Shown piece by piece: positions 1 to 64,000 of a stretch of DNA of 64,000 nt. Every line of letters begins with the position of its first letter. Position 1 is the first letter of the stretch. The position numbers were made by a program, and so were the translations under genes. Under the pieces are notes generated by a model. That model made no database searches, was not told where the DNA came from, and saw only the letters and a list, made by a program, of their open reading frames with translations. The DNA comes from Buchnera aphidicola str. Ua (Uroleucon ambrosiae) (lineage in GTDB: Bacteria; Pseudomonadota; Gammaproteobacteria; Enterobacterales; Enterobacteriaceae): assembly GCF_000225465.1 (NCBI RefSeq), contig NC_017259.1, positions 62,001 through 126,000 of the forward strand, read 5' to 3'.

Positions 1-191
1 CCACTACCATATCGAATAGTTAATGCCATTTGTTCTACTGTCATGTTTTCGCATGCAAAAACTAGATCTCCTTCATTTTCACGAGTTTCATCGTCTAATA
101 TAATAATTCCCTGACCAGATTGTAAAGCTAATATTGATTTTTGAACTCGCTCTATAGATGTTCCAAATTTAGATGGGAGTATTCGATTCAT
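1..191 (-). CDS. ribB: 3,4-dihydroxy-2-butanone 4-phosphate synthase (5' part)
   Basis: Only the first 63 codons are inside the window; the gene runs off the left edge. The N-terminus carries the family signature [11 protein letters not shown] at about residues 33-43, an acidic loop that binds Mg2+ and ribulose 5-phosphate. The enzyme makes the four-carbon unit that joins the riboflavin pathway; ribE, the last riboflavin enzyme, lies near 52 kb. The ATG at 189-191 gives the length normally seen before the signature. A sigma70-like promoter lies about 110 bases upstream. I could not see an FMN riboswitch consensus in the leader, unlike E. coli ribB. Confidence 0.93.
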
Positions 192-309
192 TATAACAAC
201 CTTAATAAAGTTAAATTATTAACAAATAAAATTGTATTGATTATATTTTATTTAAGTTATTATTTTATTTTTTAAATATAGATAATTTTCTGACACTTAA
301 AATTTATAT

Positions 310-338
310 ATTATATATTGAATGCAGTGCAAGAGCAA
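310..338 (-). promoter_or_regulatory. Candidate sigma70 promoter for ribB
   Basis: On the minus strand TTGCTC (333-338) is followed after 17 bases by a perfect TATAAT (310-315). It would start transcription near 303 and give a leader of about 110 bases before ribB. In such an A+T-rich genome a TATAAT alone means little; the correct spacing and the relatively G+C-containing -35 region make this one credible. Confidence 0.45.
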
Positions 339-463
339 TGTAGAAAACTTTAGTTTAATAATATTTTATTTTTATTATGAAAATCTTTTAATGTAATCAT
401 TTTGATTCATAATATATATGATTGATAAAATTTTTTAAAAAATTATTAAATATAAAGTATTTT

Positions 464-1417
464 TTATTTCAGTTGACGATTTAAAACCATATTTAATTCG
501 TTAATAGTTATTGTTTCAGTACCAATTTTTTTTATAACTATACCAGCACTAAGATTAGCATAAAAACATGCCTCTTCTAAAGAATAACCTGATGCTAAAG
601 CGGTAGCAATAATTGCAATTACTGTATCTCCTGCTCCAATTACATCGTAAGCTTTTTTAGAACTTGCTGGAAAATGTATAGGCTTTTTTTGTTTTTGAAA
701 TAAAGTCATTCCATTTTTAGATCGTGTAACAAGCAATGCTGATAATTTAAGTTTAGATAATAATTGTTTTCCTTTTTCTAAAATATCATTTTCTTGATGA
801 CATTTTCCAACTATTTTTTCAAATTCAGAAAGATTTGGAGTTAATAAACTAGCTCCAGAATATTTATCAAAATTTAAACCCTTCGGATCTATCAGTATAG
901 GAATAGACATTTTTTTTGTAAAATGAATTATTTGTTTTATATTTTTTAAGGTTCCTTTTGCATAATCTGATAATACTAAAATTTTATATTTTGATAATGA
1001 ATCAAGAATTTTTTGATGTAAAATATCTATATCATTAGTAAAATATTGTTCTTGTAAATCTACTCTCAGTAATTGTTTTTCGTCTGATAAAATTCTAATT
1101 TTAGTAATAGTTTTATTATTTTTGATAGAAATTAAGTCATAATAAATTTTAATATGATTCAGTAATCTTTTTAATATTAATCCTTCATAGTCCATACCAA
1201 TAAATCCAATGATTTTACAAAAACCTCCAATTTCTGCAATATTTTTAGCTACATTAGCAGCACCTCCTGGTTGTTCTTTAATTTTTTTAATGGGTATTAT
1301 TGGAGTATTATTTTCGAGTAGCTTACAATGATTTTTACTATACCAATAGCAGTCTAATATTAGATCTCCAACAACTAGAATAAGTGAATTATTAAAATTA
1401 ATTAATTTTTTTTTCAT
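464..1417 (-). CDS. hldE: D-glycero-beta-D-manno-heptose 7-phosphate kinase (HldE kinase domain only)
   Basis: This is a PfkB/ribokinase-fold sugar kinase. GDLILDCY lies near the N-terminus, PGGAANVA in the substrate region, and the anion-hole/catalytic motif GAGDT near the C-terminus. In E. coli the bifunctional HldE is about 477 residues, with a C-terminal cytidylyltransferase-like domain that makes ADP-heptose for LPS core. Here the protein is 317 residues and stops just after the kinase fold; no nucleotidyltransferase signature (such as GxFDxxHxGH) follows in any frame I could read. I chose the ATG at 1415-1417 because an AAGAG ribosome-binding site precedes it; an in-frame ATG 13 codons upstream has none. 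Confidence 0.85.
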
Positions 1418-1654
1418 AATTTGCTCTTTATAAATAAATATTATTTTAAATATCAAAATGTAATATTATTCTTAATAAGATATAGTGTAATTAATATTTA
1501 AATTGACAATTGAAATTAATAAGATAATTTTTTATATATTATCTGTTATCTTATTACAATATTTAATTATTTAAAATAAAAAATAATTATTACAGTAATT
1601 GATTTTTATTTTTTATAGAATAAATTTTGATTATTTTAGTGTGAGATCTTAAAT

Positions 1655-2914
1655 ATGAAGATATATTTAGTAGGAGGAGCAGTTCGTGATTCATTATTAA
1701 ATTTACCTGTTAAAGATAAAGATTGGGTAATAGTAGGTGGAACAGAAAAACTATTATTAGAAAAAAAATTTCGACAAGTTGGAAAAGATTTTCCAGTTTT
1801 TTTACATCCAGAAACAAATGAAGAATATGCTTTAGCAAGAAAAGAACGAAAATCTGGAAAAGGATACACTGGTTTTGATACTGATTATAATTCTAATATT
1901 ACTCTAGAAGATGATTTAATCAGACGAGATTTAACCATGAATGCTATTGCTCAAGATGAATATGGTAATTATATTGATCCTTTTGAAGGGAAAAAAGATA
2001 TTAAATGTAGACTGATACGACATGTATCAGAATCTTTTATAGAGGATCCTCTTCGAGTTTTGCGTACAGCTAGATTTGCTGCATCATTAGTTCATTTAGG
2101 CTTTACCATTGCAAAAGAAACTATGATTTTAATGCAAACTATAGTGAAAAAAAAAGAATTATTATATTTAACTGCTAATAGAATATGGAATGAAACAGAA
2201 AAGGCTTTTAAAACATCTCATCCTCATGTATATTTTCAAGTATTATATCAATGTAATGCATTACATTTTTTTTTTCCAAGTATACAATTTATATATGAAA
2301 AAAATTTTTTTTTAGACTTTAATTATTTTAAACCATTATATAATCAATATTCAGTATTAATGAGGTTAGCGAAAATATCAATGGAATATAAAGATATTGA
2401 TATTCGTTTTGCTTGTTTATGTCAATTTATATCAGTGTATAATAGTATATATAAAAAATTTTCAAATATTTTTTTTGATGTATCTTCCGCTTCAATTGTA
2501 CTTAATATATGTAAACGTTTTCATATTCCGTCTTATATTAGAGAAATAGCAGTATTACATACAGGTTTTTATTATTTTTTAAATACAATTTATTATCAAA
2601 AAACTGAAAGTATTATAAATTTTTTTTCAAAAATTGATGCTTGGAGAAAACCTGAACGTGTTGAAAAAATAGCAATTTTAACTAATTTTAATTTTTTGTA
2701 TCAATTAGAAACACAAAATTCTGATATTCTGCCAGGATTATTTTTAAAACAATGTTTTTCTATCGTAAGAAATATTTCTGTTCAATCTATTTTAAAAAAA
2801 GATTTCCAAGGATCTCAAATTAAAGAAGAATTAATGCGTTTAAGAATTAAAAAATTAGAACTTTGGCGCTATAAAATAAATAAAGTATATTTTTTTAAAG
2901 TTAAAATTTTTTAA
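1655..2914 (+). CDS. cca: CCA tRNA nucleotidyltransferase
   Basis: This enzyme adds or repairs the 3'-CCA end of tRNAs. The class II nucleotidyltransferase head is intact: GGAVRDSLL (residues 7-15), the metal-binding D21 and D23 in DKDW, RRDLTMNAIA (90-99) and EDPLRVLRTARF (130-141). The protein aligns along its whole 419 residues with the multifunctional E. coli enzyme (412 aa). The C-terminal HD phosphohydrolase site, HDLGKG in E. coli, reads QFISVY here (residues 257-262), so the phosphatase/phosphodiesterase activity is probably lost. Three of the four tRNA genes in this window do not encode CCA, so the transferase activity should be essential. The stop is one base from the stop of convergent uppP. 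Confidence 0.95.
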   Translation: MKIYLVGGAVRDSLLNLPVKDKDWVIVGGTEKLLLEKKFRQVGKDFPVFLHPETNEEYALARKERKSGKGYTGFDTDYNSNITLEDDLIRRDLTMNAIAQDEYGNYIDPFEGKKDIKCRLIRHVSESFIEDPLRVLRTARFAASLVHLGFTIAKETMILMQTIVKKKELLYLTANRIWNETEKAFKTSHPHVYFQVLYQCNALHFFFPSIQFIYEKNFFLDFNYFKPLYNQYSVLMRLAKISMEYKDIDIRFACLCQFISVYNSIYKKFSNIFFDVSSASIVLNICKRFHIPSYIREIAVLHTGFYYFLNTIYYQKTESIINFFSKIDAWRKPERVEKIAILTNFNFLYQLETQNSDILPGLFLKQCFSIVRNISVQSILKKDFQGSQIKEELMRLRIKKLELWRYKINKVYFFKVKIF

Positions 2915-2915
2915 A

Positions 2916-3713
2916 TTAATTTTTTATAACAAAATAAATTAATCCAGATATTATCAAACGATATATTCCAAAAAATATTAGCGATGTTTTATTTAATATT
3001 TTTAATAGACATCTAATACACAGAAAAGAAACTAAAAAAGAAATTAAGCATCCTATAAACAATATTGGAATATCTGATATTTTAATATTCGCTATATTAT
3101 TTAATAATTCAAAAAAAGATGCTCCTATTAATAATGGAATAGATATTATAAAAGAAAATTCTATTGCAACTGATTTTTTGATACCTAATAGAATAGCAGT
3201 TGCTATAGTAGATCCAGATCTTGAAAAACCAGGATATAAAGAAAAAATTTGAAATAATCCAATGATAATTGCTTGTCGTAAACTAATATTTTTAATATGA
3301 TCTATTGTATGTTTTTTAGGTTGAAATATTTCAGAAAATATTAAAAATATTCCACCTAATATTAATGAAAATATAACATTTTCTAGATAAAATAATTGTT
3401 TAATTTGATGATAAAATATCAATCCAAATAATATTGTTGGTAAAATTGATAAAATAATATGTATATTTTTTGTTTTTTTTTTTGTTTTTGTGTGTTTGAT
3501 TATATTAAAAATTGTATGTCGAAAAAAATATAATGTAGATAATGTAGAACCAAATTGGATAAATATTTCTAATATTTTTATTTTGTTATTTTCTATTTGT
3601 AAATAATGAGAAGCAATAATCATATGTCCTGTCGAAGAAATAGGAAGAAATTCTGTAATTCCTTCTATTATACCGATAATAATTGAAGTAATAACTTGAT
3701 ATAAATTAAGCAT
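2916..3713 (-). CDS. uppP: Undecaprenyl-diphosphatase
   Basis: This is an integral membrane phosphatase (BacA/UppP family) that recycles undecaprenyl pyrophosphate to the lipid carrier used in peptidoglycan synthesis. The two conserved motifs are present: EGITEFLPISSTGH near residues 17-30 and GFSRSGST near 162-169, with many hydrophobic helices between and after them. The length (265 aa) is close to E. coli UppP (273 aa). It is convergent with cca and separated from crr by a strong terminator hairpin. Confidence 0.95.
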   Translation of the reverse strand: MLNLYQVITSIIIGIIEGITEFLPISSTGHMIIASHYLQIENNKIKILEIFIQFGSTLSTLYFFRHTIFNIIKHTKTKKKTKNIHIILSILPTILFGLIFYHQIKQLFYLENVIFSLILGGIFLIFSEIFQPKKHTIDHIKNISLRQAIIIGLFQIFSLYPGFSRSGSTIATAILLGIKKSVAIEFSFIISIPLLIGASFFELLNNIANIKISDIPILFIGCLISFLVSFLCIRCLLKILNKTSLIFFGIYRLIISGLIYFVIKN

Positions 3714-3776
3714 TTTTTTCCTGTGAAAATATTTGATATCAATAGTATTATAATTGTAATATTTATATAAAATAAT

Positions 3777-3805
3777 AAAACGGTACTAAATAACAGCACC
3801 GTTTT
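3777..3805 (-). terminator. Intrinsic terminator of the pts operon
   Basis: This is an 8-bp perfect stem (AAAACGGT / ACCGTTTT) with a 13-base loop. It lies 14 bases beyond the crr stop codon. The arms end in A and T runs on both strands, so it may act in both directions. It separates ptsHI-crr from uppP. Confidence 0.75.
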
Positions 3806-3818
3806 TTTATATTCAAAA

Positions 3819-4322
3819 TTAATTGTATAAAGATATAATAATTGTTTTCCCAGCAATAATGGTACCAGATGACTTTTCTATTTTTTTAAAATTTTCCATA
3901 TTAGATATTATAACAGGAGTGAAAACAGACTTAGCATTATTTTTTAAAAAATCTAAATCAAATGTAATAATTTCATCTCCTATTTTTACTTTTTGGTTAT
4001 CCTTAGCTTTTGTTTTAAATCCTTCTCCTTTTAATTGAACTGTATCAATACCAAAATGGACAAACAATTCTACATTATCTTCTGAAATAATTGAAAAAGC
4101 ATGTTTACTTTCAAATATTTTACCAATAGTTCCATTCACTGGTGCAAGTATCTGATTTCCCGATGGTTTAATAGCAATTCCGTCACCTACAATTTTTTTA
4201 GAAAAAACAGGATCTGGTATATCTTCTAGTTTTATAATATCACCTGATAAAGGTGCAAAAATTTCTATTTTTTTAGAAAAATTGCTTTTTTTACTATTAA
4301 AAAAATCAGAAAAGAAACTCAT
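3819..4322 (-). CDS. crr: PTS glucose-specific EIIA component
   Basis: This is the cytoplasmic phosphocarrier that takes phosphate from HPr and passes it to the glucose-family EIIBC. It is 167 aa against 169 in E. coli. The two active-site histidines are present: H74 in SKHAFSI and the phosphorylated H89 in FVHFGID. The conserved APVNGTIG and VISNM blocks are also visible. The gene is 7 bases downstream of ptsI, as the third gene of a pts operon. Confidence 0.97.
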
Positions 4323-4329
4323 TTTTTTT

Positions 4330-6051
4330 CTACCTTTTATAATTAATAAACATTTCTAATAAATTGAGTATTTCCTTAGTTGTTGATAATGTTAATGCTT
4401 TTTTTGCTAATTCTTGAGCTTGATTAAAAGATATTTTTCGAATAATTTTTTTAATTTTTGGAATGCTTATTGAGCTCATACTAAATTCATCTAATCCCAA
4501 TCCTAATAAAAGAACAGTAGCACGTTCATCTCCCGCAAGTTCTCCGCACATACCAGTCCATTTTCCATGTGCATGTGAAATATTTATAACTTTTTGAATG
4601 AGTTTTAAAACAGCTGGATGCATAGGATTATAAAGATGTGAAATTAATTTATTTCCTCTATCAACAGCTAAAGTGTATTGTGTTAGATCATTAGTACCAA
4701 TACTAAAAAAATCTACTTCTTTAATTAAATGTTCTGCGATAATAGCTGAAGATGGAGTTTCTATCATAATGCCAATTTTAATATTTTTATCAAATAATAT
4801 TTTATTTTTATTTAATTGAGTTTGTAATTTTATAATCTCTAATTTTAATAATTTAATTTCTTCTACAGATATTATCATAGGAAATAAAATATGTATTTTA
4901 CCAAATGCAGAAGCTCGAAGAATCGCATTTAATTGTGTATGTAATATCTCTTTACGATCTATTGAAATACGTATAGCGCGCCATCCTAAAAAAGGATTTT
5001 CTTCTTTTGGTAAGTTCATATAAGGTAAATCTTTATCACCTCCAATATCTAGAGTTCTAATGATTACAGATTTATTTTGCATTAATTCTGCAATTGTTTT
5101 ATATGCTATAAATTGTTCGTTTTCAGTAGGTAAAGAATTGCGACCCATAAACAAAAATTCAGTACGATATAAACCAATACATTCTGCGCCATATTTTTTT
5201 GCAGAATGAATTTCTTTAAGATTACCAATATTAGAACCAATTTTCACACTATGACCATCGATAGTAGTAGCATGTAAATTCTTTAAAATTATTAATTGAT
5301 TTTTTTTTAATAAATAATTTTCTTGTATTGTTTTTTTTTGATCAATTAGTTCATTAGATGGATTAATAAAAATTTTATTATTAATAGAATCTAAAATAAT
5401 ATTATCATTATTTTTTACTAACTTTGTAATGTTTCCTGTTCCTACAATCGCAGGAATTTCTAAAGATCTTGCCATAATAGATGTATGTGAGGTTTTACCT
5501 CCTAAGTCAGTAATAAATCCTAAAATATATTTAAGATTAATTTGTGCTGTTTCAGATGGAGTTAAATCTCGTGCGATTAAAATCACTTTTTTATTAATAT
5601 TATTTAAATCAATAATATTAAGGTTAAGTATATTTTTTAATAAACGATTTCCGATATCTCTTACATCAATTGCTCTATTTTTTAAATATTCGTCTTTGAG
5701 TTTTTCTAATGCTTGAGCTTGTCCTTCAATAATCATTTCGGTAGCAGCTGCAGCAGATATTTTTTTTTCTTTGATCAAAAATATTATTTCTTGTTCTAAT
5801 TCTTCATCTTCTAAGAGCATGATATGCCCTTCAAAAATACTCTCTTTTTGTTCGCCTAATTGTTTTCTAGTCTTAATTTTAATGTCTGTTAATTGTTGTA
5901 TTGATTTTTTTCTACCTATAAAGAATTTTTCTATTTCTTGTTTAATATTATTAATATTAATTAAATTCCGGTTAATAACAATTTTTTCTTCTTTTAACAA
6001 AAGAGCTTTTCCAAAAGCTATACCCGGTGATGCTAAAATGCCTGAAATCAT
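4330..6051 (-). CDS. ptsI: Phosphoenolpyruvate-protein phosphotransferase (Enzyme I)
   Basis: Enzyme I transfers phosphate from PEP to HPr, the first step of PTS sugar uptake. It is 573 aa (E. coli 575). The phosphorylated histidine is H189 in [12 protein letters not shown]. The PEP-binding barrel carries [10 protein letters not shown], a GGDKDLPY block and the C-terminal GMCGELAGD with its catalytic cysteine. Order and strand are ptsH-ptsI-crr as in E. coli. The 147-base spacer to ptsH is longer than usual and shows no obvious gene. Confidence 0.98.
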
Positions 6052-6198
6052 AACATTACCTTTAATAATAAATTTTGTCTATTCAGCAATAACAAATGAC
6101 GTGTCAGGCAAATATATACTTTTATAAATTTATTAGAAGAAATATGCGCATTACATCTAATATTATTAGAAAATTTATAAATATGTTTTAATTATATA

Positions 6199-6456
6199 TT
6201 ATTCTAGTTCTGTCATTATTGCAGATAAATGTTCAATAGCTTTTTTTTCATCTTCACCTTCAGCTAAAAGTGTAATTAAGCTACCTTGAATTAAACCTAA
6301 TGTTTGAATTTTGAATAAACTTTTTGCATTTACTGATTTACCATTATAAATAATAGAAATTTCAGAAATAAATTTTTTTGCTTCTTTTACAAATTGCGCA
6401 GCTGGACGAGTATGCAATCCATGTGGAGCAGTGATTTTCACTTCATTTTTAACCAT
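6199..6456 (-). CDS. ptsH: PTS phosphocarrier protein HPr
   Basis: The protein is 85 aa, the same length as E. coli HPr. The phosphorylation site H15 sits in [10 protein letters not shown], and S46 with its surroundings (NAKSLFK) is conserved. It shuttles phosphate from Enzyme I to EIIA proteins such as Crr. An AAGGGA ribosome-binding site precedes the ATG. It is the first gene of the ptsH-ptsI-crr operon; cysK lies upstream on the same strand, also as in E. coli. Confidence 0.98.
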
Positions 6457-6619
6457 TTCTTTTCCCTTAATAATATTATGTGAAATAATTTTTTAATATT
6501 GTTTAAATTTTTTATTTTTTTGTAAAACATAAAATATATTTTTTATAACAAAAAAATAAGATTGTTAAGAATTTTTATTTTATAATAGTTATTATAATAA
6601 TTTAGTTGATGATTTGAAT

Positions 6620-7564
6620 TTAATTAGAAAATAATTCTGTACTTAAATAACGTTCTCCTGAAGATGGTAAAATCACAACTATTTTTTTATTCGAAAATAT
6701 TTTTTGTTTTTGTATTTTTATAGCTGCACATAAAGCAGCACCAGAAGAAATTCCTGCTAGTATTCCTTCTTTTTTCATTAATTTTTTAGCCATTATGATT
6801 GATTCTTGACTAGAAACAGTAACGACTTTATCAATTAATGTTAAGTCTAAATTTTTAGGAATAAATCCAGCACCAATACCTTGTATTTTATGTGGTCCAG
6901 GTTGTATTTCTTCCCCTTTTAAAAATTGTGTAATTACGGGTGATTCAGAAGGTTCAACAGCAATACTAATAAAATCTTTCTTTTTTTTAGTAATTTTTAT
7001 ATATCTTGTGATTCCTGTAATAGTACCTCCTGTACCTACAGCAGAAATTAAAATATCTACCTTCCCTTCAGTATCAAGCCAAATTTCTGGTCCAGTAGTT
7101 TTTTCGTGAATTTGAGGATTAGCAGGATTTTCAAATTGTTTTAATAAAAGATATTTTTTTTGATTAGACAAAGCTATCTCATTAGCTTGAGAAACAGCTT
7201 GTTTCATTCCGTATTTTCCATCTGTTAGTATTAATTTTGCTCCTAGTGCTGTTAGCAATTTTCTTCTTTCAATAGACATTGTATCAGGCATAATTAGAGT
7301 TAACTTATAATTTCTTGAAGCAGCAACATAAGCTAAGGCGATTCCTGTGTTTCCGCTTGTCGCTTCTATTAATTCTATATTTTTATTTAGTGTTCCATTG
7401 TGTTCTGCGGCCCATATCATATTAGCACCAATTCTACATTTCACACTAAAACTTGGGTTTCTTGATTCTATTTTTACTAAAATATTTCCTTTTCCTATTG
7501 TTCTTAAACGAACTAATGGCGTATTACCAATAGTAAAAGAATTATCTTGATATATTTTACTCAT
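6620..7564 (-). CDS. cysK: Cysteine synthase A (O-acetylserine sulfhydrylase)
   Basis: This PLP enzyme combines O-acetylserine with sulfide to make cysteine. The PLP lysine is K42 in NPSFSVKCR, the substrate-binding loop is TSGNTG (about 69-74), and a phosphate-binding GTGGT loop is present near residue 177. The length of 314 aa is normal (E. coli 323). It lies upstream of ptsH on the same strand. Retention fits an endosymbiont that assimilates sulfur for its host. Confidence 0.96.
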
Positions 7565-7691
7565 ATGATTCCTTGTTTTTGTTTAATTATACTTATTTTA
7601 TAATTTTCAAAAATTTCAAATTTATTATAAGTAAAAATTATAATATAAAAAATATTTTAAAATACTAATATTATTAATTTATAATTTTTGA

Positions 7692-9767
<2,076 letters not shown>

Positions 9768-9778
9768 AAAAATATTTT

Positions 9779-9851
9779 TGGGTCGTGCAGGATTTGAACC
9801 TGCGACCAATTGATTAAAAGTCAACTGCTCTACCAACTGAGCTAACGACCC
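9779..9851 (-). tRNA. tRNA-Lys (anticodon UUU)
   Basis: This is a full cloverleaf on the minus strand: acceptor GGGTCGT paired with ACGACCC, D arm AGCTCAGTTGGTAGAGC, anticodon loop CTTTTAA with TTT, and T loop GGTTCAAATCC. The discriminator base is A at 9779. The CCA end is not encoded; the next bases are AAA. It is the second gene of a tRNA-Val(UAC)-tRNA-Lys pair that matches the E. coli gltX neighbourhood. Confidence 0.97.
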
Positions 9852-9915
9852 TAAAAGATTTTTAACTATTTTTAGTTTATTAAACTAGTTTAATAAAATA
9901 TATTTTAGTATATTT

Positions 9916-9991
9916 TGGTAGGTGATGACGGACTCGAACCGCCGACTTCCTCCGTGTAAAGGAGGAGCTCTACCAACTGAGCTAATCACCT
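9916..9991 (-). tRNA. tRNA-Val (anticodon UAC), CCA encoded
   Basis: This is a cloverleaf with acceptor AGGTGAT / ATCACCT, anticodon stem CCTCC/GGAGG with loop TTTACAC (anticodon TAC) and T loop GGTTCGAGTCC. The first acceptor pair is A-U instead of the G-C found in E. coli. Unlike the other tRNAs in this window, the 3' CCA is encoded (9916-9918). It is the first gene of a Val-Lys transcription unit. Confidence 0.97.
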
Positions 9992-10015
9992 GTTTAATAA
10001 AATATATTATTGACT

Positions 10016-10045
10016 ATTGTAAAGCTAGGAGAATTATAGAGTCAA
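10016..10045 (-). promoter_or_regulatory. Promoter of the tRNA-Val-tRNA-Lys unit
   Basis: On the minus strand TTGACT (10040-10045) and TACAAT (10016-10021) are separated by 18 bases, with the -10 about 25 bases before the tRNA-Val gene. The spacer is less A+T-rich than the surroundings, as expected for a preserved tRNA promoter. Confidence 0.65.
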
Positions 10046-10202
10046 TCTTTTTTTTAAAAAAAATATTTATTTGTTGTAAATTTAATCACAATAATTAAAT
10101 TATATTCTTTTTTAAAAGTATATTAAAAAAATCTAATATTTAAAGAAATTTTTTATGTTTTTCTAAAATTTTTAAAATCAATATGAATTCTATAAGGTAT
10201 TT

Positions 10203-11606
10203 ATGATAATTAAAACTCGTTTTGCACCTAGTCCTACTGGAAATTTACATATTGGTAGTCTTCGTACTGCTTTATATTCTTGGTTATTTGCAAGACATCA
10301 TAATGGAAAATTTATACTTCGTATAGAAGATACTGATCTTAATCGTTTGGATTCCATTTCAGTTAATTCTATTTTAAAGGGATTAAAATGGTTAGGTTTA
10401 AATTGGGACGAAGGGCCTTATTTTCAAACTAATAGATTAAATAGATATAAAGAAGTTATTTCTATGATGTTAGAAAAAGAAGATGCATACGTATGTATTT
10501 GTTCATCTGAAAAATTATTAGAAATAAAGAAGCAACAAATTCAAGAAGGATTAAAACCACGTTATCCTGGCATTTGTCGCAATTTAAAAATTAAGGATAT
10601 ATTCAATAAAAATTATGTCATACGATTTAAAAATCCACTTGTTGGTGAAGTTATATTTACAGATCAAGTTAGAGGCAAAATTATTTTTAAAAATACAGAA
10701 TTAGATGATTTTATTATTCAACGTTCAAATGGTATGCCCACTTATAATTTTTGCGTTGTAATAGATGATGTAGATATGAAAATTACCCATATTATTCGTG
10801 GAGAAGATCATATTAATAATACACCACGTCAAATTAATGTGTTCAAATCTTTAGGTTTTAAAATACCTATTTATGCACATTTATCTATGATTTTAGATGA
10901 ATCAGGACAAAAATTTTCTAAAAGAAACAATGCTTTAAATATATTAGAATACTATCAAAATGGTTTTTTACCTGAAGCGTTATTAAATTATATTATAAGA
11001 TTAGGTTGGTCTCATGGTAATCAAGAAATTTTTAATAGAGAAGATATGATAAAATTATTTAACTTAAAATCTATTAGTAAATCTGCTAGTATTATAAATA
11101 CTAAAAAACTTTTATGGATAAATAAATATTATATTAATAATTTATCATTAAATCATATTGCTCAATTACTTAATAATTATATGCAAAAAAAAGATATTAA
11201 TATTGCTAATGGTCCTGATTTAAAAGCTTTATTAGAATTATTTCAAGGTCGTCATTGTACTTTAAAAGAAATGATGGAATCTTTTCGATGTTTTTATGAA
11301 GAGTGTATTATTTTTGATTTTAAAATAGCTAAAAAATATTTAATAGTAGAAAATTATTTTATTTTAGAAATATTTTATGAAAAAATAAACAATTTATCTT
11401 ATTGGAAAAATAAATATATATTAATTATCATTAATGATATAGCAAAAAAAACGAATTTAGAAAGTAAAGAAATAAATATAATATTACGTTTTGTTGTTAC
11501 AGGTAATTTGCATACTCCAAGTATAAGTTCTGTAATTTATTTGATTGGAAAACAAAAAACGTTATTAAGAACACAAAAAGCTATGAACTATATAAAAAAT
11601 ATGTAA
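10203..11606 (+). CDS. gltX: Glutamyl-tRNA synthetase
   Basis: This is a class I aminoacyl-tRNA synthetase that charges tRNA-Glu. It is 467 aa (E. coli 471). The ATP-binding HIGH motif is HIGS (residues 16-19) within [12 protein letters not shown]; the KMSKS motif is KFSKR in [10 protein letters not shown], as usual for GltX. The C-terminal half forms the anticodon-binding helical cage and is more divergent. tRNA-Val/Lys upstream and tRNA-Ala downstream preserve E. coli synteny. Confidence 0.97.
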
Positions 11607-11720
11607 AAAGTTGATCAATATCTTTTTAAAAATAATTGTCTATGATGATAACAATACTAAATATAAGTAAGATGATGCTTCATAAACCAAGTTTGAAATA
11701 TATAAATTTAGAAAATAATA

Positions 11721-11749
11721 TTGACAGAATTCACCTGTTTTTATATTGT
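11721..11749 (+). promoter_or_regulatory. Sigma70 promoter of tRNA-Ala
   Basis: A perfect -35 TTGACA (11721-11726) is followed after 17 bases by TATTGT (11744-11749). The predicted start falls about 1-2 bases before the mature tRNA-Ala 5' end at 11758, so the primary transcript would have almost no leader. Confidence 0.7.
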
Positions 11750-11757
11750 AACATTTT

Positions 11758-11830
11758 GGGGCTATAGCTCATTTGGTAGAGCGCTTGCATGGCATGCAAG
11801 ATGTCAGCGGTTCGATTCCGCTTAGCTCCA
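11758..11830 (+). tRNA. tRNA-Ala (anticodon GGC)
   Basis: This is a cloverleaf with acceptor GGGGCTA / TAGCTCC, anticodon stem CTTGC/GCAAG with loop ATGGCAT (anticodon GGC) and T loop GGTTCGATTCC. The discriminator is A at 11830 and CCA is not encoded (AGA follows). In E. coli the Ala(GGC) tRNAs also lie beside gltX. Confidence 0.97.
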
Positions 11831-11869
11831 AGAAATTCTTGTAAATTTTTTAAAAAAATAAATTTTTTA

Positions 11870-11897
11870 ATACTGTGCTATTTTATAAGCACAGTAT
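11870..11897. terminator. Hairpin between tRNA-Ala and fliE (probable bidirectional terminator)
   Basis: A 10-bp perfect stem (ATACTGTGCT / AGCACAGTAT) with an 8-base loop sits between the convergent tRNA-Ala and fliE genes. The flanks are A- and T-rich but there is no uninterrupted U tract immediately after the stem on either strand, so termination strength is uncertain. Confidence 0.5.
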
Positions 11898-11914
11898 AAA
11901 AAATTATATATTAA

Positions 11915-12223
11915 TTAAACCTGTTGATTCATTATCTCTTGATAAGCTGATACGAATTTATTTCTTACTTGGACAGCTATTTGTGTAGCAATATAAGATT
12001 TGTCTAAATCAATCATGATATCATTAAGAGATATATGCGGTTTATTTAGTACAAATTCTTCATTATCAGTTTTTGCATTACGTTGAGTATCACTTACTTC
12101 TTTTAAAGCCCTTTTCATGTTTTTGAAAAAGTAGTCATTTTCTGCTTTTTTGCTTGAACTTGTTTCAAGCCAATTAAATGTAATTTTTTTAATATCTTGA
12201 TTATTTATATTATTAATAAACAT
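11915..12223 (-). CDS. fliE: Flagellar hook-basal body protein FliE
   Basis: FliE links the MS ring to the rod and is an export substrate of the flagellar secretion system. The 102-aa product ends with the family's conserved C-terminus (QVRNKFVSAYQEIMNQQV). It also keeps SDTQR and LNDIMIDL-type segments matching E. coli FliE (104 aa). I chose the ATG at 12221-12223 because GAGGAAG lies 4-5 bases before it; an in-frame ATG four codons upstream overlaps that site. It is divergent from the fliF operon, as in enteric bacteria. Confidence 0.93.
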   Translation of the reverse strand: MFINNINNQDIKKITFNWLETSSSKKAENDYFFKNMKRALKEVSDTQRNAKTDNEEFVLNKPHISLNDIMIDLDKSYIATQIAVQVRNKFVSAYQEIMNQQV

Positions 12224-12292
12224 GGTCTTCCTCATATGTTAATACTTTATTTATACTTGTTCTTGAAATATTATCATAATATCTCTTGAAAG

Positions 12293-12320
12293 ATATCAAA
12301 AAAAATATCTTTTTTGATAT
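12293..12320. repeat. Perfect 11-bp inverted repeat between fliE and fliF
   Basis: ATATCAAAAAA and TTTTTTGATAT flank a 6-base centre in the middle of the divergent fliE/fliF intergenic region. No U tract follows on either side and both genes point away, so it is not placed as a terminator. It could be an operator relic or a chance product of A+T richness. Confidence 0.5.
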
Positions 12321-12456
12321 ATTATTAAATAGTATTTTTAAAAGTATTTATTTTATAAAAATATTTTGTATTTATATTCACTTTTGAAATAGTCAGTTAA
12401 TTATTTCATTTTTATTAAATTATATTTAGGACTAACTATTTAGATAGGAAGATTTC

Positions 12457-14103
12457 ATGAATTTTAGCACTATAGAAGATTCGTTTTTAAAAAAGAAAAA
12501 CAAATTTAGTAATTTTGCATCTCGATTTTTAAAAAATTCTCGTATTTTAATTATTTTATTAACAGCTACCGTAATTACTGCTGTCTCTGTTTCAATATGG
12601 ATTAAATCTCCTGATTATGAAGTTTTATATAATAATTTGTCTAATGAAGATAGTGGAGCTATTATTAATGAGTTAAATAAAATTCAAATGCCTTATCAGT
12701 TTACTGATATTGCAGGTCAAATATCTGTTCCTAAAAATAAAATTTATGAAGCTCGTTTGCATCTGGCAGAAAATAATCTTCCTAAAAATAGAGGAGTAGG
12801 TTTTGAATTATTAGATCAATCAAAATTTGGGATTAGTCAATTTCATGAAAAAATAAATTATCAACGAGCTTTAGAAGGAGAATTAGCTAGAACTATACAA
12901 AGAATTCAAGTTATAAAAAATGCTAGAATACATATAACTTTTCCTGAATCATCATTATTTTTACAAAATAAAAAATCATCATCTGCTTCAGTTATTGTCG
13001 AACTTCAAATAGGGTATAAATTAAATGCAGGACAAATTAATGCTATATTACATTTGATATCTAATAGTGTATCTAATTTACCAATAAAAAATATTACTAT
13101 AGTAGATCAATTAGGTACATTGTTAAATCAAAGTTCTTTTGAATATGATCAAGAAAATAATATAAAATTGAAATATACTAAAGATATTGAAAACCGTTAT
13201 ATAAATAGAATAAAAAATATTTTAGAACCATTAGTCGGAAAAGGTAATGTTTACGCTGAAGTTACAGCGCAAATTGATTTTAATGCACAAGAAAAAACAC
13301 AAGAACAATATTCACCAAATACTAATCATAAAAATCAAGCTATAAGATCTCATCAAACAAGTGTGCATGATCAGACAAAAAAAGTCGATGTACCTAATGC
13401 TTTTTCTAATTCTAATAATAATTTAGGTTTTAATCAGGAGACACATAATAAAAAAGAATTAAATTCTAAAAGTAATAATGTTAAAAATGAACATACACCT
13501 GTTGATAAAACAGTGACTCGAGATAATACAATAAATTATGAATTAAATCATAGTATTTTACATACTAAAATGAATATTGGAGAGATAAAAAGATTATCAG
13601 CAGCAGTAATTGTTAATTTTATTAAAGATGAAAATGGTAAAACAATACCTTTTACGCCAGAAAAAATAAAAAATTTTGAAAAATTAACTCGTGAAGTAAT
13701 AGGATATTCTGCATTGAGAGGAGATAGTATTCAAATTGTGAATGCATCATTTTTTAAGCATAAAAATAAATTTCCAGTACAAGTAAATCATGTTCAAAAA
13801 GTTGAATCCACAGATCATTTTTTTGTTTTTGCACCATGGATTTTTTCATTTTTATTTTTAATATTTTTATTAAAAAAATATATTTTCCCTGATTCTAAAA
13901 AAAATGATTTTAAAAACATAAGCATTTCTGAAGAAAACAAAAATATAAAAAAAACTAATGATTTAGAACAAGATATGTTTCAATTTGATATACAAAAAAA
14001 TAATAACTTAGACAAGTTAATTCATCAGATTGGTAATATATCTAATCAAAATCCACGTACTATCGCATTAATTATTCGTGAATGGATGAGTGATAAAATA
14101 TGA
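12457..14103 (+). CDS. fliF: Flagellar MS-ring protein FliF
   Basis: FliF forms the inner-membrane MS ring, the base of the flagellar body. It is 548 aa (E. coli 552). A first transmembrane helix lies near residues 30-50 (ILIILLTATVITAVSVSIW), then the YscJ/FliF periplasmic ring-building motifs (for example NYQRALEGELARTI), a low-complexity Asn/Lys-rich linker around 285-355, and a second transmembrane helix near 455-475. The C-terminal tail that binds FliG is present (IALIIREWMSDKI). The stop overlaps the fliG start by four bases (ATGA), suggesting translational coupling. Confidence 0.97.
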   Translation: MNFSTIEDSFLKKKNKFSNFASRFLKNSRILIILLTATVITAVSVSIWIKSPDYEVLYNNLSNEDSGAIINELNKIQMPYQFTDIAGQISVPKNKIYEARLHLAENNLPKNRGVGFELLDQSKFGISQFHEKINYQRALEGELARTIQRIQVIKNARIHITFPESSLFLQNKKSSSASVIVELQIGYKLNAGQINAILHLISNSVSNLPIKNITIVDQLGTLLNQSSFEYDQENNIKLKYTKDIENRYINRIKNILEPLVGKGNVYAEVTAQIDFNAQEKTQEQYSPNTNHKNQAIRSHQTSVHDQTKKVDVPNAFSNSNNNLGFNQETHNKKELNSKSNNVKNEHTPVDKTVTRDNTINYELNHSILHTKMNIGEIKRLSAAVIVNFIKDENGKTIPFTPEKIKNFEKLTREVIGYSALRGDSIQIVNASFFKHKNKFPVQVNHVQKVESTDHFFVFAPWIFSFLFLIFLLKKYIFPDSKKNDFKNISISEENKNIKKTNDLEQDMFQFDIQKNNNLDKLIHQIGNISNQNPRTIALIIREWMSDKI

Positions 14104-15095
14104 TTTTAAATGGTACTGAGAAAAGTGCATTATTATTAATGACAATAGGAGCTAAGCAAGCAGGAGAAATATTAAAAAACTTGACTCCTGTTGAAGTGCA
14201 AGAATTAATTATTTCGATGATTAATATTAAGAGCGTTTCTAATAAAAAATTGCAGGAAATTCTTGCAGAATGTTATAATCTTGCTATAAAAAATAACACT
14301 TTTAATTACAACAATAGTGATGAATATATTTGTAAAATATTAACTGAAGCATTAGGAGAAAAAGCAGGAACTTCTCTTTTAAAAGAAGTATTAGAAGCAC
14401 GTAATGCTAAGATATCTATTAAAACGCTTAATAATATGGATGCAAAAACAATAGCTTTTTTATTAAAAAATGAACATCCACAAATTATTACTACAATACT
14501 TGTGTTTTTAAATCAACATCAATCAGCTAAAATTCTTTCTTTTTTTAATAATGAAAAACGTGCTGAAATTATATTAAGAATTACAGAATTTCATGGAATT
14601 AAAGATGATCTTTTGATTCAGATTAATAAAGTCATGAAAAATTTAATAGATAATAAAAAATTAATTTTATCAGAAAAAGGAGGGGTAAAAACTGCTGTTA
14701 AAATTTTAAATCAAATGGAAATAAAAAAGGAAAAAGAAACTATAAAAATAATCAGTAAATTGAATGAAAAATTAGCAAAATCAATTATAAATGAAATGTT
14801 TTTATTTGAAAATATAGTAGATTTAGATGACAAATATATTAAAATTGTGATTCAAAATTTAGAAAAGGAAAAATTATATATTGCGTTAAAAAATACTACA
14901 TTAGCTATTAAAGAAAAATTTTTCAAGAATATGTCTGATATAGAATCAAGACAACTTTCTCAAAAATTAGATAAAAAATCTTATATTTCTAGTGTGTCTA
15001 TAAAAAATGAACAAAAACTTATTTTAATTATGATTCACAATATTCTAAAAAATGGAGATCTTTTATTAGAAAATTTAAGAGAGTATTATGTCTAA
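14100..15095 (+). CDS. fliG: Flagellar switch protein FliG (motor-charge residues lost)
   Basis: FliG sits on the MS ring and in a working motor meets the stator. It is 331 aa, the same length as E. coli FliG, so positions can be compared directly without gaps. The N-terminal FliF-binding and middle EHPQ domains are well kept (EHPQIITTIL, residues 125-134). In the C-terminal torque domain K264 remains, but R281, D288, D289 and R297 of E. coli correspond to I281, Q288, K289 and S297. This fits a structural role without rotation. Its last codons overlap fliH by 8 bases. Confidence 0.97.
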   Translation: MILNGTEKSALLLMTIGAKQAGEILKNLTPVEVQELIISMINIKSVSNKKLQEILAECYNLAIKNNTFNYNNSDEYICKILTEALGEKAGTSLLKEVLEARNAKISIKTLNNMDAKTIAFLLKNEHPQIITTILVFLNQHQSAKILSFFNNEKRAEIILRITEFHGIKDDLLIQINKVMKNLIDNKKLILSEKGGVKTAVKILNQMEIKKEKETIKIISKLNEKLAKSIINEMFLFENIVDLDDKYIKIVIQNLEKEKLYIALKNTTLAIKEKFFKNMSDIESRQLSQKLDKKSYISSVSIKNEQKLILIMIHNILKNGDLLLENLREYYV

Positions 15096-15738
15096 TTTAA
15101 ACTTAAAAAAAACATGGGTAACGTGGTCTCCACAAGAAGTATTTTTAAAAAATATTGAAAATAATAAAATAATGTTGTTTGATTTTTATAAAATTAAACA
15201 AGAAGATTTTTGTGTTCAAAATAATGAAAATAATATAGAGAAAGAATCAAACATTGACGAAACAAACATAGAAATATATGAAAAAGCTTTTAAAAAAGGA
15301 TTTTTAGAAGGTCAATTAGCTCATGATATTATCACGCAAAAATTAAATAATTTATGCTTATCTTTTGAAAATGATATTTCTAATTTTGAACATCAATTAT
15401 ATTCTGAATTATTGAACATTGTTTTAAAAATTTCGTCTTATATTATTGGAAAGAAAATTGATATTGATCAAGCCATGTTAATTAATTACATTCAAAAAAT
15501 CATTAATGAACATGGTTCTTTTTTAAAAAATCCTAAACTTATCGTGCATCCAGATAATAAGATATTAATAGAAAATACATTTAAACAATTTATCAAGAAT
15601 TATCAATGGACATTCGAATATGATAATAGTATTGACTTAAATAGTTGTAAAGTTACATCAGAACATAGTTATATCGATGCTACAGTTAATGCTAGATGGC
15701 AAGAATTATATCGTCTTATATTTTCAGAGGAATATTAA
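15088..15738 (+). CDS. fliH: Flagellar export apparatus regulator FliH
   Basis: FliH is the peripheral stalk that holds the FliI ATPase at the export gate. The product is 216 aa (E. coli 228) with an N-terminal LKKTWVTWSPQE start. A central alpha-helical part carries the AFKKGFLEGQLAHD-type glycine-repeat region, and the C-terminal domain resembles ATP synthase delta (LIVHPDN, ATVNARW near the end). It overlaps fliG by 8 bases and fliI by 1 base. Confidence 0.93.
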   Translation: MSNLNLKKTWVTWSPQEVFLKNIENNKIMLFDFYKIKQEDFCVQNNENNIEKESNIDETNIEIYEKAFKKGFLEGQLAHDIITQKLNNLCLSFENDISNFEHQLYSELLNIVLKISSYIIGKKIDIDQAMLINYIQKIINEHGSFLKNPKLIVHPDNKILIENTFKQFIKNYQWTFEYDNSIDLNSCKVTSEHSYIDATVNARWQELYRLIFSEEY

Positions 15739-17099
15739 TGAATTTAAGATTTTCTAAATTATTAAAAAAGCTTTCTTCTTTTGGAAATCAGATTGACCAA
15801 CTATCTAATATTTTGAATTATGGTCGACTTATAAGTATTAATGGATTAGTTTTAGAAGCTTTCGGATTAAATAGTTCTATAGGTTCAGAATGTTTTATAG
15901 AACGTATAATAGAATCAAAAAGAAGAGATATTATAGCTGAAATCATAGGTTTTTCAGGAAAAAAAACGTTTTTATTAGCCTCTGAAGATATTAGCGGTGT
16001 ATTACCTGGAGCTCGTATTTTTTTAAAATTAGGAAATCATAAAAACTATTCTTTAAAAAAAATACCATTAACTACTAAATTATTAGGAAGAGTATTAGAT
16101 GCTCGAGGTAATCCGTTAGATCAGTTACCTAAAATAGATTATAAATATTATTCTACAATAGAAAAAAAGATTATTAATCCATTAAATAGAACATCAATTA
16201 CTGAGGTATTAGATACTGGAATACGTTCAATTAATGCGCTTTTAACTATTGGAAAAGGTCAAAAAATAGGAATTTTTTCTAGTTCTGGTATTGGTAAAAG
16301 CATTTTACTTGGAATGATAGCAAAATATACAAAAGCTGATGTTATTGTGATTGGTTTAATTGGAGAACGGGGTCGAGAAGTAAAAGATTTTATAAAAAAC
16401 ACGTTAGGTACTAAAGGTTTATCGAGATCAGTAATTATTGCTGCTCCTGCAGATTTTTCACCTATTTTAAAAATAAAATCTGCATCTTATGCAGCTAATA
16501 TTGCAGAATATTTTTTTAAAAAAAATCAAAATGTTTTATTAATTATTGATTCTTTAACTCGTTATGCAATGGCTCAAAGGGAGATTTCATTATCATTAGG
16601 TGAATTACCAGTTGCTAAAGGTTATCCAGCATCTTTATTTTCAAAAATTTCAAGTTTAGTTGAATCTACTGGGATGGTTAATAACAAAAAAGGTTCAATT
16701 ACTTCATTTTATACAATTTTAAATGAAGGTGAAGATGAACAAGATCCAGTTGCACATTTAGCACGTTCTATATTAGATGGACATATCATATTATCTCGTT
16801 ATTATGCTGATGCAGGTCATTATCCTGCAATTGATATTGAATCTTCTATTAGTCGAGTAATGCCTAATATTATTGATTCAAAACAGTATAAGCAAGCATC
16901 TTATTTTAAAAAATTAGTTTCGGCATTTCAAAGAAACAGAGATTTAATTAATATTGGAGCTTATGTTCATGGAACTGATATGATTTTAGATCATGCTATT
17001 AAAATTTGGCCAAAATTAGAAAAATTTTTGCAACAAAAAATATCAGAAAAACATAATTATGATGCTTCTTGTAAAGATTTAAATGAAATATTTCTTTAA
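15738..17099 (+). CDS. fliI: Flagellum-specific ATP synthase FliI
   Basis: FliI is the F1-beta-like ATPase of the flagellar type III export apparatus. Walker A is GIFSSSGIGKS and Walker B is VLLIIDSLTRYA; the FliI signature GELPVAKGYPASLFS follows. The 453-aa length equals the E. coli family norm (457). The start ATG at 15738 shares its A with the fliH stop and has AGAGGAA upstream; the frame is open further upstream but without a matching start. All catalytic motifs look intact, so the export engine is probably active. Confidence 0.97.
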   Translation: MNLRFSKLLKKLSSFGNQIDQLSNILNYGRLISINGLVLEAFGLNSSIGSECFIERIIESKRRDIIAEIIGFSGKKTFLLASEDISGVLPGARIFLKLGNHKNYSLKKIPLTTKLLGRVLDARGNPLDQLPKIDYKYYSTIEKKIINPLNRTSITEVLDTGIRSINALLTIGKGQKIGIFSSSGIGKSILLGMIAKYTKADVIVIGLIGERGREVKDFIKNTLGTKGLSRSVIIAAPADFSPILKIKSASYAANIAEYFFKKNQNVLLIIDSLTRYAMAQREISLSLGELPVAKGYPASLFSKISSLVESTGMVNNKKGSITSFYTILNEGEDEQDPVAHLARSILDGHIILSRYYADAGHYPAIDIESSISRVMPNIIDSKQYKQASYFKKLVSAFQRNRDLINIGAYVHGTDMILDHAIKIWPKLEKFLQQKISEKHNYDASCKDLNEIFL

Positions 17100-17130
17100 A
17101 ACTTCAATAATATTTTGGATATTTAACAAA

Positions 17131-17627
17131 ATGAAAGATAAAAACAATATTTTTGCTATCTTAGAAAAAATAGAAAATAATAAAATAAAAAAAAAATGAT
17201 GAAGATTCAAAATATCTATTTAAAAAAAAATAAAACATTAAATCAATTAGAAATCTTAACTAGTTATAAAAAAGAATATATAAAAAAAATGCATGCAGAA
17301 ATGATATCAGGTATTAGTGTGCATTGTTTAATAAATTATCAAAGTTTTATTGTTATGTTAGATCACATTATCCAAGAAAATTTATGTGTGATTGAAAATG
17401 ATACAAAAATTATTAAAGAGAGTATAGAAAATTTAACTAAAAATCATATTAATTTAAAAACTTGGACATATTTAAATGCAATAAATAAACAACGTATATT
17501 AAAAATAAAAACCATTAAAGAACAGAGCATTAATGATAATTATACTCAACTAAAATTTCTTAAAAAGGATGCTTATTTTAATGTCGGAAATAATGAATCA
17601 CATAATATTTCAGAACAATACGATTAA
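17131..17627 (+). CDS. fliJ: Flagellar export chaperone FliJ, interrupted by a frameshift at an A10 tract
   Basis: FliJ is the coiled-coil stalk of the FliI ATPase ring. The in-frame part at 17196-17627 (143 aa) lacks the first coiled-coil segment and its ATG has no ribosome-binding site. The missing part is encoded at 17131-17196 in another frame (MKDKNNIFAILEKIENN...) and ends at a stop just after ten adenines (17187-17196). One extra A joins the two frames into 165 aa. That product aligns without gaps to E. coli FliJ across the joint, with 41 residues in each between the first helix and the DYQNEY/SYKKEY motif. Rescue by transcriptional slippage at poly(A), a process known in insect endosymbionts, is the likely explanation; a non-functional start or sequencing error are alternatives. 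It overlaps fliK. Confidence 0.7.
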
Positions 17628-18768
17628 TGAAAATAATAATTTTTTGTATTCACTTAATAAATTAGATGTATTTACTTCTATTTTTAATATATATAATGTA
17701 TCTGCATTAAAAAAAGAAATCAAATTGAATACGATATTAGCAGAAGAAAAAAAATACAATGATAAAAATATTATATATTTTAATTTTAATTATATATTGA
17801 ATAATTTACTAAATATGTTTAATAAAAATGAAATTTCATATAATTCTACAGAATTAAAAATGATCAAAGATAAAAACATAAAAAAAAAAACAATAGATAT
17901 AAAGAATGATAATAATTCTATACAGTTCAATTCTTTTTTAAAAAATATACGTAAAATAAAACAAATAAAAGAATATCGTAAAATATTTTTAAAAAAAAAA
18001 TTATCGCATCAAATTCAAGAAAACAAAAATCAATATAAAAATAATATAAAACAAAATAATCAAACATATAAATTAAATAATATAAATAAAGTAAAAAATT
18101 TACAGTTTTCTAAAATTAGATCTCAAGATCTTCAAAAAAAAATAAAATTTTGTAAAGAAAAAATTAATATCATTCATGACAATAAAAAAATAGCTTTAGC
18201 ATTAGATTTTAAAATTGCTCAAAATAATTTAGAAAGATCTAACATAGATAATAAATTTTCTACTATAATTAATAATCAATATAAATCCAATATATTAAAT
18301 CAAGAAGAATTTGAATCATTAAATATACAAAAAATAGTTTTAAAAAGTTCTAATAATTTTATCGAATGGAAAAATTCAATTAATCAAAAAATACTTTCAT
18401 TAATTTCTAAAAATTATAGTCAAGTTAAAATAAATTTAAAACCTGAATCATTAGGATCAATAAATATTATAATTAATATGAAAAATGATAATATTATATT
18501 ACAATTTGTTTCAACACATAATAAAGTGAGAATGTTATTAAATGAATGTGTGCCTTTTTTATCTAATGAGCTGAAAAAGCAAGGTATTAAATTAAAAAAA
18601 TGTAATATATTCAGCTCATTTAAACATTATACAAATAATAATTACAAAACTTGCTCTAAAAAATATATTAATGATATTGATAAATTTGAAAAAAAAATAA
18701 ATATATATGAAAAAGAAATCAATTTTATAAAATCTAAGAGAACAGAGAAAACAGATTGGTATGTATAA
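17581..18768 (+). CDS. fliK: Flagellar hook-length control protein FliK
   Basis: The product is about 396 aa, very rich in Lys, Asn and Ile, and poorly conserved in its first 270 residues. The C-terminal Flg_hook domain is recognisable: VKINLKPESLGSINIIINM followed by MLLNECVPFLSNELKKQGI. FliK measures hook length and switches export specificity. I place the start at the ATG at 17581, with AAGGA about 12 bases upstream; an in-frame ATG at 17569 sits on that site. The gene follows fliJ (overlap 47 bases). fliL, which normally comes next, is absent. Confidence 0.85.
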   Translation: MSEIMNHIIFQNNTINENNNFLYSLNKLDVFTSIFNIYNVSALKKEIKLNTILAEEKKYNDKNIIYFNFNYILNNLLNMFNKNEISYNSTELKMIKDKNIKKKTIDIKNDNNSIQFNSFLKNIRKIKQIKEYRKIFLKKKLSHQIQENKNQYKNNIKQNNQTYKLNNINKVKNLQFSKIRSQDLQKKIKFCKEKINIIHDNKKIALALDFKIAQNNLERSNIDNKFSTIINNQYKSNILNQEEFESLNIQKIVLKSSNNFIEWKNSINQKILSLISKNYSQVKINLKPESLGSINIIINMKNDNIILQFVSTHNKVRMLLNECVPFLSNELKKQGIKLKKCNIFSSFKHYTNNNYKTCSKKYINDIDKFEKKINIYEKEINFIKSKRTEKTDWYV

Positions 18769-18883
18769 TAATTTTTATATATCTTTTCAAGAAAAATAGT
18801 TTTAATAAAAACCTTGTAATGTATCAGCATTTATTTTTGTTTATAGATTACGTTTGATTAACTTTTACCTGTGAGGTATATAA

Positions 18884-19813
18884 ATGGGGAAAAGTCATAA
18901 TTTTAATGATCAACTGAAAAAAGTTTATCAAAGAGACAATAATTTACATAAATTTTTACAAGAAGATGCAATTCAAATATTTGAAAATATTAATGATTGT
19001 TTTGTTAATCATTTCGTTGATTTTTTTTCTCATTTCATTAAAAATAAAATTGAATTAATTGAGTATAATTTTAAAATAGATTCTTATAATTTTCAAAATA
19101 TAATTAAAAAAAATGTTAAATGTTATAATTTAATAGAAATATCTCCTTATCAAAATAAATCTTTTATCATTTTTTATAATAATTTTTTATCAGTCACATT
19201 AGATTTTTTATTTGGAGGTGCGGGGACTTTTTCAACAAAAATAAAAAATACTCAAGAAATAACAGATACTGATTTATTTATTAATAAAAAAATTATTACA
19301 TTTATTACTAATTTTCTTTCGAATATTTATCAAAAAAATTTTTGTAAGGAAATTAATTTTATTGATAAAAAAATATTTTTTAATAATACAACACATCATA
19401 TCGATTTAAATATGATGTTTTTAATTAATAATTTTAATTTTAAAATTAATAATATAGAATTTTCTTTTGATATATTAATTCCTGAATCAATAATTTCAAA
19501 AATAAATGTAAATAAAAACATGTTAATAAATGATGATAATAATATACATAAAAAAACAAATAACTTTTCTCTGAAAGATATAGAAAATGTAGAATTAAAT
19601 ATTATTGCTCGCATGATTTCTATGAAAATATCAAAAGATAAATTTCATCATTTATCAGTAGGTGATATTTTACCAATTAACCAACCTGATAAAATTATAG
19701 GATATATAGAGAATCAACCTATATTTTTTGGTAATTATAAAAGTTTTAATAAACAATCTATTATTTTTATAGAAAAATTTATTAATAATGATTTAGAGTT
19801 AAATCAAGAATAG
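18884..19813 (+). CDS. fliM: Flagellar motor switch protein FliM (N-terminally reduced)
   Basis: FliM is a C-ring protein. The 309-aa product is shorter than E. coli FliM (334). The usual N-terminal peptide (LSQxEIDALL) that binds phosphorylated CheY is missing; the protein starts MGKSHNFNDQLKK and goes quickly into the middle domain. The C-terminal FliN-like SpoA domain (NVELNIIARM ... LSVGDILPI) is present. GAGG lies 9 bases before the ATG. The family match is clear but weak in the middle. Confidence 0.88.
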   Translation: MGKSHNFNDQLKKVYQRDNNLHKFLQEDAIQIFENINDCFVNHFVDFFSHFIKNKIELIEYNFKIDSYNFQNIIKKNVKCYNLIEISPYQNKSFIIFYNNFLSVTLDFLFGGAGTFSTKIKNTQEITDTDLFINKKIITFITNFLSNIYQKNFCKEINFIDKKIFFNNTTHHIDLNMMFLINNFNFKINNIEFSFDILIPESIISKINVNKNMLINDDNNIHKKTNNFSLKDIENVELNIIARMISMKISKDKFHHLSVGDILPINQPDKIIGYIENQPIFFGNYKSFNKQSIIFIEKFINNDLELNQE

Positions 19814-19823
19814 GAAGGCGTAA

Positions 19824-20213
19824 ATGAGCAACACACTAAAACACTCTAAAAATCAAAACATTACTACTACATCTGAACAAAAAACATTAGAAACTGAATT
19901 AATAAATCAAGATTTCTCTCATGAAAAAGAATTAAATGATTCTGAAAAATTAATTACATCAAAAAATCTTGTACTTAATACATTAGTAACAATTACTATT
20001 GAATTAGGAAAATCTAAAATAAAAATTAAAGATTTTCTTAAATTATCTCAAGGAAACGTATTAGTTTTAAATAAATCCGTACAAGAGCCATTAGATATAT
20101 TTATTAATGATTATTTAATTGCATCTGGAGAAATTGTTGTTTTAGATCAAAAATATGGTATTCGTATTACAAATATAAAAAGTTATTTAAACAATATAGA
20201 TATTTCATCTTAA
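19824..20213 (+). CDS. fliN: Flagellar motor switch protein FliN
   Basis: The product is 129 aa (E. coli 137). A Lys/Asn/Thr-rich leader of about 50 residues precedes the conserved SpoA domain: [29 protein letters not shown] and the C-terminal [14 protein letters not shown] region. FliN forms the lower C ring and docks FliH-FliI near the export gate. It lies 10 bases after fliM with AAGG before its ATG. Confidence 0.95.
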
Positions 20214-20224
20214 AATTAAATTTT

Positions 20225-21379
20225 ATGAAAAACAACTCTTCTATTGAATCATCATTAAATCATGTTCATGAGATATTTAATAATGAACAATTTTTTCAAA
20301 TGTTTAGTTCGTTATCTGTCATCATATTATTAATACTCATTTTAACTTGGCTTTTAAAAAAAATTTCTTTTTTTAAAATTAATAATATGATGTCTTATAT
20401 GACAATATTAGATAGATTATCTGTGGGTCCTCATGAATCTATTATTCTTGTTAAAATTAAAGATGTAAAATTAATTTTAGGTGTAACAACACACAATATT
20501 ACTCATTTATATACTTTTTCAACAATTATGACAAAAACATCTTTACAAGATGAACCAATAAAAAAAATAGATAATATTTTATTTAAAAAAAAATATTTTA
20601 ATTATTTTTTAAGAAATTTTTCTAAAATATTCTGGAAAAAAAAAATGTTTTATAAAATTATTTCAATTGTATTTTTATTACTATTGTGTCCAAATGTTAA
20701 CGCTCAAATACCCGGAATAACAAGTCATATGTTAGAAGACGGAGGACAAACATGGTCTGTACCTATACAAACATTAGTTTTTTTAACATCTTTAACATTT
20801 CTTCCAGCATTTCTTTTAATGATGACAAGTTTTACTAGAATTATTATTGTATTTGGCCTATTACGAAATGCATTAGGAACGCCATATGCTCCATCTAATC
20901 AGATATTACTTGGTTTAGCACTTTTTTTGACTTTTTTTGTAATGTCTCCTACATTTGATACAATTTATAAAGATGCTTATGTGCCATTTAGTGAAGATAA
21001 ATTAAATATGGAAGATGCGATTTTAAAAGGTGCAGTTCCTTTAAAAAAGTTTATGTTAAATCAAACACGAACAACAGATTTAGAATTATTTTCAAAATTA
21101 GCACATATTTCTACGTATAAAGATATGAATGATATACCTATGCGTATTTTATTACCATCTTTTATGACTAGTGAATTAAAAACAGCTTTTCAAATAGGTT
21201 TTACAATTTTTATACCGTTTTTAATTATTGACTTAGTAGTAGCTAGTGTTTTAATGGCTCTAGGTATGATGATGGTACCACCTTCAACAATTTCTTTACC
21301 TTTTAAATTAATGTTATTTGTATTAGTTGATGGGTGGCAATTATTAATTACTTCATTAGCAGAAAGTTTTAATACATAA
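20225..21379 (+). CDS. fliP: Fused FliO-FliP flagellar export gate protein
   Basis: A single 384-residue frame contains FliO and FliP. Residues 1-140 resemble FliO: one transmembrane helix at about 30-45, then the FliO domain with [18 protein letters not shown] and LILGVT. From M141 it matches FliP end to end: a signal peptide ending NAQIPGITS, the [20 protein letters not shown] motif, and the GMMMVPP and [14 protein letters not shown] segments. E. coli makes these as two proteins (121 and 245 aa). The joint falls exactly in a run of ten adenines (20636-20645) followed by ATG, so FliP may also be started internally. FliP forms the core export pore. Confidence 0.95.
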
Positions 21380-21442
21380 TATTTTTATAAATATTTTGAT
21401 ATATTAAATCGTATTTAAATTTTTCAATGGAGATATTAATTA

Positions 21443-21712
21443 ATGACATCTGAATATGTAATGGAATTGTTTCATGATGCAATGAAAGTAACATTAATGC
21501 TTGCATCACCATTATTATTAGCAGCTTTAATTAGTGGTTTAATTATTAGTATATTACAAGCAGCTACACAAGTGAATGAACAAACACTTTCTTTTATTCC
21601 AAAGATTATTTCTGTTATAAGTATAATTGTAATATTAGGTCCCTGGATGTTAGGTGTTATGCTAGATTATACGCATAATTTATTTACAAATATACCATTG
21701 ATTATAAAATAA
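21443..21712 (+). CDS. fliQ: Flagellar biosynthesis protein FliQ
   Basis: This is a small membrane component of the FliPQR export pore, 89 aa as in E. coli. Two hydrophobic helices flank the conserved ISILQAATQVNEQTLSFIPK segment. The ATG has GGAG upstream. The stop codon overlaps the fliR start (TAATG). Confidence 0.97.
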   Translation: MTSEYVMELFHDAMKVTLMLASPLLLAALISGLIISILQAATQVNEQTLSFIPKIISVISIIVILGPWMLGVMLDYTHNLFTNIPLIIK

Positions 21713-22488
21713 TGTTAACTTTTAATAGTTTAGAATTAATGACATTCATTAGCAATTGTTTCTGGCCTATGGTGCGAATTTTATCATTTCTTTCTGTTAT
21801 ACCTATTTTTAATAATAAAATTTTAAATAAAAAGAATAAAATAATTTTATCTGGAATAATTAGTTGGTTAATTGCTCCATTCTTGCCTGAAGTACATACA
21901 ATATTATTTTCATATTTTGGTTTATTATTATTTATTCAGCAAATATTAATTGGTTGTGTATTAGGTTTTGTTGCACAATTTTTATTTATTGCAATTAATT
22001 TAGCTGGTGAGGTTATAAGTTTACAAATGGGTTTATCATTTTCTGTTATTTTTAGTAATAATATACATCTTGGAAATTCTATAATATCTCGTTTGTTAAA
22101 TATTTTAACTTTATTTTTTTTTCTTGTACTCGATACTCATTTACATTTGATTTCTATATTAATTGATAGTTTTTACAGTATACCTATTGATAGTTATTTT
22201 TTAAATGCAAATATTTTTTTTGTTTTATTAAAATTTTCTAGTTATTTTTTTTTCAATGGTATAATTTTTATTTTACCAATAATAATCATTTTATTAGTAT
22301 TAAGTTGTATGATGGGTTTGTTAAATCGTTTATCTCCTCAGATATCTATTTTTTCAATTGGTTTTCCATTAAATTTATTTATTGGAATATTAGTTTTATA
22401 TTTTTTAATACCTAATATACTTCCATTTTTTGAACATTTAATGAACGAGTTAATTATTTTTATCACTAATACTTTTATACAGATTTAA
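21712..22488 (+). CDS. fliR: Flagellar biosynthesis protein FliR
   Basis: This is a membrane protein of the FliPQR gate, 258 aa (E. coli 261). It has about six hydrophobic helices. A conserved FVAQFLFIAINLAGEVISLQ segment lies in the middle and RLSPQISIFSIGFPLNLFIG near the C-terminus. Its start overlaps the fliQ stop by one base. It is the last gene of the fliF operon and is followed by a terminator. Confidence 0.96.
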   Translation: MLTFNSLELMTFISNCFWPMVRILSFLSVIPIFNNKILNKKNKIILSGIISWLIAPFLPEVHTILFSYFGLLLFIQQILIGCVLGFVAQFLFIAINLAGEVISLQMGLSFSVIFSNNIHLGNSIISRLLNILTLFFFLVLDTHLHLISILIDSFYSIPIDSYFLNANIFFVLLKFSSYFFFNGIIFILPIIIILLVLSCMMGLLNRLSPQISIFSIGFPLNLFIGILVLYFLIPNILPFFEHLMNELIIFITNTFIQI

Positions 22489-22499
22489 TTTTTATAAAT

Positions 22500-22531
22500 A
22501 AAGTATAATTTTTTTAGGAAAATTATACTTT
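22500..22531 (+). terminator. Intrinsic terminator of the fliF-fliR operon
   Basis: A 13-bp perfect stem (AAAGTATAATTTT / AAAATTATACTTT) with a 6-base loop lies 11 bases after the fliR stop. It is followed by AG and six T residues. It also separates fliR from convergent rpmG. Confidence 0.82.
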
Positions 22532-22562
22532 AGTTTTTTCATATATCAAATAAGTTATTTTT

Positions 22563-22730
22563 TTATTTAATTTTACCTTCATTATATAAAACATGTTTTT
22601 GAATTACAGGATCATATTTTTTAAATTTTAATTTATCTGGTGTATTTCTTTTATTTTTAGTTGTCGTATAATAATGACCAGTTCCTGCAGAAGATATCAT
22701 TTTTATTTTTTCACGATTTTTTTTAGCCAT
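22563..22730 (-). CDS. rpmG: 50S ribosomal protein L33
   Basis: The 55-residue protein begins [20 protein letters not shown] and continues with the TTTKNKR motif, matching E. coli L33 (55 aa) throughout. It lies three bases downstream of rpmB; an rpmB-rpmG pair is standard in enterics. Confidence 0.97.
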
Positions 22731-22733
22731 AAA

Positions 22734-22967
22734 TTACCTTAATTTTTTAAGATTTATTTTTTGTATGACTGCTTCGATTCCATTTTTATCGATACAGCGC
22801 ATACCATTAGTTGAAACACGTAATTTAACAAATCTTTTTTGATCAGCAACCCAAAATCGATGATATTGAATGTTAATTAAAAATTTTCTTTTAGTCGCAT
22901 TCATTGCGTGAGATCGATTGTTTCCAATCATTCTTTTTTTTCCAGTAACTTGACAAATACGTGACAT
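22734..22967 (-). CDS. rpmB: 50S ribosomal protein L28
   Basis: The product is 77 aa. The N-terminal [11 protein letters not shown] and the [13 protein letters not shown] core are the L28 signature. AAGAGA precedes the start. Together with rpmG it forms a two-gene ribosomal unit, divergent from tamB. Confidence 0.97.
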
Positions 22968-23180
22968 AATTTTTTCTCTTAAATTTAATTAAGTTATATA
23001 ATTTTAAAAAGAATATTTTAACATATTATAAAAGACTATAATAGTCGTTTAATTTTTTCTAATTTTTTTTAAATAAAAAATTTTAAATAAATTTTTTAAT
23101 ATAAAAATGTTATATTATATTGATTATTATTTAAATAATATTATATATTATTAAATTAATGTTAAATTAGGACAATTTAT

Positions 23181-26117
23181 ATGAAAATATATCAGAGATT
23201 CTTATCTAGATCTTTGATGTTTTTTTCTATTCTACTTATTACTTTTGTATTACTATTAGAAACTAATATAGGTTTTAAATGGATTTTTAATTTTGCCAAT
23301 CGTTTTTTTATAGAATTTAAAGTAGAAAAGATATCAGGCAATTGGCGTGATTTTTTATTAAAAAATATTCAATATGATATTTTAGGTTTTTCTATCAGAG
23401 CTGATAGTGTCCATGTAATATTGGATACTAAATCTTTATTTAAAATATCAACAGTTTTTAAAGATATTCAAATAAAAAATTTAATTGTTTTATTAAACGA
23501 TAATACATCTAATAATATTTCTAACAACAATAATATTTCTAACAAAAATGTATCTAATAATATTTCAAAAAAAAATATATTAATTAAATATCCAATGATA
23601 TTTCAAAAAATACATGTAGATAAGTTTTTTTTTCGATCTTCTCAAATCAACGTATTATTTTTTAATATTTTAACTGGTATCCAATTAATCAATAATGATA
23701 TTTTATTTTTACCTACTTATATTAATAACATCAATTTAATACTACCTCATGTAACATCATCTAAAATAATTTTTAAAAAAAATAATACAATCAAACCATT
23801 TAATTTAATGAAGAAATTGAATCATGTTAAAAAAATATATAGTTTTTTGAAATATTGTTCAAATACTTCTCAAGTATGTGTTCCATTCAACATTGATTTA
23901 CAATATTTACAATGTAACACAATAAAAATTTTTCATAATAAAAATTTTAGTTCATTCCAGATAGCATTACAAGCTAAAATAAAAGATAAAATTTTAGACA
24001 TCAAAACTATTAAAATAAATTCTAATATTTTAAGAATAAAATCTTTTGGAAAGATTATATTTCATAATAATTCTTCTATTTCATCTCTCATTAATAATAA
24101 AATAATTATACCAAAACTAAACAACAAAAGTATAAATATTGTGTTTAAATCATATGTCAACAAAAAATTTATATTTACATTACAATCTAAATATTTATAT
24201 AAATTTAAAATTCATGGATCAGTATTATTGAATGATATTAATCATCCATTTAATCTAAAATTAGATAGTTATAATTTATTTTGGCCTGTAAAAAATAAAT
24301 ATTTTTTAAAGTTTATTAATTTAAATGCTTGTATAAAAGGACAAAGAAATAATTATTTAATATCTTTAAAAAATAAATTTGTTTTAAGAGGATTACCTAC
24401 AATTTTTTTTCATGTTGAAGGACAAGGAAATTTAAAAAATATATTTTTAAAAAGACTTCAATTATTTCCTATGAATATTAAAAACGATAAAACAAAAAAA
24501 TCTATTATAGATAATCTAAAATATAATAAAAATATATTAAAATTAATAGGAAAAATGAATATATTCACTAATAATTATAATAATACAACAAATTTATATA
24601 TTCCTAAGATTAATTTAGATCTTAAGTTTATGAAGAAAAAATTAGCTATATTAGGGTCTTTTTATTATCGAAATAATAATATATTAAATATTCCAAAAAT
24701 AAATTTTTCTATAGGAAAAAATAAGTTATTTTTAAAAGGTTTTATAGGACAAAAATATAATATATATTCATCAATTTATGCAAATCATTTGAATTATTTT
24801 TATCCTAATTTAAAAGGGAAAATTACAGCTCAAGCAAAATTGTATGGAAATAATATGCTTTCTATTTTAACTGGAAAAATTTTAGCTGCGAATTTATATA
24901 CTAATCGTATACATATTAACAATGTTAAAATCTTTACAAATATGAATGTTAAGAATATTATTTCAGGAAATTTTTTATTAGATGCGAAAAAAATTAGTTT
25001 TTATGATACTTATATTAATAATTTACGTATTCAAACCTATTTTCATAATTATGAACAGCATTTTGATTTTTTATTAAAAAGTAAAAATTTTTATATAAAT
25101 TTTACAATAAATGGAATATTTAATAAACAAACAGGAATAAGGTATAGTTTATTAAAAACAATAAATATTAGAACATGCTTAGGGCAAGTTAATTTTCAAA
25201 ATATATTTGCATTCAATTATTATAATATTAATGATAAATTAAATAATTTTTATAAAAATAGTATGAAACAAAAAGAAAGATTATCATCTATATTCTATAA
25301 TAAAAAATTATCTTCTTTGGATATTTTCAATAAACCTTTTATAAATTTTAGAAGTAATTTATTTATTAAAGGATACTTAAAAAGTTTTTTAAGAAATGGT
25401 CTTTCTAATGGAAAAATTTTTTTAACAGGTACTAATATAGAATTAGAAAAAAATCAAAATAAAAAAATATTTTTAGAAAAAATCGATTTGTTAAAATTAT
25501 CTATAAATTTAGTAAATAATACTTTAAAAAGTAAATGGATGATTAAAAAAATAAAAAAATCATCAAAAAATGATATGATATTCGGATATTTAAATATTAT
25601 AAATATTTATCATCAAAAAAATATCAATGGTAAATGTTATTTTATTAATTTTCCTATTTCATTTTTAAATTTTTTTTCTTCTAATAACAATGCAATAAAT
25701 GGTTTATTTAGCAGTAAGATAAAATTTTTTGGAACTATTTATCAGCCTAAAATTTTGGCTGATATTAATTTGCAAGATATTTATATTAAAAGTAATAATA
25801 TATTAAAATATATCACTTTATTTTTTCCTTATTTACCAAAAAAAATTCATACTATAAAAATTAATCAAGAAATTACAATAAAGAAAGGTAAAATATTATT
25901 TAAATTATATCCATCTTTTCAAAATAATTATCCTAAAACAGAATGGCATCTTATTTTTAATAGTAACAAAATATCTATGTTCATTTTTTCAAAAATTCAG
26001 GTGAAATTTTCTTCATATTTAAATTTACATTATTTACTATCACAATATGATTTAATGGGGTTTATAAAATTACCTTTTTTTTGTTTTAAAATTAATGAAA
26101 AAAATTTTATTTTTTAA
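23181..26117 (+). CDS. tamB: TamB-like translocation and assembly module protein
   Basis: The product is a 978-aa, very Asn/Ile/Lys-rich protein with an N-terminal signal-anchor helix (about residues 13-28), a long repetitive beta-rich body and a C-terminal segment resembling the TamB/DUF490 domain (near 880-978). TamB spans the periplasm and helps build the outer membrane, usually with the outer-membrane protein TamA. E. coli TamB is 1259 aa, so this one is shortened. The assignment rests on architecture and on position beside ppa (ytfN and ppa are near neighbours in E. coli), not on strong residue identity. No tamA is adjacent here. Confidence 0.75.
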   Translation: MKIYQRFLSRSLMFFSILLITFVLLLETNIGFKWIFNFANRFFIEFKVEKISGNWRDFLLKNIQYDILGFSIRADSVHVILDTKSLFKISTVFKDIQIKNLIVLLNDNTSNNISNNNNISNKNVSNNISKKNILIKYPMIFQKIHVDKFFFRSSQINVLFFNILTGIQLINNDILFLPTYINNINLILPHVTSSKIIFKKNNTIKPFNLMKKLNHVKKIYSFLKYCSNTSQVCVPFNIDLQYLQCNTIKIFHNKNFSSFQIALQAKIKDKILDIKTIKINSNILRIKSFGKIIFHNNSSISSLINNKIIIPKLNNKSINIVFKSYVNKKFIFTLQSKYLYKFKIHGSVLLNDINHPFNLKLDSYNLFWPVKNKYFLKFINLNACIKGQRNNYLISLKNKFVLRGLPTIFFHVEGQGNLKNIFLKRLQLFPMNIKNDKTKKSIIDNLKYNKNILKLIGKMNIFTNNYNNTTNLYIPKINLDLKFMKKKLAILGSFYYRNNNILNIPKINFSIGKNKLFLKGFIGQKYNIYSSIYANHLNYFYPNLKGKITAQAKLYGNNMLSILTGKILAANLYTNRIHINNVKIFTNMNVKNIISGNFLLDAKKISFYDTYINNLRIQTYFHNYEQHFDFLLKSKNFYINFTINGIFNKQTGIRYSLLKTINIRTCLGQVNFQNIFAFNYYNINDKLNNFYKNSMKQKERLSSIFYNKKLSSLDIFNKPFINFRSNLFIKGYLKSFLRNGLSNGKIFLTGTNIELEKNQNKKIFLEKIDLLKLSINLVNNTLKSKWMIKKIKKSSKNDMIFGYLNIINIYHQKNINGKCYFINFPISFLNFFSSNNNAINGLFSSKIKFFGTIYQPKILADINLQDIYIKSNNILKYITLFFPYLPKKIHTIKINQEITIKKGKILFKLYPSFQNNYPKTEWHLIFNSNKISMFIFSKIQVKFSSYLNLHYLLSQYDLMGFIKLPFFCFKINEKNFIF
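23511..23566 (+). repeat. In-frame tandem repeat inside tamB
   Basis: The 17-mer AATAATATTTCTAACAA occurs at 23511 and 23529 (period 18) and its first 11 bases recur at 23556. It encodes an Asn/Ser-rich stretch (NNISN units) at about residues 111-129. Period and spacing are multiples of three, so copy-number change would keep the frame. Confidence 0.7.
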
Positions 26118-26140
26118 TTGAGAATGATTTTTGAAAATAT

Positions 26141-26677
26141 TTAAATTGATATATTTTTCGCACGATGGTATGCGTTATTAATTTCTAATTTAGCTTCTTG
26201 AGCATTTCCCCAATCAATAATTTTTACCCATTTTTCTTTTTCTAATTTTTTATAATATTTAAAGAAATGACTAATTTGTTGTTTTAATAGTTCTGATATA
26301 TCTGAAATATCATTTATATTTTTATATTGTTCACAAATTTTACTCTTTGGTACAGCTATAATTTTAGCATCATTTCCTGATTCATCATTCATTTTTAATA
26401 TTCCAATTGGTTTACAATGAATTATAGAATTTGATTGTATTGGATAATGTGAAGGAACTAAGACATCTAAAGGATCGCCATCTAACGATAAAGTTTGATT
26501 AATATATCCATAGTTACAGGGATAAAACATAGGAGTAGGTATAAAACGATCAACAAAAAGTACACCTGATTGCTTATCCATTTCATATTTTATAGGCGAT
26601 GAATTGGATGATATTTCTATAATAACATATATATCATGCGGTATATTATCACCTGCTTTAATATTTTTAAAGCTCAT
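26141..26677 (-). CDS. ppa: Inorganic pyrophosphatase
   Basis: This enzyme hydrolyses pyrophosphate to drive biosynthesis. It is 178 aa (E. coli 176). The family I signature DGDPLDVLV is present at about residues 66-74. Further active-site elements are the KYEMDK segment and the GYINQT loop. It is convergent with tamB. Confidence 0.97.
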   Translation of the reverse strand: MSFKNIKAGDNIPHDIYVIIEISSNSSPIKYEMDKQSGVLFVDRFIPTPMFYPCNYGYINQTLSLDGDPLDVLVPSHYPIQSNSIIHCKPIGILKMNDESGNDAKIIAVPKSKICEQYKNINDISDISELLKQQISHFFKYYKKLEKEKWVKIIDWGNAQEAKLEINNAYHRAKNISI

Positions 26678-26857
26678 TATAGTTTTCCTTTAATAATATT
26701 TTTTTTATTAATATAATTTAATAATTCAATGAAAGTAAGCATTTTAACATTGAAGAATAATTATATCTATTTTTTATAACTATTAAGTTATATTCATTTT
26801 TAGTATTTTTTAATATAATATTTTATATAAATATATAATTTTAAGGATTTATAATAT

Positions 26858-28198
26858 ATGGAACTAATTAAAGATATAGAAACAGAAGAATTATCATTAT
26901 TAAATACTGTTCAAAAGACGTTAGAATTGTCTAAAAATAAAAATATTTCTATTGAAGTGTATATAAAAAAAACTATAGGAATTAGTGTTAATATAAGAAA
27001 TAGTATTGTAGAGAATGTTGAATTTAATAGTGATGGTGCATTGTTTATTACAGTATATAATAAATTTTCTAAAGGTACTGTATCATCAAAAGATTTTAGT
27101 ATGCATGGAATAAAAAATATGTTAGAAATGGCTATTAATATTTCAAAATATACTTCTTCTGACTTCTTTTCAGGATTACCGGATAGAAAAAATTTATGTT
27201 TTAATGCACTAGAACTTGATTTATTTCATCCATGGGAATGGAATATAGAAAATGCAATTAAATTTTCTGTTCTATCAGAACAAGAAGCTTTTAAATTTGA
27301 TAACAGAATTGTTAATAGTGAAGGTAGTTTTTTTAATGGACATATGACGATAAATATTTTTGGAAATAGTTTAGGTATGTTGCAAAAATATAAATCGACG
27401 CGTTATTCAAGTTATACTTGTATGATTGCAAAAGATCAATATTCTATGCAAAGAGATTTTGATTATTCTATTTCAAGAAAAATAGATAATTTATTAAAAC
27501 CAGAAATATTAGGTCAAAATAGTGCTAAACGTGCTGTATCTAGATTAGGTTCTAAAAAAATAGCTACAATGAAATCACCAATTATTTTTTTATCTTCAAT
27601 ATCTTATATGTTTTTTTCACATCTTATTTCTGCAATTAGTGGTAATCATGTATATCAAAAATCTACATTTTTAATTAATGATTTAAAAAATAAAATTTTT
27701 CCTGATTGGTTAGATATTATAGAGAATCCTCATATAAAACAAGGTTTGGGCAGCAAACCATTTGATAATGAAGGTGTATCTACAAATATTAAATATATTA
27801 TTCGTAATGGAATTTTGCAAACATGGTTATTAAATAGTTATAATGCTCGTAAACTACAATTAGATAGTACAGGAAATTGTGGTGGAATTTATAATTGGTT
27901 AGTTTCACATAGTAATATATCTTTTTCAGAATTATTAAAAAATATGAATAAAGGTATATTAATCACTGAATTAATGGGGCAAGGTGTAGATATTATTAAT
28001 GGAAATTATTCACGAGGTGCTGTAGGTTTTTGGATAGAACAAGGAAAAATTTCTTATCCTATTCATGGGATCACAATATCTGGAAATTTAAGAAGTATGT
28101 GGGATAATATTGTTAGTATTAGTAATGATATTGATATACGAAATAATATTCAATGTGGTTCAGTTTTATTATCTGAAATACAAGTATCTGGAAATTAA
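26858..28198 (+). CDS. pmbA: Metalloprotease-like protein PmbA/TldE
   Basis: The product is 446 aa, close to E. coli PmbA (450). It shares the TldD/PmbA fold, with the C-terminal GxxNPxxG-type core replaced by PmbA-like blocks such as [18 protein letters not shown] and the near-terminal [12 protein letters not shown]. PmbA acts with TldD, which supplies the zinc site, in peptide maturation and CcdA degradation in E. coli. tldD is not in this window. It is convergent with rnpB across a palindromic terminator. Confidence 0.93.
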
Positions 28199-28224
28199 AT
28201 TAGAAAAATGCATTTTTTAAAAAA

Positions 28225-28252
28225 TTAAAGGTAATAAATTTATTACCTTTAA
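28225..28252. terminator. Palindromic terminator between pmbA and rnpB
   Basis: This is a perfect 28-base palindrome with half-site TTAAAGGTAATAAA. On the minus strand, which carries rnpB, it is followed by six T residues, fitting a rho-independent terminator for RNase P RNA. On the plus strand it can also end pmbA transcripts. Confidence 0.7.
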
Positions 28253-28282
28253 TACTTATTGAAGAAAATTTTTTTATATAAT

Positions 28283-28648
28283 GAAGTTGACCTATAAGCC
28301 GGGTTCTGTGTTAACAGTCATTCATCTAGATTAATAATCACTTATTAATTCAAGCAGCCTACCCAAGATTTATATAGTACGAGCAGCACAAAATTTCAAC
28401 TGAACCTTATATTTGGCTTTGCTCCAGGTGGAGTTTACCTAGCCATAATTGTTGCCAATTATGCGGTGTGCTCTTACCACGCCTTTTCACCCTTTCCGTA
28501 TTTATGACAATAAATAGGTGGTTTTTTTCTGTTGCACTTGTCATAAGCTTACGCTTTCCAGATGTTATCTGGCACCTTGCTCTATGGAGCCCGGACTTTC
28601 CTCTTTTTAATCTTATAAAAATTAAACAGCGACTGTTTGGTCAACTTC
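28283..28648 (-). ncRNA. rnpB: RNase P RNA (M1 RNA)
   Basis: This is the catalytic RNA that matures tRNA 5' ends. The ends pair as P1: GAAGTTGACC (28648 downward) with GGTCAACTTC (down to 28283). Conserved core blocks on the minus strand include GAGGAAAGTCCGGGCTCCAT near the 5' end, GGTAAACTCCACC in the middle, GGGTGAAA, and the 3' segment TAGATGAATGACTG followed by ACAGAACCCGGCTTAT. The length of 366 is close to E. coli (377). A good promoter ends 8 bases upstream. It lies directly after rsmI on the same strand. Confidence 0.97.
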
Positions 28649-28656
28649 AAATATTA

Positions 28657-28685
28657 ATTATACAATATTTAAATAATTTTGTCAT
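28657..28685 (-). promoter_or_regulatory. Promoter of rnpB
   Basis: On the minus strand ATGACA (28680-28685) and a perfect TATAAT (28657-28662) are 17 bases apart. The predicted start coincides with the P1 5' end of rnpB. The promoter overlaps the last codons and stop of rsmI. Confidence 0.7.
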
Positions 28686-29529
28686 TTTTATTTTTTATAA
28701 CATATTGATATAAATTATTTTTATTAAAATCATGTATTTTAGAAGTAATTAAAACTGATGTTTTTAAGGTACAGAAATTTCTTAAAATAAAAAAAGTGTC
28801 TAATATTTTTTGATTTAAAGTATCATTTTTTAATTTTTTATAACCATCAATAATAATTACTATTTCGCCTTTATAACGATTTTTTTCTTCTTTCAGCCAT
28901 TTGAGCAATGAAATAGCTGTTGCTCCATAAATAGATTCCCATTTTTTTGTAATTTCTCTAGCTATTACTATATATCTATTTTTATCTATTTGCTCTATTA
29001 TATCTTGCATACTTTCAAGTATTCTATACTTTGTTTCATAAAAAATAATTGGTCGTGTTTCTTTTCTTAAAGAATATAATAAATTTTGTCTTTCTGTTTT
29101 TTTAGAAGGCAAAAACCCTTCATAACAAAAACGATTATACATGAGACCAGAGGCGCTTAACGCAGTAATAGCAGCACAAGGTCCAGGAAGAGGAATTACT
29201 TGAATATTAAAATTATGACATTTTTTTATTAATAGATTACCAGGATCATTAATAATTGGAGTGCCTGCATTAGATACTAAAGCAATTGTTTTTCCTTTTT
29301 TTAATTCTTTAATTAAATGATCACTTTGTTTCTTTTCATTATCTTTATTCATTGATATTAAATAATTTTTAATATTAAAATGCTGAAGTAAAATATTAGT
29401 GTGTTGAATATTTTCCGCAGCAATTATATTAACCTTTTTTAATACTTCTAATGCTCTATGAGTTATATCTAATAAATTACCAATTGGAGTTGGTACAACA
29501 TATAGCATACCAGTATAATTTTGATTCAT
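28669..29529 (-). CDS. rsmI: 16S rRNA 2'-O-ribose C1402 methyltransferase RsmI
   Basis: This SAM-dependent tetrapyrrole-methylase-fold enzyme modifies C1402 in the decoding centre. It is 286 aa, the same as E. coli RsmI (YraL). Visible motifs are VPTPIGNLLDITHRALEVL near residues 12-30, ALVSNAGTPIINDPG and PLPGPCAAITALSASGL. The normal AEDTRHT motif reads AENIQHT. The 3' end overlaps the rnpB promoter. Confidence 0.96.
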   Translation of the reverse strand: MNQNYTGMLYVVPTPIGNLLDITHRALEVLKKVNIIAAENIQHTNILLQHFNIKNYLISMNKDNEKKQSDHLIKELKKGKTIALVSNAGTPIINDPGNLLIKKCHNFNIQVIPLPGPCAAITALSASGLMYNRFCYEGFLPSKKTERQNLLYSLRKETRPIIFYETKYRILESMQDIIEQIDKNRYIVIAREITKKWESIYGATAISLLKWLKEEKNRYKGEIVIIIDGYKKLKNDTLNQKILDTFFILRNFCTLKTSVLITSKIHDFNKNNLYQYVIKNKNDKII

Positions 29530-29666
29530 TTTTTTCCATAAAATATTATTATATTTATAATAATAAAGATTATCTCGAATATTTTGATTAAAATAAAATA
29601 TTTTTTGTTTTTTATTATTTTATTTTAACTGTATTTATGATGTGTAATGAGTAAAAGGATTAAAAT

Positions 29667-30887
29667 ATGAAACGTGTAGTTATTACAGGTATTGGTATTA
29701 TTTCTAGTATTGGTAATAATAAAGAAGAAGTATTAAATTCTTTATATCATGGTGTTTCTGGAATTGTTTTTTCAGAAGAAATGCAACAATTAAATATGCG
29801 TAGTAATATTTGGGGTAGTATTAAATTGCCAAAAAATTATATGATAATAAATAAAATCAATCGATTTATGAACAATGCGTCTAGATATTCATTTATAACT
29901 ATGCTTGAAGCTATAAAAGATGCAAATATAACAAATCAATATTATCAAAATAATCCTCGTGTAGGAATTATTACAGGATCAGGATGTAGTTTTACAGAAA
30001 GTTTTATTCATTATCATAAATGTCATGTTAAAAAAAAATATATTTCAAATATTACTAGTCCTTATCTTGCTATTAAAACTATGCCATCTACAATATCTGC
30101 TTGTTTATCTGTTTTATTTAAAATTCATGGAGTTAGTTATTCTATTAGTTCAGCCTGTGCTACTTCTGCACATTGTATTGGAAATGCATTTGAATTAATT
30201 CAATCTGGAAAACAAGATCTTATTTTTGCAGGTGGGGGTGAAGAGTTAAGTGTAGAATTAGCTCATCAATTTGATGTTATGAAAGTTTTATCTGCTAATT
30301 TTAATCAAAATCCTAAACAAGCATCACGTGTTTATGATGTAGATCGTGATGGTTTTGTTATTTCAGGTGGAGCAGGGATATTAGTTATTGAAGAATTAAA
30401 TTGCGCTTTATCTCGTTCAGCTCATATTTATGCAGAAATTATTGGGTACGGAGCAACATCTGATGGTTATAATATGGTTATACCATCAGGAGATGGAGCC
30501 GTTCGTTGCATGAATTTAGCAAAACAAAATAAAGATATATTTATTGATTATATTAATGCGCATGGAACTTCTACTAAAATCGGTGATTTAATAGAATTGC
30601 GTGCTATAAAAACAGCATTTTTACATGAAAATCAGCCAATGATATCTGCAACCAAATCTATGACTGGTCATGCGTTAGGAGCATCAGGCGTGCATGAGAT
30701 GATTTATACATTATTAATGCTGAAACATAATTTTATCGCTCCGACAATTAATATTAAAAAATTAGATTCTAATGCAGAAAATATGAATATTATTCAGAAA
30801 ATCACTAATGTAAAAATTAATACAGCTATGTCTAATAGTTTTGGTTTTGGTGGCTCAAATGTTTCATTAATAATAAAAAAATATTAA
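29667..30887 (+). CDS. fabB: 3-oxoacyl-[acyl-carrier-protein] synthase I (KAS I)
   Basis: FabB is the condensing enzyme of type II fatty-acid elongation. It is 406 aa, the same as E. coli. The catalytic Cys is C164 in SISSACATSAH; the two active-site His lie in NAHGTSTKIGD and KSMTGHALGASG. The C-terminal NSFGFGGSNVSLI block is present. It stands alone between rsmI and talA and ends at a strong hairpin. Confidence 0.97.
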   Translation: MKRVVITGIGIISSIGNNKEEVLNSLYHGVSGIVFSEEMQQLNMRSNIWGSIKLPKNYMIINKINRFMNNASRYSFITMLEAIKDANITNQYYQNNPRVGIITGSGCSFTESFIHYHKCHVKKKYISNITSPYLAIKTMPSTISACLSVLFKIHGVSYSISSACATSAHCIGNAFELIQSGKQDLIFAGGGEELSVELAHQFDVMKVLSANFNQNPKQASRVYDVDRDGFVISGGAGILVIEELNCALSRSAHIYAEIIGYGATSDGYNMVIPSGDGAVRCMNLAKQNKDIFIDYINAHGTSTKIGDLIELRAIKTAFLHENQPMISATKSMTGHALGASGVHEMIYTLLMLKHNFIAPTINIKKLDSNAENMNIIQKITNVKINTAMSNSFGFGGSNVSLIIKKY

Positions 30888-30955
30888 TATTATATGTTAT
30901 TGTTATATCTTATTCAATTAAGAATATTAAATATTTTATTGTTTATAGTGTTAAT

Positions 30956-31002
30956 AATAAAAAATCATTTTAATATGGAAAATATTAAAATGATTTTTTA
31001 TT
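30956..31002 (+). terminator. Very long terminator-like hairpin after fabB
   Basis: A perfect 21-bp stem (30956-30976 with 30982-31002) closes a GGAAA loop. The 3' arm contains six T residues. It lies 69 bases beyond fabB and about 100 before talA. It is unusually long and exact for this genome. Confidence 0.75.
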
Positions 31003-31100
31003 ATTAAAACATATCATGTAATTATATAAAATATATCTTAACTTTAAGCAGTCATATCTTGACATTAAAAAAATTTTATATAACACAATAGGAATTGAAT

Positions 31101-32051
31101 ATGAATCAATTAAATATTTTAAAGCAATTTTCTACTATTGTAGCAGATACAAGTGATATAGAATCTATATGTAAATATCAACCTCAAGATGCTACTACTA
31201 ATCCGTCTTTAATACTTCAAGCAGTTAGCATAGATAAAAATCAAAAATTTATAGCACAAGCTGTACAATACGCTAAACAGAAAGGAGGTTCATTTAAAGA
31301 TAAAATAATTAATGCCAGCGATAAAATATTAGTTGATCTCGGAATAGAAATTTTAAAAAATATTCCAGGTTATATTTCTAGTGAAGTTGATGCCCGTCTA
31401 TCTTTTAGTACAGAAAAATGTATTTTAAAAGCACATAAATTAATTAATTTATATGAAGAAGCAGGCATTTCGAGAAATAGAGTTTTAATTAAACTAGCTG
31501 CAACTTGGGAATGTATTAAAGCTGCAGAAGAACTAATGAAAGATAATATTTCTTGTAATTTAACTTTGTTATTTTCATTTGCTCAAGCACGAGCATGTGC
31601 TGAATCAAACGTGTTTTTGATTTCTCCCTTTGTTGGTCGAATTTATGATTGGTATGTTTCGCAAAATTTATTATCTAAATCTTTTACAGGAAAAGATCCT
31701 GGTGTTATGTCAGTGTGTAAGATTTATGATTATTATAAAAAACATAATTATAAAACGATTATTATGGCTGCAAGTTTTCGTAATATTCAACAAATATTAT
31801 GCTTATCTGGATGCGATAAATTAACTATTTCACCTATCTTATTAAAAGAATTAAAATCCTATACTGGAACAATAGAACGACAGCTTAACCTTCCTAATAT
31901 TCTATTATCATCTCCTGTCTCATTATCTGAAGATGAGTTTAGATGGGAACATAATCAAGATGCGATGGCTGTTCAAAAGTTATCTGAAGGTATACGTCAT
32001 TTTGGACAAGATCAACTGGAATTAGAAAAAATACTGTCTAAAAGAATATAA
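31101..32051 (+). CDS. talA: Transaldolase A
   Basis: This enzyme transfers dihydroxyacetone between sugar phosphates in the non-oxidative pentose phosphate pathway. It is 316 aa, equal to E. coli TalA. The Schiff-base lysine lies in [19 protein letters not shown] is at about residues 31-38. I chose the ATG at 31101, with AGGA 8 bases upstream, over the in-frame TTG at 31095. It is followed by tktB, the same pair as in E. coli. Confidence 0.96.
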
Positions 32052-32095
32052 TATTTTAAAATTTCATAAGATATGTATAATTTTAAGGAAAATAT

Positions 32096-34093
32096 ATGTG
32101 TTCACGAAAAGAATTAGCTAATGCAATTCGTATGTTAAGTATAGATTCTGTTCAAAATGCAAAATCAGGACATCCTGGAATGCCTATGGGTATGGCTGAT
32201 ATTGCAGAAGTTTTGTGGAGAGATTTTTTAAAACATAATCCTAAAAATCCAAATTGGTATAATCGTGATCGATTTATATTATCAAATGGACATGGTTCGA
32301 TGTTGTTATATAGTTTATTACATCTGACAGGGTATAATTTATCAATAGAAGAATTAAAAAATTTTAGACAACTTCATTCAAAAACTCCAGGGCATCCTGA
32401 AATAGGTGAAACACCTGGTGTCGAAATAACTACTGGTCCTTTAGGTCAAGGATTAGCTAATGCTGTAGGTATGGCAATCGCTGAAAGAACTTTAAGTGCT
32501 TATTTTAATAGAACAGGATATAATATTATTGATCATTATACTTGGGTTTTTTTAGGTGATGGTTGTTTAATGGAAGGAATTTCTCATGAAGTATGTTCTT
32601 TAGCTGGTACTTTAAATCTTGGTAAATTAATTATTTTTTATGATAAAAATGGTATTTCAATAGATGGTAAAGTATCAAATTGGTTTACAGATGATACTGC
32701 AAAACGTTTTGAAGCTTATAATTGGCATGTGATAGACAATATAGATGGTCACAATGCAAATATAATTAATAAAAGCATCAAAATAGCTCAATCAGTGAAA
32801 AATAAACCATCAATTATTATTTGTAATACGATTATTGGTTTTGGTTCCCCTAATAAATCAGGAACATCAGAATCACATGGAGCTCCTCTTGGTGAAATGG
32901 AGATTTCTTTAACTCGAGAACATTTAAACTGGAATTATTCTTCTTTTAAAATTCCTGATAAAATTTATAAAAAATGGAATTATATCAAAAAAGGTTTAGA
33001 ATTAGAAAAACAATGGAACGAATTATTTGCTTTATATCAATCAAAATATCCTGATTTATCATCAGAATATTTAAGACGAATTAATCAAAAATTGCCTCAT
33101 AATTGGAATAAAATCACTAATAATTATATTCATTTTTTACAAAATAATAAAAAAAATATTGCAAGTCGACAAGCTTCTCAAAATACATTAGAGAAATATG
33201 CTAATATTTTACCTGAATTAATTGGTGGTTCAGCTGATTTATCACCTAGCAATTTAACTATGTGGTCTAATTGCAATTCGATAAAAGATAATTTATCAGG
33301 TAATTATATTCATTATGGGGTTCGTGAATTTGGAATGACTGCTATTGCAAATGGAATAGCTCATCATGGTGGTTTTATTCCTTATACTGCTACATTTTTA
33401 ATATTTGTTGAATATGCAAGAAATGCGGTTCGTATGGCTGCTTTAATGAATACAAAACATATTTTTGTATATACTCATGATTCTATTGGATTAGGTGAAG
33501 ACGGTCCTACACATCAACCTATAGAACAAATAGCTAGTTTACGTATGACTCCTAATATAGATGTATGGAGACCTAGTGATCAAGTGGAAACAGCAGTAGC
33601 TTGGAAACATGCTATTGAGAAAAAATCAGGACCAACAGCATTAATTTTATCACGTCAAAATTTACCTCAATTTTCTAGAAATTCTAAAACATTAAATAAT
33701 ATTTCTTATGGAGGATATATATTATATGATTCTGATAAACCATTGGATATTATTTTTATATCTACTGGTTCAGAGCTTTATATTACTTTAATGGCTGCAA
33801 AAAAATTGACATGTTTAGGATATTCTACACGCGTAGTATCTATGCCTTCTACTAATGTATTTGATCGACAAGATTCTACATATAAACAATCTGTATTACC
33901 ATCTTATGTTATAAAAAAAGTTGCAATTGAAGCAAGTATAGAAGATTTTTGGTACAAATATGTAGGAATTAATGGTTTAATCATTGGTATGAAAACATTT
34001 GGTGCATCAGCTCCAGCGGAAGATTTATTTAAAAAATTTGGTTTTACTATAGATAATGTAGTTAAAAAATCAATAATTTTCTTACAATCTTAA
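32096..34093 (+). CDS. tktB: Transketolase
   Basis: This thiamine-diphosphate enzyme of the pentose phosphate pathway is 665 aa (E. coli 663-667). The ThDP motif is [13 protein letters not shown] through N in the first third. [12 protein letters not shown] lies near residue 23 and the pyrimidine-domain block [15 protein letters not shown] in the middle. An AAGGAA site precedes the ATG. Adjacency to talA suggests the tktB locus, although sequence alone does not separate TktA from TktB. Confidence 0.96.
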
Positions 34094-34122
34094 TAGTTTT
34101 TTAAATTAATTTGAATTATCAT

Positions 34123-34147
34123 GGGGCTAAACTATAGCCCCGTTTTT
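34123..34147 (+). terminator. Intrinsic terminator of talA-tktB
   Basis: A G+C-containing 7-bp stem (GGGGCTA / TAGCCCC) with a 5-base loop is followed by G and five T residues, 30 bases after the tktB stop. It is the most canonical terminator in the window. Confidence 0.85.
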
Positions 34148-34200
34148 ATATAAACATAAAATAATATTTATGAATATATAAATTTTCATTTAGAGGTAAT

Positions 34201-35328
34201 ATGATTTGCTCAATTACTAAATTAGCACAACAGTTAATTTCTATTCCGTCTATTAGTCCACAAGATTTAGGTTGTCAAAATATTATTATTAAACGTTTAT
34301 GTTCCATGGGATTTACAATTAAACAAATTAATATTAATGATACAAAAAATTTATGGGCTTTTAGAGGTATTGGAAAAACATTGACATTTTTAGGACATAC
34401 AGATGTAGTATCACCAGGAAAATATGAAGATTGGGATACAAATCCTTTTGATCCAGTGATTCGTAATGGATTTGTATTTGGTCGAGGTGCTTCAGATATG
34501 AAAGGTGCTTTAGCATCTATGATTATCGCTTCTGAAAATTTTATAAAAAAATTTCCATATCATACAGGACGATTATCTTTTTTAATTACTTCAGATGAAG
34601 AATCAAGTGCAATTAATGGTACTACGAAAGTAGTAGAATATTTACAAAATCAAAATGATATAATTGACTACTGTATAGTAGGAGAACCATCTAGTACTAA
34701 AACAATTGGAGATGTTATAAAAAATGGACGACGTGGTTCTATTACTGCTAATATTACTATTAATGGAATGCAAGGACATATTGCGTATCCTCATTTAGCA
34801 GATAATCCAATACATAAAGCATTACCAATTATTCTTAAAATATTATCTATGAAGTTAGATGATGGAAATGAATTTTTTTCACCAACTAGCATAAATATTG
34901 CTAATATTCATTCTGGAGAAGGAATTAGTAACATTATTCCGAAATCATTATTTGTGCAATTTAATATTCGTTTTAGTACAGAAACATCGGAACTAAAAAT
35001 TCAATCACAAATTATTAATATATTAAATGAAAATAAAATTGATTATTCGATAAAATGGGATATTTCAGGGCAACCTTTTCTTACTAAGAAAGGTATATTG
35101 ATAGATACTGTTATGCAATCTATTAAATTTTTTAATAAAAAAAAACCTATTTTATCTACTTCAGGTGGTACCTCTGATGGTAGATTTATTGCTTTAATGG
35201 GAGCTGAAGTTATTGAATTAGGTTTAACAAATAACACAATTCATAAAATTAATGAGTGTGTAAAAATATCTGATTTGCAAATATTAAGTTGTATTTATGA
35301 AGATATAATGAAAAGATTACTGACATAA
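34201..35328 (+). CDS. dapE: Succinyl-diaminopimelate desuccinylase
   Basis: This M20-family zinc amidohydrolase of the lysine/meso-DAP pathway is 375 aa, equal to E. coli. Metal and catalytic motifs visible: [11 protein letters not shown] (about 63-73), [12 protein letters not shown] (about 95-106) and [12 protein letters not shown] (about 130-141). GAGGT lies before the ATG. dapA follows on the opposite strand, as part of a lysine-synthesis neighbourhood feeding both peptidoglycan and the host. Confidence 0.97.
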
Positions 35329-35471
35329 TTTAAAAAAATATTTATATAATTATTATCATCATTGATATCAGATGCAGAATATCATTAAGATAAGCTGCAT
35401 CAATTAATATAAATTAATATATTATACAAATATATTTTTTAATCTGATTTTATTTTTAAAAAATTATATTT

Positions 35472-35696
35472 TTATACAGGAGGCAAGATATTATAATTTT
35501 TTTCTTCTAGATCTTTATCTTGATAAGGGATACTATATTCTTCATTTTTCATAGGAATACTAATTCCTTTTGGCATAATTAATTCTTTTAATTGACTATT
35601 GACTTGTTTAAAGTTTGAATCATGATTTTGATACATATTTTTTAGCATACAAGAAGAAGTAAATAATGTACTAAGAATTTGTAATATGATTATAAT
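35472..35696 (-). CDS. bamC: Candidate miniature BamC-like lipoprotein (N-terminal remnant)
   Basis: Directly after dapA (12 bases on the same strand), where E. coli has bamC/nlpB, there is an open frame of about 74 codons. From the ATT at 35696 it reads MIIILQILSTLFTSSC, a short lipoprotein signal with an imperfect lipobox (Cys16). The mature part then contains LKELIMPKGISIPMKNEEYS and ends ILPPV. This parallels E. coli BamC (a segment ending in an LxAPAGMxLPV-like motif, then DYAIP and IRPP), the unstructured N-terminal stretch that binds BamD; the two globular BamC domains are absent. The start is uncertain: ATT at 35696 is non-standard, and the first ATG (35648) would remove the signal. 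It could be a functional mini-protein or a decaying pseudogene. Confidence 0.6.
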   Translation of the reverse strand: MIIILQILSTLFTSSCMLKNMYQNHDSNFKQVNSQLKELIMPKGISIPMKNEEYSIPYQDKDLEEKNYNILPPV

Positions 35697-35708
35697 GTTT
35701 AAAAATTT

Positions 35709-36593
35709 TTATTTTTTTGAAATATTAGCATATTGAATAGCTTTTTCCAGTTGCAAACAAGTAGAATGTAAAATTGGTGTCATTGGCAAACGTAGTGTAT
35801 TATTTTTGATTAATCCTATTTTTTTAGCTAACCATTTTACTGGAATAGGATTAGGTTCTATAAATAGTGCTTCATGTAATAATCTTAAACGTTTATTAAT
35901 CGATCGTGCATTGAAAAAGTCCCCTTTAAGTGCATAAGAACAAATTTTTGCCATTTCTCTTGCCGCGATATTTGCTGTAACTGATATTACCCCTTCACCA
36001 CCTAATTGCATAAAATCTAATGCTGTAGCATCATCTCCACTAATTAATAAAAAATCATTTTTGACCATTTCTTTTATTTTATTTATTCTTGATAAATCTC
36101 CTGTTGCTTCTTTAATGCCTATGATATTTTTCAATTTAGCTAATCTAGCAACCGTTTTGGGTAATAAATCACATCCTGTACGACTAGGAACATTATATAA
36201 AATTTGTGGTAATTCAGTATTTTCTGAAATAGCTTTAAAATGTTCATATAATCCTTCTTGAGTAGGTTTATTATAGTAAGGTGTAACACTTAGACAACCA
36301 CAAATACCAGATTTTTCAAATCTTTTTGTTAAAGATATAGCTTCTGTTGTTGCGTTAGCCCCTGTTCCAGCAATAACTGGAATGCGTTGATCTGCTAATT
36401 CTAAAGTTAACATTACAATATTAACGTGTTCTTCTTGACTAAGTGTTGCTGATTCTCCTGTTGTTCCAATAGAAACAATAGCTTTAGTTTTGTTTAATAC
36501 ATGATAATCAATTAATTTTTTTAAACTAAAACGACAAATTTGACCTTTTTCATCCATGGGTGTAATTAGTGCAACAATACTTCCTTTGAACAT
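35709..36593 (-). CDS. dapA: 4-hydroxy-tetrahydrodipicolinate synthase
   Basis: This is the first committed enzyme of lysine/DAP synthesis, condensing pyruvate with aspartate semialdehyde. It is 294 aa (E. coli 292). The Schiff-base lysine is K161 in [11 protein letters not shown]133 and R138 (YNVPSRTG) are present, as is GTTGES at about 43-48. The frame continues through the stop into the bamC-like remnant. It is convergent with dapE. Confidence 0.97.
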
Positions 36594-37064
36594 TATTTGT
36601 GCTCCTCCATAAAAATATCTTATGGGATGTTTGACATATTTTAAAAATAAAATATATAGAAATAATAGATATACTATTTAAAAATATATTTTAAAATATA
36701 TTAAAAGATTAATAGTACAAAATATAATTGATATCATAAAATATCAATAATGTTATAATTATAAATATTATTTATATTATTAAAATAATTTAATTTTCAA
36801 TTTTTTTAAAATGTTTATTTATTTATAAACAATATAAAATACATTTGTTTATTGTATAAAATAATATTTTTTATATAATATTTAATCTTAAATGAACATA
36901 TATACAATATATAATATAAGATTTTAGCATATGAAACAATTAGGCAGTATTTAATAATCTATAAAGAAATTTGAAAATTTATTGTAATAATAAATAAAAA
37001 ATTAAATTATAAATTTGAAGAAATAATTATGCTTCTAATTGGATACTTAAAATATTTTAAAAAA
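36594..37064. other. 471-base gap between dapA and aroC without a recognised gene
   Basis: This is extremely A+T-rich sequence between two minus-strand genes. I found no open frame of convincing composition, no tRNA and no strong terminator, only small A/T hairpins such as one near 36808-36830. It must hold the dapA promoter; TATAAT-like words are too common to choose one. It is probably the eroded remains of lost genes. Confidence 0.6.
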
Positions 37065-38129
37065 TTATTTTTCACTACATTGTGCACGAAATCTTAATAG
37101 ATGATCCATCAAAATAATTGCTACCATAGCTTCAGTGATTGGTACTGCACGTAATCCAACACATGGGTCATGCCTACCTTTAGTAATAATTGAAACTTTT
37201 TCATTTTTTGTGTTAATTGTATTTCCTTTTTTACAAATACTTGATGTAGGTTTAAAAGCTGTTTTTAATATAATGTTTTCACCATTACTAATACCTCCTA
37301 AAATACCTCCAGCATGATTAGTTTTAAATCCTTCTGGTGTAATTTCATCACGATGTATACTTCCTTTTTGATTGACTACCTGAAAACCATCTCCAATTTC
37401 TACACCTTTAACGGCATTAATACTCATTAAAGCATGTGCTAAGTCAGCATCAAGACGGTCGAAAATCGGTTCGCCAAGTCCTATAGGAACATTTTCAGCT
37501 ATAATTGTAATTTCAGCTCCAATAGAGTCACCAGTTTTTTTTAAATCTTTTATTAAATTTGCAATTTCAAAAACTTTTTTATGATCAGAGCAAAAAAAAG
37601 GATTGTTTTCTATTTCTTCCCATGATTTAAAAGGACAATTTATATTTCCTATTTTAGATAAATATGCACGTATAATAATTCCATATTTATTATAAAGATA
37701 TTTTTTTGCAATACCTCCAGCAGCAACTCGCATTGCAGTTTCTCGAGCAGAAGATCTTCCTCCTCCACGATAATCTCTTATTCCATATTTCTTTTCATAA
37801 GTATAATCTGCATGTCCTGGTCGAAAGATATTTTTTATATTCTTATAATCTTGCGAGCGTTGATCATTATTATAAATAATTAATCCAATACTAGTACCGG
37901 TTGTAATACCATTAAATATACCAGACAATATATGAATTTGATCTAGTTCTTGACGTGGAGTAGTATAACGAGATGTACCTGGTCTTCTACGATTTAAATC
38001 GTGCTGTAAATCTTCACAACATAATTTAAGACCTGGCGGTGTCCCATCAACAATACATCCTAATGCTGTTCCATGTGATTCACCAAAAGTAGTAACACAA
38101 AATATTTTACCGATTGTATTTCCAGACAT
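37065..38129 (-). CDS. aroC: Chorismate synthase
   Basis: This enzyme makes chorismate, the branch point to Phe, Tyr, Trp and folate, using reduced FMN. It is 354 aa (E. coli 361). Signature blocks: [14 protein letters not shown] near the N-terminus, [13 protein letters not shown] (about 41-53), [18 protein letters not shown] (about 120-137) and [15 protein letters not shown] near the C-terminus. I start at the ATG at 38127-38129, which gives [10 protein letters not shown] like E. coli MAGNTIGQLF; an in-frame ATG 20 codons upstream adds only a hydrophobic run. Confidence 0.96.
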
Positions 38130-38395
38130 TATTTTTTCTCTAAATATAAAAGTGAATAATATAACTATACAGAACAAATATAAAAACATAATTTTTATTT
38201 TTAAAAACGTGAAATATATTTTATTTTAAATATTATTTTTTAAAAATTAATTTTTTAAGAATAATATTTTATTTGTTGTTTTTATAAAAACTAAATTATA
38301 TAATTAATAAAAATAAGTAAATAACTATATAAATTTAAATAAATTATATTACTTTTAATCTGTTCAATGAATTAATTTTATTGGTAATTAAAATT

Positions 38396-38932
38396 ATGGA
38401 TAAAAATAATCGAGATATTATTAATTCGAAGAATTTATTTCGTACATGGTTGAATGGTACTCGTGAGATAGTGCAAGATACTATTTTTCATTCTCGAATG
38501 CATAAAAAAAATAATACTAATATTATATCTAAACGTTTCATTTTTGAACAAAATGCTCATAGTCACTATTTTTCTTATAGAAATCAAAAAAAAAATTTAT
38601 TTAAAGATAATCCTGTATCTTATATTCGGCATGACAGCGCATATAATATCTTAAAAAATTTACAAGCAGGAAAATATAATCCAGATATTTTTCTTGATTT
38701 ACATGGATTAACACAATATCAAGCACAACAAGCATTAGGTGAATTAATTACGACATGTCAAAAAGAAAAATTTTTTTGTGCTCATATTATGCATGGATAT
38801 GGTAAAAATATATTAAAAAAGCAAACGCCCTTTTGGTTATCTCAACATCCAGATATTATAGCTTTTCATCAAGCTCCTAAATTTTTTGGAAGCGATGCTG
38901 CAATTATAGTCATAATTGAAATCCATTCTTGA
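38396..38932 (+). CDS. smrB: Smr-domain ribosome rescue endonuclease SmrB
   Basis: The product is 178 aa (E. coli SmrB/YfcN 183). The Smr signature is clear: FLDLHGLTQYQAQQALGELI, then HIMHGYGKNILKKQTPFWL, then FHQAPKFFGSDAAIIVII. In E. coli SmrB cleaves mRNA between collided ribosomes. It is divergent from aroC, which is a neighbour in E. coli too. The ATG at 38396 is the best start; an in-frame TTG lies at 38381. Confidence 0.92.
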   Translation: MDKNNRDIINSKNLFRTWLNGTREIVQDTIFHSRMHKKNNTNIISKRFIFEQNAHSHYFSYRNQKKNLFKDNPVSYIRHDSAYNILKNLQAGKYNPDIFLDLHGLTQYQAQQALGELITTCQKEKFFCAHIMHGYGKNILKKQTPFWLSQHPDIIAFHQAPKFFGSDAAIIVIIEIHS

Positions 38933-39079
38933 ATATATATTTTATTACAATTTAAATTACATAATTTTATCTTAAAAAATGTTTTATACATGCATAAGTT
39001 CATAATTGAACATTATATAAATTATGTATTTAAATAATTATTATTCGTAATCTTAAAATATAATAATATTATTATCGTT

Positions 39080-39162
39080 ATGACTACAATTTAAAGATTA
39101 GATTATTCACAGTATTATAGTAATATTTTTCTAAAAACCCTTATTTTGGGTTTTTTATTTTT
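39080..39162 (+). promoter_or_regulatory. his leader relic with attenuator-like terminator
   Basis: An 8-bp stem (AAAAACCC 39133-39140, GGGTTTTT 39148-39155) with a 7-base loop and a T-rich tail stands about 65 bases before hisG, where E. coli has the his attenuator terminator. About 50 bases further up, ATGACTACAATTTAAA (39080-39095) resembles the start of the E. coli hisL peptide gene (ATGAC...CAATTTAAA). Here it is shortened, hits a stop after four codons and has no run of His codons. This suggests the terminator survived while the sensing peptide decayed. It could instead be a simple terminator of smrB. Confidence 0.5.
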
Positions 39163-39220
39163 GAACTAAATTCAGTATAGATTCTTTTTTATTGATAAAA
39201 AATTTTTAAGGAATTTAAAC

Positions 39221-40120
39221 ATGTTTGAAAATAATCGTGTACGTATAGCGATGCAAAAAAATGGTCGTTTGAGTAATGATTCTATAAAGTTATTAACATG
39301 TTGTGGTATTAAAATTAATTTGAAACAAAAAAAATTGATAGCTTTTGCTGAAAATATGCCTATTGATGTCATGTTAGTGCGTGATGATGATATTCCTGGT
39401 CTCATAATGGATAATATAGTAGATTTAGGAATAGTAGGAGAAAATGTGCTGAAAGAAGAATCATTAAAACGCACATCACAAAAACTAGAATGTTCTTATA
39501 TTACCTTAAGAAGACTTGATTTTGGAATATGTAGATTGTCTTTAGCATTACCAGTGAATATGATTTATTCTAATATTACATCTTTACAAAATATTAGAAT
39601 AGCAACTTCATATCCTCATTTATTAAAAAAATATCTAGATTCAAAAAATATTACATTTAAATCTTGTATGTTAAATGGATCAGTGGAAGTAGCACCTAGG
39701 GCTGGTTTAGCTGATGCTATTTGTGATTTAGTTTCTACAGGAGCAACATTAGAAGCTAATGGTTTACGTGAAGTAGAAGTAGTTTATCATTCGCATGCAT
39801 GTCTTGTTTGCAAAACTGGTGATATTAATATCAATAAAAAAGAAATAATCAATAAATTAATGACACGTATTCAAGGGGTTATTAAAGCACGTGAATCTAA
39901 ATACATCATGTTACATGCTCCTATAAATAAATTAAATGAAGTAATATCATTATTACAAGGCGCAGAAAAACCTACTATTTTAAAATTAGCAGGTGATAAA
40001 AATCGAGTAGCAATGCATATGGTTAGTAGTGAAACATTGTTTTGGGAAACTATGGAAAAATTAAAATTATTAGGGGCTAGTTCAATATTAGTTTTGCCAA
40101 TTGAAAAAATGATGGAGTAA
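39221..40120 (+). CDS. hisG: ATP phosphoribosyltransferase
   Basis: This is the first and feedback-regulated step of histidine synthesis. It is 299 aa, the long form that carries its own C-terminal regulatory domain, like E. coli. Blocks: [34 protein letters not shown], and the PRPP-binding region [25 protein letters not shown] precedes the ATG. It is the first gene of hisGDCBHAFI. Confidence 0.98.
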
Positions 40121-40129
40121 AACTATAAA

Positions 40130-41443
40130 ATGAATAATTTTAATAAAATAATTTTTTGGAATCAATTAAATGTATATGAACAAAAAAAAATATTATCTAG
40201 ACCTGATTTAAAAAAAAATCTTAATATTAAAAAGACTGTTAAAGAAATTATTAATAATGTTAAAGTATTAGGTGATAAAGCATTAAGAGATTATTCTATT
40301 TTATTTGATAAATATGATTGTAAAAAATTTCAAATATCTAGTAAGCAGATTACCGTATCTTCACTATATTTAAATAAAGATTTAAAAAATTCTATTGACA
40401 TTGCAAAAAAAAATATTCAATTTTTTCATCAAGCACAAAGTTTATCTAAAGTAGATGTTGAAACTGAAATTGGAGTGCGTTGTCAGCAAGTTAATCTACC
40501 TTTAAATGCAATAGGAATTTATATACCTGGTGGAACAGCTCCTTTATTTTCTACTGTATTAATGCTGGCAATACCAGCTCAGATTGCTGGTTGTAATAAA
40601 ATTATTCTTTGTTCTCCTCCTCCAATTAGTAATGAAATATTATATGCAGCTCATATTTGTAAAATTAATACTATTTTTCAAGTTGGTGGTGCTCAAGCAA
40701 TAGCAGCACTAGCATTTGGTACTGAAACAATTCCTAAAGTCGATAAAATTTTTGGCCCAGGTAATGCTTATGTTACAGAAGCAAAATTACAAGTAAGTTC
40801 AGTATTAAATGGAACAGCTATAGATATGTTAGCAGGACCATCAGAATTGTTAATAATCGCTGATAATACTGCTAATGCAGATTTTATTGCTGCAGATTTA
40901 TTATCACAAGCTGAACATGGAATATCTTCTCAAGTTATTTTGTTAACACCATATGTTGAATTAGCAAAAAAAGTTTTAAATTCACTTAATAAACAGTTAA
41001 AAAATTTATCTAGATTATCAGAAATTTTAATTGCATTAAAAAATAGCGCAATTATTGTGACTCAAAATTTATTAGAGTGTATAAATATATCGAATGTGTA
41101 TTCTCCTGAACATTTAATTATTCAAACAAGTTCACCAAGAGAAATATTACCTCATATCTCAAATGCTAGTTCTATTTTTTTAGGTTCATGGTCTCCTGAA
41201 TCTGTTGGTGATTATGCATCTGGAACAAATCATGTTTTACCTACATATGGAAAATCTATTACTGATTCAGCTTTAGGTTTAGCAGATTTTCAAAAACGTG
41301 TGCTAATTCAAGAATTAACACCTAAAGGACTAATAAATCTATCTAATACTATTGAAATTTTAGCTTCTGCAGAAAAACTTGAAGCACATAAGAATGCTGT
41401 AAAAATTAGAACAGATTTTTTAAAGGAAAAATATGAAAAATAA
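40130..41443 (+). CDS. hisD: Histidinol dehydrogenase
   Basis: This zinc enzyme oxidises histidinol to histidine in two steps. It is 437 aa (E. coli 434). Motifs: YIPGGTAPLFSTVLM, FGPGNAYVTEAK, AGPSELLIIAD, LSQAEHG with the catalytic Glu/His region, and the C-terminal EAHKNAV. It starts 9 bases after hisG and overlaps hisC by 11 bases. Confidence 0.98.
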   Translation: MNNFNKIIFWNQLNVYEQKKILSRPDLKKNLNIKKTVKEIINNVKVLGDKALRDYSILFDKYDCKKFQISSKQITVSSLYLNKDLKNSIDIAKKNIQFFHQAQSLSKVDVETEIGVRCQQVNLPLNAIGIYIPGGTAPLFSTVLMLAIPAQIAGCNKIILCSPPPISNEILYAAHICKINTIFQVGGAQAIAALAFGTETIPKVDKIFGPGNAYVTEAKLQVSSVLNGTAIDMLAGPSELLIIADNTANADFIAADLLSQAEHGISSQVILLTPYVELAKKVLNSLNKQLKNLSRLSEILIALKNSAIIVTQNLLECINISNVYSPEHLIIQTSSPREILPHISNASSIFLGSWSPESVGDYASGTNHVLPTYGKSITDSALGLADFQKRVLIQELTPKGLINLSNTIEILASAEKLEAHKNAVKIRTDFLKEKYEK

Positions 41444-42539
41444 AATTTTGAAATTGTTTAGAAATAATATACAAAATTTAATACCTTATCAATCTGCAAG
41501 ACATATTGGAGGAATGCATGGTAATATATTATTAAATGCTAATGAATCACCTCTATCTGTTTGTTTTAAATCAAAAAAAAAAATATTTAATCGTTATCCT
41601 GAATGTCAACCTAATCATTTAATATCATTATATGCTTCTTATGTCAATTTATCTTGCGAACAAATATTAGTAACACGTGGTGCCGATGAAGGAATTGAAT
41701 TATTAATCAAATCTTTTTGTGAACCTAAAAAAGATGCAATTATTTATTGTCCTCCTACTTATGATATGTATAAAGTAAGTGCAAAAATAGCAGGTGTAGA
41801 AATTAAAGAAATCCCTACTATAAAAAATACTTGGCAATTAGACTTATGTAATATTAAGTCTAATTTAATTGGAGTCAAGTTAATATATATTTGTAATCCT
41901 AATAATCCTACCGGTAATCTTATATTATTAAATGATCTTATAAACTTATTAAGTATCACTTCTAATCAATGTTTAGTGGTAGTTGATGAAGCTTATATTG
42001 AATTTTCTCCGACTGATACTATGACTAGATATTTGTCAGAATATCCAAATTTAGTTATTTTACGAACTTTATCCAAATCTTTTGCATTAGCTGGTATAAG
42101 ATGTGGTTTTACTTTAGCTAATCAAGAGATCATTAATATTTTAAAAAAAGTTATTAGTCCCTATCCTATATCTGTACCTGTTACTGACATTGCCGTTCAA
42201 GCTTTAAAAGAAAAAAATATTCAATTAATGCAGAATAGAGTATCAATGTTAAACAATCACCGTATTTGGTTGATCAAAAAATTAAAAAGTATTCAATGTG
42301 TAGAAAAAGTTTTTATAAGTCAAGCTAATTATGTATTAGTGAAATTTTTTATGTTTAAAGAAATTTTTAAGACACTATGGAACAAAGGGATAATTTTAAG
42401 AAATCAACATGATAAAAAAAATTTAGAAAAATGCATTAGAATATCCATAGGAACACATTCAGAAAATGTACTTTTAATTAAAGAACTCAAAATATTTTCT
42501 AAAAAAAATATGTTTTCAGGTGGTGTCAGTGAAAAGTAA
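41433..42539 (+). CDS. hisC: Histidinol-phosphate aminotransferase
   Basis: This class II PLP aminotransferase is 368 aa (E. coli 356). The PLP lysine is in RTLSKSFALAGIRCG; NPNNPTGN and VVDEAYIEF are the usual preceding motifs. AAAGGAAA lies just before the ATG inside the hisD end. It overlaps hisD and hisB, so translation is probably coupled. Confidence 0.97.
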   Translation: MKNKILKLFRNNIQNLIPYQSARHIGGMHGNILLNANESPLSVCFKSKKKIFNRYPECQPNHLISLYASYVNLSCEQILVTRGADEGIELLIKSFCEPKKDAIIYCPPTYDMYKVSAKIAGVEIKEIPTIKNTWQLDLCNIKSNLIGVKLIYICNPNNPTGNLILLNDLINLLSITSNQCLVVVDEAYIEFSPTDTMTRYLSEYPNLVILRTLSKSFALAGIRCGFTLANQEIINILKKVISPYPISVPVTDIAVQALKEKNIQLMQNRVSMLNNHRIWLIKKLKSIQCVEKVFISQANYVLVKFFMFKEIFKTLWNKGIILRNQHDKKNLEKCIRISIGTHSENVLLIKELKIFSKKNMFSGGVSEK

Positions 42540-43590
42540 AATATTATTTCTTGATCGAGATGGTACATTAATTCATGAACCAAAAAATACTTACCAAATA
42601 GATTCAATAGATAAGTTGCGATTTAAAAAGAATGTTATTTCTTCATTACGCAAATTAATAAAATTAAACTATAAATTAATTATAGTGACAAATCAAGATG
42701 GGCTTGGTAGCAATAATTTTTTATTAAAAGATTTTAATCGACCGCATAGATTTATGTTAAACGTTTTTAGTTCAGAAGGAGTAACATTTGATGATGTATT
42801 AATTTGTCCTCATTATTTACATGATAATTGTTTATGTCGTAAACCTAAAATTCATATGTTAAAACCTTGGTTGAATAAAATCAATTTACATAATAGTTAC
42901 GTTATTGGTGATCGAGAAACAGATATGGAATTAGCAAAGAATATGCAATTAAAAGGAATTAAATACGATGATACATCATTTAATTGGATAGATATTGAAA
43001 AATATATTGTTAAATATAATAGATATATAGAAGTATTTAGAACTACAACAGAAACTAAAGCACATGTACAATTGTGGCTAGATTCAGAAGAAACGAGTCA
43101 AATTAATACAGGTATTAAATTTTTTGATCATATGTTAGAACAATTATCAGTTCATAGTGGAATTTGTATGAATATTGATATAAAAGGTGATCTTGAAGTG
43201 GATGATCATCATACTATAGAAGATACCGGTATTGTTTTAGGAGATGCGTTATTACAAGCTTTAGGAAATAAAATAGGTTTATCTAGATTTGGTTTTTATT
43301 TGCCTATGGATGAAAGTAAGTCTAATTGTATTATAGATATATCAAATCGTCCATATTTAATGTTTAAAACAACTTTTCATTATAAAATGGTAGGTGATCT
43401 TAGTACGAGTATGATTGAACATTTTTTTTATTCTTTGTGTTATGCAATGAAAATTACTCTTCATTTATATGCTGAAGGAAAGAATGATCATCATTGTGCA
43501 GAAAGTTTATTTAAAGTTTTTGGACGTGCATTACGTCAAGCTATTAAAATTGAAGGAAATAAATTACCAACTTCAAAAGGTATTTTATAA
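42529..43590 (+). CDS. hisB: Bifunctional histidinol-phosphatase / imidazoleglycerol-phosphate dehydratase
   Basis: The N-terminal HAD phosphatase (about residues 1-165) has LDRDGTLI with two catalytic Asp, TNQDGLG and a zinc-binding [14 protein letters not shown] loop. The C-terminal dehydratase (about 166-353) has the metal-binding [10 protein letters not shown] and [11 protein letters not shown] motifs. It is 353 aa (E. coli 355). I prefer the GTG at 42529, which gives 13 residues to DRDGT as in E. coli and follows AGGTGG; two earlier in-frame GTG codons are at 42520 and 42523. It overlaps the end of hisC. Confidence 0.96.
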
Positions 43591-44180
43591 TGAATATAGT
43601 TATCATAGATACAGGATGTGCAAATTTAACTTCAATACAAGTAGCAATTAAACATTTAGGTTATAATTCTATAATTACTGACAATCCTTCTATTATTTTG
43701 AAAGCTAAAAAAATTTTTTTACCTGGAGTCGGTACAGCTGCTGCGGTTATGAAGGTTTTACAGAAAAAAAATATAATTAATATTATTAAAGAACTAAAAC
43801 AAAACGTTTTGGGTATATGTCTTGGAATGCAACTTTTTTTTAATTTTAGTGAAGAATCTAATGGTATCAAAACACTTGGTGTTATGAAATATCCTGTGCT
43901 ACGTTTAAAAGACACTAATCTATCGTTGCCTCATATTGGATGGAATCAAATTAAATTTCAAATAGCACATCCTTTGTTTAAAAATATACCAAATTATTCA
44001 AGATTTTATTTTGTTCATAGTTATATAGTTCCAATTAATGAATATACATTATCTACAACTACTTACGGTATTAATTTTAGTTCAATTATACAAAAAAATA
44101 ATTTTTTTGGTGTTCAATTTCATCCAGAAAAATCTGGAAATATAGGATCTCAATTATTAAAAAATTTTTTGGAGATATAA
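43590..44180 (+). CDS. hisH: Imidazole glycerol phosphate synthase glutaminase subunit HisH
   Basis: This class I glutamine amidotransferase supplies ammonia to HisF. It is 196 aa, as in E. coli. The catalytic Cys is C77 in [10 protein letters not shown]; the His-x-Glu of the triad is in [10 protein letters not shown] near residue 178. The start overlaps the hisB stop (TAATG). Confidence 0.97.
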
Positions 44181-44184
44181 TTTA

Positions 44185-44925
44185 ATGATTATTCCTGCAT
44201 TTGATTTAATTAATAATCAAATAGTACGTTTATATCAAGGAGATTATCTAAATCAAAAAAAATATAATATTCATTTGATTAGTTATTTAGAAGAATATAA
44301 ACACAAAGGAGTAAAAATTGTTCATTTAGTAGATTTAGATGGAGCTAAAAATAAAAAAAATAGACAAATAGAATTTTTTAATAATATTTTATCTTCTACC
44401 GATATATCTATGCAAATAGGAGGAGGAATTAGAACTAAAAAAGATATCAATGAATTGCTTAAATTAGGAGTAACAAGAGTTGTAATTGGTTCTTCTATTA
44501 TAGAAAATAAACAAAAAATAAAAGAATGGTTAAAAATATATGGTTCAGATTCAATTGTTTTAGCATTAGATATACGTATTAATAATAAAGATAATAAAGA
44601 AATATATATTAATGGTTGGACAAAAAAAACTAAATATGTTTTAGAAGACATTATTGAATATTTTTTACCTAGTGGATTGAAACATGTATTATGTACAGAT
44701 ATATCGAAAGATGGAACACTATTAGGTCCCAATATTCAATTATATAAAGATATTACTAATTCTTTTCAAACAATTGAATTTCAAGCATCTGGAGGTGTTT
44801 CAAAATTAGCAGATATTATTGCATTAAGAAAAACCGGTGTTAAAAGTGTTATTATTGGTAGAAGTTTATTAGAAAGGAAATTTACAATTGAAGAGGCTTT
44901 AAAATGTTGGCAAAACGAATCATAG
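44185..44925 (+). CDS. hisA: Phosphoribosylformimino-AICAR ribotide isomerase HisA
   Basis: This beta/alpha-barrel isomerase is 246 aa (E. coli 245). The catalytic Asp are D7 (PAFDLI) and the one in LALDIR near residue 129. The twin phosphate-binding loops are QIGGGIR and QASGGVS. It starts 4 bases after hisH and overlaps hisF by 22 bases. Confidence 0.97.
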
Positions 44926-45680
44926 CATGTCTTGATGTTAGCAATGGTGTAGTAGTAAAAGGAATTAAGTTTAAAAATCATCAAATTGTAGGTGATATTA
45001 TACCGTTAGCTAAGCGTTATGCAAACGAAGGTATAGATGAGTTGGTTTTTTATGACATAACTGCATCAACAAAAAATAAATTAGTTAGTCATGATTGGAT
45101 TAAAAAAATTGCACAAGTAATTAATATTCCCTTTTGTGTAGCTGGTGGAATTAAAAGTATAAAAGATGCTCAAGATATTTTATCTAGTGGTGCAGATAAA
45201 ATATCCATTAATTCTGCTGCATTGATTAATCCTCATTTAATAACTGAAATTTCCAATCAGTTTGGAGTCCAGTGTACAGTAGTTGGAATTGATTCTTTAT
45301 TTGATCAAAAAAAAAATTGTTATATGGTGCAACAATATACAGGCGATGTCAGTCAAACTTATCAAACTATTTGGAAAACCAGTGATTGGGTAAAAAAAGT
45401 ACAAGAACAAGGTGCTGGTGAAATTGTATTAAATGTAATGAATCAAGATGGATTGCAAACGGGTTATGATATTATTCATCTCAAAAAAATTAGAAAAATA
45501 TGTAAAGTACCATTGATTGCATCAGGAGGAGCTGGAACTTTAGAACATTTTTATGATGCTTTATATCATTCTAATGTAGATGGTGTTTTAGCTGCATCGG
45601 TTTTTCATAAGAAAATAATAGATATTAAAATTTTAAAAAGTTTTTTAATAAACAAAGGTATAGAAATTAGAGAATGTTAA
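44904..45680 (+). CDS. hisF: Imidazole glycerol phosphate synthase cyclase subunit HisF
   Basis: This barrel cyclase produces imidazole glycerol phosphate and AICAR. It is 258 aa, equal to E. coli. Catalytic residues are D11 (ACLDV) and D130 (VVGIDS); phosphate loops are VAGGIKS and ASGGAGT. It overlaps both hisA (22 bases) and hisI (7 bases). Confidence 0.98.
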
Positions 45681-46294
45681 AAAAATATGATTTATCTAAG
45701 ATAAATTGGATTAAAACTAATGGAATGATTCCTGCAATTATACAACATTATTATTCAAAAGAAATTTTAATGCATGGATATATGAATAAAGAAGCTTTAT
45801 TAAAAACTAAAAAAGAAGGTTTAGTAACATTTTATTCCCGTACTAAAAAATGTTTATGGACTAAAGGTCACACATCTGGTAATTATCTTAAAGTCATGGA
45901 AATTAGCACAGATTGTGATTATGACACGTTATTAATTTTAGTATCATCTATAGGAGAAACATGTCATTTAAATAATAAAAGTTGTTTTTCTGTAAGAAAA
46001 TATGATATAGATTTTTTATTTGATTTAGAAGAGCTTATAGAAGATAAAAAAAATAATTATATTAATAATTCATATACGTCTTATTTATATCAATCTGGTA
46101 TATATCGTATAGCTCAAAAAGTAGGTGAAGAAGCTATAGAAACAATATTATCTGCTATGAAAAAAGATAAAAATGAATTAATTAATGAATCTTCAGATTT
46201 AATTTATCATCTCATTGTATTATTACATAATCAAGATTTAAATTTAACCACAGTGATTGAAAATTTAAAAAAAAGAAATAAAAAAATAATATAA
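45674..46294 (+). CDS. hisI: Bifunctional phosphoribosyl-AMP cyclohydrolase / phosphoribosyl-ATP pyrophosphatase
   Basis: The N-terminal cyclohydrolase has [16 protein letters not shown] and the metal-binding [10 protein letters not shown] and ETCH cysteines. The C-terminal pyrophosphatase has [18 protein letters not shown] and [12 protein letters not shown]. It is 206 aa (E. coli 203). It is the last his gene; all ten activities are therefore encoded in one uninterrupted operon. Confidence 0.97.
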
Positions 46295-46460
46295 TTATCA
46301 AAAATATAAAATAACTTCAAATAAAAAGCTATAATATAATATCTTTAAAATAATTTTATAATCAATATTATTATTGTCATTTGTATATAAGAATGAGTAA
46401 AAATTATTATATTATATAATAATTATTATACACTATTGATTTTTAAATTTCGGAGAAATA

Positions 46461-47867
46461 ATGTCAAAACAACAAATTGGTGTTATAGGAATGGCGGTAA
46501 TGGGTAAAAATTTAGCTTTAAATATTGCAAGCAAAAATTATACTGTATCTATATTTAATAGAACTCATAGTACTACTCAAGAAGTAATTAAAAAACATCA
46601 GAATAATAATCTTTTTCCATATTATTCTATTAAAGATTTTGTGAACTCACTTATAAAACCTAGATGTATTATACTTATGGTCAAATCTGGAAAAGCAACT
46701 GATGAAACTATTAAATCAATAATGCCTTATTTAGAAAAAGAAGATATTTTAATTGATGCAGGTAACACTTTTTATAAAGATACTATTAGAAGAAATGATG
46801 AATTATCTGAATATTCAATTAATTTTATTGGTATGGGTATATCTGGGGGAGAATTAGGAGCATTAAAAGGTCCTTCTATTATGCCTGGCGGTCAAAAAAA
46901 AGCATATCAACTTGTTCATCCTATGTTAAAAAAAATATCAGCAAAGTTTCAAGGTGAATCTTGTTTAAGCTATATTGGACCAGATGGAGCCGGTCATTAT
47001 GTTAAAATGATACATAATGGAATTGAATATGGAGACATGCAATTAATTTCAGAATCTTATCATTTGTTAAAGAATATATTATTTCTCAATAATGAAGAAT
47101 TATCAAAAATATTTTCTGAATGGAATAAAACTGAATTAAATAGTTATTTAATTGAAATTACAAAAGATATTTTTCTTAAAAAAGATCAAAACAATAATTA
47201 TTTGATAGACATGATTTTAGATCAAGCAAAAGATAAAGGAACTGGAAAATGGATTAGTCAAAATGCTTTAGAACTTCGTGAACCTCTTTCATTAATTACT
47301 GCATCTGTTTTTGAACGTTATTTATCTTCTTTAAAAAAACAACGTATAATTGCATCAAAAATCTTAACAGGACCTAGAATTAAACATTTAATTCAAGATA
47401 AAAATGGTTTTATTGAAGAAATTAGACGTGCTTTATATTTAGGAAAAATTATTTCTTATGCTCAAGGTTTTTCACAATTAAGTGCTGCTTCAAAAAAATA
47501 TAATTGGAATTTACAATATTCTAAAATAGCTAAGATTTTTCGAGCTGGATGTATTATTCGAGCTGAATTTTTACAAAAAATTGCTGAAGAATATTCTAAG
47601 AATCAAAATACTGTTAACTTATTATTAACGTCTTATTTTTCAAAAATAGCTAATGAATATGAAAGTTCATTACGTCAAATTGTAATTTATGCAATAAAAT
47701 ATGGCATTTCTATTCCAGCTTTTTCTGCAGCAATATCTTACTATGATAGTTATAGATCATTAAATTTACCTGCTAATTTAATTCAAGCACAAAGAGATTA
47801 TTTTGGATCACATACTTATCAAAGAATTGATAAGTTAGGTGATTTTCATACTAATTGGTCAATCTAA
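46461..47867 (+). CDS. gnd: 6-phosphogluconate dehydrogenase (decarboxylating)
   Basis: This oxidative pentose-phosphate enzyme makes ribulose 5-phosphate and NADPH; ribulose 5-phosphate also feeds RibB. It is 468 aa, equal to E. coli. The NADP fold motif is [12 protein letters not shown]; the active site has [16 protein letters not shown] and [19 protein letters not shown]. It follows the his operon, as in E. coli, after a 166-base spacer. Confidence 0.98.
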
Positions 47868-47960
47868 TATTAAGATAAAAAAAGTTAAAATATATTACTA
47901 TTGCTCATCTTATAAAAATATTATTTATTTTATAATTTAAATTTTATGATTAGAATAAAA

Positions 47961-47993
47961 ATAGCAGAAGATATAAAAATATCTCTCTGCTAT
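47961..47993 (+). terminator. Hairpin downstream of gnd
   Basis: A 14-bp stem with one bulged base (ATAGCAGAAGATAT pairing with ATATCT-C-TCTGCTAT) and an AAAA loop lies 93 bases after gnd. The downstream bases are T-rich but interrupted (TAGATCTTATTT), so it is a weaker terminator candidate. Confidence 0.55.
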
Positions 47994-48071
47994 TAGATCT
48001 TATTTATAATTTAAAAATTTTATTTTATAATAATTGCAAACAAATCCATTATTTATTTAGTAAGGTTTAAA

Positions 48072-48653
48072 ATGCGTTTATGTGATAAAGATATTGAAGA
48101 ATGGTTAAAAAGAAAAGACTTAATTATTGATCCGTATCCTGAAAAAAAACTTATTCATGGTATTACAGTTGATATACATCTTGGCAACACATTTCGTTTT
48201 TTTCATGAACATACTAGATCATTTTTTGATTTAAGTGATTCAAAAATTAACAGAGAATTAGCGCTAAAAGAGATTATGAGTGATGAAATAGTTTTTTCTA
48301 AAGAGAAACCATTTTTTTTACAACCGGGATCTTTAGTATTGTTTTCAACTTTTGAAAATATTACAATTCCAAATAATTTAGTAGGTTGGCTAGATGGTCG
48401 TTCTTCTTTAGCTCGTCTTGGATTAATGGTTCATGCTACTGCTCATCGTATTGATCCAGGTTGGAAAGGTAATATTGTTTTAGAAATTTTTAATGCAGGA
48501 AAGTTAACTTTAGTTTTACGTCCTAAAATAAAAATTGCAACATTAAGTTTTGAAGTATTATCTCAACCAGTTTTACGTCCTTATAATTTAAGACAAGAAG
48601 CTAAATATAATAATCAAAATGGAGTGATACCAAGTCGTATTCATAAAGAATAA
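48072..48653 (+). CDS. dcd: dCTP deaminase
   Basis: This enzyme deaminates dCTP to dUTP, the main source of dTMP precursors in enterics. It is 193 aa, equal to E. coli. Motifs: MRLCDKDIEEWL, GRSSLARLGLMVHATAHRIDPGWKG with the catalytic Glu further on (IVLEIFN). No ribosome-binding site is obvious apart from TAAGG 8 bases upstream. Confidence 0.97.
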   Translation: MRLCDKDIEEWLKRKDLIIDPYPEKKLIHGITVDIHLGNTFRFFHEHTRSFFDLSDSKINRELALKEIMSDEIVFSKEKPFFLQPGSLVLFSTFENITIPNNLVGWLDGRSSLARLGLMVHATAHRIDPGWKGNIVLEIFNAGKLTLVLRPKIKIATLSFEVLSQPVLRPYNLRQEAKYNNQNGVIPSRIHKE

Positions 48654-48763
48654 TTTTTTAAAAGTTTTTAGTATTTTCTAAAAAAAACTATTTATTTAGT
48701 ATCAGAATAGTTTATGATTAATATTATTGTTTATAATATACATTTATTAAAAAATATAATTTT

Positions 48764-50407
48764 ATGTCAAATATATTAAGAAAAATTTTAGTGACATGTG
48801 CGTTACCTTATGCAAATGGTTCAATTCATATAGGTCATATGTTAGAACATATTCAGGCAGATATTTGGGTACGTTATCAAAGAATGTGTGGAAATGAAGT
48901 ATGGTTTGTTTCAGCTGATGATGCACATGGTACAGCGATCATGCTAAAATCTCAAGATTTAAAAATCTCTTCACATGCATTAATTAAAAATATAAGAAAA
49001 GAACATAAAATAGATTTTTTAAATTTTAACATTTCGCATGATAATTATTATTCTACACATAGCTTAGAAAATTTATATTTATTAAGAAATATATTTAAAT
49101 CTTTAAATCAGAAAGGGCTAATTCAAGAAAAAAATATTTCTCAATTTTATGATAATATAAAAAACATTTTTCTTCCTGATAGATTTATAAAAGGTACTTG
49201 TCCAATTTGTTATGCAAAAAATCAATATGGAGATTTTTGTGAAATATGTAGTGCAATATATGAACCTATAGATTTGATTGATCCTATATCTGTTATATCA
49301 GGGACACAGCCTATTTTAAAAAATACAAAAAATTTATATTTTAATTTACCTATTTTTAGTAAAATGTTAAAAAATTGGATTAATTCTGGAGTTTTAGATA
49401 ATGTAGTAATTAAAAAAACGGAAGAATGGTTTAAAATAGGTTTAAAATCATGGTGTATTTCTCGTGATGCACCTTATTTTGGATTTAAAATACCTAATTA
49501 TCAAAACAAATATTTTTATGTTTGGCTAGATGCTCCAATTGGTTATATAAGTGCATTTAAAAATTTATGTTTTAAAAATAAATATTTAAATTTTAATGAT
49601 TTATGGGATAAAAAATCTAATTATGAATTATATCATTTTATTGGAAAAGATATTATTTATTTTCATACTTTATTTTGGCCCGCAATATTAGAAGCATCTT
49701 CTTTTAGAAAACCTAATAAAATTTTCGTTCATGGTTATCTTACTATGAATGGTTTAAAATTATCAAAATCAAAAGGTGCTGTAATTAAAGCTAGTAATTG
49801 GATTCAGTGTTTTGATTCAGATAGTTTACGTTATTATTATGCAAGTAAGTTATCTAATAAAATTGATGATATCGAAATGAATTTAGAAGATTTTGTTCAG
49901 AAAATAAATAGCGATATTGTAAATAAATTAGTAAATTTAGCATCAAGAAATGCTAGTTTTATTAATAAATATTTTAATGGATATTTATCTGATGAACTAA
50001 ATGATGTTCAATTGTATAATTATTTTGTTAATTCTAGTATAGATATTAAGAAATTTTTTGAAAATCGTCAATTTAGTTTTGTAGTAAAAGAATCTATGAG
50101 ATTATTAGATATAGCTAATCAATATATTAATAACAAGAAACCATGGAAAATGATTATTAATAAAAATAATCTGATTGAATTACAAAAAATATGTACAATA
50201 GGTATTAATTTTTTTAGAATTGTTATGATTTTTTTAAAACCTATTCTTCCTGATTTATCATATAAAACAGAATTATTTTTAGCAATAGAATTAAATTGGA
50301 AAAATATAAACAGTCCACTTTTATCACATAAAATAAATAAGTTTTCATTATTATATACAAGAATTAAGTTTGAACAAATTAATAAACTAATGAATTTATG
50401 CAAATGA
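48764..50407 (+). CDS. metG: Methionyl-tRNA synthetase (without C-terminal tRNA-binding domain)
   Basis: This class I synthetase charges tRNA-Met. The HIGH motif is HIGH in YANGSIHIGHML. The zinc knuckle cysteines are in GTCPICYAKNQYGDFCEICS and KMSKS reads KLSKSKG. The length is 547 aa against 677 in E. coli; the missing part is the C-terminal OB-fold dimerisation/tRNA-binding module. The truncated E. coli enzyme of about this size is an active monomer, so function is expected to remain. It is convergent with tilS, 27 bases apart. Confidence 0.97.
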   Translation: MSNILRKILVTCALPYANGSIHIGHMLEHIQADIWVRYQRMCGNEVWFVSADDAHGTAIMLKSQDLKISSHALIKNIRKEHKIDFLNFNISHDNYYSTHSLENLYLLRNIFKSLNQKGLIQEKNISQFYDNIKNIFLPDRFIKGTCPICYAKNQYGDFCEICSAIYEPIDLIDPISVISGTQPILKNTKNLYFNLPIFSKMLKNWINSGVLDNVVIKKTEEWFKIGLKSWCISRDAPYFGFKIPNYQNKYFYVWLDAPIGYISAFKNLCFKNKYLNFNDLWDKKSNYELYHFIGKDIIYFHTLFWPAILEASSFRKPNKIFVHGYLTMNGLKLSKSKGAVIKASNWIQCFDSDSLRYYYASKLSNKIDDIEMNLEDFVQKINSDIVNKLVNLASRNASFINKYFNGYLSDELNDVQLYNYFVNSSIDIKKFFENRQFSFVVKESMRLLDIANQYINNKKPWKMIINKNNLIELQKICTIGINFFRIVMIFLKPILPDLSYKTELFLAIELNWKNINSPLLSHKINKFSLLYTRIKFEQINKLMNLCK

Positions 50408-50434
50408 ATAATATTATTATTGAAAATATTTTTT

Positions 50435-51754
50435 TTAAAAAAAAGAAAATAAATAATTATTAGGTAATTTAACATGATTATTCCAAGATAGCATCCAATC
50501 ATCTCGATATGTCATATTACAATTAACAATAAATATTCCTAAAGCAGCAATAAAAATATTATTATAAAATAAAAGTGGAATTTGGTTTCTTAACCATGGT
50601 GGAATATTGTTTTCTTGCCAAATTTTTTTGATTTGTCTTTTTTTATGTCGTCCTAAAATAAAAATTTTACCTTCATATTGAAAACGAATATTAATTAATT
50701 CGTTTTTGTGAGGTGCAGGTAATTTGTTTCCATATTTATTTTTTTCTAAATATCCTAAATTATTTGGAAGTTTTAGTTTTATATTATGATTATGCCAAAA
50801 TAATATAGTATTTTGAACACTTGGTTGAATTTTTAAAAAATATAAAGTTTCTTTATATCTTCTAATTTCATTTTTTTTTAAAACTATTCTAGGATTAGCG
50901 TCTTGTCGACTGAAAATTATTTGATCATAAATATATTGAATACTTTTGTATGAAGGCAGTTTTATTTTTTTTAATGAAAGCCAATATCTAATTAAAGCTG
51001 TACACATATCTTTTTGCATATTTTTAAATGTTTTAATATTTAGACAGTCATTAAATATGATTAAATTATAAATTTTTTTATGAAGAAAATAATTTAGTAG
51101 TTTAGTTTCTTTTTGACATATATTTATAGTACGTAAGCAGTTTTGTATAAAATAAGGCCATTTTTTTTCTAAGATAGGCATAACATTATGACGTATAAAA
51201 TTACGATCATAATGAATTTGAAGATTACTAATATCTTCTATCCATTTTAATTGATGCTTTTTAGCCCATAGTTCTAATTCTTTTTTTGTTATATTTAAAA
51301 AAGGACGAATAATTATATTGTTACCAAGCGAGGTTTGAAAAGACATACATGATAATCCAGTGGGACCGCTACCTCTTTTTAAAGATAAAATAAATGTTTC
51401 ACATTGATCATTAATATGATGACCAGTAAGTAATATTTCATTTTTCAATAAATTTTTATAAAAAATATTATATCTTTGTATACGTAATCTTTCTTCAAGA
51501 TTATTCATGTTTTTGTGAGGTTGAAGATATTCAATAATTAATGGTATTTGATTTTTAACACAAATTTTTTGACAATGTTCTGTCCATTGTTGTGAAAGTG
51601 AGTGAATATTATGATTAATATGAATAGCGCGTATTTGAATATTATTTTTTTTTATTTTTAGTAATTGATAAAGAAGAACTGTGGAATCTAATCCGCCACT
51701 ATAAGCAATTAAAAAAGATTTATTTTGATAGTTTTTAATAATTTTATCAATCAA
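50435..51754 (-). CDS. tilS: tRNA(Ile)-lysidine synthase
   Basis: TilS converts the wobble C of the tRNA-Ile CAU anticodon to lysidine. The PP-loop AYSGGLDSTVLL is near the N-terminus, followed by HINHNIH and GHHINDQCETF. The C-terminal TilS domain is recognisable (RHKKRQIKKIWQENNIPPWLR). The open frame extends upstream into the tRNA-Val gene, so the only ATG (51823) cannot be right. The best start is the TTG at 51752-51754 (AGGA upstream, about 439 aa against 432 in E. coli). ATT at 51787, the first base of which is the tRNA discriminator, is another possibility. Confidence 0.9.
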   Translation of the reverse strand: MIDKIIKNYQNKSFLIAYSGGLDSTVLLYQLLKIKKNNIQIRAIHINHNIHSLSQQWTEHCQKICVKNQIPLIIEYLQPHKNMNNLEERLRIQRYNIFYKNLLKNEILLTGHHINDQCETFILSLKRGSGPTGLSCMSFQTSLGNNIIIRPFLNITKKELELWAKKHQLKWIEDISNLQIHYDRNFIRHNVMPILEKKWPYFIQNCLRTINICQKETKLLNYFLHKKIYNLIIFNDCLNIKTFKNMQKDMCTALIRYWLSLKKIKLPSYKSIQYIYDQIIFSRQDANPRIVLKKNEIRRYKETLYFLKIQPSVQNTILFWHNHNIKLKLPNNLGYLEKNKYGNKLPAPHKNELINIRFQYEGKIFILGRHKKRQIKKIWQENNIPPWLRNQIPLLFYNNIFIAALGIFIVNCNMTYRDDWMLSWNNHVKLPNNYLFSFF

Positions 51755-51786
51755 ATTTATATTTATTCCTATTTTTAAATTTTTAA

Positions 51787-51860
51787 TACGTTCGAGTGGA
51801 CTTGAACCACTAACTTCTACCATGTCATGGTAGCGCTCTAACCAATTGAGCTACGAACGT
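51787..51860 (-). tRNA. tRNA-Val (anticodon GAC)
   Basis: This is a 74-base cloverleaf: acceptor ACGTTCG / CGAACGT, anticodon stem CTACC/GGTAG with loop ATGACAT (anticodon GAC), and T loop GGTTCAAGTCC. The discriminator is A; CCA is not encoded. It reads straight into tilS 33 bases downstream, so both may share a transcript. Confidence 0.96.
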
Positions 51861-51892
51861 AAAATATTTTTTATAAAAACTTATAATTTAAA

Positions 51893-51922
51893 ATTATACA
51901 TTATTACTATAATAATATACAA
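51893..51922 (-). promoter_or_regulatory. Candidate promoter of tRNA-Val(GAC)-tilS
   Basis: On the minus strand a perfect TATAAT (51893-51898) lies about 33 bases before the tRNA. TTGTAT at 51917-51922 gives an 18-base spacer but matches the -35 consensus only partly. Confidence 0.4.
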
Positions 51923-51997
51923 ATATTTTTTAACAGTCTGTAAATTTTTAATATAAAATATTATTATATTTTTTAAAAATTTTTAAAAGGAAATATT

Positions 51998-52612
51998 ATG
52001 TTTACAGGTATTGTACATGGAATCGCGACTATCGTATTTATAGAAAAGAAAAAAAATATTTATACCTTTACTGTTGAACTTTCATCTTTTTTATCTAAAA
52101 ATTTAAAGGTAGGTGATTCAATTGCATATAATGGATGTTGTGTAACTATTCAAAATATAAATAATTCTTATTTTATATGCGATGTTATTAAAGAAACATT
52201 GAAAATTACTAATTTAGGCATGCTTTCTATTGGAGATAATATTAATGTAGAAAGATCAGTAAAATATGGTGATGAAATTGGCGGTCATATAATATCAGGT
52301 CATATCATAACTACCGCTAAAATTTCAAATATACTTCATGTAAATAATAGTTATGTTATATGGCTTCAATTAAAAAATAATAAATTAATAAAATATCTTT
52401 TTTATAAAGGATTTATTTGTGTTGATGGAATTAGTTTAACTATTGGCAAGATTACTCAAAATGAATTTTGTATAAATATTATCCCGCATACTTTATTTGT
52501 TACAACAATAGGAAGCAAAAAAATTAATGATATTATGAATATTGAAATTGATTTTTATACTCAGACAATTGTAGATACAACAGAACGTTTACTCAAAAAA
52601 GATTTTCAATAA
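51998..52612 (+). CDS. ribE: Riboflavin synthase (alpha subunit)
   Basis: This enzyme dismutates two lumazine molecules into riboflavin. It is 204 aa (E. coli RibE/RibC 213). It has the tandem lumazine-binding barrels, each starting with an MFTGIV-like or [12 protein letters not shown] motif; NGCCVTI in barrel 1 is mirrored by DGISLTI in barrel 2. AAAGGAAA precedes the ATG. No FMN riboswitch was seen upstream. Confidence 0.96.
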
Positions 52613-53026
52613 ATTATTTTTTGTGAGGTTATTAAATAGATTTAATCTATATCAATTTTTAAGAGTCATAATCAATATATATTTTATAAATTAATTGAAT
52701 TATAAACTACGTGTATTAAACATAATCATGCTTTGATATAATGAAACTTATACATGCTTATTACTATAATTTATTATATTATTTTTTATGTATTGATAAA
52801 TTTATATCAATAGTCTATATATTATATGTTATTCACGACAACAAAACAATTATTTAAAATTTTTAAACAGTTATTGTATTTAGTAAATTTAATAATTTAT
52901 ACTGTTAATTATACAATTTAATAATTAATAATATTAAAAAATTAAAGAAAATATTATAAATAATTTATATGTTGATAAAATTAAACAATATTTTGTCTTA
53001 AGTTAATTTTCAAAAATAATATTATT
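52613..53026. other. 414-base gap between ribE and nth without a recognised gene
   Basis: The sequence is A+T-rich with scattered stops in all frames and no RNA gene recognised. In E. coli the rsxABCDGE electron-transport genes lie immediately before nth. None is present here, so this gap probably marks their deletion. TTGATATAATG-like words near 52734-52744 could be promoter elements for nth. Confidence 0.6.
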
Positions 53027-53653
53027 ATGAATAAAGAAAAACGTTATAAAATTTTATCATTATTTTTCATGAAATATCCTGAACCGAAGACAGATCTGGT
53101 CTTTACTTCTGATTTTGAATTATTATTATCCGTTATGTTATCTGCACAATCTACTGATTTGATGGTAAATAAAATTACTAAAAAATTATTTCAAATAGCT
53201 AATACTCCTGAAAAAATTTTATTACTAGGAACAAAAGGTCTTAAACATTATATTAAAGGTATTGGATTATATAATATTAAATCATCAAATATTATTGAAA
53301 CTGCTTTTTTATTGTTAACTAAATATAATGGCAATATTCCAAATAATCGTATTGAATTAGAATCTTTACCTGGTGTTGGAAGAAAAACTGCTAACATTAT
53401 TTTGAATATATTATTTAAAAAAAAAACTATTGCTGTCGATACACATGTGTTTCGAGTATCAAATCGTACTAATTTTGCTACAGGTAAAAATGTCAAAGTA
53501 GTTGAAAAAAAATTAATTAAAGTTGTACCGAATGTTTTTAAGTTGTTTGTCCATAGCTGGTTTGTTTGGCATGGAAAACATATTTGTACTGCACGAAAAA
53601 TTAAATGTCATATATGTTTAATCTTTGAATTATGTGAATTTAAAAATAAATAA
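53027..53653 (+). CDS. nth: Endonuclease III
   Basis: This is a bifunctional DNA glycosylase/AP lyase for oxidised pyrimidines. It is 208 aa (E. coli 211). The helix-hairpin-helix ends LPGVGRKTAN with catalytic K120; D138 is in AVDTHVFR. The [4Fe-4S] cluster cysteines C187, C194, C197 and C203 keep the C-x6-C-x2-C-x5-C spacing. It is intact, one of few base-excision repair genes expected in such a genome. Confidence 0.97.
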   Translation: MNKEKRYKILSLFFMKYPEPKTDLVFTSDFELLLSVMLSAQSTDLMVNKITKKLFQIANTPEKILLLGTKGLKHYIKGIGLYNIKSSNIIETAFLLLTKYNGNIPNNRIELESLPGVGRKTANIILNILFKKKTIAVDTHVFRVSNRTNFATGKNVKVVEKKLIKVVPNVFKLFVHSWFVWHGKHICTARKIKCHICLIFELCEFKNK

Positions 53654-53673
53654 TATATTTTATGGATATACAC

Positions 53674-55848
53674 ATGATTATTGTAACAGTTGTTTTACCA
53701 TATTCAATTAGACAAAATTTTAAATATTTTCTCCCTAATTATATGTATCCTATTATTGGGGGGCGTATTTTAGTACCATTTAATTCTAAAGATACAGTAG
53801 GTATTGTAATTGATTTTTATAAAACTAATAATGTCAGTCAATTAAATTTAAAATATGTCAAATCATTAATTGATACTAAATCACTTTACAATAAAATTGT
53901 CTTAGATATTTTAATTTGGATAAGCAAAAATTACCATTGTCCTGTTGGATATTTATTATTTTCTGTTTTGCCAAAATGCTTACGTACTGATTATATTCTA
54001 AAAGATATAGTTGTTTTAAAATGGAATATAACAAAAAAAGGTCAAGAGCTAGATTTAAACTATTTAAAAAATAGAAAAAAACAATTAAATGCATTACAAA
54101 TTTTAAAAAAAACTAGCATATTAGATACTGAATTAAAACAATATAACTTATCTAAATTTATTTTAAAAAAATTAGAAAACCAAAAATTATGTCAAATCAA
54201 TAGTATATGTTTAAAAAATCAATATAATTTTAAGATGAAAAAAAAATTTTTTTTAAATAAAAAAATATTAATAGTAATTAATGATATTTTAAATAAAAAA
54301 TGTTTTAAATCGTGGTTATTAACAAATATTACTTTATATATTAAAGTTAAATTTTATTTAGGTTTAATTAAAAAAGTATTGCATAAAAATATGCAAATAC
54401 TCATTTTAGTGCCTTATATTAAAAATATAAATATGATTGTAATATTTTTAAAAAAATTTTTTGATGTATCTATTAATGTATGTCATGCAAAATTAACGAG
54501 TAGACAATACTTAAAAGTGTGGTTGGATATAAAAAATAGTAAAAACTCTATTGTGATTGGTACAAATAAAAGTATTTTTTTACCTTTTTTAAATCTAGGT
54601 CTTATTATTGTTCTTGAAGAACATCATTTAAAATATAAAAATAAAAATCAATTTAGATATCATGTTCGGGATTTAGGAATATTCAGAGCATATAAAACAA
54701 ATATACCAATCATTTTAGATTCAAATACGCCATCATTAAAAACATTATATAATATTTTAAATAAAAAATGTTTTTATGTTAATTTAAATCAATATTATAC
54801 TATTAATAGACAAAATTATAACATTATTAATTTGAAAAAAGAAAAAATAAAATTTCGTTTATCTTTAACGTTAATTCATCAAATTTATAAAAATTTTAAA
54901 AATAAACAAGTATTATTAATTTTTAATAAGTTTAGTTTATTGTTTTTTATATTAACATGTAATAAATGTTCTTGGATATTTACATGTAGTTTATGTCGTG
55001 AATATATCGAAATAAAAAAATATTATAATATTTTATTTTGTACATTTTGTTTAATTCAGTTAGAAAAACCAAAATTTTGTTATGTTTGTGGAAGTGTTTC
55101 TTTAATTATTAAAAATATTAATTTAGAAGAAGTTAAAAATAAAATCAAAAATATTTTTTCAAATATTCCATTGTTGTTTTTATTTAATGAAAGTAAAATT
55201 TATAAGAATATATCAAATAAAAATAATTTTAAAATTTCTTTGCCTAATCCTTATATTATTATCAGTACAGAAGAAATTGTAGAAAATTATTATTTTCCTA
55301 ATGTGCAATTAATCAGTTTAATTTGTATTGATCATCATTATCTTTCTTTTCATTTACATTCTATAGAATATTTTGCACAATTTTACATGAACTTAAATCA
55401 ATTAACGCGATTTAAAAAAGAATCTTTAAAAATATTTATGCAAACATCATTATCTGACAATTTTCACTTAAAAGACATATATAATAATAGGTATCACAAT
55501 TTTTCTAATATATTGCTATCTATAAGAAAAAAATTTTTTCTACCACCTTGGAGTTTTCATAGTGTTATTTATTCTGAAAGTATAGATGCTGAATATAATA
55601 TTGCTTTTTTAAATTTAATTCGTAAAATTTTACAAAAGCAATCTAATAAATATAATATTTTTTTATGGTTTATAGGTCCTGATCATTCTATGAGATTAAC
55701 AAATAAAAATATTTTTTGTAATCAATTGTTAATTGAATGCTCTTCACGTTCTATTTTAAATTATTTATTAAATATATCTATTGATATAGTTAATATTTTT
55801 ACTATTTCAAAACGTGTAAAATGGTTTATAGATATTGAGCCCAATTAA
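53674..55848 (+). CDS. priA: PriA-like primosomal protein lacking helicase motifs
   Basis: The 724-aa length and colinearity with E. coli PriA (732 aa) are clear: the N-terminal MIIVTVVLP matches MPVAHVALP, and KVKWVLDVDP is echoed by the final KRVKWFIDIEPN. The eight zinc cysteines are all kept with native spacing (C429, 432, 438, 441, 456, 459, 469, 472). The ATPase motifs are gone: Walker A GVTGSGKTE reads NITLYIKVK (about 218-226), DEEH reads LEEH (314-317), SATP reads SNTP (350-353), and motifs V (GTQMLAKG) and VI (AGRAGR) are unrecognisable. I start at the ATG at 53674 (GGA upstream, exact match in length to DYLLP); another ATG is at 53662. It may keep a DNA-binding or restart-scaffold role, or be early in decay. 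Confidence 0.88.
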   Translation: MIIVTVVLPYSIRQNFKYFLPNYMYPIIGGRILVPFNSKDTVGIVIDFYKTNNVSQLNLKYVKSLIDTKSLYNKIVLDILIWISKNYHCPVGYLLFSVLPKCLRTDYILKDIVVLKWNITKKGQELDLNYLKNRKKQLNALQILKKTSILDTELKQYNLSKFILKKLENQKLCQINSICLKNQYNFKMKKKFFLNKKILIVINDILNKKCFKSWLLTNITLYIKVKFYLGLIKKVLHKNMQILILVPYIKNINMIVIFLKKFFDVSINVCHAKLTSRQYLKVWLDIKNSKNSIVIGTNKSIFLPFLNLGLIIVLEEHHLKYKNKNQFRYHVRDLGIFRAYKTNIPIILDSNTPSLKTLYNILNKKCFYVNLNQYYTINRQNYNIINLKKEKIKFRLSLTLIHQIYKNFKNKQVLLIFNKFSLLFFILTCNKCSWIFTCSLCREYIEIKKYYNILFCTFCLIQLEKPKFCYVCGSVSLIIKNINLEEVKNKIKNIFSNIPLLFLFNESKIYKNISNKNNFKISLPNPYIIISTEEIVENYYFPNVQLISLICIDHHYLSFHLHSIEYFAQFYMNLNQLTRFKKESLKIFMQTSLSDNFHLKDIYNNRYHNFSNILLSIRKKFFLPPWSFHSVIYSESIDAEYNIAFLNLIRKILQKQSNKYNIFLWFIGPDHSMRLTNKNIFCNQLLIECSSRSILNYLLNISIDIVNIFTISKRVKWFIDIEPN

Positions 55849-55939
55849 AAAAACAATGATTATTTTTTTATAATGTTGAAGTTATAAAAGAATTAGAATA
55901 AAATATTTAATTCTATATAAATATATAATAGAAGGTTTT

Positions 55940-57208
55940 ATGAATCCATGTAATTTAATTGACATGTTACGTAATAGAGGTTTAATATCACATATTGCAC
56001 ATGAAAATAGTTTAAATGAAATTATTCAAAATCATTTTATTTCTCTTTATTGTGGTTTTGATCCTACAGATGATAGTCTACATATTGGTCATCTTTTACC
56101 ATTGATTACTTTAAAAAGATTTCAAATAGCAGGCCATCGACCTATAGTATTAATAGGAGGTGCTACTAGTTTAATAGGCGATCCAAGTTTTAAGAAAAAA
56201 GAACGTATTTTTTGTTCTAATAAAAATATTAATTTATGGACAGAAAAAATTAGTAAACAAATTTCTTATTTTTTAGATTTTAATTGTGGAGATAATAGCG
56301 CATGTTTATTAAATAATAATATATGGTTTAATAAAATAAATATTTTATCTTTTTTAAGAGACGTTGGAAAACATTTTTCGATTAATACTATGATTAATCG
56401 AACTGCAGTAAAACAAAGAATTATTAGACCTGATCAAGGTATTTCATTCACAGAATTTTCTTATAATTTATTACAAGCATATGATTTTTTTATTTTACAT
56501 GAGAAATATCAAGTATTACTCCAAATTGGCGGAGCAGATCAATGGGGTAATATTTCTTCTGGTATGCATTTGATTTATCGTAGAAATCGAAAAAAAGTTT
56601 TTGGTTTAACAATTCCTCTATTAATTCAATCTAATGGAATTAAATTTGGAAAAACAGAATCCGGAACTGTATGGCTCAATGCTAAGAAAACTAGTCCTTA
56701 TAAATTTTATCAATTTTGGATGAATATAGAAGATACTAATGTTTATGATTTTTTAAAAATGTTTACTTTTATAGATATTTTAGAAATTAATCAAAGAGAG
56801 AAAGAACGACATATTGGAAATAATGTTATGTATGATAAATCTTGTCTTGCAAAAAATATTACTGAATTAGTTCATGGAAAAGAACAATTATTATCAGTTG
56901 AGCGTATTACTCACTTTCTCTTTTCAAAACAACATATTTATCTTAAAGAGTCTGATTTTGAGCAATTAAAACAAGATGGTATACCATCAGTGCAAGTAAA
57001 ATATATAAAAGATTTACAAGATGCTTTAGTTTATACTTCATTAGCGCAATCTCGAACTCATGCTAAAAATATGATAATTTCAAATTCTATTTCAATTAAT
57101 CGACAAAAAATCAGAAAAAATCATATTTTTAATAATCAAGATAAACTTTTTGGAAAATTTACACTGTTATCTAGAGGGAAAAAACATCATTCTTTATTAT
57201 GTTGGTAA
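55940..57208 (+). CDS. tyrS: Tyrosyl-tRNA synthetase
   Basis: This class I synthetase is 422 aa (E. coli 424). YCGFDPTDDSLHIGHL contains the HIGH motif; the tyrosine pocket has QAYDFFIL and QIGGADQWGN; KMSKS reads KFGKTES. The C-terminal S4-like domain is present. The 3' end overlaps the end of convergent sufA by 22 bases. Confidence 0.97.
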   Translation: MNPCNLIDMLRNRGLISHIAHENSLNEIIQNHFISLYCGFDPTDDSLHIGHLLPLITLKRFQIAGHRPIVLIGGATSLIGDPSFKKKERIFCSNKNINLWTEKISKQISYFLDFNCGDNSACLLNNNIWFNKINILSFLRDVGKHFSINTMINRTAVKQRIIRPDQGISFTEFSYNLLQAYDFFILHEKYQVLLQIGGADQWGNISSGMHLIYRRNRKKVFGLTIPLLIQSNGIKFGKTESGTVWLNAKKTSPYKFYQFWMNIEDTNVYDFLKMFTFIDILEINQREKERHIGNNVMYDKSCLAKNITELVHGKEQLLSVERITHFLFSKQHIYLKESDFEQLKQDGIPSVQVKYIKDLQDALVYTSLAQSRTHAKNMIISNSISINRQKIRKNHIFNNQDKLFGKFTLLSRGKKHHSLLCW

Positions 57209-57606
57209 TTATTAAAATTAATTGAAAAACTTTCGCCACAACCGCAAAATTTTTCTAGTTTAGTATTATAAAATTTAAATACTTTATTAACATTAATTTT
57301 AATAAAATCTATTTTGACTCCATCGAAAAATGGTATATCTTTAGAGTACATATATATTAAAATTTTTTTATAGAAAAAAGCTACTTCTTCTATATCATTT
57401 TCTTTTTTTAAATCTGAATATTGTACTAATTTCATTGTATAACGAAATCCTGCGCATCCTGATTTTTTTATTTTTAATCTAATTCCTTTATTATTAGCAT
57501 TTAAATTAATTAAAAATATTATTTGATTGATAGCAGATTCAGTGATAAAAATACCTTTCCATTTTATTTTATTTATTAAATATGTGTTTATTTCATATTT
57601 TTTCAT
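57187..57606 (-). CDS. sufA: A-type Fe-S carrier protein SufA-like
   Basis: This A-type scaffold/carrier for iron-sulfur clusters is about 139 aa. The three cluster cysteines are C51 (SGCAGFRY), C121 and C123 (FCGCGESF). FFDGVKIDFIK and NKVFKFYN follow SufA rather than IscA or ErpA most closely. Synteny with ydiK also points to the suf locus. I start at the ATG at 57604-57606 with AAGAGA upstream. An extra 11-residue tail (INFNNYQHNKE) arises because the stop lies inside the end of tyrS on the other strand. No sufBCDSE genes are adjacent. Confidence 0.85.
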   Translation of the reverse strand: MKKYEINTYLINKIKWKGIFITESAINQIIFLINLNANNKGIRLKIKKSGCAGFRYTMKLVQYSDLKKENDIEEVAFFYKKILIYMYSKDIPFFDGVKIDFIKINVNKVFKFYNTKLEKFCGCGESFSINFNNYQHNKE

Positions 57607-57832
57607 GATATTCTCTTTTTTAAAATATTTTTTAGAAAAAATAATTGTATTTAAAATGTTCAATATTGTAATTAAATATTTATATTTTACACAATATTAC
57701 TTTTTATTAATTATTTTTATAATTTTTAATGTTATAATTATTTTATATTTCTATAGAAATATAAATTTTTTATAAAAATTAATTTTGCAAGAAATTACTT
57801 ATAATATAAAAATATTGAGGTAAAATAATTAT

Positions 57833-58912
57833 ATGCAAAATTCAAAAGACAAGATAGATTTATTACAATCTATTTTATCATTGATATTTATTATTTCTAT
57901 GGGTGTAATAAGTTTTTTAGTTATTAGACCATTTGTATTAGGATTTTCTTGGGCTAGTATGATTGTAATTGCTACTTGGCCATTAATGTTAAAAATACAA
58001 AAATTTTTTGGAGGTAAACGATCTATTGCAGTAATAATAATGATTATAATTTTACTATTGTTGTTTATTATTCCAGTGTTTTTTTTAGTCAATAGTTTAA
58101 TTGCTACAAGTATACCTCTTATACACTGGTTGAGTTCAAATACTTTAGAATTTCCAGAATTAGAATGGCTGCAAGATATTCCCCTTGTTGGAAAAAAAAT
58201 ATTTTTAAGCTATCAAGAATTATTAGATAGCGATGGAAGAGCTTTAATTCGTGAAGTTAAACCTTATATGGGACGTACAACAGAATTTGTTATAATACAA
58301 GTTAAAAATTGTGGTTTGTTTTTTATTCATTTAATATTAATGCTATTTTTTAGTACTTTACTATATTGGAATGGTGAAAAAATTAGTGAAGTAGTAAAAA
58401 AATTTGCATTACGACTAAGTGAAAATAACGGTTATGCTATTATTTTACTCGCAACTCAAGCAATAAGAGCTGTTGCATTAGGTGTGGCAGTTACAGCTTT
58501 AATACAAGCTTTATTATCTGGTATAGGATTATTAATGTCTGGTATTCCTTATTGGGCATTACTAATGATAATAATTTTTTTTTCTTGTTTAATACAATTA
58601 GGACCATTACCTATTTTAATACCTTCAATTATATGGCTATATTGGAATAATAACACTACTTGGGGTACAATATTATTAGTTTGGAGTAGTCTTGTATTTA
58701 TACTTGATCATATACTTAGACCGTTTGTTATACGAATAGGGGCAGATTTGCCTATTTTATTAATTTTATTTGGAGTTATTGGTGGTTTATTAATTTTTGG
58801 TATGATTGGTTTATTTATTGGTCCAGTTGTGTTAGTGATATTTTATCGTTTAATAATTTCATGGATATATGGAATTTCGATTGCATCTTTTTTAGAAAAA
58901 ATACATTGTTAA
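57833..58912 (+). CDS. ydiK: AI-2E family membrane protein YdiK
   Basis: The product is 359 aa (E. coli YdiK about 370), with seven to eight hydrophobic helices and the family pattern. A helical pair lies at the N-terminus (about 13-55), another helix follows FGGKRS at about 63-83, and conserved segments include RAVALGVAVTALIQALLSGIGLL, YWALLMIIIFFSCLIQLGP and LDHILRPFVIRIGADLP. The transported substrate in symbionts is unknown. It follows sufA divergently. Confidence 0.92.
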   Translation: MQNSKDKIDLLQSILSLIFIISMGVISFLVIRPFVLGFSWASMIVIATWPLMLKIQKFFGGKRSIAVIIMIIILLLLFIIPVFFLVNSLIATSIPLIHWLSSNTLEFPELEWLQDIPLVGKKIFLSYQELLDSDGRALIREVKPYMGRTTEFVIIQVKNCGLFFIHLILMLFFSTLLYWNGEKISEVVKKFALRLSENNGYAIILLATQAIRAVALGVAVTALIQALLSGIGLLMSGIPYWALLMIIIFFSCLIQLGPLPILIPSIIWLYWNNNTTWGTILLVWSSLVFILDHILRPFVIRIGADLPILLILFGVIGGLLIFGMIGLFIGPVVLVIFYRLIISWIYGISIASFLEKIHC

Positions 58913-59263
58913 AAACAAGTATATAAATATAGAAAAAGTAGAGTTAAATAAATATTTTAAATTAAATATAATCTTAATTATAATACATTTATAAAAATAA
59001 TTTATTTGCATCTAATACAGATAAAATAAAAAAATAATCATAAAATAATAACTATTTAAGATTTAATCTTCATTTATCTCTGTTTAAACTTATGTAATAT
59101 TATTTATATTATACTATTAACAATTTCTTCTCCCTAATATTATAAAATGTTTCTATTAAGTATTAAAACATTATTAGAAATCAAATTTGAACTAATTAAT
59201 TTTTCGTAATTTTATCATATCTTATTATTCTTTCCAGAACAAAAAATTCATTTAGAGAATAAA
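58913..59263. other. 351-base gap between ydiK and aroH
   Basis: This is A+T-rich DNA on the coding side of two plus-strand genes. I see no open frame, RNA gene or strong hairpin. It must contain the aroH promoter; no sequence stands out. A trp-operator-like palindrome of the E. coli aroH type is not visible. Confidence 0.6.
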
Positions 59264-60310
59264 ATGAAAAAAACAGATGAACTACGTACAATACGAATTG
59301 ATCCATTAATTACTCCATTTGAATTAGCAAAGCAATATGCTATTACTTCAGAAATTATGGATACTGTTATCGCAACAAGACAAAATATTGCTCGTATCAT
59401 GACTGGAAAAGATTTACGATTACTTGTAGTAATAGGTCCATGTTCAGTTCATGATCCTGTCGCAGCAGTAGAATATGCTCATCGATTATATGAATTAAGA
59501 TTGAAATATCAAGAACGTCTTGAAATTATAATGCGAACATATTTTGAAAAACCAAGAACAGTAGTTGGATGGAAAGGATTAATTTCAGATCCAGATTTAA
59601 ACGGTAGTTTTAGAGTAAATCATGGATTAGCAATCGCTAGAAAATTATTATTAGACATTAATGCAATAGGAATGCCTGCTGCAACTGAATTTCTTGATAT
59701 AGTTATAGGTCAATTTATTGCAGATTTGATTAGTTGGGGTGCGATTGGAGCCAGAACAACTGAAAGTCAGATTCACAGAGAAATGGCTTCTGCTCTTTCA
59801 TGTCCAGTAGGTTTTAAAAATGGTACTGATGGTAACATACGAATTGCTATTGATGCGATTCGTGCAGCAAAAGTCCAACATTTATTTTTAGCACCTAATA
59901 AAAATGGGCAAATGACAATTAATCATACTAGTGGTAATCCATATGGTCATATAATTATGCGTGGTGGGCGTACTCCTAATTATCATTCTAATAATATTGA
60001 TTTAGCAGTAAAAAATTTACGTGAATTTAATTTATCAGAATACTTAATGGTTGATTTTAGTCATGGTAATTGTTTAAAAGAGCATCTTCGTCAAAAAGAT
60101 GTTTCTAAATCTATTTCTCATCAAATTTCTCATGGCTCCCAAGCGATATTTGGTGTTATGATTGAAAGCTTTTTAGAAGAGGGCTTTCAAAAAGTAGTAA
60201 AAAATCAACCATTAATATATGGAAAATCAATTACTGATGCTTGTTTAAATTGGAAAGATAGCACTTTAATAATTAAACAATTAGCCGATGCTGTAGATGC
60301 TCGTTTTTAG
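59264..60310 (+). CDS. aroH: 3-deoxy-D-arabino-heptulosonate 7-phosphate (DAHP) synthase
   Basis: This enzyme joins PEP and erythrose 4-phosphate, the entry to the shikimate pathway that ends with aroC elsewhere in the window. It is 348 aa, equal to the Trp-regulated E. coli AroH. Motifs: VIGPCSVHDPVAAVEYA, MRTYFEKPRTVVGWKG, GARTTESQIHREMASAL, KNGTDGNI and VDFSHGNCLKEH. Length and position suggest AroH rather than AroF/G, but regulation cannot be read from the sequence. Confidence 0.94.
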   Translation: MKKTDELRTIRIDPLITPFELAKQYAITSEIMDTVIATRQNIARIMTGKDLRLLVVIGPCSVHDPVAAVEYAHRLYELRLKYQERLEIIMRTYFEKPRTVVGWKGLISDPDLNGSFRVNHGLAIARKLLLDINAIGMPAATEFLDIVIGQFIADLISWGAIGARTTESQIHREMASALSCPVGFKNGTDGNIRIAIDAIRAAKVQHLFLAPNKNGQMTINHTSGNPYGHIIMRGGRTPNYHSNNIDLAVKNLREFNLSEYLMVDFSHGNCLKEHLRQKDVSKSISHQISHGSQAIFGVMIESFLEEGFQKVVKNQPLIYGKSITDACLNWKDSTLIIKQLADAVDARF

Positions 60311-60313
60311 TTT

Positions 60314-60344
60314 ATATGCTAGTCAAAAAATTTGACTAGCATAT
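60314..60344 (+). terminator. Terminator-like hairpin after aroH
   Basis: A perfect 14-bp stem (ATATGCTAGTCAAA / TTTGACTAGCATAT) closes an AAA loop only 4 bases after the aroH stop. The tail (TAGTTCAATTT) is only moderately U-rich. Confidence 0.7.
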
Positions 60345-60497
60345 TAGTTCAATTTAAAACAATTTTATATATTTTATAATATGTGATTTTTATATTTTGT
60401 ATGTAAAATATATATATTTACATAAATAACTATGTTTTTAAATTTATATATTTAATTATATTAAATAAACAATATTTTTAATTAAGGACCGAATAGA

Positions 60498-62426
60498 ATG
60501 CCTGTAATAAGATTTAACGATGGAAGTCAACAGGTGTACGACAATGCTATTGCATTAATAGAGACGATTAAAAATAAAAATCCTAATATAATTAAGTCTC
60601 TTATTGCAATTTCTATAAATAACCATTTTTCCAATTTAAATTTTATAATAAAAAAAGATTCTATTATAAATTTAATAAGTAAAAAAGACGATAAAGCATT
60701 AGATATTATTCGGTATTCTTGTGCACAACTTTTAAGTTATGCTATAAAAAATATTTGGCCACATGGACACATTGCTGAAATTAATATTTCTAAAAATGGT
60801 TTTTATTGTGATATAGATGTAAAAGATTCCATTTTAATCAAGGATCTTGTAATTTTAGAAAATAAGATGAAACTGCTTATAAAAAAAGAATATGAAATTG
60901 TTAATAAGTTAGTTTCTTATTCTCAAGCGAAAAAAATATTTCAAGAATTTAATGAACCATATAAAATATTTTTTATGGATAACAAAATTAATCTCAATAA
61001 AAAAATTTCGTTATATTACCATGAAAATTATGTAGATTTTGATATTGGTATGCAAGTTTATAATATAAAATTTTGTAATAATTTTAAATTACAAAAAATA
61101 GGAGGTATTTATTGGAAAGGCAATAAAAAAAACAAGATGTTACAGCGTATTTATGGTACTGCTTGGTCTAATAAAACACAATTAGAAGAACATCTTAAAT
61201 ATTTGCATGAATTGGATAAAAGAGATCATAGAAAACTTGGAAAGTTTCTTGAATTGTATCATATGCAAGAAGAATCTCCAGGTATGATTTTTTGGCATGA
61301 TAAAGGTTGGATTATTTTTAATGAACTACAAAATTTTGTTCGATCAAAATTAAAAGAATATCAATATCAAGAAGTTAAAACACCATTATTAATAGATAAG
61401 TTAATATGGGAAAAAAGCGGACATTGGGATAATTATAAAAATGCAATTTTTACCACATTATCGGAACATCGAGAATACTGTATTAAGCCGATGAATTGCC
61501 CTGGTCATCTTCAAATTTTTAATAATAAATTAAAATCTTATCGAGATTTACCTATTCGTATGGCAGAATTTGGTAGTTGTCATCGTAATGAACCTTCAGG
61601 TTCGTTACATGGTTTGATGCGTGTACGTAATTTTACTCAAGATGATGCACATATATTTTGCACTAGAGAGCAAGTACGTACTGAAATTAATGATTGTATT
61701 AAAATGATATATGATTTATATAGTATATTTAATTTTAAAAAAATATTAGTTAAATTATCTACACGTCCAAAAAAAAGCATTGGAACTGATATTTTATGGA
61801 ATGCAGCAGAAAAAGATTTATCTGATATGCTGATCAAAAATCATTTATCATTTGAATATCAATCCGGAGAAGGCGCTTTTTATGGTCCTAAAATTGAATT
61901 TATTTTACAAGATTCTTTAAATAGAAATTGGCAATGTGGAACAATTCAACTTGATTTTTATTTACCATTACGTTTAAATTCATTTTATATTAATGAAAAA
62001 AATGAACGTCAAATACCTATTATGATTCATCGTGCAATATTAGGTTCAATAGAGCGTTTTATTGGTATATTAATTGAAGAATCTTCAGGAAATTTACCAA
62101 CATGGCTTTCTCCAGTACAAGTAGTTATAATTAGTATTTCAAATGTTGATTGTAATTATATTAATAAATTAATTAAGCAATTGGCTAATATTAATATTCG
62201 TGTAGAATCAGATCTAAGAAATGAAAAAATAGGTTTTAAAATTCGAGAACATATATTACGTAGAATACCTTATATTATTATTTGTGGTGAAAAAGAAATT
62301 AGTGCTAAAAAAATATCTGTCCGTAATAGAAAAGGTGAGACTTTTAAAATGATTGATGTTGATTTATTTATTCAAAAGTTACAAAAAGAAATTTTGACTC
62401 GTAACTTTCATCAAATGGAGGAATAA
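60498..62426 (+). CDS. thrS: Threonyl-tRNA synthetase
   Basis: This class II synthetase is 642 aa, equal to E. coli. It has an N-terminal TGS domain (MPVIRFNDGSQQVY), an editing domain with the altered H-x3-H zone around residues 70-75, and a catalytic core with the zinc ligand in KPMNCPGH. FRNEPSGSL-like HRNEPSGSLHGLMRVR, DDAHIFC and the C-terminal LSPVQVVIIS anticodon domain follow. AAGGACCGAA lies before the ATG. The editing motif that is HxxxH in E. coli reads CAQLLSY here near residue 75, so Ser-tRNA editing may be weakened. It is first in thrS-infC-rpmI-rplT. Confidence 0.96.
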   Translation: MPVIRFNDGSQQVYDNAIALIETIKNKNPNIIKSLIAISINNHFSNLNFIIKKDSIINLISKKDDKALDIIRYSCAQLLSYAIKNIWPHGHIAEINISKNGFYCDIDVKDSILIKDLVILENKMKLLIKKEYEIVNKLVSYSQAKKIFQEFNEPYKIFFMDNKINLNKKISLYYHENYVDFDIGMQVYNIKFCNNFKLQKIGGIYWKGNKKNKMLQRIYGTAWSNKTQLEEHLKYLHELDKRDHRKLGKFLELYHMQEESPGMIFWHDKGWIIFNELQNFVRSKLKEYQYQEVKTPLLIDKLIWEKSGHWDNYKNAIFTTLSEHREYCIKPMNCPGHLQIFNNKLKSYRDLPIRMAEFGSCHRNEPSGSLHGLMRVRNFTQDDAHIFCTREQVRTEINDCIKMIYDLYSIFNFKKILVKLSTRPKKSIGTDILWNAAEKDLSDMLIKNHLSFEYQSGEGAFYGPKIEFILQDSLNRNWQCGTIQLDFYLPLRLNSFYINEKNERQIPIMIHRAILGSIERFIGILIEESSGNLPTWLSPVQVVIISISNVDCNYINKLIKQLANINIRVESDLRNEKIGFKIREHILRRIPYIIICGEKEISAKKISVRNRKGETFKMIDVDLFIQKLQKEILTRNFHQMEE

Positions 62427-62429
62427 AGT

Positions 62430-62969
62430 ATTAAAGGTGGAAAAAGAATGCAATTAACACGTCCTAATCGAATTAATGGCGAAATAAGAGCTATTAAAGT
62501 TCGCCTTACAGGTGTAGATGGAAATCAAATTGGGATAGTTAACTTACGTGAAGCTTTAGAAAAATCTGAAGCATTAGGATTAGATTTAGTAGAAATTAGC
62601 CCAAATGCTGAACCTCCTGTTTGTCGTATTATGGATTATGGAAAGTTTCTTTATGAAAAAAGTAAATCTTCTAAAGAACAAAAAAAGAAACAAAAAGTAA
62701 TTCACATAAAAGAAATAAAATTTCGTCCAGGAACTGATGAAGGTGATTATCAAGTTAAATTACGTAATTTAATACGATTTTTAGAATGCGGTGATAAAGT
62801 AAAAATTACCCTCCGATTTAGAGGTCGCGAAATGGCTCATCAAAAAATTGGTATAAACGTCTTAAATCGTATTACACATGATTTAATTGAATTAGCAATT
62901 GTAGAATCATTTCCATCAAAAATTGAAGGTCGTCAAATGATAATGATTTTAGCACCTAAGAAGAAATAG
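62430..62969 (+). CDS. infC: Translation initiation factor IF-3 (AUU start)
   Basis: IF-3 proofreads initiator tRNA and start codons. The in-frame ATG at 62448 would lose the first six residues. From the ATT at 62430 the reading is [19 protein letters not shown], which matches E. coli [20 protein letters not shown]. coli infC starts with AUU. GGAGG stands about 9 bases upstream, inside the end of thrS. The protein is 179 aa (E. coli 180) with the [19 protein letters not shown] core. The AUU start lets IF-3 repress its own translation, so that feedback is probably preserved. Confidence 0.93.
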
Positions 62970-63019
62970 TGCTAATAAATTAATTATATTTTCTTTTTAT
63001 AATTTTAACGAAATAATTT

Positions 63020-63217
63020 ATGCCAAAAATTAAAACTTTAAAAAGTGCAGCTAAACGTTTTAAAAAAACTGCATCTGATAAATTTAAACGTAAACAAGCT
63101 AACTTACGTCATATTTTAACAAAAAAAACAACACATAAAAAACGTCATCTTCGTTCTAAAATTCTAGTATCTAAAGGAGATATAGATCGAGTTAAATCTT
63201 TTTTACCATATGCATAA
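63020..63217 (+). CDS. rpmI: 50S ribosomal protein L35
   Basis: The product is 65 aa, as in E. coli. [17 protein letters not shown] and the [10 protein letters not shown] block are diagnostic. It lies between infC and rplT in the standard operon. Confidence 0.98.
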
Positions 63218-63258
63218 AAAATTTATTTTGTTAAGATTTTGTGAATAGGAGAGCATAA

Positions 63259-63615
63259 ATGGCTCGTGTTAAACGTGGTGTAATTGCTCATGCTCGCCAC
63301 AAAAAAATCTTAAAGCAAGCAAAAGGTTATTATGGAGCTCGTTCGAGAATTTATAGAGTTGCATGTCAAGCAGTGACTAAAGCTGGTCAGTATGCGTATC
63401 GTGACAGACGACAAAAAAAAAGACAATTTCGTCAATTATGGATTTCACGTATTAATGCTGCTGTTCGTCAAAGTCAAATGTCTTATAGTAACTTCATGTT
63501 TGGGTTAAAGAAAGCTTCAATTAATATTGATCGAAAAATATTATCTGATATTGCTATATTTGATATTTTTTCATTTAATAAATTAGTCGAGAGAGCAAAA
63601 AAAGCTTTGTCGTAA
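63259..63615 (+). CDS. rplT: 50S ribosomal protein L20
   Basis: The product is 118 aa, as in E. coli. [32 protein letters not shown] and [15 protein letters not shown] are conserved. GGAG precedes the ATG. In E. coli L20 represses rpmI-rplT translation; I did not resolve the corresponding mRNA pseudoknot here. Confidence 0.98.
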
Positions 63616-63637
63616 ATGTTGAATTTTAATATATTAA

Positions 63638-63659
63638 GAGGGGAATATAATCCCCCCTC
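63638..63659 (+). terminator. Hairpin after rplT
   Basis: GAGGGG pairs with CCCCTC around a 10-base A+T loop, 22 bases beyond rplT. No U tract follows. It may slow or process the operon transcript before pheS rather than terminate it. Confidence 0.45.
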
Positions 63660-63710
63660 CATTTCAATAAATTAATAATATTAAATACAATATTTTGACA
63701 TTATATTTAA

Positions 63711-63766
63711 ATGTTTAATTTTTTTTTATATAAAAAATAAGCTTCCTGTTTTTGGAAGCTTTTTAT
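63711..63766 (+). promoter_or_regulatory. Candidate pheM-like leader peptide and attenuator of pheS
   Basis: A nine-codon frame at 63711-63740 encodes MFNFFLYKK and stop: three of nine residues are Phe. Its stop codon overlaps the 5' arm of a perfect 8-bp hairpin AAGCTTCC / GGAAGCTT (63739-63761), followed by TTTATT. E. coli pheST is controlled by attenuation through pheM (a 14-residue Phe-rich peptide) at the same position between rplT and pheS. There is no clear ribosome-binding site here, and an eight-T tract can encode Phe by chance, so this is a candidate only. Confidence 0.5.
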
Positions 63767-63812
63767 TAGCTATGTAATATTAATGTTTATTAAAAAATAA
63801 AAAGAAAACAAA

Positions 63813-64000
63813 ATGTTAAATTTAAATCAATTATTTCAAAATATTAATATAGATGTCAAAAAAACAACAACAATAGAAGAATTAGATCAAATTAAAATTA
63901 AGTATTTAGGTAAGAAAGGCATTCTAACTAACTATATAAAAAATTTAAAAAATTTTTCTTTGAAAGATAAAAAAAAATATAGTGTTATTATAAATCATTC
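63813..64000 (+). CDS. pheS: Phenylalanyl-tRNA synthetase alpha subunit (5' part)
   Basis: The first 62 codons are present; the gene runs off the right edge. After the variable coiled-coil N-terminus, IKYLGKKGILT matches E. coli VEYLGKKGHLT. Its position after rplT is standard. The catalytic core is outside the window. Confidence 0.93.
   Translation, partial: MLNLNQLFQNINIDVKKTTTIEELDQIKIKYLGKKGILTNYIKNLKNFSLKDKKKYSVIINH

Follow-up and report, generated by a model that had tools for sequence, protein, structure and literature searches.

Sequence features of a Buchnera PriA that suggest a motor-free platform for replication restart

Introduction

The closest described counterpart of the locus analyzed here is the PriA of Deinococcus radiodurans, a demonstrated pseudohelicase with poor Walker A and Walker B motifs, no measurable ATP hydrolysis, and negligible unwinding, which binds single-stranded DNA (ssDNA), forks, and DnaB (PMC4504706). 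No clear homologs of PriB or DnaT accompany it (PMC4504706). In Escherichia coli, ATPase-dead PriA (K230R/K230A; priA300) still permits primosome assembly (PMC4504706; PMC10175261, the latter in excerpt), and K230R alone was reported to abolish the ATPase (PMC4504706). According to the excerpt available of PMC9713433, priA300 is tolerated with PriB but severe once priB is deleted, and Rep is important in priA300 cells. The excerpt of PMC10175261 describes a K230A assay in which DnaB loading varied with PriB concentration and names D438, S481, T482, and H483 of PriA as PriB-docking residues, and in that of PMC13377028 the DnaT linker is said to dock on PriB.

Here, we compared these systems with the priA locus in a 64,000-nucleotide stretch of Buchnera aphidicola str. 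Ua (the window) and with its counterparts in 36 genomes of the genus. Like the D. radiodurans ortholog, Buchnera PriA has degraded Walker A and B motifs, but the residues affected are not the same: the Walker A lysine, an arginine in D. radiodurans (PMC4504706), stays in 26 of 27 unbroken Buchnera copies, whereas the glycines and the threonine have gone. Unlike D. radiodurans, the genus has DnaT throughout. The phyla differ, and the two motor losses are very likely independent; Buchnera PriA would be an additional, DnaT-accompanied instance of a kind known from D. radiodurans. We found no report of the Buchnera motif loss in searches of open-access full texts.

With the E. coli PriA-PriB-DnaT preprimosome, the genus shares PriA, DnaT, DnaC, and DnaB as well as the conserved zinc region and C-terminal domain of PriA (PMC13377028, excerpt), but it has no above-threshold match to PriB, lacks the equivalents of D438, T482, and H483, and has, in the 16 genus genomes read, a DnaT linker of about half the E. 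coli-type length that is not clearly acidic. Moreover, priA300 carries a point mutation in cells that possess both PriB and PriC, whereas PriC was not found in Buchnera. The analogy that a sequence-only reading of the locus had drawn with ATPase-dead E. coli PriA calls for caution: priA300 is tolerated in the presence of PriB but severe in its absence (PMC9713433, excerpt), and no PriB was identified in Buchnera.

A full-length PriA ortholog with altered helicase motifs

The gene (plus strand, 53674..55848; 724 codons and a stop; profile and phmmer matches) is flanked by nth and tyrS and lies in an open frame that begins at 53662 in the ORF list and runs without interruption. The start chosen in the sequence-only reading is correct, since at 53674 this copy has an ATG where each of the other 26 unbroken genus copies has an aligned GTG start. 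Residues 7-727 align with E. coli PriA by phmmer (8fak; E=2.8e-100). The gene scored 244 bits with TIGR00595 (priA; cut-off, 230) and 476 bits with NF004065, under the cut-off of 858, and the Pfam DEAD model still matches, at 29.5 bits (cut-off, 26). Both neighbors were matched at the priA locus in 36/36 genus genomes (some tyrS being cut by the locus end). Full-length colinear homology, PriA domain order, eight cysteines, and the kept neighborhood confirm the gene as a PriA ortholog. As side observations, in one genome (G014, L003) nth is divided between open frames of 195 and 77 residues, and the window's genome (628 kb) comprises three contigs, of which the two small ones match the Buchnera leucine and tryptophan plasmids. 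Among the matches listed, eight for each contig, every one is from Buchnera aphidicola (79 to 81% identity for the leu-type and 73 to 76% for the trp-type contig), and Buchnera accounts for 65/87 and 46/57 of the matching records overall.

All domains of PriA can be followed along the plus strand. The 3'-DNA-binding domain (residues 5-108, 53674..53985; PF17764, E=2.8e-19) has kept the equivalents of E. coli F16 (27/27) and K61 (24/27) and lost that of D17, all three of which we take to be residues of the 3'-DNA-binding pocket. The winged-helix domain (residues 109-197, 53986..54252) is the least constrained, with 0/89 invariant positions; it is shortened to 30 to 32 residues in 8/27 unbroken genus copies and to 56 in a ninth (L026-L034). 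An A9-T8 homopolymer tract lies at 54238..54254, about which four relatives (G002, G035, G007, and G018) are frame-broken. Helicase lobe 1 (residues 198-390, 54253..54831) has 34/193 invariant positions, and lobe 2 (residues 391-628, 54832..55545) encloses the cysteine-rich zinc region (residues 431-480, 54952..55101). The C-terminal domain (residues 629-728, 55546..55845; PF18074, 27.7 bits, cut-off 26.9) carries an LPPW motif whose LPP is invariant in 47/47 alignment rows.

The eight zinc cysteines (C433-C476) have the E. coli spacing, as had been noted from the sequence; they are invariant in 27/27 unbroken and retained in 9/9 frame-broken genus copies, while other cysteines of the window's PriA vary. 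The short PriA zinc-ribbon model of Pfam had no match in the window's genome (0/1), the cysteines being present nonetheless.

The motif replacements proposed earlier were borne out by phmmer and MAFFT. In Walker A, GVTGSGKTE is replaced by NITLYIKVK (54325..54351); in Walker B, DEEH by LEEH (54613..54624), with loss of the aspartate; in motif III, SATP by SNTP within DSNTP (54718..54732), preceded by a G-to-D change found in 27/27 copies; and in motif V, GTQM by STEE within STEEIVEN (55264..55287, placed by alignment). The motif VI relic is LTRF (55402..55413, placed by alignment), with L and F at the two arginine positions. Misplacement of the motifs was ruled out by the concurrence of phmmer and two MAFFT alignments, motif VI being placed by phmmer and one MAFFT alignment (an AGRAGR search gave nothing for any row). 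The claim that the motifs are all gone was overstated: Walker A has lost its glycines and threonine, Walker B its aspartate, and motif VI its arginines, and most of motif V has changed, but the Walker A lysine (K228, equivalent to E. coli K230), EEH, motif III residues S, T, and P, and the motif V threonine survive.

GSGKT is missing from 27/27 unbroken genus copies, whereas Rep, taken as a control, retains it in 26/26 genomes checked. In its place the genus shares, with some variation among the 27 copies, a consensus of NL-YxK(V/I)K followed by FY, along with (L/F)EEH, LDSxTPSL, and TTExxV. The Walker A GxGKT, Walker B DExH, and motif VI arginines of an active superfamily 2 helicase were thus not found, and from its residues the window's PriA is very probably without ATPase. 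The predicted model nonetheless appears to retain the PriA fold (its best structural matches were all PriA), and purifying selection persists despite the lost motifs, as would be expected of a pseudohelicase.

Loss was not concentrated in the motifs, which counts against a protein selected as a scaffold: columns conserved in intact PriA were kept at 10/39 positions in motifs vs 80/236 elsewhere (Fisher p=0.36), so that motif-specific loss is unsupported, and of the 275 columns that are conserved across 36 rows of intact PriA, 164 vary freely in the genus, inside and outside motifs alike. Within the genus, the old motif windows were slightly more conserved than the remaining lobes (0.88 vs 1.22 bits; circular-shift p=0.045), with uneven entropy per motif (III, 0.30; V, 0.75; IV, 0.84; II, 0.99; I and VI, 1.15 bits), and the most conserved 11-residue stretches include some that overlap what is left of motifs I, III, and V.

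Selection on priA and its frame-broken copies

Under a GY+F3X4 model and a fixed 27-taxon tree, omega was 0.133 in the 3'-binding domain, 0.182 in the winged helix, 0.134 in lobe 1, 0.126 in lobe 2 outside the zinc region, 0.112 in the zinc region, and 0.145 in the C-terminal domain, and omega=1 was rejected in every domain (2dlnL cost, 151 to 856). These values are about 1.3 to 2.6 times those of nth (0.075; 26 taxa), tyrS (0.070; 27 taxa), and rep (0.087; 26 taxa), an excess that counts against the scaffold reading. In five closer pairs (dS 0.22 to 0.43), whole-gene NG86 omega was 0.19 to 0.37, overlapping the controls (nth, 0.16 to 0.44; tyrS, 0.08 to 0.22); such pairwise estimates are noisy, and a 30-codon winged-helix remnant gave omega >1 in two pairs. 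Neutral simulation of priA at 0.05 substitutions/site yielded a mean of 8.2 stops and no stop-free copy (0/300). The gene is therefore under selection from end to end, if somewhat more weakly than the control genes. The proposal of the sequence-only reading that the gene is selected and not decaying at random agrees with these values and with the kept cysteines, but its prediction of a low ratio restricted to the zinc and 3'-binding domains was not seen: the lobes (0.134 and 0.126) show the same degree of constraint as the 3' domain (0.133), and the invariant positions of lobe 1 likewise speak against constraint confined to those two domains. Uniformly relaxed dN/dS with frameshifts in sister strains, which that reading would have taken against itself, was found by half, in that frameshifts do occur but dN/dS is far below 1.

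A priA match was present in 36/36 genus genomes, 27 of them unbroken and 9 frame-broken, and the latter count against the scaffold reading. Eight of the nine carry a single break that overlaps a homopolymer of A or T, 9 to 12 nt long (for 30-nt windows, the approximate product of chances is 5e-10; the junction in G009 spans 61 nt); the ninth (G008) has three. The location on A/T runs would mainly reflect a mutational hotspot, to which assembly errors could contribute. Protein divergence, expressed as the priA/control ratio of terminal branches, was not accelerated on broken lineages (median 1.68, n=9, vs 1.87, n=27; p=0.20); the breaks may be young, bypassed in some lineages, or in part assembly errors. 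Transcriptional slippage might rescue broken frames; slippage at A/T runs has been reported in Buchnera, without any restored frame in the excerpt available (PMC5574713). True decay looks different from these single-break copies: in a Buchnera-like genome (G053, L156), priA has 12 stops in a 240-codon stretch. In another (G134), priA was undetected. Both genomes keep dnaT, and priA thus appears dispensable in some lineages.

Restart partners

The search for the parts of the E. coli PriA-PriB-DnaT pathway matched DnaT and, next to dnaT, a DnaC-type ATPase (general IstB/DnaC Pfam model) in 36/36 genus genomes each. Rep was matched in 35/36, the exception (G029) having a weak match inside a 1184-residue frame. 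Profile searches matched PriC in 0/36 and RecA in 0/36 genus genomes. PriB exceeded its 72-bit cut-off in 0/36, with sub-threshold matches of 24.6 to 28.3 bits in all 36; the candidate in the window's genome proved on reading to be SSB. Neither PriB nor an intact docking site on PriA was therefore recovered: among the 27 unbroken copies, D438, T482, and H483 each occur in 0/27 and S481 in 7/27. D438 and H483 are weak evidence of a lost dock, being variable in intact PriA as well (4/9 intact rows each), whereas S481 and T482 are invariant in those nine rows. Judged from these profiles and residues, loss of PriB in the genus is likely.

The DnaT linker, whose limits were set by the analyst, is 15 to 17 residues long with a net charge of -1 to +4 in 16 genus genomes, compared with 30 residues and -3 in two enterics and 27 to 35 residues and +2 to +10 in five Buchnera-like genomes outside the genus. 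Its shortening would be stronger evidence than its charge shift, which is weak because AT-rich composition alone favors lysine.

A scaffold without a motor

We consider it probable that priA of the window encodes a pseudohelicase, that is, a fork-recognizing, zinc-stabilized scaffold without ATPase that is maintained by selection and loads DnaB via DnaT and DnaC. This reading draws on the lost motifs, the kept zinc ligands and predicted fold, whole-length purifying selection, the DnaT and DnaC-type protein that were always matched, and the lack of PriC, RecA, or above-threshold PriB matches. By sequence, the parts that appear to be kept are those for holding forks and recruiting DnaT, and the motor and the dock for PriB appear to have been given up, which suggests a loading platform for restarting stalled DNA copying. 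PriA would hold the 3' end and encircle the lagging-strand ssDNA; DnaT would dock on lobe 2 and the C-terminal domain of PriA, by analogy with E. coli, and deliver DnaC-DnaB, whereupon replication would restart. Being unable to unwind, such a PriA would be limited to forks with a lagging strand that is single stranded beforehand or has been opened by another helicase such as Rep, and the near-universal retention of Rep fits its importance in priA300 cells (PMC9713433, excerpt). The severity of priA300 without PriB and the dependence of K230A DnaB loading on PriB, both known from excerpts (PMC9713433; PMC10175261), count against this reading, and the former implies that the Buchnera proteins must interact without PriB or that restart is rarely needed.

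Decay in slow motion, with the ATPase lost under weak selection for restart, the remnant marginally useful, and the gene leaving many lineages, strikes us as unlikely, even though it would account for the nine frame-broken copies (G008 with its three breaks), the stop-ridden and undetected genes of G053 and G134, the omega excess over the control genes, and the 164 freely varying columns. Against it, omega=1 is rejected in each domain, lobe 1 shows no relaxation compared with the other parts, broken lineages show no faster protein divergence, and the eight cysteines persist in 36/36 genus copies. We regard as quite improbable a selected role other than DnaB reloading, such as fork capping, the curbing of over-replication, or work at the origin with DnaT. 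With RecA and PriC unmatched and PriB sub-threshold, restart cannot proceed in the way described for E. coli, and two genomes that lack a working priA still have DnaT; yet it is the E. coli restart parts that are preserved (3'-binding domain, zinc region, LPPW domain, DnaT, and DnaC).

Least probable of all is an ATP site that still binds nucleotide or hydrolyzes it in an unusual way through its retained lysine, EE, and TP residues. Equivalents of K230 and E322 are indeed found in 26/27 and 27/27 copies, and S356, T358, and P359 are conserved at 1.00 across genus rows, but the equivalents of G229, D320, and R587 vary widely (2.84, 1.97, and 2.08 bits), leucine replaces R584 and G227, a helix covers part of the former P-loop in the predicted model, and the loss of K230 to arginine was by itself enough to abolish the E. 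coli ATPase as reported (PMC4504706).

The scaffold reading, if right, would mean that the scaffold and motor jobs of PriA have been separated on an evolutionary scale, the former having been kept through genus-wide divergence after loss of the latter. A more far-reaching form of it, which we put forward as speculation with somewhat less than even chances, is a pared-down restart primosome without PriB, PriC, RecA, or ATP-driven PriA unwinding, in which the dead ATP site has been rebuilt as a new conserved element (YxK(V/I)KFY, LDSxTPSL, and TTE) that holds the lobes locked or serves as an interface, and in which the same loss of motor and retention of scaffold occurred several times in separate insect-symbiont lineages. 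If Buchnera proteins load DnaB without PriB, the restart primosome can be smaller than that of E. coli, which would be useful for minimal-genome design and for understanding replication in RecA-less symbionts. The severe defect of a dead PriA without PriB in E. coli becomes, in Buchnera, a paradox that can be tested.

Patterns beyond the genus

Some match to the PriA model was found in 148/149 genomes of a family sample, 128 of them above cut-off, several of the weak matches falling in other, longer frames. Outside the window (G000:C1:309929-310309), an 824-residue frame matches the helicase part of the PriA model and is, we presume, probably a shortened Mfd. Among 20 small-genome priA loci compared, 11 are altered (nine clearly without Walker A and two, L086 and L087, near-intact), and all 11 keep the eight cysteines; of the other nine, six are intact and three (L077, L081, and L082) are frame-broken or interrupted by TGA. 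On an rpoB tree of 29 genomes, a single-gene tree with long branches from which a 622-aa fragment of G136 was left out, Walker A losses map to about three or four positions separated by intact relatives, and several independent motor losses among small-genome lineages may tentatively be proposed from these sequences. In G136 itself (258 kb; L081 and L189), the priA and rpoB matches are broken by TGA only, three times each, and translation under code 4 yields a priA frame of 598 aa in which none of the eight CxxC cysteines is missing, which suggests that TGA is read as a residue there.
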